Assembly: GCA_020200155.1 (NCBI GenBank)
Contig: JAIVJG010000010.1
Location: forward strand, 1 to 41,509
DNA from: Acidobacteriota bacterium
Lineage (GTDB): Bacteria > Acidobacteriota > Blastocatellia > Pyrinomonadales > Pyrinomonadaceae
Length of the DNA: 41,509 bases
Reading direction: 5' to 3'
Shown: positions 1 through 41,509 of the stretch, in pieces
How the letters are laid out: each line of letters begins with the position of its first letter
Numbering within the stretch: position 1 is the first letter of the stretch
Program-made: the position numbers and the translations under genes
Notes under the pieces: generated by a model
Database searches by the model: none
What the model was told of the DNA's origin: nothing
The model's input: the letters and a program-made list of their open reading frames with translations, nothing else

Positions 1-1240
1 CGGGTACGCCACGCTTATTAAGTCCGGCAAGCATCGCGTCGTAGATGCGCGGCCAGTCGAGAGACGTGCTGACGAAGATGTCCGTGTCGGCGGACGCGAC
101 CGCCGGACTGTCGGGGACAATCTGCGGGCCTGCGATAAGGGCGGAGATGAAGGGGACGACGTTCAGAGGCTCGCCCGAAGCGTTCGCCACCAGAGCGCGC
201 ACAGCGATGGCGTCGCCTTCCAGCGCGACGGCGACGCCGAGCGCCTGCGGAGTGTGCAATCCGCCTTCCCACAACGAGCTGCCCAGCATTGCCATCAACA
301 TTCCCGTCTGGTCGGCGGTGACGGCGTGCGGCGGCGGCTGAGTTTCCTGACCATTCTCCGTGTTAGCCGCCGCCGGTTCTTTGCCCGCCTCAGACGGCTC
401 GCGGAGAATTTCGGCGGGGTCGGGCGTTTGCGATTCGACCGGCTTAATCTCAGGCGAGGAACTCTCGACCGGCGCTGGCAGATCGTTTGTTATTGGCACG
501 GGCTGCACCATTTCAAGCAACTCAGATGATGGGTCGCCATCTTTCCACGGCTTGTCTTTTCCAGTCCTCTCTTTTGTTTCGCGCTCCGCCTTCTCGTATG
601 TCAATCTCGAACTACGATCAAGGAGCGCGAAGTCGAGATAGAGAAAGACCGGCTCGGAGGCGAAGCGGCTGCTGACGGATTGGAAGCGCGCGTTCTCTGC
701 GAGGGGGTTTGCGCCGTCGCCCCTGAGTTGCTTGAAAGTGAAAGGTGCGTCCGCCGAGTAGAGCCAGCGCCCGGCGCGCTTGAGCGCGAACGTGGGCGCG
801 TCCGGTTGCTCCTTCGCACGCACGTTGCGCCGGGCCTTGCCCTTGCGCGTCGCGGCAGCCGTCTCCGGCTCGATGCCCAGCGATTGAGCCGCGAGGGCGC
901 GGAGCTTCGGCTCGAACTTCACCGCGCTCTCGGCTGAAGAAAGTTCGAGCGCCAACAGCACTCGCGGCAGGTGCTCGCGCGCCGGCATCGCAGAGACGAC
1001 GAGGCGCGACTCTTCGAGCGCCTCGCCGTTGACAGTCAGGAAATCCACGAGAGAGTTTAACTCCGGCGGAAACTCGCCCGTCAGTCGCAACGCCGCGAGC
1101 GCTGACTTCACTTCTCCGCTTCGCGCCAGTTGTCCGATCTTTCGCACCTCGCCGTGGACTGCATAGCTGTCCGCTGAAAGCAGTGTTTCGACGGGCCGGT
1201 CTGTCTCCCGACGCTGCGACTGCGGCGCGGGGGGCGTGGC
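1..1240 (-). CDS. Partial, 5'-disrupted secreted protein of unknown function
   Basis: The minus strand is open without a stop from 1240 down to the window edge (about 413 codons), so the C-terminus lies outside. The translation looks like real protein (for example ETLLSADSYAVHGEV near the start, EPVFLYLDFALLD in the middle, a Pro/Glu-rich linker around 300-560, then SLDWPRIYDAMLAGLNKRG at the edge). No family name is recognised. The frame is closed upstream by TAG at 1243-1241 and has no ATG near its beginning, so the start is missing. A run of six G on the plus strand (1229-1234) lies at the break. Removing one base there would join the ORF to another frame starting at ATG 1337 (MRKPIYTGALVFF), which begins like a signal peptide. 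I infer a frameshift, either real or a sequencing error. It is divergent from the cyclophilin gene. Confidence 0.6.
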
Positions 1241-1444
1241 CTATCGGACGGGCGTGGATATGCAAAATAAAAGTTTCGCCGATGCCGCGACGAGATTTGA
1301 AGAACACCAGCGCGCCGGTGTAGATTGGCTTCCGCATGAGTTGAGATGTCTGCGTGATAGTTGCATGGGCGGCGGTCGTCTCTGCGGAACGACCAAGCAC
1401 CGCTGTTAGTTTGAGAGCAGTTTTGATTATCCGGAAGGGGAAAA

Positions 1445-2161
1445 GTGAAAATGTCCCTCGCGAAACATTTGCTGATGCTGGCGCTCTGCGCCGCTTGTCT
1501 CTCTACGGCGGTCGCGCACGCGCAGGAGTCGGACGTAGTCAAGCCGTTGCCGCAAACAAATCAGGGCGCGACGCAGATGCCGAAGAAGGCCAACGCGCGC
1601 CCGGCTGCCGAGGCGGGGGCGAAGACCGAACCGTTCGACAAGGCCACTGTCGAGAAGATGGCCGGGCAGTGTGTGAAGCTTGAGACGGAGGCGGGCACGA
1701 TTGAGGTCGAGATGCTCGCAGGGATCGCGCCCGAAACCGTCCGCAACTTCCTCAATCTCGCCGCGACGGGCGCTTACGACACGACGACCTTCAGCCGCGT
1801 CGTCAAAGGCTTCGTCATACAGGGCGGCGACCTCGCCACGCGCGAGAAGCTGACGCCGGAACTTTCCAGACGAGCGGCTCGCACCATCCCGGACGAGCCG
1901 AACGCCGTCAGGCACGTGCGCGGTGTGGTTTCGATGGCACGCACGGGCGAGCCGAACAGCGCCACCACGCACTTCTTCATCCTCGCAGGCGAAGGGCCAC
2001 ACCTCGACGGCACTTTCGCCGCCTTCGGTCGCGTCCGCGACGGGATGGAAGTGGTGGATAAGATTAACGGCGCGGAAGTGGAGAACGAAAAGCCGTCCAA
2101 GCCCGTCCGCCTCAAACGTGCGGCAGTGGCCTCCTGCGCACCCATGCCGTCACTACCCTGA
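1445..2161 (+). CDS. Secreted cyclophilin-type peptidyl-prolyl isomerase
   Basis: A 238-residue protein that should catalyse cis-trans isomerisation of X-Pro bonds outside the cytoplasm. Residues 1-26 form a signal peptide ending AHA. Residues 27-75 are a low-complexity linker, and the cyclophilin domain covers about 76-230. Family signatures are visible: FSRVVKGFVIQGGD (116-129, with the catalytic-type R118, F123 and Q126), SMARTGEPNSATTHFFI (163-179) and LDGTFAAFGRV (187-197). The usual SQFFI glutamine is a histidine here (TTHFFI), a mild deviation. A purine-rich GGAAGGGG about 7 nt upstream supports the ATG at 1445; ATG 1451 is an alternative. It is a single gene with no operon partner, and the downstream region is non-coding. 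Confidence 0.93.
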   Translation: MKMSLAKHLLMLALCAACLSTAVAHAQESDVVKPLPQTNQGATQMPKKANARPAAEAGAKTEPFDKATVEKMAGQCVKLETEAGTIEVEMLAGIAPETVRNFLNLAATGAYDTTTFSRVVKGFVIQGGDLATREKLTPELSRRAARTIPDEPNAVRHVRGVVSMARTGEPNSATTHFFILAGEGPHLDGTFAAFGRVRDGMEVVDKINGAEVENEKPSKPVRLKRAAVASCAPMPSLP

Positions 2162-2368
2162 AGACTGAAGTCAGCGCGAGGCCGGCGACTTGAAGTCAAT
2201 GGCCCCGGCTTTGCCCTTCCCGCTCCGCGTTCAAACAGCGGCGTCCCTATTTTTCCTTTCAAGTGCCGGTGCGGAGAGCAACCCGTCTCTGCCAGGCGCG
2301 TTGCCCTCCGCAACCGTTGCCGCCCGCCGCGCGTCACCGTCCCGACAACGGCAACACGCGGCGAGGGA

Positions 2369-2428
2369 CTTGCGCGCTCTCCGCTACCGCACACGAAGTG
2401 CTGACGCAGTAGCGGTCGAGCGCTGAAG
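2369..2428. repeat. Long imperfect hairpin in intergenic DNA
   Basis: Nested complementary arms are visible: GCGCTC (2374-2379) with GAGCGC (2418-2423), CCGCTAC (2381-2387) with GTAGCGG (2409-2415), and an apical GCAC/GTGC pair (2389-2392, 2398-2401) around a 5-nt loop. CTT/AAG pairs extend the outer end. This could be a transcript-end structure for the cyclophilin gene, although it is about 210 nt past the stop and lacks a T-run, or part of a small RNA. Its function is not determined. Confidence 0.5.
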
Positions 2429-2596
2429 CCTTGAAGGCGCGCGTCGTTCGGTCTTTCGGCCCCACCAAACATCGCATCTCTTCGCACGCCTCCTCAATTT
2501 TTCAAATTTTCCGGATTCCGTGGTTGCAAGCTCCCCGAAAGTTCGCGCGGGATGAACAACCGTTTCAAGCGTCTGGAAGAAAATAGCGGAAGGGGT

Positions 2597-2751
2597 TTGA
2601 GGAAAACTTGAGCCTGCCTGAAATTTTCGAGGGTTTGTTGAGACTGAGAAAAAGCTTCGGATTTGCAAGGGTTTTGACGGGCTTGAGGAAAACTTGAGAC
2701 GCTTTGAGTAGGAATCCGGGCGGAGTGAGATTGACGAAAACGCTGCTTGAG
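2597..2751. promoter_or_regulatory. Cluster of TTGAG direct repeats at about 11-bp spacing
   Basis: TTGAG or TCGAG words start at 2597, 2608, 2627, 2638, 2683, 2694, 2704 and 2747. The pairs 2597/2608, 2627/2638 and 2683/2694 are each exactly 11 bp apart, one helical turn. Two of them share the core TTGAGGAAAACTTGAG. SARP-type regulators, which like the neighbouring ORF have a winged helix plus BTAD domain, are known to bind heptamer direct repeats with 11-bp spacing. A related pair occurs at 10335-10351. The location downstream of both flanking genes is puzzling, so an operator role is an inference. Confidence 0.35.
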
Positions 2752-2770
2752 TTGCGTCCTCTCCCGGCTT

Positions 2771-5700
2771 TTATTCGGAGTACATTCGCAGGAGCGTGGA
2801 CAGCGAGTGAGCGAGATCGGCGCGTGTGTACGTCCCGCCGGGGTTGAACTGCTCGTCGGTCGAGATCAGACCACGATCAATCGCCATCGCCACGTAAGGC
2901 TGCCACTGGCGGGGAATCGAACTCGCGTCCGTGATGGAGAGTTGCGGCGGCCTGGTTTGCGCTTCGGATTCGAGGCCTGCGGCGCGCACCAGCACGATGG
3001 CCGCGAGCAGGCGGCTGACGCGGTCGTCGGGACGGAAAGCTCCGCCGCGCATCGCGTCCGGGAAGAGCGCGCCGCCGGGCCGCGCCTGCGCGCTCTCGAC
3101 GTAGTTCATCGTCGTCATGCTGGTGACATCAGAGTAGCCGGGTTGCGCGGGAACGTAGAGCGGGATGCGTGCGCCGCCGACCATCGCCACCGCCAACTCC
3201 GAGCGCGTCACGGCGAAGGACGGGCGAAAATATTTTCCGTCGGGCCACATCGTGAAGGTGCGGATGGCCTGATGGATGTCTGCGACAAGCCGGCTGTCGA
3301 GACCGTCGAGGTCGAGCAGTGCAGAGTATTCGACGCGCGCCGCGTCAAACAGTCCCTTGTACTCCTGCGTCGTCACGCCGAGGCCGAGCGTATTCGTCAC
3401 GCTCACGCGCCATGCGCCGGACTGCGGCGCGCTGACCATCGTCCGCTCGCGCTTGCCGGTCAGGCCGGGCATGTTGAGCACGTTGACGGCGGCACGCCTC
3501 GTGCCGGACGGATCGTAGAGCGAGAGCGCGAGATCGTTGGTGCTCGTCAAAGGCCCCCAGCCGATGTCTGCGGCGGCGAGCACGGCATCCGCCGGAACCG
3601 TCACGTTGACGTTGCTCGCGCCGCCCGGCTTGACCGTGCCGGAGAACGCCAGCGTCGGCTCTTTGACGAACCTCATCTGCGCGCGATTGAAAGTGGCGCG
3701 GAACAACCCTATGCGGCGCTGCGGGAAAGCCGCTTCGAGCACCGCCGCGTGCGTGTTGAGTGAGCCGGCCCCGATCTCGTATTGATAGTAGGGCGGCAGC
3801 GGCGTCGCCGTGCGTTGCAGGATGGAGCGCACCTGCGCGGGCGTCAGGCTCGGATTCGTTTCGAGCATCAACACGATAGTCCCGGCGACTTCCGGCGCGC
3901 TGAAGCTGGTGCCGGTCGCGGTCGTGTAGTAAGGCAGTTCGCTGGACGAGAGTTGATCTGCATCCGAGCCGCCGGCGAGGCCGTTCGCGCCCGTCGTGTT
4001 CGCGCCGCTCGACGCGCGCAGGCTGAGGACGTTGACGCCCGGCGCGACCAGCGTCGGACGATAGTTGCGGCTGCCGAAGTCGCCGCGCGCGGAGAAGTCC
4101 GCCAGACGCCCGCGCTCATCCAGCGCGCCGACGCCGATAACCCACGGCGCGGCGGCGTAAGGATTCAGGGAGTGCAGGCCCGGCCCCGAATTCCCCGCCG
4201 AGAAGACGACGTTGACGCCGTGGTCGTAGAGCATTCTGGTGGCGACGTTGACGGGATCGTTCGTGTCGTAGATGGTGTTCGCAGAGAAGCTGCAATTGAC
4301 GACGCGCACGTCGAGGTCTAGGCGCGAGAGCAGGTAGTCGAAGCCCGCGAGCACGCTGAGAAGTGTCGCGTCGCCTGCGCTCAGGCCCACGAGCCGCGCC
4401 TTCGGGGCGTAGCCCGCGTACTTGCCGTTCGACTTCGCGCCGTTGCCGGCGATGATGCCGGCGACGAACGTGCCGTGCCCGCTCGCCTGATCTGTGCCCG
4501 TCGGACTCTCGATGGCCGAAGGGGGCAGGAAGCCGCCGGCGACGTTCGCGCCCTGCGCGTCGGCGAGTTTGATGTTTTTGATGACGTGGCCTGCGAGGTC
4601 TGCGTGCGTCGAGTCGAGGCCGGTGTCGAGCACGGCCACGCCGATTCCGTTGCCGGAGAGCGGGAGGCCGCCGTTGCGGTTCGTCAAATCAACGTCGGGG
4701 CGCACGCGCCTGACGCCGGTCGTCTGGCGGCTCGTGTCGGCGTTCCACTGGAGCGTCCGGTTGAGAGCGATGTGGCGCACAGCCTTGAGTTGCCGGATGG
4801 CGTTGAGCTGGCCGGGCGTCGCCGAGAGCGCCACCATCGGCAGCGCACGGTAGCGCGTGCCGCCGCGAAGTCCGAGGCTCTGAAGTTCCGCGATGTCCGA
4901 GTCCGTCACCGGCTGTTGATAGACGACGACCGCGTTCAGGTAGCTGTCGTCGGTCGCGCGGTAAAGCAGCGCGGCCAGTTCGGGGTCGAAACCGGCCAGC
5001 CCGCCGCCAACCTTGTCGCCCGCGCCCGTCGTCTCGAAAGCGTCGGCCCAGAGCGTCGTCAAGCCCACCACGCCGCTCATCATCACATTGTCCGCACCGG
5101 TCATCGTCAACGCGTCGGCCCCTGTCATCGTCAGGCCGTTCGTCGCGCCGGAGAAGATCGTGCCGTCCGTCTGCGTCACGATGACCTGAAACGCGCTGTC
5201 CAGATGGACGCTGTCGGCCCCTGTCATCGTCAGCCCGTCCGCGCCCGTCATGGTCAGGCCGTTGTTGCCGAACTGCTGCAAGCCGTCCACGCCGACCATC
5301 GTCAGGTTGTCCGCGCCCGTCATGGTCAGACCCTGCGCCTGCCGGATGACGATGGAGTTGGCGTGGTAGACGGTGCCGTCTGCGCCGGTCATGGTCAGGC
5401 CGTCAGCGCCGGTCATGGTCAGGCCGTCTGCGCCGGTCATGGTCAGGCCGTCAGCGTGCGAGGCCGCGTAACTGTTCGAGCCGGTATAAGCCACGCCGTC
5501 CGCGCCCGTGATGGTTGAGCCGTCCGCGCCCGTCATAGTCAATCCGTCGGAGCCGATCTTGAAGATGCCGTTGACGCCGAGGCCAAGCAGCGCGTCCGCG
5601 CCCGTCATCGTCAGCCCGGAGGTGTTGTCGTAGTAGATGCCGTCGGCCCCGGTCATCGTCAAGCCCTGCGTCTTCTCGACAAGGATGCCCGCGCTCGCCG

Positions 5701-8700
5701 GGATTGAACTCAGCAGGAGCATAAGGGCTAAAGAGATGGCTTGTCTGGAACTTTTCGGCACTTTCACAGGTCTTTCGGATCGGCGACGATGTTGGTTGAA
5801 GTTAAAAGTCCGTGCGGCTTCCGACACCAGGCAGGTTGCCCGCGCCGGGAAACAGGCTTGATACAGGGAACAGGCTTCATTAGGTTCGACGCCTAACTCT
5901 TTACGCAGGAGGCGTCGCAAATTTTCATACTGCTCGCGCACGGCGACGCGGTTGGCCTGCGCCGCCTGTGCGCGCATGATCATGCAGTGCACATCTTCGC
6001 GGAAGGGGTCTTCGCGCAAAATCTGTTGCGCCATGTGGAGCGAACGCGACCACTCCTCGGCCTTCTGCGCCGTCGAGGCGAGGAGTTCCAGCAGGCGCAG
6101 GTACTGTTCACGATAATAAGAGCGCTGCTCCTCGGCCCACTCGTCATAGCTGCCCTGCACGAACTCGCCGCGATAGAGCGCGACGGCCTCCTCGTAGGAT
6201 TTGACGAAACTCTCCTGCTCGCGCGAGCGGCGTGCCGCGTCGCCTTCCGTCACCAGGCGGTCGAACTCCTCGAAGTCGAAGCGATAGGAGAACTCCGGGT
6301 TGAGTTGATAGTCGCCGTCGCGGTAGAGCAGAAAGTTTTGCTTCAACGGCTGGTTGCTGTTGAGCGCCTTGCGTATGTGCGAGACGGTCGGGTGGAAATT
6401 CTTTTCAATCGCGCTGAAGTCGGCCTCGCCCCAGAAGGTATCTATGATCGTGTCCTTCGAGGCGCGGCGGTGGCGTCGCGACGCGATGAAGCACAGGATG
6501 TCGCGCGCTCGCTTCGTGACCCACGCGTCGGCGGCGAACGGGCGCGAAGGGTCTCGATAAATTTCGACCGAGCCGAGCATGTTGATCGCCAGGTCGGCGA
6601 CGGGGCCTTGCGCGATGACGACGACGGGCCGGAGCACTTCGACGGCGGGCGAAGGCGCGGCAGCGGTCGTCGCCGGGAGTTGTTCGCGCAAGTCCTGCGG
6701 GAGAAGCTCAGCCGCCTCCGGCGCGGCGAACAGCGACGGGTGCTGCGCGATCATGCGACCGAGCCAGTACTCGTAATCGTAGCGCGTCGCCAAATCCACG
6801 GCGCGGCGTAAGTGTTCGAGCATCGCGTTCTCGTCATCCGCGAGATGCTCGCAGACGGCGAGGGCGAGCGCGGCCTGCGCCTCGTTGTAGTAGAGGCCCT
6901 GCGCGCGAAAATATTTAAGGGCCGGGTAGAGGTCTGCGCGAGCCTCATCCTGCTTGCCCTGCGCGAGCAGCACACGCCCGCGCGCGAGCGTCGTGCGCTG
7001 GCAGCCCATCTCGTCGCCCGTCGCCGTGCGCGCTTCGATGAGACGGTCGAGCAAAGAGCGCGACTCGACGAGATCATTCATCTGGAGCGCGAGCATTCCC
7101 TTCTCTTCTAGCAACTCCGTGCGCGTCAGCTCGATGCCGGCCTCGTCGTAGGCTCGCGCCGCGCGGTCGTAGAACTCGACGGCGTGCGCCACGTCCTGCC
7201 GCCGTCGGTAGAGATTGCCGTAAGCCTCGAAAATCTCGCCGCGCAGGCCGGCCATGTTGAAGAGTTGGCAGCATTCGAGCGCGCGGTCTAGGTGTTGCTC
7301 GCAGGAAGCGAAGTCGCCCGTGTGCCAGTAGCAGCGCGCGATGTTGAGATGCGCGACCGATTCCTGCGGCATCGGCGGCGTGTCTGCTTCGTCGCGCAGC
7401 ATACGCCTGAGCCACCTGAGCGCCTCGCCGAAGTCGCCGCGAATCCCTGCGGGCGTTCCCAGATTGTGCGCGATCAGGCGCGCGTAATAGGCATCGCCGC
7501 GTTCCTCCGCCGATTGCAGCGCTGCGCGAAACTCTCGCTCGGCCTCCGTCCACTGGCCCAGCGCGACACGGCAAAGCCCGCGCGTGTTCCCGCATTTCGT
7601 CCGCACGACCGAATGCTCGTCCGTCAGTTCCACGGCGCGATCAAGATAAGAAAACGAAGTCGAGCAATCGCCGCGACGACGCGCGAGCGTGGCGAGCGAG
7701 TGGAGCGCCTCGGCCTCGCCCTCGTTGTCGCCCTGTTCATGCAGCAGCGATGCCGCGCGACGAAAGAGCGACTGTGCCGCGTCGAACTCGTCGCGCAGAC
7801 GAGACACTTCGGCGCGGTGCGCGAGTGCGCGCGGATGCGCTTCGAGCACAGGGGCGGGCAGGGCGTCGGCGAAAGCGGCGAGCGAAGAGAGTGCGCCCGC
7901 CGAAATCCACGCGCCGCCGCGCTCGGCGATCGTCAGCGCCGCGCGCTCGAAGTCTTCCGCCGCGAGCAGGTGGTGCATGGCCTGTTCCCACTGCCCGCGT
8001 TCGAGGAAATAATCGGCCACGCGCGCGTGCTCGGCGGCCAGGCCCGCGCGGCCCATCTCGACGCGCAGGCGACGCTGTAGAAAACTGCGGAAGAGCGGAT
8101 GCAGGCGATACTCTTCGCCGCGCCCGTCCGAGGCCAGCGTCATAAAGACGTTGCGGCGCACGAGCATCTGAAGCATCGAGCTGTTGTGCGCCTCCGGATA
8201 GAGGTGGCTGCAAGTCTCCGGCTCGACGCGTTCGAGCAGGCTGACGCGAAGCAGGAATCTCTGCACGCTCTCGGTTTCGTCGGCGAACACCTCTTCGGCG
8301 AAGTAGTCGAAGATGTCGCGCTCGGACTGCCGCAGCACTTCGATCAAGTCCGGCGAAGTCGCCGCCTCGCCTTCGGGCAAGCCGCGCGCCAGCGCCTGCC
8401 GCTGCGCCACCTGCCGGACGAGTTGCAGCGCGGTGATCCAGCCGTGTGTCCGCTCGCGATACTCGGCCAACTGCTCAGGCGTCAACTCAAGGTCGAAGAC
8501 TTTACGGAAAAGCTCGCGCGTCTCTTCGTCTGTGAAGAGCAGTTCGGCGCGGTCAACGACGGCGAGCGAAGCCTGCGTGCGCAGGCGCGAGAGCGCGAGC
8601 GGCGGCATGTCGCGCGAGATGATGATGACGTGCATCACGTCCGGCAGGTACGCGAGCAGGCGGTCAACGACGCGATGGACGGGCGTCTCCGTGCCGAGAT

Positions 8701-9205
8701 GGTGGTAGTCGTCGAGGACGAGCACGAGTTGCTGCTCGACGCGGTCGAGCACTTCGTTCAGGAGCACGTCCACGGCGCGCTCCGGCGCTTGCGCCAGTTC
8801 CTTCGCGGCCTCCTGCATGTAAGAGAACGTGACCTCGCCGAAGCCGGGCACGACCTGCTTGATGCCGTGCGTGACGTAGCCGAGGAAGACGAGCGGGTCT
8901 GCGTCCGTGTGGTCGAGTTGATACCAGACGAAGCGGCGCGCATGCGTGCGTATGAAGTCGGCGACGAGCGTCGTCTTGCCCGAACCGGCGTTGGCGGTGA
9001 CGAGCGTGACGGGGTGCGCGAGGTTTTGCAGCAGACGGTCAACGAGGCGCGGGCGCGGCAGCAGTTGCGGGGCCGGACGCGGCGGCAAAAGCTTCGTGCG
9101 CAGGAAAAAGGTCGGGAGTTGCGGCGGCGCGGCGGCACCCGTGGGCGGCACGAGCGCGCCGCTTCCCGTCTGAAGTCCTTCCTGGCGACGCGGCCTGTTC
9201 GTCAT
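2771..9205 (-). CDS. STAND ATPase-TPR-BTAD regulator in one frame with a secreted S8 subtilase (2144 aa)
   Basis: One uninterrupted frame encodes two proteins' worth of domains. Residues 1-1115 are a MalT/AfsR-like regulator. They comprise a STAND ATPase (Walker A ANAGSGKTTL at 71-80, Walker B VLVLDD at 161-166), a TPR-rich region (about 400-830), an OmpR-type winged helix (about 873-960) and a BTAD domain (about 972-1113) ending in the typical ELGVEP. A roughly 30-residue linker follows, then a signal-peptide-like segment (1147-1172) and a subtilase. The subtilase has an octapeptide-repeat region (1181-1396), an I9-like prodomain, triad residues D1527 (AVLDTG), H1577 (SGHGTF) and S1767 (TGTSFSAP), and SLH-like modules (about 2030-2140) suited to cell-surface anchoring. 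The regulator half would be cytoplasmic and the protease exported. A true fusion, a recently lost stop codon, or internal initiation at GTG 5767 are all possible. The start at 9205 has a weak AAGG upstream. Confidence 0.85.
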   Translation of the reverse strand: MTNRPRRQEGLQTGSGALVPPTGAAAPPQLPTFFLRTKLLPPRPAPQLLPRPRLVDRLLQNLAHPVTLVTANAGSGKTTLVADFIRTHARRFVWYQLDHTDADPLVFLGYVTHGIKQVVPGFGEVTFSYMQEAAKELAQAPERAVDVLLNEVLDRVEQQLVLVLDDYHHLGTETPVHRVVDRLLAYLPDVMHVIIISRDMPPLALSRLRTQASLAVVDRAELLFTDEETRELFRKVFDLELTPEQLAEYRERTHGWITALQLVRQVAQRQALARGLPEGEAATSPDLIEVLRQSERDIFDYFAEEVFADETESVQRFLLRVSLLERVEPETCSHLYPEAHNSSMLQMLVRRNVFMTLASDGRGEEYRLHPLFRSFLQRRLRVEMGRAGLAAEHARVADYFLERGQWEQAMHHLLAAEDFERAALTIAERGGAWISAGALSSLAAFADALPAPVLEAHPRALAHRAEVSRLRDEFDAAQSLFRRAASLLHEQGDNEGEAEALHSLATLARRRGDCSTSFSYLDRAVELTDEHSVVRTKCGNTRGLCRVALGQWTEAEREFRAALQSAEERGDAYYARLIAHNLGTPAGIRGDFGEALRWLRRMLRDEADTPPMPQESVAHLNIARCYWHTGDFASCEQHLDRALECCQLFNMAGLRGEIFEAYGNLYRRRQDVAHAVEFYDRAARAYDEAGIELTRTELLEEKGMLALQMNDLVESRSLLDRLIEARTATGDEMGCQRTTLARGRVLLAQGKQDEARADLYPALKYFRAQGLYYNEAQAALALAVCEHLADDENAMLEHLRRAVDLATRYDYEYWLGRMIAQHPSLFAAPEAAELLPQDLREQLPATTAAAPSPAVEVLRPVVVIAQGPVADLAINMLGSVEIYRDPSRPFAADAWVTKRARDILCFIASRRHRRASKDTIIDTFWGEADFSAIEKNFHPTVSHIRKALNSNQPLKQNFLLYRDGDYQLNPEFSYRFDFEEFDRLVTEGDAARRSREQESFVKSYEEAVALYRGEFVQGSYDEWAEEQRSYYREQYLRLLELLASTAQKAEEWSRSLHMAQQILREDPFREDVHCMIMRAQAAQANRVAVREQYENLRRLLRKELGVEPNEACSLYQACFPARATCLVSEAARTFNFNQHRRRSERPVKVPKSSRQAISLALMLLLSSIPASAGILVEKTQGLTMTGADGIYYDNTSGLTMTGADALLGLGVNGIFKIGSDGLTMTGADGSTITGADGVAYTGSNSYAASHADGLTMTGADGLTMTGADGLTMTGADGTVYHANSIVIRQAQGLTMTGADNLTMVGVDGLQQFGNNGLTMTGADGLTMTGADSVHLDSAFQVIVTQTDGTIFSGATNGLTMTGADALTMTGADNVMMSGVVGLTTLWADAFETTGAGDKVGGGLAGFDPELAALLYRATDDSYLNAVVVYQQPVTDSDIAELQSLGLRGGTRYRALPMVALSATPGQLNAIRQLKAVRHIALNRTLQWNADTSRQTTGVRRVRPDVDLTNRNGGLPLSGNGIGVAVLDTGLDSTHADLAGHVIKNIKLADAQGANVAGGFLPPSAIESPTGTDQASGHGTFVAGIIAGNGAKSNGKYAGYAPKARLVGLSAGDATLLSVLAGFDYLLSRLDLDVRVVNCSFSANTIYDTNDPVNVATRMLYDHGVNVVFSAGNSGPGLHSLNPYAAAPWVIGVGALDERGRLADFSARGDFGSRNYRPTLVAPGVNVLSLRASSGANTTGANGLAGGSDADQLSSSELPYYTTATGTSFSAPEVAGTIVLMLETNPSLTPAQVRSILQRTATPLPPYYQYEIGAGSLNTHAAVLEAAFPQRRIGLFRATFNRAQMRFVKEPTLAFSGTVKPGGASNVNVTVPADAVLAAADIGWGPLTSTNDLALSLYDPSGTRRAAVNVLNMPGLTGKRERTMVSAPQSGAWRVSVTNTLGLGVTTQEYKGLFDAARVEYSALLDLDGLDSRLVADIHQAIRTFTMWPDGKYFRPSFAVTRSELAVAMVGGARIPLYVPAQPGYSDVTSMTTMNYVESAQARPGGALFPDAMRGGAFRPDDRVSRLLAAIVLVRAAGLESEAQTRPPQLSITDASSIPRQWQPYVAMAIDRGLISTDEQFNPGGTYTRADLAHSLSTLLRMYSE
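5018..5665 (-). repeat. Octapeptide tandem repeats, consensus GLTMTGAD (27 units)
   Basis: Encoded residues 1181-1396 of the long ORF fall into 27 units of eight residues (two units are 7 and 9). Ten are exactly GLTMTGAD, and others are variants such as ALTMTGAD, GSTITGAD, NLTMVGVD and GIFKIGSD. Three adjacent units (5377-5460 region) differ by a single synonymous base, so they are recent copies. Distant units use different codons for the same residues, so the peptide has been kept by selection. The regular Gly, hydrophobic, Thr and Asp pattern suggests a beta-solenoid, possibly metal-binding, but this is inference. Confidence 0.9.
5689..5767 (-). other. Candidate internal start and signal peptide of the subtilase
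   Basis: An in-frame GTG at 5767 begins VKVPKSSRQAISLALML, a basic N-region and hydrophobic core ending in an ASA cleavage site (codon 1172 of the long ORF). Starting here gives a 998-residue subtilase with D381, H431 and S621 as its triad, a normal independent gene. A GAAAG lies 3-7 nt upstream, a weak ribosome site. The preceding residues (FNFNQHRRRSERP) do not resemble a known domain and may be read-through of a former intergenic spacer. Confidence 0.5.
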
Positions 9206-9305
9206 CCGAGTTGTACCTTGCAGGTGTTTAAAGCGCGTGGAGAAATTCAGGACACCCCACAGACTCCCAAGACATCCTTAGTGCAATTTCCCCTGCGTGT
9301 AAAGT

Positions 9306-9332
9306 AAAAACGGCTTCGCCGCGCTTTCGGCG
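9306..9332 (-). terminator. Possible terminator after the STAND ATPase gene
   Basis: On the minus strand a small GC hairpin (CGGC, GAA loop, GCCG, 9311-9321) is followed by five T. An alternative hairpin CGCCG/CGGCG overlaps it (9317-9332). It lies between the stop of the ATPase gene (9373) and the start of the regulator-protease ORF (9205), so it would separate their transcription. The stem is short. Confidence 0.4.
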
Positions 9333-9372
9333 GGCGTATTTGTGCGAGGATTAAAAACGGGGCACGGGCGTT

Positions 9373-10176
9373 TCAGGCCGTGTCCATCGAAGACTTTGGA
9401 AATTTTTTAATCAGGTGCAGCGGGCGACTCTGGCGAGTGCCCGCTCGCGCGGCGACCAGTTTGGCGGCCTCTTCGGCGACGCCCTCAGACTTCGCCTGCG
9501 CGTCGAGTGTGGCGGCACGCCCGCGCGTCCGTGCGAGCGCGGCTTCGGCTCGCTCGACTGGCAGGCCGTAGCTGGCGAATAATTTGTCCGCCTCCTCCAA
9601 CGTGAAAGCCAGTTCCGGCTCGTCAACCACGCACAGCGTCTGCTTCGAGCGCATGCGCCAGAGCGGCGTCGGCGGCAGGCTCCTGCCGATCAGGCAGACG
9701 TGCGCCTCGCGCGGCAGCAGCGGCAGCAGTCGCCGGAAGAGCGGCACCATCCACTCTGCGTCGTAGACAAGGTGCAGGTCGTCTATGACTATCAGCAGCG
9801 GCTCGTTCGATTCCAGCAACTCGTAGACGAAATACTCGACGAGCAGGGGCACGTCGTTCAGCCCGACATGGTCGCCGAAGCGCTCCAGCGTCTTTTGCCC
9901 GAAGCCCGGTCGCTCGGCGGCGACGCTGGCGCACAGGTATTGAAAAAAGATTTGCAGTTCCACGTCCGGCGCGTCCGCCTTGTACCACGCCACGCGCCGC
10001 CCGCACTGGCGAGCGAAATCCGTCGCCAACATGGTCTTGCCCGTGCCCGTGCGCCCCTGAATGATAGTCGAATTGCAACAGGCGAGGCTCTCTTTGAGCG
10101 TGGAAATCAGGCGCGCACGAGAAATGCGCGGCAGTTCCAGAGGGGGTGCGATCTTGTCAGGGATAAACGGCGTCAT
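9373..10176 (-). CDS. ATPase-only STAND (MalT/LuxR-like) protein
   Basis: A 267-residue protein resembling the N-terminal ATPase of the neighbouring regulator. It has Walker A GRTGTGKT (41-48), Walker B LLIVIDD (127-133), and the conserved VCLIGRSLPPTPLWRMR strand-to-arm region. After about residue 220 the sequence turns into an Ala/Arg-rich tail and ends, with no TPR, winged helix or BTAD domain. It is therefore an NTPase without its own output domain, either a truncated paralogue or a partner subunit. ATG 10176 is chosen over an upstream ATG at 10260 because AAAAGAGA precedes it at good spacing and the protein similarity begins there. It is in the same orientation and immediately upstream of the long regulator ORF, which suggests a functional link. 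Confidence 0.75.
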   Translation of the reverse strand: MTPFIPDKIAPPLELPRISRARLISTLKESLACCNSTIIQGRTGTGKTMLATDFARQCGRRVAWYKADAPDVELQIFFQYLCASVAAERPGFGQKTLERFGDHVGLNDVPLLVEYFVYELLESNEPLLIVIDDLHLVYDAEWMVPLFRRLLPLLPREAHVCLIGRSLPPTPLWRMRSKQTLCVVDEPELAFTLEEADKLFASYGLPVERAEAALARTRGRAATLDAQAKSEGVAEEAAKLVAARAGTRQSRPLHLIKKFPKSSMDTA

Positions 10177-10334
10177 GTGAGTTTCTCTTTTAAGTTTCCC
10201 TTCAACAGCAGTCTGTGTGAGACGCGACAACTCGTTCCACATGCAAAGTTTAAGGGGCAAGTCGCAATTTTCAGCGTCCGGGAAGGCAGCGCCTTAGCGC
10301 CAGCCTAACCTGTGCGGGAATTTAACCGTCGGCG

Positions 10335-10351
10335 CTTGAGGAATTCTTGAG
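10335..10351. promoter_or_regulatory. CTTGAG direct repeat, 11-bp period
   Basis: CTTGAG occurs twice with starts 11 bp apart (CTTGAGGAATTCTTGAG). It matches the pairs at 2597 and 2683 except for two central bases. It lies 159 bp upstream of the ATPase start, a plausible operator position for the nearby BTAD regulator. The function is inferred from known SARP binding-site architecture. Confidence 0.4.
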
Positions 10352-10359
10352 GTTTGGCT

Positions 10360-10389
10360 GTCTTAACGTGTTTTTTAAGCACCTAAGAC
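10360..10389. repeat. Inverted repeat with T-rich loop
   Basis: GTCTTA (10360-10365) pairs with TAAGAC (10384-10389), and inner GTG pairs with CAC, around a TTTTTTAAG loop. It directly follows the TTGAG repeat. It could be an operator half-site pair or a weak terminator. Confidence 0.35.
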
Positions 10390-10593
10390 GGGGTCGGAAG
10401 GGATTAATACGGCACCGAAGCGCGCCAACACCCGTCTGGCGCAATCGGCGCGGTATGGGGCACACTGGCGCGGGTTTGAAACACCCGATGCGACATTGGA
10501 ACGCGCTCGCCACCCGGATTTGTGAGCTTCAGTGCGGCCCGGAGGACAAACAGGAGGGTTAAGGCATTGCGGAGCGGGGCGTCAACAGTGAGG

Positions 10594-11097
10594 CTACGAT
10601 GACTTCCCGTTGCGGCCTTCGCTGATGTATCGCTCGACGATGTTAATGAGGGCGCTCAGCCTTTCGTTCGTATGCTGCTGCGACTCGGCAAGCGTCGTCA
10701 TATTCTGCTCTAAGCTGCCCATCCGCGCGTCGCTACGCTGGTTGATCTGAAACTGAGCCTCAAACGTGCGCGTCACCACCTGAATGAATTGCGTCTGCGT
10801 TTGCACGTGCTCGCCCAGCATTCTGGTGACCTCGCCGACCTGCCCGCTCAGTTCGCCGACCTGCCCGCTCATTTCACCGATCTGCCCGCTCATTTCACCA
10901 ATCTGTCCAACCATTTCACCAATCTGTCCAACTATTTCACCAATCTGTCCGCTCATTTGACTGATCTGTCCGCTCATTTGACTGATCTGTCCACTCATTT
11001 CGCCGATCTGCCGGTTAGTTCGCTCGATCTGCGCGTCCATGTTGGCCTGACTCTTGAGCAGGAAATCAATGGCTCTTTCCATTTCTTCGTTGTTCAT
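10594..11097 (-). CDS. Heptad-repeat coiled-coil protein
   Basis: A 167-residue protein built around nine near-perfect heptads (QIGEMSG-like, residues 30-92), with Ile/Val and Met at regularly spaced core positions. These are predicted to form a long parallel coiled coil. The N-terminus (MNNEEMERAIDFLLKSQANM) and the C-terminal helix around residues 93-155 extend it. There is no signal peptide or membrane segment, so it is probably cytoplasmic, and no catalytic motif is seen. The ATG at 11097 is preferred to the in-frame start at 11130 because AGAGGGG lies about 10 nt upstream. It follows the 61-residue gene closely, with which it may form an operon. The function is unknown; an oligomerising scaffold or shape-determining role is only a guess. 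Confidence 0.75.
   Translation of the reverse strand: MNNEEMERAIDFLLKSQANMDAQIERTNRQIGEMSGQISQMSGQISQMSGQIGEIVGQIGEMVGQIGEMSGQIGEMSGQVGELSGQVGEVTRMLGEHVQTQTQFIQVVTRTFEAQFQINQRSDARMGSLEQNMTTLAESQQHTNERLSALINIVERYISEGRNGKSS
10822..11010 (-). repeat. 21-bp tandem repeats encoding heptads
   Basis: Nine consecutive 21-bp units encode the QIGEMSG heptads. Neighbouring units differ by only a few bases (for example ISQMSG twice, IGEMSG twice), indicating expansion by slippage or unequal recombination within the gene. Confidence 0.85.
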
Positions 11098-11137
11098 TGT
11101 ATTGATGCCCCTCTGATTCAGTTCCCTCAATTACTTC

Positions 11138-11323
11138 TCAAGAAACATTTGTTTCAGACGCCTGCTCCGACGCGCCTTTCGGGTCGCGGCGCGCTGCTTC
11201 GGCGAGAAGCTCCGCCCGTTCCTCGCGGGTGAGATTTTGCAGGTAAGCTATAAAATCTTCGCGACCTTCGGGGCTTTCCAGTGCTGCCTCAAGATGTTCT
11301 ATGAACTCGTCGTAGTTGTTCAC
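11138..11323 (-). CDS. Small acidic protein of unknown function (61 aa)
   Basis: A short ORF starting at GTG 11323 with AAGAAAGA upstream. The protein (starting MNNYDEFIEHLEAALESPEG, then a predicted amphipathic helix LTREERAELLAEAARR) is helical and acidic, with no signal peptide and no recognised family. It lies 40 bp upstream of the coiled-coil gene's ATG in the same direction, so the two are probably co-transcribed. The composition and start signal make it a plausible real gene, but its small size limits certainty. Confidence 0.6.
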   Translation of the reverse strand: MNNYDEFIEHLEAALESPEGREDFIAYLQNLTREERAELLAEAARRDPKGASEQASETNVS

Positions 11324-11393
11324 GTCTTCACGTCTTTCTTACTCGCCCAACTCTCAAACGCTTTCCCTAGCCTTCGGACAAACTCTCTCTTGA

Positions 11394-12755
11394 TTATACA
11401 GACTGATGACGCTCCGCGCGCTTCTCAAGCAGGACGCGCACTCCATCGCGCGGGCGCAGAGACAGCGCTGGCCGGATTTCCACACGGTGGCCGGGCGCGG
11501 GCCGCAGTCGAAATTTTTGCGCGATGGTGGCTAGGATCAGCACCGCCTCCATCATCGCGAACGCCTGCCCGATGCAGAGGCGCGGGCCGCCGCCGAAGGG
11601 GAAGTATGCGTAACGGGGCAGCCGCGAGGCCGTCTCCTCGCGCCAGCGTTCGGGACGGAACTCCGACGGCTCGTCGTAAAAACGCGGGTCGCGTTGGATG
11701 ACATACGTCGGCATGAAGACCTGCGCGCCCGCGGGGACGCGGTAGCCGCCGATCTCAAAATCGCCGACGGCCTCGCGCCCGACGACGTAAGCCGGCGGGT
11801 ACAGGCGCAGGGATTCCTTCACGACCCACTCGCAGTAAGGCAGGCGCGGCATGTCCCCTGCGGTCGGCGTCCGACCGCCCAGCACTGTTTCGAGTTCGGC
11901 GTGCAGTTTCGTCTCCGCCTCCGCGTTCCACGCCAGCAGATGCCACGCCCACGTCAGCGCGAGCGCCGTCGTCTCGTGCCCTGCGAGGAAGAGCGTCATC
12001 ACCTCGTCGCGCAGTTGCCTGTCGGTCATCCGCGTACCGTCTTCGTCACGCGCCGCCAGCAGCATCGAGAGCAGGTCGCCGCGATCCTCTCCGCTCGCGC
12101 GCCGCTCGGCGATGATGCGGTAGAGAATTTTGTCCAGGCGCGCCGCCGCGCGATGAAAGCGACGGTGGCCTGCGGTGGGCAGGCGGTTGTCGGCGATCCA
12201 GCGCAGCGTCGCCTGCGACTCGAAAGGCCTGGCGAGCACGCCGAGCGATTCGACAATCTCGTTTTGCTCCGCCGAAACGTCGGCGTTGAAGAGCGTGCGG
12301 ACGACGATGTCCTGCGTCAGGCGCATCAACTCCTCGTGCGCGTCCAGCGTCTCGCCGTCGCGCCAGGACGCCAGCATGCGTTCGGTATAGGCGACCATCG
12401 TCTCGCCGTAGGCGCTCGTGCGGTCGCGATGAAAGGCCGGCTGCGCGAGCCTTCGCTGCCGACGCCAGAACTCTCCGTCGCTCGTCAGCAGCCCTTTGCC
12501 AATCAGGCGCTGAAGAAAGGGCGCGCGGAATGGGCGCGGCTTGATGAAGTTGCGGTTGTTGGTGACGAGCACCTGCTCGACGTGGTCAGGGTGGAAGAGA
12601 AAGTACGCGCTGAGGTAGAGAAAGCGCGTGCGTACCACGTCGCCGAACTCTCGCGCGCAACGCTCCATGAAGGCGAGCGAGTCGCGGTTGAATTCCGGCA
12701 TCACGCCCGTGATGAGTTTTCCTTTAGGGCCGCCGGGGACGAGTGCCGCAACCAT
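11394..12755 (-). CDS. Cytochrome P450
   Basis: A 453-residue heme-thiolate monooxygenase, which inserts one oxygen atom of O2 into an organic substrate using electrons from a separate redox partner. The hallmarks are present: I-helix AGHETTA, K-helix ESLRLYPPAY (ExxR), PERF-like FRPERW, and the heme-binding loop FGGGPRLCIG with Cys394 as the axial ligand. There is no membrane anchor, so it is a soluble bacterial type; the sequence style resembles CYP4/CYP102-related bacterial P450s. The substrate cannot be inferred. GGAG 9 nt before ATG 12755 supports the start. No ferredoxin or reductase gene is adjacent. A PhzF-family gene lies upstream in the same direction, 107 bp away, but co-function is not established. 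Confidence 0.96.
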   Translation of the reverse strand: MVAALVPGGPKGKLITGVMPEFNRDSLAFMERCAREFGDVVRTRFLYLSAYFLFHPDHVEQVLVTNNRNFIKPRPFRAPFLQRLIGKGLLTSDGEFWRRQRRLAQPAFHRDRTSAYGETMVAYTERMLASWRDGETLDAHEELMRLTQDIVVRTLFNADVSAEQNEIVESLGVLARPFESQATLRWIADNRLPTAGHRRFHRAAARLDKILYRIIAERRASGEDRGDLLSMLLAARDEDGTRMTDRQLRDEVMTLFLAGHETTALALTWAWHLLAWNAEAETKLHAELETVLGGRTPTAGDMPRLPYCEWVVKESLRLYPPAYVVGREAVGDFEIGGYRVPAGAQVFMPTYVIQRDPRFYDEPSEFRPERWREETASRLPRYAYFPFGGGPRLCIGQAFAMMEAVLILATIAQKFRLRPAPGHRVEIRPALSLRPRDGVRVLLEKRAERHQSV

Positions 12756-12862
12756 ATTTGATGCTCCGCAGAAGTTCGCGATTCAGATTTCCAAATTTTG
12801 CGATCTCAAGTCTGAAATTTCAAATCCGCCGTCAATTTCTTTGACGAGATAACCCGCGCCGC

Positions 12863-13789
12863 CTAATCAATCTCAAGAAAACCTTCGCCCATAAAATAAC
12901 ACTGCCCGCCGACCTTCACGCTGCTGATCTCGCCGACGCCATCGCGCGCGATTTTGATGTTGATGAAGCTCGGTCGTCCCATCTCGATGCCCTGCTCGCT
13001 GACGATGGCGGCTTCCGTCTGACAGGCCACGACGCCGTGGCGCACGAGGTAGCAGCCGAGCGGCCCGCTCGCGCCGCCCGTCGCCGGGTCTTCGACGATG
13101 CCGAGCAGAGGGGCGAACATGCGACTGTGAACGGTCGAGCCTTCGTGCTCCACCTCGCGCGTGAAGACAAAGACTTCCGTAATCTTCAAATCGCGCAGCG
13201 CACGCTCCATCACCTCGGCGCGTGGACGGCAGCGGCGTGCGGCGTCGAGAGTCGCGAGCGGCACGAAGAGAAAGGGCACGCCGCAGGAGACGACTTCAAT
13301 CGGCAGGTTCACGTCCGCGGCGATGTCCGAAGGGTCGAGCGAAAGCATCTCGGCGGCGGCGCGCACGTCGTCAAAGCGCGGGCCGAACGCGGGGAGCGGC
13401 TGCGTCATCTCGGCGTAGACGGGCTGGCCGTCCCTGAACTCGATCCGCACGGGCACGGGGCCGACGCCCTCTTCGAGCGTGATCGTCGTCTCGTCGCCGA
13501 CGCCACAGCGCTTGATCAACTGCTCGCGCGCCAGTACGAACGACGTGCCGACGGTCGGGTGTCCGGCCATCGGCAGTTCATTGGCGGGCGTGAAGATGCG
13601 GACGCGGTAGTCGTGGCGCGGGTCGTCCGGCGGCAGCACGAAGGTCGTCTCCGAGAGGTTGAACTCTTTGGCGATGGCCTGCATCACTTCCGTCGGGATG
13701 CCGCGCCCGTTCGTGAAGACGGCGAGCGGATTGCCGCCGAACGCGCGGTCTGTGAACACGTCTATGCGGTGGTAATGGAGTTTCCTCAT
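12863..13789 (-). CDS. PhzF-family isomerase/epimerase-like protein
   Basis: A 308-residue protein of the PhzF (diaminopimelate epimerase-fold) family. Characteristic segments are the N-terminal [29 protein letters not shown] (with the family's catalytic-type Glu in SET), [16 protein letters not shown], and the C-terminal [20 protein letters not shown]. PhzF itself isomerises dihydro-hydroxyanthranilate in phenazine synthesis, but most family members lie outside such pathways. No other phenazine gene is here, so the substrate is unknown. It is cytoplasmic. GAGGAAG about 10 nt before ATG 13789 marks the start. An AT-rich spacer with imperfect repeats of TTTCAAATC type separates it from the P450 gene. 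Confidence 0.92.
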
Positions 13790-14024
13790 CTCGCAGCTTC
13801 CTCACGCCCGTCGCGTCGCGGGTGTTTTTAAATCAGTTATGTCATGCCGTTGGCTCGGATGTTAACAGTATAGCGTTTTGCGCGAGGGTTGCGCCCTCCC
13901 GGACGGCGCGGTCGGAAATGTTTATAGAAGTTTGTCTCTCGATGTATTTTCCGGCTGGTTCGACGCACTGTCAGCGCGGTATCTCCCCACTTCGAGTGGG
14001 AGCAATTTCCAGAGGGTTAAAAAG

Positions 14025-15704
14025 ATGACAAGCAGGAAAAAAATCATGGGTCTTCCGAATCATACATTACGCTCATCCCGTCTGCGCGCCGTCGTGCTGG
14101 GCATCGCGTTTCTGGTGTCCGTCTGCGCGCTTCCCGGCACGGGGACGCTGACCTACGCGCAGAGCGCGACTCCGACGCCCACCGCAACACCAAGTCCGAC
14201 ACCCGGCGCGACTCCGACTCCGACGCCTGCGGGCGGCGAAGTTGAAGTCGAAGCCGATCTCGCGGGCGCGATTCTCAACGGCATCCTTCCGAGGGGAGAG
14301 GCGCAGTTTGAGATCGAGGCCGGGGGCCGCGAATTTCGCGTGCGGGTCGAGGACGTGAACCTGCCCGCCGGCACCGTCCTCAACGTCTTGGTGGACAATG
14401 CCAGAGTCGGCTCGCTGACGCTCGACAACCAGATGCGCGGCGAGTTGAGGCTCAAGACTGAGAACGGGCAGACGGTTCCGCCGATTAACTCGCGCACGCG
14501 CGTCGTGGTGACGAATCAGGCGGGCGCGACAATCATCGCAGGCTCTTTCTCCAACATCCCGCAGCCCGTCCCGAATCCGGGGCCGGCTCCGATGCCTACG
14601 CCGGGGCCGACGGGCGAGATCAGAATCGAGTCGCGTCTGGCGGGCGCGGCCATTAACGGACTCGTGCCCAAGGGTCAGGCCAAATTCCTCGTCCGCGCAG
14701 ACGGGCGTCGCAAGCTCAACGTCGAGGTCGAGAAGGTCAACCTGCCTGTCGGCACGATTCTGAACGTCTTCGTCAATAACGTGAACGTCGGTCAGATTAC
14801 GCTCGCAGCCACGCTCGAAAACGAGCTTGAGCTTGAGACGGAGCGCGGCCAGACAGTGCCGAACATCACGACGGCCTCGACCATCGCCGTCACAGGCCCG
14901 CAGGGCGCGACCATCCTGAGCGGCGTCTTCAACACCGCAGGGCTGCCCATCGCCGGCAAAGACATTGACGACCGGCAGTTCTTCGTCGAGCAGCACTACC
15001 GCGACTTCTTCGACCGCGAGGCGGACGACAGCGGCCTCGAATTCTGGAAAGGCCAGATCGCGCAGTGCGGCGCGGACGCAGGGTGCGTCGAGCGCGCGAG
15101 GATCAACACGTCGGGCGCGTTCTTCCTCTCGATTGAGTTTCAGCAGACCGGCTACATGCTCTACCGTTTCCACAAGGCTTCGTTCGCCGCGATGCCGCGC
15201 CGCAACGACTTCATCGTTGACATGCAGGCCATCGCGCAGGGCGTCGTCGTGGGTGCGCCCGGCTGGGAACAGAAGCTTGAGGACAACAAACGCGCCGCCG
15301 CCGCCCGCTTCGTCAACCGGCAGGACTTCCGCGACCGCTTCGAGCGCCTGAGCGATGACGGGTTCGTGGACGAACTGTTCCGCAATGCGGGCGTCGCGCC
15401 GACGCAGGCCGAGCGTGAAGACCTCTTGGGCGGCCTCCGCACGGGACGCGAGACGCGCGCCAGTGTTCTGCGTAAAGTCTCGGAGAACGCAGCCTTCTCG
15501 AAGAAGGAATTCAACCCGGCCTTCGTTCTCATGCAGTACTTCGGCTACCTCCACCGCAACCCGGACGAAGGGGCCGACCACGACCTCTCCGGCTTTAACT
15601 TCTGGCTCAAGAAGCTCGACGACAACGGCGGCGACTTTCACCGCGCTGAGATGGTCAAAGCCTTCATCGCCTCCGGCGAGTATCGCGGACGCTTCGACTG
15701 GTAA
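14025..15704 (+). CDS. Secreted protein with two beta-type repeats and DUF4214
   Basis: A 559-residue exported protein. A signal peptide occupies roughly residues 1-45, ending TYAQS, and is followed by a Thr/Pro-rich linker (PTPTATPSPTPGATPTPTP). Two homologous domains of about 105 residues follow, each opening with xLAGAxxNGxxPxGxAxF and containing VNLPxGTxLNVxVxN. They are separated by a second Pro-rich linker. The C-terminal third carries DUF4214-type helical modules (HYRDFFDREADDSGLEFW and YFGYLHRNPDEGADHD, then GFNFWL), a domain found in bacterial surface and S-layer-associated proteins. No catalytic residues are recognised, so a cell-envelope structural or adhesive role is likely. AGAGGG upstream of ATG 14025 chooses this start over one 49 codons upstream. 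A strong hairpin terminator follows. Confidence 0.9.
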   Translation: MTSRKKIMGLPNHTLRSSRLRAVVLGIAFLVSVCALPGTGTLTYAQSATPTPTATPSPTPGATPTPTPAGGEVEVEADLAGAILNGILPRGEAQFEIEAGGREFRVRVEDVNLPAGTVLNVLVDNARVGSLTLDNQMRGELRLKTENGQTVPPINSRTRVVVTNQAGATIIAGSFSNIPQPVPNPGPAPMPTPGPTGEIRIESRLAGAAINGLVPKGQAKFLVRADGRRKLNVEVEKVNLPVGTILNVFVNNVNVGQITLAATLENELELETERGQTVPNITTASTIAVTGPQGATILSGVFNTAGLPIAGKDIDDRQFFVEQHYRDFFDREADDSGLEFWKGQIAQCGADAGCVERARINTSGAFFLSIEFQQTGYMLYRFHKASFAAMPRRNDFIVDMQAIAQGVVVGAPGWEQKLEDNKRAAAARFVNRQDFRDRFERLSDDGFVDELFRNAGVAPTQAEREDLLGGLRTGRETRASVLRKVSENAAFSKKEFNPAFVLMQYFGYLHRNPDEGADHDLSGFNFWLKKLDDNGGDFHRAEMVKAFIASGEYRGRFDW

Positions 15705-15722
15705 CGAAAAACGTAAGCCGGC

Positions 15723-15772
15723 AAAGCAGAGGGCGGTCGAGATGTGCGAGCATCCCGACCGCCCTCTGCTTT
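15723..15772. terminator. Strong hairpin terminator
   Basis: A 17-bp perfect stem (AAAGCAGAGGGCGGTCG at 15723-15739 with its complement at 15756-15772) continues after an A/C mismatch into GATG/CATC around a 6-nt loop. It ends in A/T-rich flanks on both sides and lies 19 bp after the DUF4214 gene. It probably terminates that transcript before hutF. Confidence 0.85.
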
Positions 15773-15889
15773 CGTTTCAAACGCCCGTCAGCTTTCGGGA
15801 GACGGCGCGCACATTGACATCCGCTGAGGCTCGACGTTGAATGTCTGCGAAACTTGACGAGCGTGCTTCAAGCGCGTTGACGCGAGAGA

Positions 15890-17485
15890 GTGGCGAGGCA
15901 TTTGAGCGAACCTCTGAAACAAGACGATGCGGGCGGCGCGACGGTCACATGGATGCCCGACCTCATCTACGTCAACGGGCGTTTCGAGCGCGACATGGCG
16001 CTCGCCTGTGACGCGGGCGGGCGGATTCTCGCCCTGCTGCCTCTGGGCGACCTGCGCGAACTGCTCGGCGGGCGCATTCCCGAAAACGAAACGCTCAACG
16101 TCACCGTCCCGGAACGCGGCATCATCTTCGCCACGCGCTTCGTCCGCCTGCCGGGGCGCGCACTGCTGCCCGGCCTCGTCAACGCGCACTCGCACGCCTT
16201 CCAGCGCGTCATCCGTGGGCGCACGGAGCATCGCGGCAGGCACAGGCGCGACTCCTTCTGGACGTGGCGCGAAGAGATGTACAGCGCCGCAGCGCGTCTC
16301 ACGCCCGAAGACATCTACGACGCCTCGCGCATGGCCTTCATGGAGATGTCGCTAGGCGGCATCACCGCCGCCGGGGAGTTTCACTACATCCACCGCACGC
16401 CCGAAGGCGAGGCTTACGACGACGCGAACCTGCTCGCAAAACAGGTCGTCCGCGCCGCTCGCGACTGCGGGCTGCGCGTCGCACTGCTGAGAGTCGCCTA
16501 CGCGCGCTCCGGTTTCGGGACGCCGCCGAACGAGCGGCAGAAGCGTTTCATCGAGCCGGACGTTGAGACGTATCTGCGACACGTCGAAACTTTGCGAAGC
16601 GACCTCGCCGCGCCGGACGACAACCACGATGCGACGAGCGCGTGGGTCGGCGTCGCACCGCACAGCGTCCGCGCCGTGCCGCTTCGATACCTGCGCGCAG
16701 TCAGCGAGTTCGCCGCCGCGCGAGAGTTGCCCCTGCACATTCACGTCGCCGAACAGCCCGCCGAAGTTTCCGCGTGCCTGGCAGAGACGGAACGCACGCC
16801 CGTCGCGCTGCTCGCGGACAACGGCTTGCTCAATTCGCGTTTCACGGCTGTTCACGCTCTCCACGTCACGCCGGAAGAGATTCGCACGTTGCGCGACGCG
16901 CGCGCGAACGTCTGCGCCTGCCCGACGACCGAGCGCAATCTCGGCGACGGTATCGTGCCCGCAGACCTTCTCTTCGCAGAGGGCGTGCCCGTCGCGCTCG
17001 GCACGGACAGCCACACGCAGATTGACCTGCTCGAAGACGCGCGCGAGCTTGAATATCACCTGCGTCTTTCGAAGCTCGAACGCAACGTGCTCGCTCCCGC
17101 ATCCGTCATTCGGGAAGAGTTGCAGGGCGATGCCAGCGCGGGGCGCGGCGACGCGACGGAGAGTGCGAGCGAATCGAATATCTCGGCGCTCGCGGCGCGT
17201 CTGTTCGAGTGCGCGACCGCGAACGGCGCGCGGAGCATCGGCGCGGCGGGCGGCGAACTCGCGCCGGGGCGTCCGGCGGATTTCTTCACCGTTGACTTGA
17301 ACGATCCCTCAATCGCCGGGGCAAACGCGGATGACCTGCTGCCCGCCGTCGTCTTCTCGCTGGCGCGCACGGCCATCCGCGAAGTATTCGTCGGCGGGCA
17401 ACCAGTCGTCGAAGACGGGCGACACCACGCGCAGGATGAAATCGTCTCGCGCTTCGCGGCGCTGCAACGAAAGCTCTGGAAGTAG
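15890..17485 (+). CDS. hutF: Formimidoylglutamate deiminase (HutF)
   Basis: A 531-residue amidohydrolase-superfamily enzyme. HutF hydrolyses N-formimino-L-glutamate to N-formyl-L-glutamate and ammonia in the five-step histidine degradation route. Diagnostic features are the metal site NAHSHAFQR (H100, H102) followed by FWTWREEMY, which is typical of HutF rather than other deaminases. Also present are HIHVAEQ, the VHALHVT histidine, and GTDSHTQID carrying the metal-binding Asp. The listed start is a GTG with a purine stretch very close upstream; ATG 15953 (MPDLIYVNG) is an equally good start, and no strong ribosome site decides between them. It is cytoplasmic. The argE-like gene follows 62 bp later in the same direction. 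Other hut genes are not in the window. Confidence 0.9.
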   Translation: MARHLSEPLKQDDAGGATVTWMPDLIYVNGRFERDMALACDAGGRILALLPLGDLRELLGGRIPENETLNVTVPERGIIFATRFVRLPGRALLPGLVNAHSHAFQRVIRGRTEHRGRHRRDSFWTWREEMYSAAARLTPEDIYDASRMAFMEMSLGGITAAGEFHYIHRTPEGEAYDDANLLAKQVVRAARDCGLRVALLRVAYARSGFGTPPNERQKRFIEPDVETYLRHVETLRSDLAAPDDNHDATSAWVGVAPHSVRAVPLRYLRAVSEFAAARELPLHIHVAEQPAEVSACLAETERTPVALLADNGLLNSRFTAVHALHVTPEEIRTLRDARANVCACPTTERNLGDGIVPADLLFAEGVPVALGTDSHTQIDLLEDARELEYHLRLSKLERNVLAPASVIREELQGDASAGRGDATESASESNISALAARLFECATANGARSIGAAGGELAPGRPADFFTVDLNDPSIAGANADDLLPAVVFSLARTAIREVFVGGQPVVEDGRHHAQDEIVSRFAALQRKLWK

Positions 17486-17547
17486 GAAAGAGTTAAGCGC
17501 CAGGGGCGACTGAGAATAGCCCGGCAGTTTATTTACGACAGAAGAGC

Positions 17548-18690
17548 ATGAACATCGAACAAACTCTGGCCGAACTCGTCCGCATAGATTCGCGCTCGTC
17601 CGTCTCGAATCTTGAGATCATCAAGTATCTCGCAGAGCGCGCCGAGAAGATGGGCCTGTGCGTGCGACTCCTGCCGTACAGGGACGAGCGTGGTGTGAAA
17701 AAGTTCAACATGGCGGCCATCGCGCCGCGCTCGACCGGCGACGAGGACGAGATCGAGTTGGCGCTCGTCGGCCACACGGATACCGTGCCGTTCGACCCGG
17801 CGTGGAAGGAAGCCCTGACGCTGACCGAAAGCGACGGCAAGCTGTACGGGCGCGGGTCGTGCGACACGAAGGGATTCATCGCGGCGGCGCTCGCGGCTGT
17901 CAGCGAGATTGACTTGAGAGCTTTGCGACGCCCGCTCGCGCTCGTCTTCACGGCGGACGAAGAGATTGGATGTCTCGGCGCGAAGCAACTGGCTGACTCG
18001 CGCGCACTGCGTGTGCGCCACGCCGTCGTCGGCGAGCCGACATCTCTACAGCCCATCCGCGCGGGCAAGGGTTACTGCCTCGCCGAAGTACGGTTGCGCG
18101 GGCGCGAGGGGCACAGCGCTTACCCCGCGCTTGGCGCGTCGGCCATCATGCGCGCGGCGCGACTCGTCACGCGCATTGAAGCGATGGCGGAAAAGCTCAA
18201 GCATGACGCACGCGAGATTTTCGACCCGCCGCACACGACCGTCAACGTCGGCTTAATCAACGGCGGCACGGCCAAGAACATCATCGCGGGCGAATGTCGC
18301 TTCACGCTCGAATGGCGTCCCATTCCGGGCCAGCGCGCGGAGCACGTCGTCAACTTAATCAAAGACGAGATCGAAGCTTTGCGCGCGGCGGATGCTGACT
18401 TCGATTGCGAGATGAAAGTGATACGGCTGGATGAAAGCATGGAGACGGCGGCGCACGCGCCGCTCGTGCGCGCTCTGGAAGAGGCGACGGGCAGGCGCGC
18501 GGGCGCTGTCTCTTTCGGCACGGAAGCGCCGCAGTTGACCGAGATGGGCGCGCAGGCAGTCGTCTTCGGCCCCGGCGACATACGCGTCGCGCACCGCACG
18601 GGCGAGTTCGTCCCCGTCGCGGAACTCCGCGAGTGCGCGTCTATTTTGCGACGGATGATCGAACGCTTTTGCCTGTCCGGGCATCAATAA
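17548..18690 (+). CDS. argE: M20-family deacylase, probable acetylornithine deacetylase
   Basis: A 380-residue zinc-dependent M20 hydrolase. It shows GHTDTVP (H76, D78), GRGSCDTKGF (bridging D106), TADEEIG (catalytic and metal Glu138/139), GEPTSLQP, and FGTEAPQL near the C-terminus. ArgE removes acetate from N-acetylornithine in arginine synthesis. The overall pattern fits ArgE/DapE, and GEPT plus FGTEA favour ArgE. A related deacylase (DapE, formylglutamate hydrolase-like) cannot be excluded, particularly as it sits directly behind hutF, where an amide hydrolase could act on N-formylglutamate. AGAAGAGC just before ATG 17548 marks the start. It is cytoplasmic and probably co-transcribed with hutF. 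Confidence 0.85.
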   Translation: MNIEQTLAELVRIDSRSSVSNLEIIKYLAERAEKMGLCVRLLPYRDERGVKKFNMAAIAPRSTGDEDEIELALVGHTDTVPFDPAWKEALTLTESDGKLYGRGSCDTKGFIAAALAAVSEIDLRALRRPLALVFTADEEIGCLGAKQLADSRALRVRHAVVGEPTSLQPIRAGKGYCLAEVRLRGREGHSAYPALGASAIMRAARLVTRIEAMAEKLKHDAREIFDPPHTTVNVGLINGGTAKNIIAGECRFTLEWRPIPGQRAEHVVNLIKDEIEALRAADADFDCEMKVIRLDESMETAAHAPLVRALEEATGRRAGAVSFGTEAPQLTEMGAQAVVFGPGDIRVAHRTGEFVPVAELRECASILRRMIERFCLSGHQ

Positions 18691-18741
18691 ACTTCAGGCT
18701 TTCATTCGACAGGCCGTTCCAAGCCCGAAAGTCCAGCTTTT

Positions 18742-19860
18742 ATGACACGTCAACATTCTCCGTTTCGCCCTCTCAAGCTGCTCGTGTGCGCTGCCTTGCT
18801 CGGCGGTCTCTTTACGTTCGCCGCCACCACCACCAGCGCGCAGGAGGCCAAAGGCCCAATCACGAGCGAAGAGCTTTTGCAGCTTGTACGCCAACTGCCG
18901 AAGCGCCCCGGACTGAAAGAGGAAGTCGTCAGAGAGATCAGGCGGCGCGGCATCAACTTCACTTTGACGAACGGGCTGCGCTCTGTCGTCGCGACCAAGA
19001 GCGGCAACGATGCAGACCTGCGGCGCACGCTCGAAGAAGCCGAGCGGCGTTTCCTCAACCCTTCGCCCGCCTCCACGGTTCCGCCGGAGGCAGAGGGACA
19101 GGCGCTCTTACAAAAGGCGCGCGCCGCCTCGCTCGAAGCCGCCGAAGCGATGCCCGACTTCGTCGTCAAGCAACTCATCACGCGCGCCTATGCGCTCGGC
19201 GCGACGCGCAACTGGCTGACGCAGGATCGCCTGACGGTCGGGGTCAGCTATCGCACCAAAGGCGGCGAGCAGTACAAGATGCTCGCGCTCAACGGACTGC
19301 CGGCAGGCTCGCCGCAGGCGGAAGAAAAAAGCGATTACGCGGACGAGGTCGGCGTGGGCGCGACTTCGACCGGCGAGTTTGTGACGACACTCTCCTCGCT
19401 CTTTGCGGAAGAGACCAGAGCGCAGTTCAAGCTGGTGGACACAGACCTTCTGCGCGGCAGGCGCACGCTCGTCTACGAATACGAAGTGAAGCAGCCTTTC
19501 TCAAAACACGCGCTGACCTTCAACAAGGTGAACACAGTCGTCGCGGGTTATCGCGGGCGCGTCTGGATTGATCGCGAGAACTCGCGCGTGCTGCGGCTCG
19601 AAAGCACTTCGACAGACATCCCTTCGGACTTCCCCATCAGGGCGGCGCACCGAGAGATTGACTACGACTGGGTGACAATCGCCGAACAGAAATACCTGCT
19701 CCCTTCGCGCGCCGTTATCGAGATGAGCGTGAGCTACAAAGGCCAGCCCTACCAGAGCCGCAACGACATACGCTTCCGCAACTACCAGAAATACGGCACA
19801 GAGATCAGGATCATCGAAGACGACGAAGTTGACGACGAATCGAAGCCGCAAAAGCCTTGA
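18742..19860 (+). CDS. Secreted protein of unknown function
   Basis: A 372-residue exported protein. A signal peptide (residues 1-34) ends TTSAQ. An N-terminal helical part (SEELLQLVRQLPKRPGLKEEVV) looks like a short regulatory or docking segment. From about residue 130 there is a beta-rich domain with repeated aromatic strands (RTLVYEYEV, GYRGRVWIDRENSRVLRLE, YLLPSRAVIEMSV), reminiscent of outer-membrane lipoprotein-sorting-like or LolA-type curved sheets. That resemblance is weak and from memory. No catalytic motif is visible. The C-terminus is acidic. It stands alone after argE, 51 bp away, and its stop codon overlaps the left arm of a perfect 27-bp terminator stem. Confidence 0.8.
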   Translation: MTRQHSPFRPLKLLVCAALLGGLFTFAATTTSAQEAKGPITSEELLQLVRQLPKRPGLKEEVVREIRRRGINFTLTNGLRSVVATKSGNDADLRRTLEEAERRFLNPSPASTVPPEAEGQALLQKARAASLEAAEAMPDFVVKQLITRAYALGATRNWLTQDRLTVGVSYRTKGGEQYKMLALNGLPAGSPQAEEKSDYADEVGVGATSTGEFVTTLSSLFAEETRAQFKLVDTDLLRGRRTLVYEYEVKQPFSKHALTFNKVNTVVAGYRGRVWIDRENSRVLRLESTSTDIPSDFPIRAAHREIDYDWVTIAEQKYLLPSRAVIEMSVSYKGQPYQSRNDIRFRNYQKYGTEIRIIEDDEVDDESKPQKP

Positions 19861-19917
19861 AGCGTCAAACGCGAACGGGTCGAGACCTGATCTCGACCCG
19901 TTCGCGTTTGACGCTTC
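19859..19917. terminator. Perfect 27-bp hairpin, shared terminator
   Basis: Arms 19859-19885 and 19891-19917 are fully complementary (GAAGCGTCAAACGCGAACGG begins the left arm), with a 5-nt loop. The left arm begins within the upstream stop codon. The next gene is convergent (ends 19948), so the hairpin probably ends transcription from both sides. There is no long T-tract. Confidence 0.85.
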
Positions 19918-19947
19918 GCGATTCCCAAACTTTCAAATCTCAGGCTT

Positions 19948-21219
19948 TCAAATCTTCAGTTGGCCGTTCTCGATGATGGTCTTGCCATCGAGCGTGACGG
20001 TCGTGCCGGACAGGAAGCCCGACATGCCGAAGTTCGTGTTGTTGTCGCCGCCGAAGCCGATGTTGTTGCCGATGCCGATAGTGACCATGCCGGCGGGAAC
20101 CCATGTGCCGAGCTTGCTGCTGGGCGAGAGGTGGACTTTATCGTTGACGCCGAAGTCCACGAAGGCAAACGCGTCTTTGCCTTCGCCCGCCGCGTCGTAC
20201 TGCGCCTTGAGGCTGTCGTAGCCCGGCCCGCTCCCGGACATCGAAGTGACCTTGCCGTTGACGAACTGGAGCGTCAGGTTCTGCACCTCCTTGCCGTCGA
20301 AGTAGGTTTTCTCGACGACGACCTTACCGTTGGCCTTGCCGGGGACGGGCGTCGTCATCACCTCGCCCGCAGGCAGGAAGACCGCGACGGCGGCCCCGCC
20401 CTTCTTCACGTCTTCGGGCGAGATGATGCCGTCGCTCGTGACGTAGGGACGCCCGCTGATGTCGAGCGTTAAGTCTGTGCCCGTCGCTGCGTTCGTGATG
20501 TGCAACTCTTTCCCGGCGGAGAGCGCCTGCTTCACCTGCTCGCTCTTTGCCTGAAGGCTCGTGTAGTCAACGTTGACGCCTTCCCAGAAAGTCTTCGCCA
20601 GTTCGTCCTGCGACATGCCGTAGCGTTGCGCACGCCAACTCGTCGGGTAGAGATCGTTACCGACGGAAACCTGCCGGATGTTTTTGTCCAGGAACTTTTT
20701 GCCGACCGCCGCGCCGGCCTTGCCGCGTGCCGCACGACGCGACGCGATGTTCTGAACGTCTGCGAGCATGCCCTCCGTCTCGCTGCTGTCCACACCGATA
20801 ATGACGTTGAGCGTATCGGCCAGTTTGTCGTCGAGCTTCGGCTCCTGCGTGTCGTACTTCTCAGGCACGTCCGCATAAGAGCGTTTCGTCATGCGGTCGC
20901 TGTTGATTGAGACCAGCGGGAACGCTCCGACTTTACGCACTTCCGTGGCGATGTCCTCCAGCAATTCGAGGTCGCGCACGCCGCCGGCGACGAGCACGAT
21001 TTCGCCCTCCTTAACCCCGGCGCTCTGGTTGACCAGACGCCCGGCGAGTTCGTCGAGATTGGTGGGCGCTGTCTTCTTCGCCTCGGCGGTCGGACTGGCT
21101 GCCGGGGTCGTCGCCGTGTTGGCGACGGGGGTTGTGTTTGTGGTCGGCGCTGGCTGGCAGGCGAGCAGCAGCGCGAAGGACGCGGTGAGGATGAAAGCGA
21201 TGATAAGTCTACGGCTCAT
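19948..21219 (-). CDS. Lipoprotein resembling M29 aminopeptidases
   Basis: A 423-residue protein with a lipoprotein signal (ASFALLLAC, lipid-modified Cys about residue 21) and a Thr/Ala/Pro-rich linker to about residue 50. The body is similar to M29 (AmpS/aminopeptidase T) metallopeptidases: FLPAGEVMTTP with the expected Glu ligand, GNNIGFGGDNNTNFG, and the terminal TVTLDGKTIIENGQ. Several positions where M29 enzymes have His or Glu ligands (the EF-LG segment and the C-terminal His before the TLDGK strand) look replaced (FVDFGVND, FGMSGF). Metal binding and activity are therefore uncertain. It would act at the periplasmic face of the membrane. AAGGAG 9 nt upstream of ATG 21219 and a plausible promoter (21261-21289) support independent expression. 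Confidence 0.75.
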   Translation of the reverse strand: MSRRLIIAFILTASFALLLACQPAPTTNTTPVANTATTPAASPTAEAKKTAPTNLDELAGRLVNQSAGVKEGEIVLVAGGVRDLELLEDIATEVRKVGAFPLVSINSDRMTKRSYADVPEKYDTQEPKLDDKLADTLNVIIGVDSSETEGMLADVQNIASRRAARGKAGAAVGKKFLDKNIRQVSVGNDLYPTSWRAQRYGMSQDELAKTFWEGVNVDYTSLQAKSEQVKQALSAGKELHITNAATGTDLTLDISGRPYVTSDGIISPEDVKKGGAAVAVFLPAGEVMTTPVPGKANGKVVVEKTYFDGKEVQNLTLQFVNGKVTSMSGSGPGYDSLKAQYDAAGEGKDAFAFVDFGVNDKVHLSPSSKLGTWVPAGMVTIGIGNNIGFGGDNNTNFGMSGFLSGTTVTLDGKTIIENGQLKI

Positions 21220-21260
21220 AACGAAAGCTCCTTGCGGGGGTCGAATGTAAAAGCAGAGTG

Positions 21261-21289
21261 CTTCTATTTCAAATTTGGTGAGAAGTCAA
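21261..21289 (-). promoter_or_regulatory. Probable promoter of the M29-like lipoprotein gene
   Basis: On the minus strand TTGACT (21289-21284) and TAGAAG (21266-21261) are separated by 17 bp, about 40 bp before the start codon. The -35 match is good and the -10 match moderate. The surrounding stretch is AT-rich for this genome. Confidence 0.45.
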
Positions 21290-21300
21290 TAAAGAAAATG

Positions 21301-21376
21301 ATAAATGCGGAGTGATGAATGATGAATGAAAAGCAAAAGCCTTGTCTTCATTCATCATTCATCACTCCGCATTTAT
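21301..21376. repeat. AT-rich inverted repeat built of heptamers
   Basis: Perfect 29-bp arms (21301-21329 and 21348-21376) flank an 18-nt loop. Within the arms the word GATGAAT is repeated in tandem (period 7). The base composition is far lower in GC than its surroundings. It lies just downstream of kgd, so it could act as that gene's terminator, but the structure resembles a dispersed intergenic repeat element (compare 30519-30593). Confidence 0.8.
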
Positions 21377-21382
21377 CGTTTC

Positions 21383-24300
21383 TTAAGAGTCTGCCTGCCC
21401 GGCGAATTTCGCGGTGCTCGCGCCGGAGACGTAGGGCGCGTCTTCGGTGAGGGCGTTGCTGACAAGCTGGCGCTGCTCCATCTCGTGAATGGCGTAGGAG
21501 CCTGTCGCGGGGCTGGCCGAGGCGGCGCGTCCCGCGTAGTAGGGTCGCTCGCAACGGGGCAGCAAGCCCATCAAACGCGGCTCGACGAACGCCCAGCCGC
21601 CCATGTTCTTCGGCTCCTCCTGCGTCCAGACGAGTTGCGTAGAATTTGGATAGCCGGCGAAGATTTCGCGCAGCGCGCTTTCGGGGAACGGGTAGAGTTG
21701 TTCGAGACGCACGATGGCGACACGTTCGTCGCCGGACTTTCTGCGCGCCGCTGCGAGGTCGTAGAAGACCTTGCCGCTCGCGAGGACGATGCGCTGCACC
21801 GCGTCGCGGTTTTGGACTTCGGCGTCGTCAATGACGGGACGGAAGCCGCCCGTCGTCAACTCCTCGACGGTCGAGGTCGCCGCAGGCAGACGCAGTAAAC
21901 TCTTCGGCGTCATCACGACGAGCGGGCGCGCCGCCGATTGCTTCACCTGCCGGCGGAGCAGGTGAAAATACTGCGCGGGTGTCGTTGGGTAACAGACCTG
22001 CATGTTGTTCTCGGCGCAGAGTTGGAGGTAGCGTTCGAGGCGCGCGGAGGAATGCTCCGGCCCCTGCCCTTCGTAACCGTGCGGCAGGAGGAGCGCGAGG
22101 CGCGAGGGTTGTTGCCACTTGTCCACGCCGGGCGCGATGAACTGGTCTATGATGACCTGTGCGCCGTTGCCGAAGTCGCCGAACTGCGCTTCCCACATCA
22201 CGAGCGCGTCGCGCGCCACGACCGAGTAGCCATACTCGAAGCCCATCACGCCCTGCTCGGAGAGCGAACTGTCGAAGACCTCTATGCGTGCGCGCCCGTC
22301 CACGGCGGTCATGTCCGTGAGCGGCGACCACGCGCGCCCGGTCTGCGTGTCGTACATGATGGCGTGGCGCTGTGAAAAAGTGCCGCGACCGGAATCCTGC
22401 CCCGACAGGCGCACGCGCACGCCTTCGAGTCCGAGCGAGCCGAAGGCCATCAATTCGGCGAAGGCCCAGTCGAGCGGCACTTCGCCCGCGCCCATCTTCG
22501 CGCGGCGCGCGAGTTGGCTGACCATCTTCGGATTGATGTTGAAGTTTTCGGGCACGACGGCGATGCGGTGCGCGATGTCGCGAATCGCCTCCGCCGCGAC
22601 CGGAGTCTCGACCAAGCCTGAGCCGTCCTCTTCCTGAATCGGCGCGGGCAGTTCATCTGCGGGCGGCTTCTCGCGGGCGATCTGCTTGGCTCGCGCGAGC
22701 GTCTCTTCGTAACCGGCGGTCGTGTCCTTAATCATCTGCTCCACATCGGCGTCCGAGAGCACGCCGCCCTGCACGAGCCTCTGCGCGTACTTGGCGCGCA
22801 CGCCGGGATGCGCCTTGACGCGCGCGTACATGAGCGGCTGCGTGTAGCTCGGCTCGTCGCCCTCGTTGTGTCCGAGGCGGCGGAAGCCGATCACGTCGAG
22901 CACCACGTCTTTGTTGAACTCCTGACGGAAGGCGAGCGCCATCCGCAGCACGCGAAAGGCGGCTTCGGGGTCGTCGCCGTTGATGTGGAAGATGGGAAGC
23001 TGCGTCATACGCGCCACGTCGGTCGAGTAGATGCTTGTGCGGCTCTGCTCCGGCGAGGTCGTAAAACCGATCTGGTTGTTGATGATGATGTGAATCGTGC
23101 CGCCCGTGCGGTAGCCCTTGAGGTCTGCGAGCTGCAAGGTCTCCATCACGATGCCCTGCCCGGCGAAGGCCGCGTCGCCGTGCAAAAGCACAGGCAGCGC
23201 GCGGTCAATCACTTCCTCGCGCGGCTTGCCCTCGTCGAGTTGCAGCACGTCCTGACGCGCACGCACCATGCCCTCGACGACCGGGTCAACGAATTCGAGG
23301 TGGCTCGGATTCGGCGAGACGACGATGCTGACTTTGCGCCCGCTCTCGGTCGTGCGCTCGCCGCGTGCGCCCTGGTGATACTTCACGTCGCCCTCGTCGG
23401 CGGGGAAGTTCGGGTGGACGCTGCCCTCGAAGGCCGTGAAAATTCTCTCCGCCAGATTGCCGACGACGTTGGCGAGGACGTTCAGGCGTCCGCGATGAGC
23501 CATGCCGAGCGTGATCTCTTCGACGCCGTAATCAGCCGCGCGCTCGACCAGTTGATCGAGGAGCGGGATGATCGTCTCGCAGCCTTCGAGCGAGAAACGT
23601 TTTTGTCCTAAATACTTCGTGTGCAGAAAACGCTCAAACTGTTCGGCTGAAGTCAGCTTTTGCAAAAGTCGCTTTCTCAGTTCCGGGGCGAGCGGTTCGG
23701 GGCTGACGAACTCCCGGCGGATTTGCTCGCGCAGCCAGATTTTCTGTTCCTTGCTCTGGATGTGCCTGTATTCCGTGCCGACCTTGCCGCAGTAGGCGCG
23801 GTGCAGGATGTCGAGTATCTCGCGCAAACTGGCGCTCTCTTTGCCGCCGAGGCCGCCCGTGATGAACTCTCGATCCAAGTCCCAGATGGTCAACCCGTAA
23901 GTCTCTATGTCGAGTTCAGGGTGATAGTGCAGGGGCAGTGCGTTCAGAGGGTCAATGTCCGCGATGAGATGTCCGCGCACGCGATAGGCGTTGATGAGTT
24001 CGAGGACGCGCGCCTGTTTGACGATGTTCTCGCGCGCGTTGTCGCCGCCGAGCAGAGCCGGGTTGCGATCTTGCGACCAGCGCACGGGCTGGTGCGGGAT
24101 GCCGAGGTCGTGGAAGATGTGCTGGTAAAAGTCGTGCTTGCCGAGCAGCAGCGCGTGCATGTGCGCGAGGAACGCGCCGGACTCCGCGCCTTGTATGACG
24201 CGGTGGTCGTAGGTCGAGGAGATGTTGAGCGTCTTGCTGATGCCGAGTTGCGAGAGCGCGGCGGGCGTCATCGCGTGATACTCCGCAGGGTACTCAATCG

Positions 24301-25222
24301 CGCCCGTCGCGATGATGACGGACTGGCCCGACATCAGTCGCGGGTTCGACGAGACCGTGCCGAGCGTGCCGGGGTTCGTTAGAGAGACGGTCGTTTCCTG
24401 AAAGTCCGGCACGCCGAGCTTGCCTTCGCGCGCACGCTTGACCGTGTCGTCGTAGGCCGCAAGAAACTGCGCGAAGCCGAGCGCGCCCGCGTTCTTGATG
24501 TTCGGCACGAGCAGCGTGCGCGTGCCGTCCCTTTTCTCAAGGTCAATCGCGAGGCCGAGGTTGACCCCGCTGCGGCGGACGCGCGAGGGCACGCCGCCCA
24601 CGACGGCGAACCCGTCATTCATCTGCGGAAATTTTTCCAGAGCGCGCAGGATGGCGAACGCGATGATGTGCGTGTAAGAAGCCTTGCCGCGCTTCTGTTC
24701 CTTGAGGTGGCGGTTGATGATGAGGCGATTCTCTTCCAGAACCTTGACGGGAACCTGCCGGTTCGAGGTCGCCGTCGGGACGGTCAGGGAAGTCTCCATG
24801 TTCTCGACGATCTTCAGCGCGCCGCCGCGAATCGGCGTGGACTCCGCGCCCGCCGGAAGTGTCGCGCCCTGCGGCGGCGGCGTCGCGGCGGGAGACTGCT
24901 GCTGCTGCGGTGCCGTCTGCGCCTGAGTCGCGTGCGGCGCGGCGCTCGTCCCTTGCGCGCCGCTCGAAGGCTGCTGCACCGCGCCGGTCGTTGACTCACT
25001 CGCCGCCGCGCCGTTTCCGCCCGTCGTCATCGCGGACGCGCGCCCGCCGTCGCCCGCCGCGCCGTCGCCGAGCAACTCCGCGAAGTACGCGCGCCACGCC
25101 TCGTCCACGAGCGAAGGGTCGCTGCGGAAACGCGTCAACAGTCCTTCGACGTAAGTCGCGTTCGCCCCGAAATTATCTGCGATGAACTCCGACACGTCGC
25201 TCACATTTCGCTCTTCGCTCAC
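21383..25222 (-). CDS. kgd: Multifunctional 2-oxoglutarate dehydrogenase E2-E1 (Kgd type)
   Basis: A 1279-residue TCA-cycle enzyme that decarboxylates 2-oxoglutarate. The N-terminal tail (VSEFIADNFGANATYVEGLL) is followed by an Ala/Gln/Pro-rich linker (55-130). Next comes an acyltransferase (E2) catalytic domain without any lipoyl domain (about 135-370, active-site STYDHRVIQGAESG with H340), then a complete thiamine-diphosphate E1o. E1 signatures include MAHRGRLNVLANVVG, LLHGDAAFAGQG, INNQIGFTTSPEQSRTS, RLGHNEGDEPSYTQP and the C-terminal transketolase-type part. This is the arrangement of mycobacterial Kgd and corynebacterial OdhA, known also outside Actinobacteria. The start is GTG 25222 with GAGGTGA upstream. 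It is cytoplasmic and stands alone, divergent from the hydrolase gene; E3 is encoded elsewhere. Confidence 0.95.
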   Translation of the reverse strand: MSEERNVSDVSEFIADNFGANATYVEGLLTRFRSDPSLVDEAWRAYFAELLGDGAAGDGGRASAMTTGGNGAAASESTTGAVQQPSSGAQGTSAAPHATQAQTAPQQQQSPAATPPPQGATLPAGAESTPIRGGALKIVENMETSLTVPTATSNRQVPVKVLEENRLIINRHLKEQKRGKASYTHIIAFAILRALEKFPQMNDGFAVVGGVPSRVRRSGVNLGLAIDLEKRDGTRTLLVPNIKNAGALGFAQFLAAYDDTVKRAREGKLGVPDFQETTVSLTNPGTLGTVSSNPRLMSGQSVIIATGAIEYPAEYHAMTPAALSQLGISKTLNISSTYDHRVIQGAESGAFLAHMHALLLGKHDFYQHIFHDLGIPHQPVRWSQDRNPALLGGDNARENIVKQARVLELINAYRVRGHLIADIDPLNALPLHYHPELDIETYGLTIWDLDREFITGGLGGKESASLREILDILHRAYCGKVGTEYRHIQSKEQKIWLREQIRREFVSPEPLAPELRKRLLQKLTSAEQFERFLHTKYLGQKRFSLEGCETIIPLLDQLVERAADYGVEEITLGMAHRGRLNVLANVVGNLAERIFTAFEGSVHPNFPADEGDVKYHQGARGERTTESGRKVSIVVSPNPSHLEFVDPVVEGMVRARQDVLQLDEGKPREEVIDRALPVLLHGDAAFAGQGIVMETLQLADLKGYRTGGTIHIIINNQIGFTTSPEQSRTSIYSTDVARMTQLPIFHINGDDPEAAFRVLRMALAFRQEFNKDVVLDVIGFRRLGHNEGDEPSYTQPLMYARVKAHPGVRAKYAQRLVQGGVLSDADVEQMIKDTTAGYEETLARAKQIAREKPPADELPAPIQEEDGSGLVETPVAAEAIRDIAHRIAVVPENFNINPKMVSQLARRAKMGAGEVPLDWAFAELMAFGSLGLEGVRVRLSGQDSGRGTFSQRHAIMYDTQTGRAWSPLTDMTAVDGRARIEVFDSSLSEQGVMGFEYGYSVVARDALVMWEAQFGDFGNGAQVIIDQFIAPGVDKWQQPSRLALLLPHGYEGQGPEHSSARLERYLQLCAENNMQVCYPTTPAQYFHLLRRQVKQSAARPLVVMTPKSLLRLPAATSTVEELTTGGFRPVIDDAEVQNRDAVQRIVLASGKVFYDLAAARRKSGDERVAIVRLEQLYPFPESALREIFAGYPNSTQLVWTQEEPKNMGGWAFVEPRLMGLLPRCERPYYAGRAASASPATGSYAIHEMEQRQLVSNALTEDAPYVSGASTAKFAGQADS

Positions 25223-25370
25223 AGTTTTATCACCTCACGCCGCCAAGGCCGTCGCGCCCGCGTATCCACAGAAGATATGCCCGGCGCGCACAGTTTTTCT
25301 CAAGGCTGGATTTGCCTCATAGCCTATCACCATCCGCTTTCGTTTGCATCCACCACGCGCTGGCCGCCGT

Positions 25371-25399
25371 CCAGTCGTTCGTGTCGCAGTGTTATACTG
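25371..25399 (+). promoter_or_regulatory. Weak candidate promoter for the hydrolase-to-amidase group
   Basis: TATACT (25394-25399) is a near-consensus -10 box 70 bp before the hydrolase start, in the 247-bp divergent region behind kgd. The sequence 17 bp upstream (CCAGTC) is a poor -35. No other promoter was seen in this spacer. Confidence 0.3.
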
Positions 25400-25469
25400 C
25401 AAGCGTGCGGCACAGTCAGCGGTGCGCCTGCTTCGCGGCAGTCCGAACAAGCGGAATTTCTGTCCTGAC

Positions 25470-25994
25470 ATGATTGAGAAAAAGATTGCCATCAAAGGCG
25501 TCGAGTGGGAGTACACGACGGGCGGGCGGGGGGAGCGTGCGGTGCTGATGTTCCACGGCGCGGTCGGCGGGGCCGAGGGCGTGGGCTGGCTCGCGGACGC
25601 GCTCTCGGCGGAGGCAGCCGAACGCGTCCGGCTCGTCAAAGAGCGCCTGAAGGATTATTTCGACAACCGGCTGACTAAAGATGTCTTGCTGTCGCGCGTC
25701 GCCCTGAGCGTTGATTTCTGTAAGAACGAATCCTACAGTCCCGCCGACTTCGAGAATTGGCCGGGGCGCGTGTTGATTATCGAATCGGCCAACGACCCCA
25801 TGATCAACGCGGAGGAGCGTCGGCGTTTGCGCGAAGCTTACCCGCGCGCACTCGTCTGCGTATTCGAGGACGCGGGGCACTTGATTCCACTGTTGAGGCT
25901 GGAAGAGTTGGTGGGAGTCATCAGGGCGTTTATGTATGAAGACTATGCGCGACCCGAAACGATAGAGCAGTGTTCCATACACGAGGAGTGTTAA
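25470..25994 (+). pseudogene. Alpha/beta hydrolase with internal deletion of the nucleophile region
   Basis: A 174-residue ORF. The N-terminus (GERAVLMFHGAVGGAEGVGW, 21-40) is the first strand and oxyanion HG of an alpha/beta hydrolase. From residue 49 the sequence resembles a late cap/helical region and the C-terminal catalytic strands, with the acid D109 in IIESANDPMI and the histidine H137 in DAGHLIP. The whole middle, which should hold the nucleophile elbow GxSxG, is absent, and the protein is roughly 90-100 residues shorter than usual for the family. The junction lies near position 25613 (LSAE/AAERV). The frame is kept, so a shortened protein could be made, but it should not be a working hydrolase. 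It lies 2 bp upstream of the thioredoxin-like gene, so translation may be coupled. Confidence 0.65.
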
Positions 25995-25996
25995 CG

Positions 25997-26413
25997 ATGT
26001 CCGACGCACAACAGACGAGTTCGCACCCGCACTTCAACGACCGTGGGGCTGTCCGCTGGCACACGCGCTTCGCCGACGCGCTCGCAGAGGCGACACGCGA
26101 AGGCAAGCACATCTTCGTCGAGTTCGGGCGCTACGCCTGAGGCAACTGCCGCGCTCTCGTCGAGGGCGTCATCCCGCAGCCGTCAATCGCCGCGCTTCTC
26201 AGACAGCACTTCGTCTGTCTCGCATCGGACTGCGACCATCCGGAAGCGGAAGTAAAAGCCATCGGGCGCGACCACATGCCGCACGCGCGTGCGCTGCCGT
26301 TTCTGCTCTACCTCGATTCGGGCGGCAGGTTCATCCACGGCACGCAGGGCGGCGTCTCTGCCTACACTTTTCGCGAAGACCTTGAGCGCGTCGCCAAAGG
26401 AAATGTAGGATGA
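25997..26413 (+). CDS. Thioredoxin-like protein with in-frame TGA, probable selenoprotein (UGNC)
   Basis: ATG 25997 follows GAGGAG at ideal spacing and opens a 138-codon frame. It is interrupted only by TGA at 26138-26140 (codon 48) and ends at TGA 26411-26413. Before the TGA comes KHIFVEFGRYA, after it GNCRALVEGVIPQPSIAALL, then HFVCLASDCD and LPFLLYLDSGGRF. This is a thioredoxin fold with beta strand, active site, helix, strand and cis-Pro-type ALPF segment. The TGA falls exactly where the first Cys of a CGNC motif belongs, giving U48-G-N-C51. Residues after the TGA keep protein-like composition to the natural end. A hairpin just downstream fits a bacterial SECIS. The product would be a thiol/selenol redox protein in the cytoplasm, as no signal peptide is seen. 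The alternative is a Cys-to-stop nonsense mutation; the damaged hydrolase next door keeps that possible. Confidence 0.7.
26151..26169 (+). promoter_or_regulatory. Candidate bacterial SECIS stem-loop
   Basis: In the mRNA GCGCUCUC (26151-26158) pairs with GAGGGCGU (26162-26169) in an 8-bp stem including two G-U pairs, with apical loop GUC. The loop's first G is 19 nt after the TGA (18 nt between them). Bacterial SECIS elements lie inside the coding region just after the UGA, with a G (often GU) at the start of the apical loop. A lower CUGC/GCAG helix (26146-26149 and 26176-26179) can extend it. Confidence 0.55.
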
Positions 26414-26455
26414 AGCACATGAAATACTGAGTGCGGAATCGAGAGGGATGAAATT

Positions 26456-26836
26456 ATGACAAAAGTGAATGACGGGAAACTCGCCGGGCGAACGTCTCGG
26501 CGGCAATTCGCAAAGTCTGTGGCCGCCGCGCTCGTCGCCGCGCCAATCGCTTCGTCCATGACGAGCGCGCAGACTCCGTCGTCTAAAGAACCGAAAGCGC
26601 CCCCCAACCCGCAACCCACGCCGACGCCAGCGCCGTCGTCGTCTGCGCCGCCCAAGCCTTCGCCGGTCGTGGAGGCTTACGCGGAAGTGGCTCGCGTGCG
26701 ATTCGGCGAGCGCCTGACGCCGGAAGAGTTCGAGCGCGTCAAACGCGACCTCGACGGCAACGTGCGCGCGGCTGAACGATTGCGAGCTATCAAGCTCAAG
26801 AATTCGGACGAGCCGGATTTCATTTTCAGCGCGTGA
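26456..26836 (+). CDS. Tat-exported small protein next to the amidase
   Basis: A 126-residue protein with a twin-arginine signal, SRRQFAK at residues 14-20, followed by a hydrophobic stretch (SVAAALVAAPIASSM) and a likely cleavage after TSAQ region. A Pro/Ser/Thr-rich linker (about 40-68) leads to a short helical domain (PVVEAYAEVARVRFGERLTPEEFERVKRDLDGN). No catalytic motif is seen and the family is not recognised. GAGAGGGATG upstream of ATG 26456 gives a clear start. Its end nearly abuts the amidase, to which it is probably translationally linked. It may be an exported partner of that enzyme, but this is only inferred from position. Confidence 0.8.
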   Translation: MTKVNDGKLAGRTSRRQFAKSVAAALVAAPIASSMTSAQTPSSKEPKAPPNPQPTPTPAPSSSAPPKPSPVVEAYAEVARVRFGERLTPEEFERVKRDLDGNVRAAERLRAIKLKNSDEPDFIFSA

Positions 26837-26874
26837 GATTCTTTCAATCATCGAATAAGAAGAGGCTTAACGGA

Positions 26875-28299
26875 ATGCTCCCGGACGACATTTTCTTTTC
26901 AACTGTCAGCGAACTCGCCCCGCAGATACGCGCGCGGCGTATCTCTCCCGTCGAACTCACGGAAGGGTACATCCATCGGCTTGAGACTTTCGGCAAGCGG
27001 CTCGGCGCGGTCGCGACGGTGACGCGCGAGACGGCGTTGCGCGAGGCGCGTGAGGCCGAAGCGGAGATCAAACGCGGCCACTACAGAGGCCCTCTGCACG
27101 GCATCCCTTACGGCGTCAAAGACCTCATCGCGACGCGCGAGGCGAACACGACATGGGGAGCCGCGCCGTACAAGGATCAACGCTTCGACTTCGACGCGAC
27201 CGTCGTGCAAAAACTACGCGAGGCCGGAGCTATCCTGACAAGCAAGCTGGCGATGATCGAGCTGGCGGGCGGGATGGGATACAACCAGGCCGGCGCGAGC
27301 CTGACGGGCGCGTGCCGCACGCCCTGGAACACAGATTTCTGGAGCGGCGGCTCTTCTTCGGGGCCGGGCGCGTCGGTCGCTGCCGGTCTCGTCGCTTTCG
27401 CCATCGGCTCGGAGACCTCCGGCTCGATCATCACGCCGGCGGCCTTCTGCGGTGTCTCCGGCTTGAGGCCGACTTACGGCGCAATCTCTCGCCACGGCGC
27501 GATGGCGCTCTCGTGGACGCTCGACAAGCTCGGCCCGATGTGTCGCTCGGCTGAAGATTGCCGCATCGTGCTCTCTGCGATTGCCGGTCGAGACACGCTC
27601 GACCCGACCTCGCGCGACTCGAACACGATTCCGCGCTACGGCGACTTGGGGAAGGCGGCGAGCAAAACGCGACGAGGCAAGCTGCGCATCGCCGTGATGA
27701 AGGATTCATACGAGAAGGCGCAGCCGGAAGTGAACAAGAATTTTCTCGCGTCGCTCGACGTGCTGCGGCGCACGGCCTCCGTGGAGATGGACGTGAAGAT
27801 GCCGGACACGCCCGGCGTGGCGGTCGGCGTGATCGTTGACGCAGAGGGCGCGAGCGCCTTCCGCGACCTCATCGAGTCCGGGCGCGTCAAGGAACTCGCT
27901 TCGCCCGAAGGCCGCGTCGGCGGCTACGCGGCATCGCTCGTCACCGCCGTTGATTATCTCCACGCGATGCGGCTGCGTGCGCCCGCGCGTCGCCTGTGGG
28001 CAGAGTTTTTCAAGAAGTACGACCTGCTCGTCGCGCCCTCGCGCTCGACCGTCTCGTACCCCGTTGATAAGACTTTCGATCAAGCCTACCCCGGCATCGC
28101 CGCCACTTCGCCCATCGGCGCAGCCAACCTCGTCGGCATCCCCGCCATCTCCGTCCCGAACGGCTTCGGGCAGCACGGACTCCCGACCGGCATCCAGTTC
28201 GTCGGCCCCGCGTGGGGAGAGATGACCGTGCTCGAAGCCGCGACCGCTTACCAGTCCGCGACCGACTGGCACAAGCGCCGTCCGCCTCTCGGCAGTTAA
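26875..28299 (+). CDS. Amidase-signature family hydrolase
   Basis: A 474-residue Ser-cisSer-Lys hydrolase that cleaves carboxamide bonds. It has the catalytic Lys in GVKDLIA (K82), the Gly/Ser-rich SGGSSSGPGASVAAG with the cis-Ser, and the nucleophile S184 in GSETSGSI. The length and fold match GatA-like amidases. No GatB or GatC is nearby, so a role in tRNA-Gln transamidation is unlikely and a free amide substrate is more probable. ATG 26875 with AAGAGG upstream is preferred; GTG 26833, which overlaps the previous stop, adds 14 residues. No signal peptide is seen. The 3' end overlaps by 4 bp the stop of the convergent CheA-like gene, with no terminator between. Confidence 0.9.
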   Translation: MLPDDIFFSTVSELAPQIRARRISPVELTEGYIHRLETFGKRLGAVATVTRETALREAREAEAEIKRGHYRGPLHGIPYGVKDLIATREANTTWGAAPYKDQRFDFDATVVQKLREAGAILTSKLAMIELAGGMGYNQAGASLTGACRTPWNTDFWSGGSSSGPGASVAAGLVAFAIGSETSGSIITPAAFCGVSGLRPTYGAISRHGAMALSWTLDKLGPMCRSAEDCRIVLSAIAGRDTLDPTSRDSNTIPRYGDLGKAASKTRRGKLRIAVMKDSYEKAQPEVNKNFLASLDVLRRTASVEMDVKMPDTPGVAVGVIVDAEGASAFRDLIESGRVKELASPEGRVGGYAASLVTAVDYLHAMRLRAPARRLWAEFFKKYDLLVAPSRSTVSYPVDKTFDQAYPGIAATSPIGAANLVGIPAISVPNGFGQHGLPTGIQFVGPAWGEMTVLEAATAYQSATDWHKRRPPLGS

Positions 28300-29903
28300 A
28301 AGGAAGCGGGCGGAGCGGGGAAACGCAACTCGAAAGTCGTGCCCGCGCCGCGCACGCTCGTCACGCGCAACTCGCCGCCAGCTTGTTCCACCGCGCGCTC
28401 GACCACGTCGAGGCCGACGCCGCGTCCCGACAAGAGAGAGACTTCAGCGGCGGTCGAAAAGCCCGGTTTGAAAATCAAACGCAGAGCCTGCTGCTCCGTC
28501 AACACCTTGCCCGGACTGAGCAGGCCGCGAGCGGCGGCGACTTGCGCGACGCGTTCCAAATCAACGCCGCGCCCGTCGTCCGTCACGCGCAACACGACGC
28601 AGTTGCCCTCGCTCACGGCCTCGATGCGGACGCGCCCGCGCACAGGCTTACCCGCACGGAGACGCTCATCCGCAGGCTCGATGCCGTGATCCACCGCGTT
28701 ACGCAGTAGATGCAGGAGCGGAGCGGCGACGGCTTCGGCGACCGCGCGGTCGAGGCACACTTCGCCGCCCGCGATCTCGAACTCGACCTCGCGCCCCGCA
28801 GCACGCGCCGCCGACTCGCCGGCACGCGCGGCACGTTCAAGCGTTTGCCGCAGCGGAACCACGCGCAGCCCCGCCAGCTTCCCTCCCAACTCACGCAGAC
28901 GCTCTCGAACGCGCGCCGCGCCGAATTCCAGCGCGTCCCTCGCGGCGGCGTCCTTCGCGCTCGCCCGCGCGATGTCGAGCGCGCCGTCTGTCTCTGTAGT
29001 CAACTCGCGCGCCAACGAAATCAACTCGTCTATCTCACCCGTCGCCACACGTACACGCAACGCGGGCGAAGATGCGGACGCGTGCGACTCGTCGGGGCGC
29101 GCGTCGTCCGCCTCGTCATCTCCGACCGAATCCGTGCGTGACGGCGCGTGCGTGAAATCATCATTCGCGCGCTCCGCTTCCAACAGGGTCGCGCCGAAAG
29201 GCGAGAGGCGCGCGGCTATCTGCTCGACGTTTTCGCGCGACGCGTGGATGAGGCGGAAGCTGATGCGCGCGGGCGCGGCGGCGTTGATGCCGGGGATGGT
29301 CGAGACGACTTCACCCCTTTCCGCGAGCGACTCTTGGAGCGCGCGGAGGTGCTCGTCAAAGTTCGTCAGGTCGAAATCAACGGTGATGACGAAGAGTCGC
29401 GCGCCTTCTTGCAGCGCCTCGCACAGTCTCTGCCGCTCGTACACGTCGAGAGCGCGAGCGACATCTTCCGGCACAGACTGAAAGACCGCTGCCGCCTCGC
29501 TCGCCGGAAGCTGCGTCGCGAAATTCGACGCCGGCAGGCACAGGCGCTCAACGAGGCCGCGCGGCACAATCGTTTGCTCCCCGCGCACGGCGGCGAGGTT
29601 TGTGCTGATGGCGTCCAGAGCCGTCTCAAGTGCGCCGAGCACCGCGTCGTCGAGGCTCACGCGCCCCAGTCGCACGCCGTCGAGCAGCGTCTCGAACGCG
29701 TGCGCGATTTCGGTCGCGGACTCCTGCCCGGCGGATGCCGCAGACCCTTTGAAGGTGTGAATGTTTCGGAAGATGCGCTCGACCAGAGCGCGCCGCGCGT
29801 GCCCCTCGCCACGTCGCTCGCGCAAAGCCCTGATGTCGTCGTAGAGCGCGGCGACGAGGTCTCCGGCGTCGGACAGGAAGTCTTGCAGCAGTTGGTCGTC
29901 CAT
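28296..29903 (-). CDS. CheA-like histidine kinase lacking a CheW domain
   Basis: A 535-residue protein. The N-terminal HPt domain carries the phosphorylatable histidine in IFRNIHTFKGSA (H49). A middle region (about 165-240) resembles a small alpha/beta module repeated in some CheA proteins. A dimerisation-type helical segment (about 285-360, ELISLARELTTE) leads to an HATPase_c domain with LLRNAVDHGIEP (N box), VTDDGRGVDLE (G1), GFSTAAEVSLLSGRGVGLD (F/G2) and GAGTTFELRFP. The protein stops there, where CheA normally continues into the CheW-like coupling domain, so direct coupling to chemoreceptors is not expected. No CheY, CheW or receptor gene is nearby. It probably phosphorylates a response regulator encoded elsewhere. 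It lies downstream of nusB in the same direction. Confidence 0.88.
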   Translation of the reverse strand: MDDQLLQDFLSDAGDLVAALYDDIRALRERRGEGHARRALVERIFRNIHTFKGSAASAGQESATEIAHAFETLLDGVRLGRVSLDDAVLGALETALDAISTNLAAVRGEQTIVPRGLVERLCLPASNFATQLPASEAAAVFQSVPEDVARALDVYERQRLCEALQEGARLFVITVDFDLTNFDEHLRALQESLAERGEVVSTIPGINAAAPARISFRLIHASRENVEQIAARLSPFGATLLEAERANDDFTHAPSRTDSVGDDEADDARPDESHASASSPALRVRVATGEIDELISLARELTTETDGALDIARASAKDAAARDALEFGAARVRERLRELGGKLAGLRVVPLRQTLERAARAGESAARAAGREVEFEIAGGEVCLDRAVAEAVAAPLLHLLRNAVDHGIEPADERLRAGKPVRGRVRIEAVSEGNCVVLRVTDDGRGVDLERVAQVAAARGLLSPGKVLTEQQALRLIFKPGFSTAAEVSLLSGRGVGLDVVERAVEQAGGELRVTSVRGAGTTFELRFPAPPASF

Positions 29904-30008
29904 AAAAAAGGTAGTCTGTAGAAAGACCGGCGGCGCGAGAATCCGAAGTGCGGGGCTTGCTCGTTGAGATGATTGCTGCCTACTGGCTAACCGTCCTGCT
30001 TTTTAAGT

Positions 30009-30509
30009 TCAGGCCGAGGCGATGCGCTCGTCGTCGTCGCTTTCCTCCGGCGCTTCGTCCGGGTGTGCGGCGATTTCTTCCTGTGGGTGCTCGCGGTCGA
30101 GGTCGCGTTTGATGGCGTCGAGGATACCGTTGATGAACTGCGTGGCCTCGTAGGTGGAGAAGCGGCGGGCGATTTCCAGCGCCTCGTTGATGGCGACGGT
30201 GCGGGGCGTCGGTTCGTGGAGGAATTCGTAGACGGCGAGCCGCAGCACGTTGCGATCCACGACGGCCATGCGCGGGATGCGCCAGTGTTCGGCGCGCGAG
30301 CGGATGCGCTCGTCGAGTTCGGAGACGTGCGTGATTGTGCCGACGGCGAGCCGCGTCGCGAACTCGCGCGCCGCCGCGTCCATCTCCGCCTCGCCCAGCT
30401 CGTCCCAGTAGGCGCGCACTAATTCGTCGGCACGCGTCTCCGCACCCAGGATGTCAGCCGCAAAGAGCATCTGCAAGGCGCATTCGCGCGCCTTACGTCG
30501 CAAACCCAT
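30009..30509 (-). CDS. nusB: Transcription antitermination factor NusB
   Basis: A 166-residue RNA-binding antitermination protein that, with NusE (S10), loads on boxA RNA during rRNA transcription. The family pattern is clear: RRKARECALQMLFAADI at the start, ELDERIRSRAEHWRIPRMAVVDRNVLRLAVYE in the middle (shown in part) and AINEALEIARRFST with FINGILDAI near the end. A short acidic tail (EEIAAHPDEAPEESDDDE) extends beyond the usual length. It is located directly after ribH, the common ribH-nusB order in bacteria. The ATG at 30509 has only a weak ribosome site. Confidence 0.96.
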   Translation of the reverse strand: MGLRRKARECALQMLFAADILGAETRADELVRAYWDELGEAEMDAAAREFATRLAVGTITHVSELDERIRSRAEHWRIPRMAVVDRNVLRLAVYEFLHEPTPRTVAINEALEIARRFSTYEATQFINGILDAIKRDLDREHPQEEIAAHPDEAPEESDDDERIASA

Positions 30510-30518
30510 ATGACTACC

Positions 30519-30593
30519 GTGACAGGTGACAGGTGACAGATGACGGGTGAGACCAAGTCTTTATCTTGTCACCTGTCACTTGTCACCTGTCAC
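30519..30593. repeat. Inverted array of GTGACAG heptamers
   Basis: Left arm: three exact GTGACAG heptamers (30519-30539) followed by two decayed copies. Right arm: four heptamers on the other strand (30566-30593), alternating GTGACAG and GTGACAA. Arms pair over about 26 bp with a few mismatches. The right arm runs into the end of ribH and encodes its last residues (VTGDK). Period and layout match the element at 21301-21376, although the word differs. Confidence 0.85.
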
Positions 30594-31055
30594 ATTCTTG
30601 TAAAGATTAACCAACTCGACAGCCGACATGGCGGCGTCGAACCCCTTGTTGCCGGCCTTGACTCCCGCGCGGTCAATGGCCTGTTCGAGCGTGTCGGCGG
30701 TGACGATGCCGTAGATGACGGGCACGCCCGTCTGCATCCCTGCCTGCGCGATGCCCTTCGTGGCCTCGCCCGCGACGTACTCGAAGTGCGGCGTCTCGCC
30801 GCGAATGATCGTGCCGAGACAAATCACCGCGTCGAACTTCTTCGTCTGTGCCACGCGCAGCGCGAGCAGCGGAATCTCGAACGAGCCAGGAACTTTGAAC
30901 AGTTCGACCGCGCCCTCGTCCGCGCCGAGTCGTTCGAGCGCGTCGAGCGCGCCCTCGACCAGCCGCGCCGTCAGGAAATCGTTCCAACGGCTCGCGACAA
31001 TCGCGAAGCGAGAGCCACTGGCGTTCAGGTGTCCTTGATGAATGACAGGCTGCAA
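30576..31055 (-). CDS. ribH: 6,7-dimethyl-8-ribityllumazine synthase
   Basis: A 159-residue enzyme that condenses 5-amino-6-ribitylamino-uracil with dihydroxybutanone phosphate in the penultimate riboflavin step. It normally assembles into pentamers or 60-mers. Family signatures are FAIVASRWNDFLTARL, VPGSFEIPLLA, ICLGTIIRGETPHFEYV with the catalytic-type His, GVPVIYGIVTADTLEQA and the C-terminal NKGFDAAMSAVEL. The start is TTG 31055 by fit to the family. A good promoter lies at 31103-31132, and no FMN riboswitch was seen. Its final codons are formed by the heptamer repeat at 30566-30593. nusB follows. Confidence 0.96.
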   Translation of the reverse strand: MQPVIHQGHLNASGSRFAIVASRWNDFLTARLVEGALDALERLGADEGAVELFKVPGSFEIPLLALRVAQTKKFDAVICLGTIIRGETPHFEYVAGEATKGIAQAGMQTGVPVIYGIVTADTLEQAIDRAGVKAGNKGFDAAMSAVELVNLYKNVTGDK

Positions 31056-31102
31056 AATTCTTGTCGCGTCTCCGTCTCGTTCAGTGAATTGAGAGCAAAG
31101 GC

Positions 31103-31132
31103 AGTATAGGTGAAGCGGGCGAGATGTGACAA
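31103..31132 (-). promoter_or_regulatory. Promoter of the ribH-nusB operon
   Basis: On the minus strand TTGTCA (31132-31127) and TATACT (31108-31103) are separated by 18 bp, each one mismatch from the sigma-70 consensus, ending 47 bp before the ribH start. This is the best promoter match in the window. Confidence 0.65.
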
Positions 31133-31182
31133 GCGAGCCACCGTGCGAGGTGACGACGCCGACATCCGGAGCAAGTTCGACA

Positions 31183-31965
31183 TTATTCTCCCCGGAAAAC
31201 GGGCGCGCGTTTTTCGAGGAAGGCGCGCGTGCCTTCGCGCACGTCTGCGGTAGAGAAAAGCCGTGCGAAGAGTTCGGCTTCGAGCTTCAAGCCTTCTTCG
31301 AGCGGCAGGCGGATGCCGCGCGTGACCGCTTCGAGACAGGCACGCACGGCGAGCGGCGCGGACGCCGTGATGATGGCGCGGGCGAGCGCTTTCGCTTCGT
31401 CAATCAATTCTTTTTCGGGAACGACGCGGTTGACCAGACCGAGGCGCGAGGCTTCGTCCGCCGTCAAGCTCCCGGCGGCGAGCATCGCGGCGAGGGCGCG
31501 GCCCGTGCCGACGGCGCGCGAGAGTCTCTGCGTGCCGCCGTATGCCGGAATCACTCCGAGCCTCGTCTCCGGCAGGCTGAACCGGGCGGAGGCAGACGCG
31601 ACACGCAGGTGACAGGCGAGCGCGAGTTCAAAGCCACCGCCGGACGCCGCACCCTGCACGGCGGCGATGACGGGAACGCGGCACGACTCGATCACGTCGC
31701 AGACCTTTTGCCCGCGCTCCGCCGCGTGCCGCGCCTCTTCTTCGTCGAGCGCCTGCAACTCGCCGATGTCCGTCCCCGCGCAGAAGTCCTGGCCCGCGCC
31801 GCTCAAAATCACCGCGCGCAGGTCTCGCCGCGCGCTCAACTCCGCGAAGAGTTCAGCGAGTCGTTCGAGCATCGCCGGCGTCAGCGCGTTGCGCTTGTCA
31901 GGGCGATTGAGACGCACGCGCGCCAGCCCGTCGGCGTCTTCTTCAAATGTAATTTCTGTATCCAA
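31183..31965 (-). CDS. Enoyl-CoA hydratase/isomerase family protein
   Basis: A 260-residue crotonase-fold enzyme, expected to hydrate trans-2-enoyl-CoA in beta-oxidation. Visible elements are VRLNRPDKRNALTPAML, the first oxyanion segment LSGAGQDFCAGTDIGEL, GAASGGGFELALACHLRVAS with the second oxyanion Gly, PETRLGVIPAYGGTQRLSR with a catalytic-type Glu region, and RLGLVNRVVPEKEL. The usual AxCDxR motif reads ACHLR here, a small deviation. It starts 3 bp after the stop of the 3-hydroxyacyl-CoA dehydrogenase gene, so the two form an operon carrying consecutive beta-oxidation steps. Confidence 0.93.
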   Translation of the reverse strand: MDTEITFEEDADGLARVRLNRPDKRNALTPAMLERLAELFAELSARRDLRAVILSGAGQDFCAGTDIGELQALDEEEARHAAERGQKVCDVIESCRVPVIAAVQGAASGGGFELALACHLRVASASARFSLPETRLGVIPAYGGTQRLSRAVGTGRALAAMLAAGSLTADEASRLGLVNRVVPEKELIDEAKALARAIITASAPLAVRACLEAVTRGIRLPLEEGLKLEAELFARLFSTADVREGTRAFLEKRAPVFRGE

Positions 31966-31968
31966 TTT

Positions 31969-32862
31969 TCAGACCAGCTTCATCGGCGTCGGGTTCTTGG
32001 GGTCGGCGGTGTAGTCGTAGAAGCCACGGCCTGACTTGCGCCCGTAGAGTCCGGCCAGCACCATGCGCTTGAGGAGCGGCGGCGGGGCGAAGCGTTTTTC
32101 GCGGAACTCGTTGAACATGATTTCGGCGATGTAGTAAGTGGTGTCGAGGCCGACGAAGTCGCCGAGGGTGAACGGCCCCATCGGGTAGCCGCAGCCGAGC
32201 TTCATCGCGTTGTCTATGTCCACGATAGAGCCGACGCCCTCTTCGAGTGCACGGATGGCGTCGAGCATGTAGGGGACGAGCAGGCGGTTGACGATGAAGC
32301 CGGTCTTGTCGCCAGCGCGCACAGGAACTTTGCCGAGTTGCTTGCCGAACTCGACGGCGCGTTCGTAAACACTCTCGTCCGTCAGGATGGTTCGCACCAC
32401 CTCGACGAGCTTCATAAGGGGGACGGGGTTGAAGAAGTGGAGGCCGATGAAACGCTTCTGCCGTTCGGCTGAGGTCGAGGTCATCATCTCCGTGATCGAG
32501 ATGGATGAAGTGTTCGAGGCGAAGATCGTCTCAGGCTTGCAGACGGCGTCGAGTTGTTTGTACGTGTCGCGCTTGGTGTCGAGATTTTCGATAATCGCCT
32601 CGATGATGATGTCGCAATCGGCGAGGTCTTCGAGCGAGGTCGTACCGCGCAGGCGACCGCGAATCTCCGTCTGTTGCTCCGTCGTGATCGTTCCCTTCTC
32701 GGCGAATCTGGCGAGCGACTTATCAATCCCTGCGAAGCCCCTGTCGCACAGTTCGCCGGAGACTTCGCGCACGATCACGTCAAAGCCGGCGGTGGCGGCG
32801 GTCTGCGCGATGCCCGAACCCATCAGCCCGCAGCCGAGCACGCCTACTTTTTTAATCTCCAT
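31969..32862 (-). CDS. 3-hydroxybutyryl-CoA (3-hydroxyacyl-CoA) dehydrogenase
   Basis: A 297-residue NAD-dependent enzyme oxidising 3-hydroxyacyl-CoA (or reducing acetoacetyl-CoA). The Rossmann motif VGVLGCGLMGSGIAQ opens the protein. ASNTSSISI and GLHFFNPVPLMKLVEVV contain the catalytic His-Glu area, and TGFIVNRLLVPYMLDAIRAL with GCGYPMGPFTLGDFVGLD form the C-terminal domain. The length matches Hbd/PaaH/FadB2-type single-domain enzymes. AGGAG is close upstream of the ATG. It is the first gene of the pair with the enoyl-CoA hydratase. Confidence 0.95.
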   Translation of the reverse strand: MEIKKVGVLGCGLMGSGIAQTAATAGFDVIVREVSGELCDRGFAGIDKSLARFAEKGTITTEQQTEIRGRLRGTTSLEDLADCDIIIEAIIENLDTKRDTYKQLDAVCKPETIFASNTSSISITEMMTSTSAERQKRFIGLHFFNPVPLMKLVEVVRTILTDESVYERAVEFGKQLGKVPVRAGDKTGFIVNRLLVPYMLDAIRALEEGVGSIVDIDNAMKLGCGYPMGPFTLGDFVGLDTTYYIAEIMFNEFREKRFAPPPLLKRMVLAGLYGRKSGRGFYDYTADPKNPTPMKLV

Positions 32863-32960
32863 CTTTCCATCTTCTCCTGTGTTGATTTTTCCGCACCCGT
32901 TTTAATGAACAGTTGGCGGTCGAAGATTCCAAGCGCCCGGCACGAGCTTCAAGCCTGGCT

Positions 32961-34316
32961 CTACTTGTCGTCCGCCGAAGGCTGCGGCGAAGGCGCGTCC
33001 AGCGTGAGGCCGTAGCGTGCGCCCTCCGTTTTCACCCACTGGTCGAACCGCCCTTCCCATTCCTTGTAGTCCGCGACCAACTGATTCAGTTCCCGCTCTT
33101 GCTCGCGCGTCATCGCCGCACCGGACGGCTGCGCGGAGGCGAATCCCTGCGCGCGCGACAGCAGAAAGTGCAACTCCTCGCGCAATTCGTCCGCATGTTT
33201 ATTTAACGCGGGCACTTTGTTCAACTTCTGTAGGGCGGGCGCGGCGTCGTCCCTTTCGCCATTCAAAACTACGGGGAAGACGCGCTGCCCTTCGTTCATG
33301 GCTTCGACATACGCATCCACGTTTCCCGCCCCGCCGGGTCTCAAACGCTCGCCCGCGTTCTTCAGGCTCGGCAGAGGGCCGTTGTAGTTGCGCGCCACCA
33401 TCAGGAAGCTGAAGACGACGAGGAGCAGCACGAGCGCCTGCGCGGCGTGCCACGCGAATGCGACCGGGCCGCGCTCGCCCGGTCGTTTGTAATTGATGCA
33501 GAGCGCCAACGCCATCCCGGAGACGAGTCCGCCGAGATGCGCCGCGTTGTCAATGTAGCCGCGCGCGACGTAGCCGATGAAAAGGTTGACGAAGATCATC
33601 GGCAGCATGCCTGTGCCGAACGCGCGCTTGAAGCCTTCCGGCAGTTCGTGCCTGTACTTGATGCCGAAGACGAAGAGGACGCCGACAAGCCCGAACAGCG
33701 CGCCCGACGCGCCCGCCGAAGGTACGTCTTCCGACTTGAAGATGAAGCGCCCCAGCGAGCCGACCTGCATGTCCGGGCGGACGGTCAGATAGCTCGCCGC
33801 GACCCCCGCGATTCCCGTCAAGACCCAGAAGACGACGAACCGCGCAGACCCGTAGAGCTTCTCGACGTATGGCCCCAGCATGAAGAGGCTGTACATGTTG
33901 ATGAGCAGGTGCGCCGGGCCGAGGCCGGGCATGTTGACGTGCAGGAAGATGGGCGTCACGAACCGCCACCACTGCCCGGCGTTGATTAACCCGTTGACCT
34001 TCGCGCCGTAAGCTTCCAGCACTTCGCCCATCGCCCCGCCGGAGAGCGTCATCAGCAGATAGAGAAAAACATTCGCGGTGATGAAGATGATCGTGAAGGT
34101 GGCGGGACGCGAGACGATGGAGCGCACGAAGCGCAGCGTTTCGGGGTCGGCTGTGGAGGCGCGGCGCGCGGCGCGTTGGGACGCCTGCGAAGCCGTCGAA
34201 GGCGCGCCGCACATCAGGCAATTGCTTTCGCCCGCGCCGACGAGCGCGCCACAACTGCGGCACACGCCCGTCCGCCCGGCACGGGCGCTCTGCTCTCTGA
34301 GTTGACCTTCAGACAA
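32961..34316 (-). CDS. Rhomboid-family intramembrane serine protease with zinc ribbon
   Basis: A 451-residue membrane protein. A short N-terminal zinc ribbon (C19, C22, C33, C36) precedes a rhomboid core of about six membrane helices (about 72-310). The core has the loop segment WWRFVTPIFLHVN, the helix HLLINMYSLFMLG, the nucleophile S204 in SAGASGALFG and the catalytic H260 in DNAAHLGG. An extra membrane helix follows at about 288-308, then a soluble helical tail (about 315-451, QEREL-type helices). The protease should cut membrane-spanning substrates within the bilayer. The start is TTG 34316 with GGAAG at good spacing. It lies upstream of and in the same direction as the beta-oxidation pair, with 98 bp between. 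Confidence 0.93.
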   Translation of the reverse strand: MSEGQLREQSARAGRTGVCRSCGALVGAGESNCLMCGAPSTASQASQRAARRASTADPETLRFVRSIVSRPATFTIIFITANVFLYLLMTLSGGAMGEVLEAYGAKVNGLINAGQWWRFVTPIFLHVNMPGLGPAHLLINMYSLFMLGPYVEKLYGSARFVVFWVLTGIAGVAASYLTVRPDMQVGSLGRFIFKSEDVPSAGASGALFGLVGVLFVFGIKYRHELPEGFKRAFGTGMLPMIFVNLFIGYVARGYIDNAAHLGGLVSGMALALCINYKRPGERGPVAFAWHAAQALVLLLVVFSFLMVARNYNGPLPSLKNAGERLRPGGAGNVDAYVEAMNEGQRVFPVVLNGERDDAAPALQKLNKVPALNKHADELREELHFLLSRAQGFASAQPSGAAMTREQERELNQLVADYKEWEGRFDQWVKTEGARYGLTLDAPSPQPSADDK

Positions 34317-34747
34317 AACTTTTGCTTCCCATCAAGTCGTCACACACCGGCGCGGAAGCCGTCACGCGAGAGAGTCGCTCAAGCTATGGCTCGACGCCCG
34401 GATGGCCTCGCCATGACGAAGGCCGGCAAAACTTCGAGAGCTGAGGTGGACGTAAAAATTTTCTCGATGAGCGATTCTACACCGGCGGCAACGAGGTGTC
34501 ATGCGGGGGCGGCGCGTGCGCCTTCGATGGCGCGGGTTCGGTCTCTCTGGCGGAAAACCTGTCAACGCATTTCAGTCAAAGCGATTGGAGATTGAAGCAG
34601 GCCGGCACCTGTGCGGGAGTAATACCGTAGATTCGGCGGCACTGCGCGGTGGCATACTTTTTGAAGAGCCAACTTAGCCGCCCGTCTAATTTATGGGCCA
34701 GCGGTGTCTGTACTTTTAAACTATCGAGAAGCAAGAACACAGGCCCT
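34317..34747. other. Divergent intergenic region before the second subtilase
   Basis: About 430 bases between the rhomboid start and the subtilase start. Open frames here have no protein-like composition. No confident promoter, riboswitch or terminator was recognised. The right half (from about 34640) is less GC-rich and probably contains the subtilase promoter. Confidence 0.5.
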
Positions 34748-36946
34748 ATGCGTAACCGAAGATTTCTTATCCTGTCCCTGATCGTCTCTCTCTCCGCCCC
34801 GCTGGCGGGCGCTCTCCCAGACACGCCCGCTCAAGCGCGACCGGCGACGCCACAGGCCGGGGGCGCTTTGAAGATGACGGACGAACTGCTCGCACGAGTC
34901 CGCCACGCACGCGCGGGCAGCGGCGAACGAACGCGCGTCATTCTACAGGTCAGGGACGGTCAGACAACCGACGCCGCGACGAGCGTTCTGAGGAATGCGG
35001 GCGGGCGCGTTGAGCGGCAATTCGACGGACTCGACTTCGTCGTCGCGGACGTGCCCGTGGAAAAACTTTCTGAGTTGAGCGCGAGTGAAGACGTGTCGTG
35101 GGTCTCGCCCGATCAGGAAGTGCGTTCGTCAGCGAATACCGACAACACGAGCCACGCAGAGATGACGACGGGCGCGAGCAAAGTTTTACCGCTCGACAAA
35201 GACGGCGTGCTGGGCAGCGGCGTCGCGACGGGCGGCGGCGGAAATAAAATCGGCATCGCGATTCTCGACAGCGGCATCAGCCCGCCGGACGCGGCGGAGT
35301 TCGTCGGCTACGAATGGCGCACGAGCGGCGGTCTCCTCAGCACAGGGTTGCTGGGGTCGGATTACGTCGCCGCTTACCCGCGCGTCAAAAAGCGCATTGA
35401 TTTCACCGGTGAGGGCTACACAGACAAGTCGGACGACGACCGTTACGGCCACGGCACGCACACGGCAGGCGTCGCGGCGGGCACGGGACAGGCCAGCGAA
35501 AACAAAGCCGCGCAAACGCCCGGCACACTGACTTACGGCGGCGTCGCCACCAACGCCGACCTGATTGACGTGCGCGTGCTCAACTCGCGCGGCACGGGCA
35601 CCGTCTCGCAAGTCATCGCCGGCATTGACTGGGTCATCAAGAACAAGAAGACCTACAACGTCCGCGTGATGAACCTCTCGCTCGGCACGGGCATCTCGCA
35701 GAGCTACAAGACAGACCCGCTGTGTCTGGCCGTCGGGCGCGCGGTTGATGCAGGCATCGTCGTCGTCGTCGCGGCGGGCAACTGGGGCAAAGATTCTTAC
35801 GGGCAGACAATCTACGGCGGCATCCTCTCGCCGGCCAACTCGCCGCGCGTGATTACCGTCGGCGCAACCAATACGCAGCAGACCAACGCGCGCTCCGACG
35901 ACACGGTCGCGACTTACTCTTCGCGCGGCCCGACGATTGTTGACGGACTCGTCAAGCCCGACCTCGTCGCGCCCGGCAATCGCATCGGCGCGGCGGAGAC
36001 TTCGGCCACTTCGCCAACCGCCAGTTACTCTTATTCTTCATCGGGCGGCGGCGGACTGATCGGCACGCTCGGCGGCGTCGTCTATGACGGCGGCAGCAGC
36101 AGCACGCCGCAGGCAACAGGCACGTACCAGATTTTGAGCGGCACTTCGTTCGCCGCGCCCGCCGTCACAGGCACGGTCGCGCTGATGCTCGAAGCCAACC
36201 CTTCGCTCACGCCCGCGATGGTCAAGGCTGTGCTGATGAGAACGGCGCAGCGCCTGCCCGTCTATGAACGGCTCGTGCAGAACAAACAGATGTACTCTTT
36301 CGTGCGCGTCATCACGGAGGGCGCGGGCGCGCTCAATGCTTACGCCGCGTTGACGGTAGCGAAGGCGATTCGCAAGGACGCGCAGAAGGCCACGCCGGGC
36401 AACAATCTCATCACCGCTAAGAACGTCACCTATTCGACGCTCGCCGTGACCGCGCCGGTGGCGGGCGAAAACATGTCGCTCAACAACGGCGTCGTGTGGG
36501 TTGAGGGCGTCGCCTTCACCGACAAGCTGATGATGACGAACGGCTACAAACTCGCTGACGGCTCGACGCTCTCGCATGGCTTTGTCATTGCCGACGGATA
36601 CATGACGGCGGATGCTTCTTACGTCTTCTCCAACGGCATGGTGTCGGGCAGTGGTATCACGCTCGGCAGTGGCATCACATTGGGAAGTGGCATCACGCTT
36701 GGCAGCGGCATCACTTTAGGGAGCGGCATCACGCTCGGCAGCCAGTTCGCGACCGCCGACGGTACGCTCTCGTCAGGCGCGGGCGCAGGTTGGAGTTTCA
36801 ACTGCGAATCTATGTGGGCGTCGAATCTGATTGACCCAAGCTCGACGAGCGCGAGCGAAGATCAGGTCATGGTGCAGGGCGAGACGGCGACGCCCGCCGG
36901 CGTCCAGAGACTCTCCGGCACCAGCCCGCTCTATCCACGCCGCTAA
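34748..36946 (+). CDS. Secreted S8 subtilase with C-terminal GSGITL repeats
   Basis: A 732-residue exported serine protease. The signal peptide (MRNRRFLILSLIVSLSAPLA, then to about residue 30) is followed by an I9-type inhibitory prodomain (about 55-125). The catalytic domain has D174 (AILDSGI), H235 (YGHGTHTAG), the oxyanion Asn in VAAGNWG and S467 (LSGTSFAAP). From about 560 a beta-rich tail begins with loosely repeated strands (LMMTNGYKLADGSTLSHG) and then five tandem GSGITL units (634-663). It ends in a short region with a single Cys. No SLH or other anchor is seen, so it may be released or outer-surface bound. ATG 34748 is chosen because the signal peptide starts there; an upstream in-frame ATG (34649) would bury it. 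Confidence 0.93.
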   Translation: MRNRRFLILSLIVSLSAPLAGALPDTPAQARPATPQAGGALKMTDELLARVRHARAGSGERTRVILQVRDGQTTDAATSVLRNAGGRVERQFDGLDFVVADVPVEKLSELSASEDVSWVSPDQEVRSSANTDNTSHAEMTTGASKVLPLDKDGVLGSGVATGGGGNKIGIAILDSGISPPDAAEFVGYEWRTSGGLLSTGLLGSDYVAAYPRVKKRIDFTGEGYTDKSDDDRYGHGTHTAGVAAGTGQASENKAAQTPGTLTYGGVATNADLIDVRVLNSRGTGTVSQVIAGIDWVIKNKKTYNVRVMNLSLGTGISQSYKTDPLCLAVGRAVDAGIVVVVAAGNWGKDSYGQTIYGGILSPANSPRVITVGATNTQQTNARSDDTVATYSSRGPTIVDGLVKPDLVAPGNRIGAAETSATSPTASYSYSSSGGGGLIGTLGGVVYDGGSSSTPQATGTYQILSGTSFAAPAVTGTVALMLEANPSLTPAMVKAVLMRTAQRLPVYERLVQNKQMYSFVRVITEGAGALNAYAALTVAKAIRKDAQKATPGNNLITAKNVTYSTLAVTAPVAGENMSLNNGVVWVEGVAFTDKLMMTNGYKLADGSTLSHGFVIADGYMTADASYVFSNGMVSGSGITLGSGITLGSGITLGSGITLGSGITLGSQFATADGTLSSGAGAGWSFNCESMWASNLIDPSSTSASEDQVMVQGETATPAGVQRLSGTSPLYPRR
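36647..36742 (+). repeat. Five tandem GSGITL hexapeptide units
   Basis: Five 18-bp units plus a partial GS encode GSGITL. The Leu codons are CTC, TTG, CTT, TTA and CTC, the Thr codons ACG, ACA, ACG, ACT and ACG, and Gly and Ser also vary. Conserved peptide with free synonymous change indicates selection on the protein rather than fresh DNA duplication. Confidence 0.9.
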
Positions 36947-36996
36947 CGCGCGCGACGGCATGCACGGCGGCCTTCAAGCTTAAATTTCTGACCGCG

Positions 36997-39051
36997 ATGA
37001 CAGAGCAAGCAAACTTAAAAAGCCGCGTCTATCAAGCGACGATCACCGTCGCCGGCATCGCGCTGTGGCTGACGGCGACCGTGAGCATCCCGGTCAACTA
37101 TGCGCCGCGCGAACAGTTGCTGCTGCTCGGACTCGTCCCCTTAATCGTCGCCGTCTGCATGTTCCTGCACGTCTTCCCGATGCCTTCGGGGTTGAAGTTC
37201 ACGCAGGAGAAAATGACGTTCAGCCTCTCGGACGCGATCATCCTGCTCGTCGCGTGCTGGTACGGACTCGTGCCGGCGGTCGTCATCGGCGGCATCGAAG
37301 GCTTCATCACTTCGCGCCGTGCCGTGCATAGGCTCTCCAGCAATCTCTTTTCGCTCGGCATGATGTCGCTGGCCGCCGCTGCCGCTGCCGGCACTCTCAA
37401 CGGCGTGCTGCGTTTCGGCTTCAACGAAGCGGGCGGCGGCGGCAACCACACCTTTTTCGCGGCGGCGTTGGCGCTTCTGGTCGCCAGCGTGACGCACATC
37501 ACGGTCAATACCGGACTCATCGCGACGCTGCTCGCGCTGCGGCACGACAATCCGATCCTGCGCTCGTGGAAAGAATTTTTGTGGGCCGTGCCGATGTTTC
37601 TACCAACGGGCGCGGCGGCGACGCTGATGTATCTGGCGCTGCAACACGGACTGCTGGCCGTCTTCGTGATCGGCGTCCCCATCCTGCTCACGCTCTATCT
37701 CAGCCACCGGCAATCGCACGACAGCGTGCAGGAGCGCATCAGCCTCATCGAGAGAGCGCAGCAGGAGCGCATCGCCGTCATGGAGAAGGCGCACCGCCAG
37801 ACCATCGAGGCGCTCGCCGTCGCCATCAACGCGAAAGACGAGGTGACGCACGAGCACGTCTTACGTGTGCAGATTTACGCCGCCGGTGTCGCGAGCATTC
37901 TCGGCTGTGACGAACTGCAAGTCGAAGCCCTGAAGGCAGGCGCGCTCCTGCACGATATAGGCAAGATTGCCGTCCCCGACTATATCCTGAACAAGCCCGG
38001 CAAACTCACCGCCGCCGAGTTCGACCAGATGAAGTTTCACACCATCGCGGGCGCGCAGATTCTCGGTCGAGTCGAGTTTCCCTATCCGGTCGTGCCCGTC
38101 GTCCGCCATCATCACGAGCGTTGGGACGGCAAAGGTTATCCGGACGGCTTGAGCGGCGAGGGGATTCCGCTCACCGCGCGCATCCTCTCCGTCGTGGATT
38201 GCTTTGACGCCGTGCGCGAAGACCGCCAGTATCGCAAGGGGATGACGCGCGAAGAGGCCATCGCCCTCATCATGGATGGCAGCGGCACGCAGTATGACCC
38301 GCGCGTCGTGGGAACTTTCATCACGCACCTGCCCGAATTCGAGGCCGAGATACAGGCGCACCGCGACGTGCCGCTGCCTACCTTCGGCATCGAACCGACG
38401 GAAAAACTCTCCGAGGCCGCGCTCAAAGTCGCGCCCGCCGCCGGGCTGGCCGAGGAGTCGCACGCGAAAGAGACCGTCACGGAAAAGGTCAAACACGAAG
38501 AGCGACGGGCGCTCGACGGTCTCACGCGCGCACTCGAAGCCACGCGCTCGACCGAAGAGATGCTCGATGCCTTCACCCAAAAACTCTCCGTGCTCGTCCC
38601 CTTCGACACCTGCGCGTTCACGCGCGTCATGCCCGGCAGCGGCGAGAACCTCGTCGTCCACGTTACAGGACGCAACGCGGCGCTGCTCAAAGGGCGCACC
38701 ATTCCGCCCGGCGAAGGCGTCACAGGCTGGGTGCTGACGAACGGCAAGCCCTTCTGCAACACAGACCCCAGGCTCGACCTCCCGGCGCACGCCGCCGCCG
38801 GCTTCACCGACTACCGCACGCTCGCCGTCTTTCCCGTCACGCGCGACAAAGAGATGTACGGCGCGCTCACGCTCTACTCCGCCTCGCTCTCCGAATACAA
38901 CGCAGACCACCAGCGCCTTCTTCAGGAAGCGGCACACGTCCTCGCCACGGCGCTCTCCGCAGGCAAGCACGCGACTCAACAACCATCGGGCGTGCCTTTA
39001 ACTCCTACGGCGACGGCGGAGGCGACTCTCGAATCAGAACTTACACACTGA
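36997..39051 (+). CDS. Membrane HD-GYP phosphodiesterase-like protein with GAF domain
   Basis: A 684-residue protein. Seven or so membrane helices (about 14-235) form an uncharacterised sensory module. A coiled segment (240-268) leads to an HD-GYP domain with H319-D320 in LLHDIGKIAVPD, HHHERWDGKGYPDGL (G380-Y381-P382) and RILSVVDCFDAV. HD-GYP enzymes hydrolyse cyclic di-GMP, and all the usual metal-binding residues appear present. A linker with charged helices (about 470-495) joins a C-terminal GAF domain (about 505-655, GEGVTGWVLTNGKPF), which may bind a small ligand. It is probably a signal-controlled regulator of c-di-GMP levels. It lies 50 bp after the subtilase in the same direction; a shared transcript is possible. 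Confidence 0.93.
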   Translation: MTEQANLKSRVYQATITVAGIALWLTATVSIPVNYAPREQLLLLGLVPLIVAVCMFLHVFPMPSGLKFTQEKMTFSLSDAIILLVACWYGLVPAVVIGGIEGFITSRRAVHRLSSNLFSLGMMSLAAAAAAGTLNGVLRFGFNEAGGGGNHTFFAAALALLVASVTHITVNTGLIATLLALRHDNPILRSWKEFLWAVPMFLPTGAAATLMYLALQHGLLAVFVIGVPILLTLYLSHRQSHDSVQERISLIERAQQERIAVMEKAHRQTIEALAVAINAKDEVTHEHVLRVQIYAAGVASILGCDELQVEALKAGALLHDIGKIAVPDYILNKPGKLTAAEFDQMKFHTIAGAQILGRVEFPYPVVPVVRHHHERWDGKGYPDGLSGEGIPLTARILSVVDCFDAVREDRQYRKGMTREEAIALIMDGSGTQYDPRVVGTFITHLPEFEAEIQAHRDVPLPTFGIEPTEKLSEAALKVAPAAGLAEESHAKETVTEKVKHEERRALDGLTRALEATRSTEEMLDAFTQKLSVLVPFDTCAFTRVMPGSGENLVVHVTGRNAALLKGRTIPPGEGVTGWVLTNGKPFCNTDPRLDLPAHAAAGFTDYRTLAVFPVTRDKEMYGALTLYSASLSEYNADHQRLLQEAAHVLATALSAGKHATQQPSGVPLTPTATAEATLESELTH

Positions 39052-39183
39052 AGCGAAGCTTCAGAGGGCGAAGGGTGAAAGTGTGGAAGATGTTTCTTTC
39101 ATTTTCGCCCTTGCCCTCCTGTCTCCTGAAGTCGTCACTCGTCGCTTGTCACTCGCCGGCGCTTTTGTCACTATTGACCGGCC

Positions 39184-41509
39184 ATGAACGAACAGTCTTT
39201 CGCCACGCTCGAATACGACGAACTGCGTGCGCTGGTGCGTCGCGGCGCGCAGACGACGATGGGGCGTGCGCGCGTGGACGCGCTCGCGCCGCTATCTTCG
39301 CTCGAAGACGTGCGCCGCTCGCTCTCAGCCGTGACGGAGTGCGTCGAGTTGAGGAAGCGCGGCGGCGCGTGGTCTTTCGCGGAGTTGGGCGATCCTTCGG
39401 ACGCACTGGCGCGACTGGCGATAGAGGGCGCGATTTTAGAGCCGTTAGTCCTGCTCGAACTCGCGCGCCTGTGCGAGCAGGCGGCGGACGCGCGGGCCGC
39501 CGTCTCCGCCGAGCGCGACGACTGCCCTGTGCTGTGGGAGTTCGTCGCGGAACTCCCGCGCACACTGACGGCGCTGGCCGCGCGCGTCCATTCCAAGATT
39601 CTTCCGGGCGGAGAACTCGACGACCGCGCCAGCCCCGAACTCGCGCGCATCCGCGCAGACATCGTGCGCCTGCGCTCGTCAATCGCGCGCTCGCTCGAAA
39701 ACCTGATGCGCCGCTCCGAAGAAGCGATTCAAGACAACCTCGTGACGGTACGCAACGACCGCTACGTGATTCCCGTCCGCTCCGATCATCGCGGGCGCGT
39801 GCAGGGCGTCGCGCACGGCTTCTCATCTTCGGGCGCGACCGTCTTCGTCGAGCCTCTGGAGACGATTGACTCGAACAACGAGCTACAGTCCCTGCGCGAG
39901 ACGGAGGAGCGAGAGATCGCGCGCATCCTCTCCACATTGACGGAAGAGTTGCGACAGGAATTGCCAGCCGTCGTCTCTGCGTCCCGCGCCGTGGCGGAAC
40001 TCGACTTCATCGGCGCGAAGGCGGCGCTCTCGTCGCACCTCGATTGCGTCGAGCCGCGAATCGGCACAGAGGCGACGCTCGAACTCGAAGAGGCGCGTCA
40101 TCCTTTGCTCGAAGAAAATTTGCGCGGGGCCGGGCGCGAAGTCGTGCCCATCTCGCTCTCGCTCGACGCGACGCGTCCGGTGATGGTCATCTCCGGCGCG
40201 AACGCGGGCGGCAAAACCGTCGTCTTGAAGACGGCGGGACTGCTGTCTCTGATGGCGCTCTCCGGTCTGCACATCCCCGCACGCGCGGCGCGCTTTCCGC
40301 TCTACGCTTCCGTGCTCGCAGACATCGGCGACCGCCAGTCGCTCGCCGCGAATCTCTCGACCTTCACCTCTCACGTCGCCAACATCCGTCGCATGATCGA
40401 AGTGTGCGAACGTCCCGCGCTCGTCCTGCTCGACGAGGTCGGCACGGGCACTGACCCGGAAGAAGGCTCTGCGCTCGGCGTCGCGGTGGTGGATCACTTC
40501 CGGCGCGCGTGCGGCGCACACGTCATCGCGACGACGCACTACAGCGGCCTCAAGATGTACGCGGCGAACGAGGAGGGCGTCCTTAACGCCAGCGTCGAGT
40601 TCGACGAGCGAACTTTGGAGCCGACCTATCGCCTGCTCGTCGGCGTCGCAGGCTCATCCGCCGGCCTTGAGATCGCGCGGCGCTTTGGCCTGCCCGACGA
40701 AGTGATCGGCGCGGCGCGCAGCCGCGTGGACGAGCGCACGCTCGCCGCCGCCGCATACCTGCGCCGCATCAAGCGTGAATCGGAAGAGGCCGAAGCATTG
40801 CGGCTCGCCCTCGAAGAAGAACGCAGGGCCGTCGCCGAAAAATACGCCGCGCTCGACCGGGAGGCGCAACGGCGCGAGCGCGAGCGCGAAACCGACTTCA
40901 ACAAAAAGCTGCAAGCGGCGGTCACGAATTTTGAACTCCGCGCACGCGAACTCTTCTCGCACATCGAAGACCGCGCCGTCCGCTTACGCATCGAGCGCGA
41001 GACGGAAAAGCGCGCGGCGGAACTGCGCCGCGAAGCGCAAAAGCAGCGCGCCACACTCGCACGTCCCGCGAGCGCGACCGCCAGCGACGCGCCGGGCGGC
41101 GTCCGCGTCGTCCGACATGGACGCGAGGACTCAGAGCGCAAGTCTTCCGTGAGAGGCGCTGAAAAATCCCTCGCGCGAGAGGCCGGCGTGGGCGACACGG
41201 TGCGCCTGCTGTCATTCGGCACGACGGGCGTGGTCGAACGAATCAGCGACGGCGAGGCCGAGGTGCGCGTCGGCAACCTGCGCCTGCGCGAGAAGGTCGC
41301 CAACCTTGAGGTTGTCGAGCGCATTCCGCAAAAGGCGGACGAAACGCTCGCCGGACGTTTGCAGCGCATGCGCGAGAGCGGCACAGAAGTGCGCCTGCGC
41401 CAGTCGCGCGAAGCGCCCGACGCCGAACTCAATCTCATCGGCAAAACCACGGACGTGGCGACGGACGAGGCCGACAAATTCCTCGACGCAGCGTACATGA
41501 ACGACCTCA
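39184..41509 (+). CDS. mutS2: MutS2 family ATPase, 3' end outside the window
   Basis: At least 775 residues are present; the gene runs off the window. It starts with the typical TLEYDELRALVRRGAQT. The coiled clamp region, the ATPase domain (Walker A GANAGGKT at 338-345, Walker B LLDEVGTGTDPEEG, ATTHYSGLK) and a long Arg/Glu-rich coiled coil (about 520-620) follow. The KOW-like segment (VGDTVRLLSFGTTG) comes next, and the beginning of the Smr domain (ELNLIGKTTDVATDEAD) is reached at the window edge. MutS2 proteins act on branched DNA or on stalled, collided ribosomes, and lack the mismatch-recognition domain of MutS. ATG 39184 has a poor ribosome site, but the family start fits. The short spacer before it carries GTCACT words. 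Confidence 0.95.
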   Translation, partial: MNEQSFATLEYDELRALVRRGAQTTMGRARVDALAPLSSLEDVRRSLSAVTECVELRKRGGAWSFAELGDPSDALARLAIEGAILEPLVLLELARLCEQAADARAAVSAERDDCPVLWEFVAELPRTLTALAARVHSKILPGGELDDRASPELARIRADIVRLRSSIARSLENLMRRSEEAIQDNLVTVRNDRYVIPVRSDHRGRVQGVAHGFSSSGATVFVEPLETIDSNNELQSLRETEEREIARILSTLTEELRQELPAVVSASRAVAELDFIGAKAALSSHLDCVEPRIGTEATLELEEARHPLLEENLRGAGREVVPISLSLDATRPVMVISGANAGGKTVVLKTAGLLSLMALSGLHIPARAARFPLYASVLADIGDRQSLAANLSTFTSHVANIRRMIEVCERPALVLLDEVGTGTDPEEGSALGVAVVDHFRRACGAHVIATTHYSGLKMYAANEEGVLNASVEFDERTLEPTYRLLVGVAGSSAGLEIARRFGLPDEVIGAARSRVDERTLAAAAYLRRIKRESEEAEALRLALEEERRAVAEKYAALDREAQRRERERETDFNKKLQAAVTNFELRARELFSHIEDRAVRLRIERETEKRAAELRREAQKQRATLARPASATASDAPGGVRVVRHGREDSERKSSVRGAEKSLAREAGVGDTVRLLSFGTTGVVERISDGEAEVRVGNLRLREKVANLEVVERIPQKADETLAGRLQRMRESGTEVRLRQSREAPDAELNLIGKTTDVATDEADKFLDAAYMNDL

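Follow-up and report, generated by a model that had tools for sequence, protein, structure and literature searches.

A MalT-like regulator gene and an exported subtilase gene run together in one open frame of an Acidobacteriota genome, most likely by a private deletion, and a putative SARP-type operator upstream of the regulator operon

In MalT, the STAND activator of E. coli, an NTPase-arm-TPR part is combined with a LuxR-type HTH as the DNA-binding part, and in membrane-bound regulators of the ToxR/CadC type the DNA-binding part lies inside and a further domain outside. In AfsR and the SARP-LAL regulators (PimR) of Streptomyces, a SARP domain is combined with an NTPase and TPR. The binding sites of SARP activators are direct repeats, spaced at 11 or 22 bp and located near the -10 box (PMC10936776), and PimR uses the heptamer CGGCAAG in 11-bp units (PMC5930380).

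The locus described here lies in a 41,509-nt stretch of an Acidobacteriota genome (contig JAIVJG010000010.1, referred to as the window), and its features are listed in Table 1. The initial annotation had described a single open frame leading from a regulator into a signal peptide and a subtilase, and this was confirmed, with 2144 codons counted from ATG and no internal stop. Pfam search of the 2144-aa product gave BTAD (residues 976-1111), TPR_12, a weak AAA_16 match (63-173), Peptidase_S8 (1518-1813) and a weak SLH match.

Table 1. Positions in the window of the joined open frame, its parts and the neighbouring features
Feature	Position	Strand	Remarks
Single open frame: regulator, linker and exported S8 protease	9205..2771	-	2144 aa
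Regulator part, MalT-like NTPase, TPR and C-terminal wHTH-BTAD	5855..9205	-	residues 1-1117
SARP-type wHTH-BTAD domain	5873..6598	-	residues ~870-1111; Pfam BTAD, AfsR chains by sequence
Imperfect direct repeat, 15 nt, 18-nt spacing; possible scar	5848..5880	.	at end of regulator homology
Linker, read as formerly intergenic	5768..5854	-	residues 1118-1146; lacks coding periodicity, promoter motif and convincing match in relatives
GTG codon, candidate separate protease start	5765..5767	-	residue 1147; weak Shine-Dalgarno match
Signal peptide	5690..5767	-	residues 1147-1172; seen in the sequence; relatives' proteases also have one
GLTMTGAD repeat region, ten exact copies	5114..5665	-	residues 1181-1364; by sequence
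Peptidase_S8 domain	3767..4654	-	residues 1518-1813; Pfam and motifs
SLH, weak match	2810..2935	-	residues 2091-2132; Pfam
Small AAA protein (MalT-like NTPase part only)	9373..10260	-	conserved neighbour upstream of regulator
Putative SARP-type operator CTCAAGAATTCCTCAAG	10335..10351	-	upstream of AAA-regulator operon; intact 11-bp direct repeat
Second operator-like site CTCAAGTTTTCCTCAAG	2682..2698	-	beyond protease stop; no clear gene downstream

The regulator contains an NTPase with Walker A and Walker B followed by TPR, which places it among the MalT-like STAND proteins; residues 35-568 (NTPase-arm-TPR) match the MalT model, but the score of 240 bits is below the NCBIfam MalT equivalog cut-off of 537, and a SARP domain stands in place of the LuxR-type HTH. 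This domain is a wHTH followed by BTAD and is related to AfsR both by sequence (AfsR chains 8hvr, 8jke and 8k60, matched over residues 28-270 of 282) and by profile. The domain order is reversed relative to AfsR and the SARP-LAL regulators, the SARP domain being C-terminal here, and the regulator's neighbours in Acidobacteriota are exported peptidases rather than antibiotic clusters. The protease part is an S8 subtilase by its Peptidase_S8 domain with the catalytic D, H and S motifs (D/H/N/S all present in the sequence), and it shares the signal peptide, these motifs and a weak SLH match with exported subtilases (PF00082), from which it differs by the GLTMTGAD region and by a frame joined to a regulator in the window's genome alone. 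The repeats follow the signal peptide in the window, and variants such as GITVTGADG are found in relatives.

Regulator loci in the genome collection numbered 55, and the regulator end could be read in 50 of them (four of the others run off the contig and one is masked). All 50 readable relatives have a regulator stop of their own, usually 11-16 codons past the GVEP motif and later in a few, after a tail resembling (A)AETQKVYRELLx. A separate protease ORF on the same strand was found in 23 distinct loci, either in the regulator's frame or in another one, its first aligned residue lying 79-460 bp further downstream. In a second set of relatives a similar protease lies upstream on the opposite strand, and the S8 protein on the downstream side is a more distant one. 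Comparison of orthologous loci for a stop or spacer, the check proposed with the initial annotation, thus gave two ORFs with a stop between them; among 162 genomes of the class, a regulator frame of more than 1300 codons occurs in the window only. Frames of 2100-2265 aa in other genomes were considered as fusions and rejected, as the matches bridge stops. An Rfam search of 12 relative loci gave no match. In loci L108-L128, where the protease is divergent from the AAA-regulator operon, two operators in the intervening space point outwards, one to the protease and one to the operon.

We conclude, with a probability of roughly 0.7, that two genes which are separate in all relatives have run together in the window's genome, most likely by a private deletion; a lineage-private deletion, or a small indel or assembly error, which the sequence of one MAG does not tell apart, is the best reading of the cause. 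The initial annotation had first proposed a membrane-spanning sensor, that is, one uncut and selected chain with the regulator inside and the protease outside, and such a chain would resemble the ToxR/CadC-type regulators in its topology. The 2144 codons without a stop, the apparently intact halves and the basic residues preceding the hydrophobic stretch of the signal peptide, which would favour an N-in orientation, speak for it. Conservation of the fusion, which a membrane sensor requires, was tested, but no fused relative was found, the linker is not coding-like, and the hydrophobic stretch, unlike that of ToxR/CadC-type proteins, belongs to an ordinary cleavable signal peptide with a normal cleavage site that is common to the unfused relatives; this reading is therefore very improbable.

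Homology of the regulator is firm up to residue 1108 (GVEP) and marginal to about residue 1117 (NEACSLYQ against the relatives' tail, p 0.065), so that the end previously placed at about residue 1115 was about right. The non-homologous linker accordingly starts at 1109-1118 and ends at 1146, comprising about 29-37 codons. At the three codon positions the linker (residues 1110-1146) has a G+C of 0.59/0.59/0.54, whereas the regulator has 0.72/0.44/0.82 and the protease part 0.63/0.52/0.86. GC3-GC2 is -0.05 in the linker and averages 0.36 over the ORF, and the linker value falls in the lowest 0.1% of 37-codon windows of the ORF. Because coding periodicity is absent over residues 1110-1146, the linker is read as formerly intergenic DNA. 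A search for the linker DNA in 60 relatives gave no convincing match, and its imperfect repeat is not a genome-wide element. The second reading of the initial annotation, a lost stop followed by a read-through linker, is supported by the two ORFs of the relatives and by this non-coding composition. The chance that a stop-removing deletion leaves an open in-frame join was calculated by hand as about 8% (1/3 for the frame, times the probability, about 0.25, that ~37 codons of 57% G+C contain no stop), and with such a chance per deletion one open join among about 50 loci needs no selection.

The join is known from a single MAG of 312 contigs, and a wrong base count or mis-assembly at the end of the regulator, with two ORFs in the real genome, was weighed as its cause. 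Directly after the GVEP codons, the neighbouring frame has TAA-TGA in tandem (5882-5877), so that the reading frame could depend on one base, and a change of one base there would close it. One wrong base is nevertheless insufficient, since the relatives' tail and promoter are missing in any frame; a random chimera does not agree with a partner, order and strand that match those of the relatives, and no long exact repeat able to collapse the assembly was found. An artefact is accordingly considered unlikely, and a private deletion is preferred.

In the same-strand relatives, the intergenic regions were searched for motifs after trimming of the coding ends, because a first run had found only the coding end of the regulator. 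The motif obtained, AtygCAAGgN5CGCAACA with half-sites 11 bp apart, has a log-likelihood of 174 against about 69 for shuffled sets and scores well in 18 of the 23 loci; a motif obtained from the divergent set may be partly coding. A -10 match (at least 5/6) lies 16-22 nt downstream of the motif in 13 of these 18 loci, whereas 500 shuffles gave 1.5 such loci on average and never more than 5. The motif is absent in L100 and scores poorly in L085, L093, L103 and L104. It was not found at 5600-6100 of the window, where the best score was 0.9 against 17-30 in relatives, the latter values being favoured as the same sites had built the matrix. A CAAG..CAAC pair in the linker, 22 bp apart, was also weighed but set aside, as the matrix scores this region low. 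In L100, which lacks the motif, the intergenic region measures 78 bp and a stop and a strong Shine-Dalgarno sequence precede the protease. The protease motif (CAAG..GCAACA, with the -10 some 20 nt further) and the operator of the AAA gene (CTCAAG, with the -10 some 10 nt further) are unlike in sequence and in -10 spacing, so the former may not be a site of the same regulator.

Under the preferred reading, the ancestor would have had three genes in succession, for the small AAA protein, for a cytoplasmic STAND activator and, under a promoter of its own, for an S8 protease, and the deletion would have removed the last ~10 residues and the stop of the regulator together with the protease promoter, leaving the frames in phase. 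The protease, for which a promoter of its own is not recognisable in the window, would now be read from the upstream operator. With a conserved regulator tail and the protease promoter both gone, it could also be that the deletion was a damaging mutation and that the module is being lost from the lineage, but no frameshift or stop occurs elsewhere, the catalytic motifs are present and the upstream operator is intact, and decay is judged decidedly unlikely.

As for the protease start, the GTG codon at 5767 that had been proposed to begin the protease lies at +3 of the alignment origin, beside the ATG or GTG starts of relatives (mostly between -12 and +3), and this position argues for the proposal. 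The signal peptide reads VKVPKSSRQAISLALMLLLSSIPASA followed by G, with the expected cleavage after ASA (residue 1172; site read by eye), and even the whole polypeptide should be cut there, judging from its sequence. Mature protease would thus come either from translation starting at GTG 5767 or from a long chain that signal peptidase cuts between ASA and G, and would not be an uncut membrane sensor. A fused chain may be made: provided that the assembled bases are correct, no stop codon would halt a ribosome translating the regulator mRNA before it enters the protease. That such a polypeptide is made and kept, being exported and cut to give one protease outside per regulator tethered at the inner membrane, is quite improbable; if true, the kept fusion would couple both the location and the amount of a STAND/SARP activator to its own target.

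The site upstream of the small AAA gene consists of CTCAAG repeats with an 11-bp period and a -10 match 10 nt on, as in SARP operators, and its half-site is close to the PimR heptamer. CTCAAG-N5-CTCAA(G/C) or a close form precedes the small AAA gene in 42 of 43 loci (the loci with an identified AAA neighbour, among which L091 and L092 are the same contig). A -10 match exactly 10 nt after the operator occurs in 22 of 71 distinct sites (6 sites at the next best offset), and the pattern gave 92 sites in 40 genomes against 2 for a reversed control. Sites were present in 16/16 genomes with the regulator and 9/24 without it (Fisher p 4e-5), and after removal of one site per regulator genome the difference persisted (Mann-Whitney 8e-5); both values are optimistic, the species being related. 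Because SARP repeats recur at 11 or 22 bp and the PimR heptamer in 11-bp units, the regulator is the natural candidate protein for this operator, and we infer that it binds CTCAAG-N5-CTCAA(G/C), activating its own operon and other exported-peptidase genes.

Eight operator sites were found in the window's genome: one upstream of the AAA-regulator operon, others before genes for an M36 peptidase, an M4-like peptidase, an FTP-domain protein (two sites) and a BNR-repeat protein, one before a response-regulator-like ORF and one without a clear gene. The operator also precedes genes for exported S8 peptidases elsewhere in the genomes, although the relatives displayed with it were picked partly for nearby S8 matches and serve as illustration rather than test. 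At 31 sites chosen regardless of neighbours, hydropathy suggested a signal peptide in 11 of 23 ORFs downstream of the operator and in 4 of 16 ORFs on its other side, a modest excess. The system is likely a STAND/SARP activator of a secreted-peptidase regulon. A literature search of partial coverage found no published description of this operator or regulon. The joining of the two frames is probably an accident of this one genome, and following it up yielded an operator open to testing and, for the STAND/SARP regulators of Blastocatellia-type Acidobacteriota, a candidate regulon. The regulon would connect a sensor ATPase with secreted subtilases and metallopeptidases and suggests a way in which these largely uncultured bacteria might turn on protein breakdown.

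An operator-like site beyond the protease, similar to that at 2682-2698 of the window, is present in L104 (10499). At G000:C26 (L175), three clustered genes for exported M36, M4-like and FTP-domain proteins each follow one or two operator sites.

Follow-up and report, generated by a model that had tools for sequence, protein, structure and literature searches.

The stretch of DNA analysed here (the window, 41,509 nucleotides) is one contig of a fragmented acidobacterial genome of 312 contigs. Its forward strand carries a gene with start ATG at 25997 and terminal TGA at 26411-26413, in which one internal TGA and no further stop occurs. The features of this locus are:

25983..25988, plus strand: GAGGAG, probable ribosome-binding site 8 bases 5' of the ATG, read from sequence
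25997..26413, plus strand: putative selenoprotein gene, 138 residues and stop, Thioredoxin_7-like, motif GRYA-U-GNC
within 25997..26413, plus strand: N-terminal signature HPHFNDRG of the encoded protein
26138..26140, plus strand: in-frame TGA, codon 48, inferred selenocysteine (Sec); the same aligned codon is TGA, TGC or TGT in the family
26147..26149, plus strand: codon of Cys51, the putative resolving Cys of U-G-N-C, invariant in alignment A3
26151..26169, plus strand: bSECIS-like RNA hairpin, 8-bp stem GCGCUCUC/GAGGGCGU, loop GUC

An earlier sequence-only reading had given the start, the internal TGA at codon 48 and the end at exactly these positions, and the GAGGAG that it claimed upstream was located as well. 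The frame translates as MSDAQQTSSHPHFNDRGAVRWHTRFADALAEATREGKHIFVEFGRYA-U-GNCRALVEG... and is coding sequence with homology on both sides of the in-frame UGA: in Pfam, the read-through product matches Thioredoxin_7 (PF13899) over residues 20-107 with 45.6 bits (cut-off 27), a match that continues across the TGA. Hence the description of a 138-codon thioredoxin-like frame split by a single TGA stands, as does the placement of that TGA at the first redox position before GNC, where it opens a UxxC motif. An Rfam scan of the window gave zero matches.

Upstream lies an alpha/beta hydrolase gene (25470-25994, plus strand) that has lost about 105 internal codons in frame, among them the GGSFGG nucleophile segment that is retained in its relative L109. 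What remains at either end is about 60% identical to longer relatives, which have some 320-334 aa. The deletion is a separate event that leaves the selenoprotein gene untouched. Downstream, 26456-28299 (plus strand) holds an ORF of 126 residues, whose N-terminus is Tat-like (RRQF) and which has no Pfam match, and an amidase gene (PF01425, 306 bits), the beginning of which is overlapped by the ORF.

The gene is rare in its order, being detected in 2 of 119 genomes at E <= 1e-12. The homologue in Acidobacteria bacterium isolate MAG9 (L018, the same locus as L039), from another genus of the same family, shares 75% identity and has TGA at the equivalent of codon 48; the one in Blastocatellia bacterium isolate SSF51 (L037, the same locus as L040), from the same class, shares 66% and also has TGA. 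A third relative from that class, L038, is about 65% identical, carries TGT (Cys) at this position and forms an uninterrupted ORF of 136 residues. Both kinds of orthologue that the sequence-only reading had named as support for Sec, those with TGA and those with Cys at position 48, are thus present, and the further disabling mutations that would have spoken against it were found in none of the relatives. A scan of named genomes yielded 36 loci, mostly from Planctomycetota, with TGA or TGC/TGT at the exact aligned codon; Planctomycetes bacterium Pla86, whose genome is complete, contains a Cys member. After removal of duplicates this first set comprised 22 distinct TGA members, the window included, and 16 with TGC or TGT. 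For a held-out set, 392 genomes from the phylum to which Pla86 belongs were searched independently with a profile, and 39 of them gave matches. The 19 new members analysed have TGA (nine) or Cys (ten) at the site, and their aligned frames contain no TAA, TAG or second stop. In total 31 distinct TGA members (window included) and 26 Cys members are known from Acidobacteriota and Planctomycetota, and wherever the codon is not TGA it is TGC or TGT, a pattern that chance does not explain. Such interchange of TGA and Cys at one codon is classical comparative evidence for selenocysteine. A search of viral contigs yielded no relatives and in plasmids a distant DsbD was the sole match. One distant thioredoxin-domain homologue (L019, G046:C25:64788-65150, minus strand; 31% identity), with one TAG inside the match, was rejected as lying outside the family.

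In a tree of 38 members, in which branches are long and many forks unresolved, the Sec/Cys label requires six changes, at least three of which are forced by well-supported branches. The four members from Acidobacteriota, three Sec and one Cys, form one group (support 100/97).

The part of the gene beyond the TGA had been described as natural protein sequence, and its codons are indeed under purifying selection. When the window is compared with L018, the post-TGA part shows 19, 9 and 36 differences at codon positions one, two and three; dN and dS are 0.18 and 0.90 after the TGA, as compared to 0.13 and 0.84 before it. From this third-position bias and the low dN relative to dS it follows that the post-TGA part is kept as protein.

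The candidate bSECIS element lies just 3' of the UGA, with its apical loop of 3 nt at 18 nt from that codon and a folding energy of -10.5 kcal/mol. Published rules for bSECIS elements demand a loop of 3-9 nt with a G in the first two loop positions, a stem of 4-16 bp, a distance of 16-37 nt from the UGA and an energy <= -7.5 kcal/mol (PMC13188914), and the window hairpin satisfies all of these. In the first set, hairpins that obey the rules occur in 21 of 22 Sec members versus one of 16 Cys members (Fisher P = 1.6e-8), the lone Cys member being L070; the stem of Sec member L071 is weaker. Since the thermodynamic z-score of a single hairpin is uninformative (that of the window hairpin, -0.58, is unremarkable), codon shuffles and covariation were used. 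When synonymous codons were shuffled, the combined P value was about 6e-11 in Sec members and 0.24 in Cys members; these values are optimistic because related sequences are not independent. Of all cells in the Sec alignment, 93.8% are paired in the 8-bp register; compensatory changes occur at five of the eight stem pairs and 25 double-change cells are observed versus 8.0 +/- 2.3 in shuffles. In a control in which the stem partner was slid by 1-3 bases, only 0-3 such cells were obtained. Cys members in the same register have 57.8% paired cells versus 57.5% in shuffles and give no covariation signal. All nine held-out Sec members pair at seven or eight of the eight positions in the same register, and the ten held-out Cys members at two to seven. 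A looser search of the constraints was passed by four of these ten and by five of the 26 Cys members overall; these may be chance occurrences in G+C-rich DNA or relics of recent Sec-to-Cys changes. The covarying bSECIS, absent from the sequence-only reading, adds mechanistic evidence for Sec.

Components for decoding UGA as Sec, named earlier as a search that could refute the proposal, were all found in the organism's own genome: two tRNA-Sec genes with anticodon TCA, selA (541 bits, cut-off 268), selB (372 bits, cut-off 242) and selD (362 bits, cut-off 125). The selD gene (L105, C94:17558-18484, minus strand) carries one in-frame TGA and therefore probably encodes a selenoprotein itself. The presence of tRNA-Sec in 104 of the 118 genomes of the order shows that Sec use is ordinary here; the machinery is thus necessary, not discriminating, and was rejected as sole evidence. 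The two tRNA-Sec genes (L001, 1497-1595 on C121; L002, 1497-1595 on C46) differ at several positions, and two or more copies are also seen in some relatives (G001, G009, G055 and G111). Weak or no clear tRNA-Sec matches were obtained for the genomes of L072 (G519, 49.4 bits) and L066 (G513, 45.5 bits), which are probably incomplete assemblies; L072 itself nonetheless combines TGA with a perfect bSECIS-like stem.

These data bear on the other ways in which the internal TGA might be explained. It could mark a pseudogene, a thioredoxin-like gene broken at codon 48 by a point change within a decaying region, and the neighbouring hydrolase that lacks its GGSFGG segment together with about 105 internal codons would fit such decay. 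The sequence-only reading had called this hydrolase defective, which is correct, and had for that reason kept the pseudogene explanation open, which purifying selection and conservation across two phyla now argue against: TGA occupies the same codon in 31 distinct members, the held-out matches are free of TAA, TAG and second stops, and substitutions after the TGA are mostly at third positions with a dN/dS of about 0.2. Because of this comparative evidence a pseudogene is very unlikely. In a genome as fragmented as this one, the TGA might also be suspected of being a sense codon that was garbled in sequencing or assembly. However, TGA with a matching hairpin recurs in assemblies that different projects produced independently (L039, L040, L042, L046, L052 and others), and errors would not be accompanied by a covarying hairpin, which makes such an artefact extremely improbable.

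Some lineages recode UGA as Trp or Gly, so that the codon might be read as another residue, be it Trp under genetic codes 4 or 25 or by near-cognate readthrough. Terminal TGA codons nevertheless behave as normal stops, at 26411-26413 as well as in relatives, homologues show Cys and never Trp at the site, and the genome has tRNA-Sec and selA, selB and selD, with a bSECIS at the site; we give this option hardly any weight. Finally, the real gene could be antisense, as long minus-strand ORFs of 222 aa (26183-26851) and 197 aa (25416-26009) overlap the locus. Many such ORFs are expected from the high G+C content, while homology, third-position bias and Pfam match all concern the plus-strand frame; on this evidence, with antisense families covered by ORF clustering, the chance that the antisense explanation is correct is practically negligible.

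We are therefore highly confident that the gene encodes a selenoprotein, a small and probably cytosolic thioredoxin-fold oxidoreductase in which UGA codon 48 is translated as Sec by means of SelB, tRNA-Sec and the bSECIS, as the earlier reading had proposed for the TGA. The case is strong but computational: reading frame, conservation of the site, interchange of Sec and Cys in orthologues, hairpin covariation, machinery, post-TGA selection and predicted fold support it, and actual Sec insertion is what we infer from them. SelB with tRNA-Sec would decode codon 48 as selenocysteine under direction of the hairpin just 3' of the UGA. The Sec48-Gly-Asn-Cys51 motif would then carry out the redox chemistry, in which Sec48 may attack a disulfide or an oxidised substrate and Cys51 would resolve the resulting selenenylsulfide.

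The function of the protein is deduced from its fold only. AlphaFold2 modelling, using 27 family members and with Sec modelled as Cys, predicts a complete thioredoxin-like fold (pLDDT 93.5, pTM 0.88). A helix (49-58) is predicted directly after Sec48, which places the redox pair at the helix N-end, and the invariant P101 is found just ahead of a predicted strand (102-106); the model hence displays the fold, the position of the redox pair and the conserved Pro before a strand that characterize thioredoxin-fold proteins. By profile and by fold, the closest solved structures are DsbD-gamma-like, thioredoxin and DUF255/Thioredox_DsbH domains. The nearest are PDB 2fwe, 7tkv and 3ira, with also 2kuc and 2lst. 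In structure alignments, identity to those of DsbD-gamma (the C-terminal domain of DsbD) and DUF255 type is about 15-24%, and most of them belong to larger proteins as domains. To our knowledge, the known DsbD-gamma and DUF255/Thioredox_DsbH members use Cys. The N-terminus of the window protein shows no evident export signal, which makes a redox role in the cytosol most likely, and the most likely function is that of an oxidoreductase acting on thiols or selenols, with DsbD-gamma and DUF255 domains as its relatives; redox activity, its direction and its partners are deductions of this kind.

Among known selenoprotein families, NF041199 (Trx7/PDZ) is the best NCBIfam match and is matched by 26 of 27 family members. 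It has the same Thioredoxin_7 domain and Sec in its redox motif, but the window protein reaches only 33.5 bits, where the cut-off is 300, and covers 58 of 390 positions. The Trx7/PDZ (seleno)protein, reported from GOS as containing PF13899, has a PDZ domain and Sec as second residue of the motif, CxxU (PMC9312934, PMC13188914). The window protein, in contrast, has Sec first (UGNC, or UxxC), is a stand-alone protein of 138 residues and has no PDZ domain according to Pfam. Sec is likewise first in two thioredoxin-fold selenoproteins with UxxC, Sec-containing thioredoxin (PF00085) and thiol:disulfide interchange selenoprotein (PF13098) (PMC13188914, Table 1). The window protein scores 23.1 for PF13098, below the cut-off of 27, PF00085 is unreported and Pfam assigns Thioredoxin_7; the N-terminus HPHF[DN]DRG is a mark that separates its family from both. 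The VPGUxxT thioredoxin-like proteins (NF041382, NF041383) and TsoB (NF045694) are weakly similar in the thioredoxin domain, with 17-22 bits against cut-offs of 275-805, and differ in motifs and domain make-up.

Thus no NCBIfam model fits the family, and the 119-family table of a 2026 review, in which Trx7/PDZ appears as CxxU next to several further thioredoxin-like families with UxxC, has no stand-alone Thioredoxin_7 UxxC family (PMC13188914). No description was found in the literature searched, for the most part the main text of openly available papers, and an earlier mention elsewhere is possible. The family is therefore called apparently undescribed, in line with the probable new selenoprotein proposed from the sequence, and it is of a well-known kind. 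For the wider picture, in which the HPHF[DN]DRG UxxC proteins of Planctomycetota and Acidobacteriota form an undescribed family that has switched repeatedly between Sec and Cys, the SECIS being gained or lost along with the switch, part of it acting as a redox unit with DUF255 proteins, we consider the evidence good enough to call it likely.

The link with DUF255 comes from eight loci of Planctomycetota or unclassified MAGs (L047, L058, L060, L061, L062, L063, L065 and L069) in which a DUF255 gene is next after the family gene, as identified by Pfam in three and by sequence clustering with these in the others. The ends of the two genes overlap by 1-4 bases in L058, L060 (family gene end 2368, DUF255 gene start 2365) and L065, the DUF255 start lies within about 25 bases in L047 and L069, and in the remaining three the earliest possible start is inside the family gene. 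This arrangement suggests that in some loci the family gene and the DUF255/Thioredox_DsbH gene form a two-gene redox unit and, given the overlapping or close ends, makes it probable that in several Planctomycetota both act in the same thiol-redox pathway. The neighbours in the window, the deleted hydrolase upstream and the 126-residue ORF and then the amidase downstream, are different.

With similar numbers of Sec and Cys members, the family is an addition to the selenoprotein catalogue used by annotation pipelines; because there is no model for it, gene finders truncate its genes at the UGA, split them or miss them. Related pairs such as L040 (Sec) and L038 (Cys) are well suited as a natural test of the advantage of Sec over Cys and of how SECIS elements arise or disappear, and the family offers a foothold on DUF255 proteins, the function of which is poorly known. 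Several members, some of them distant (L054, L057, L064, L066 and L067, all with Cys, and L068 and L073, both with Sec), are longer, most with C-terminal extensions and signal-peptide-like N-termini, and are probably exported versions.
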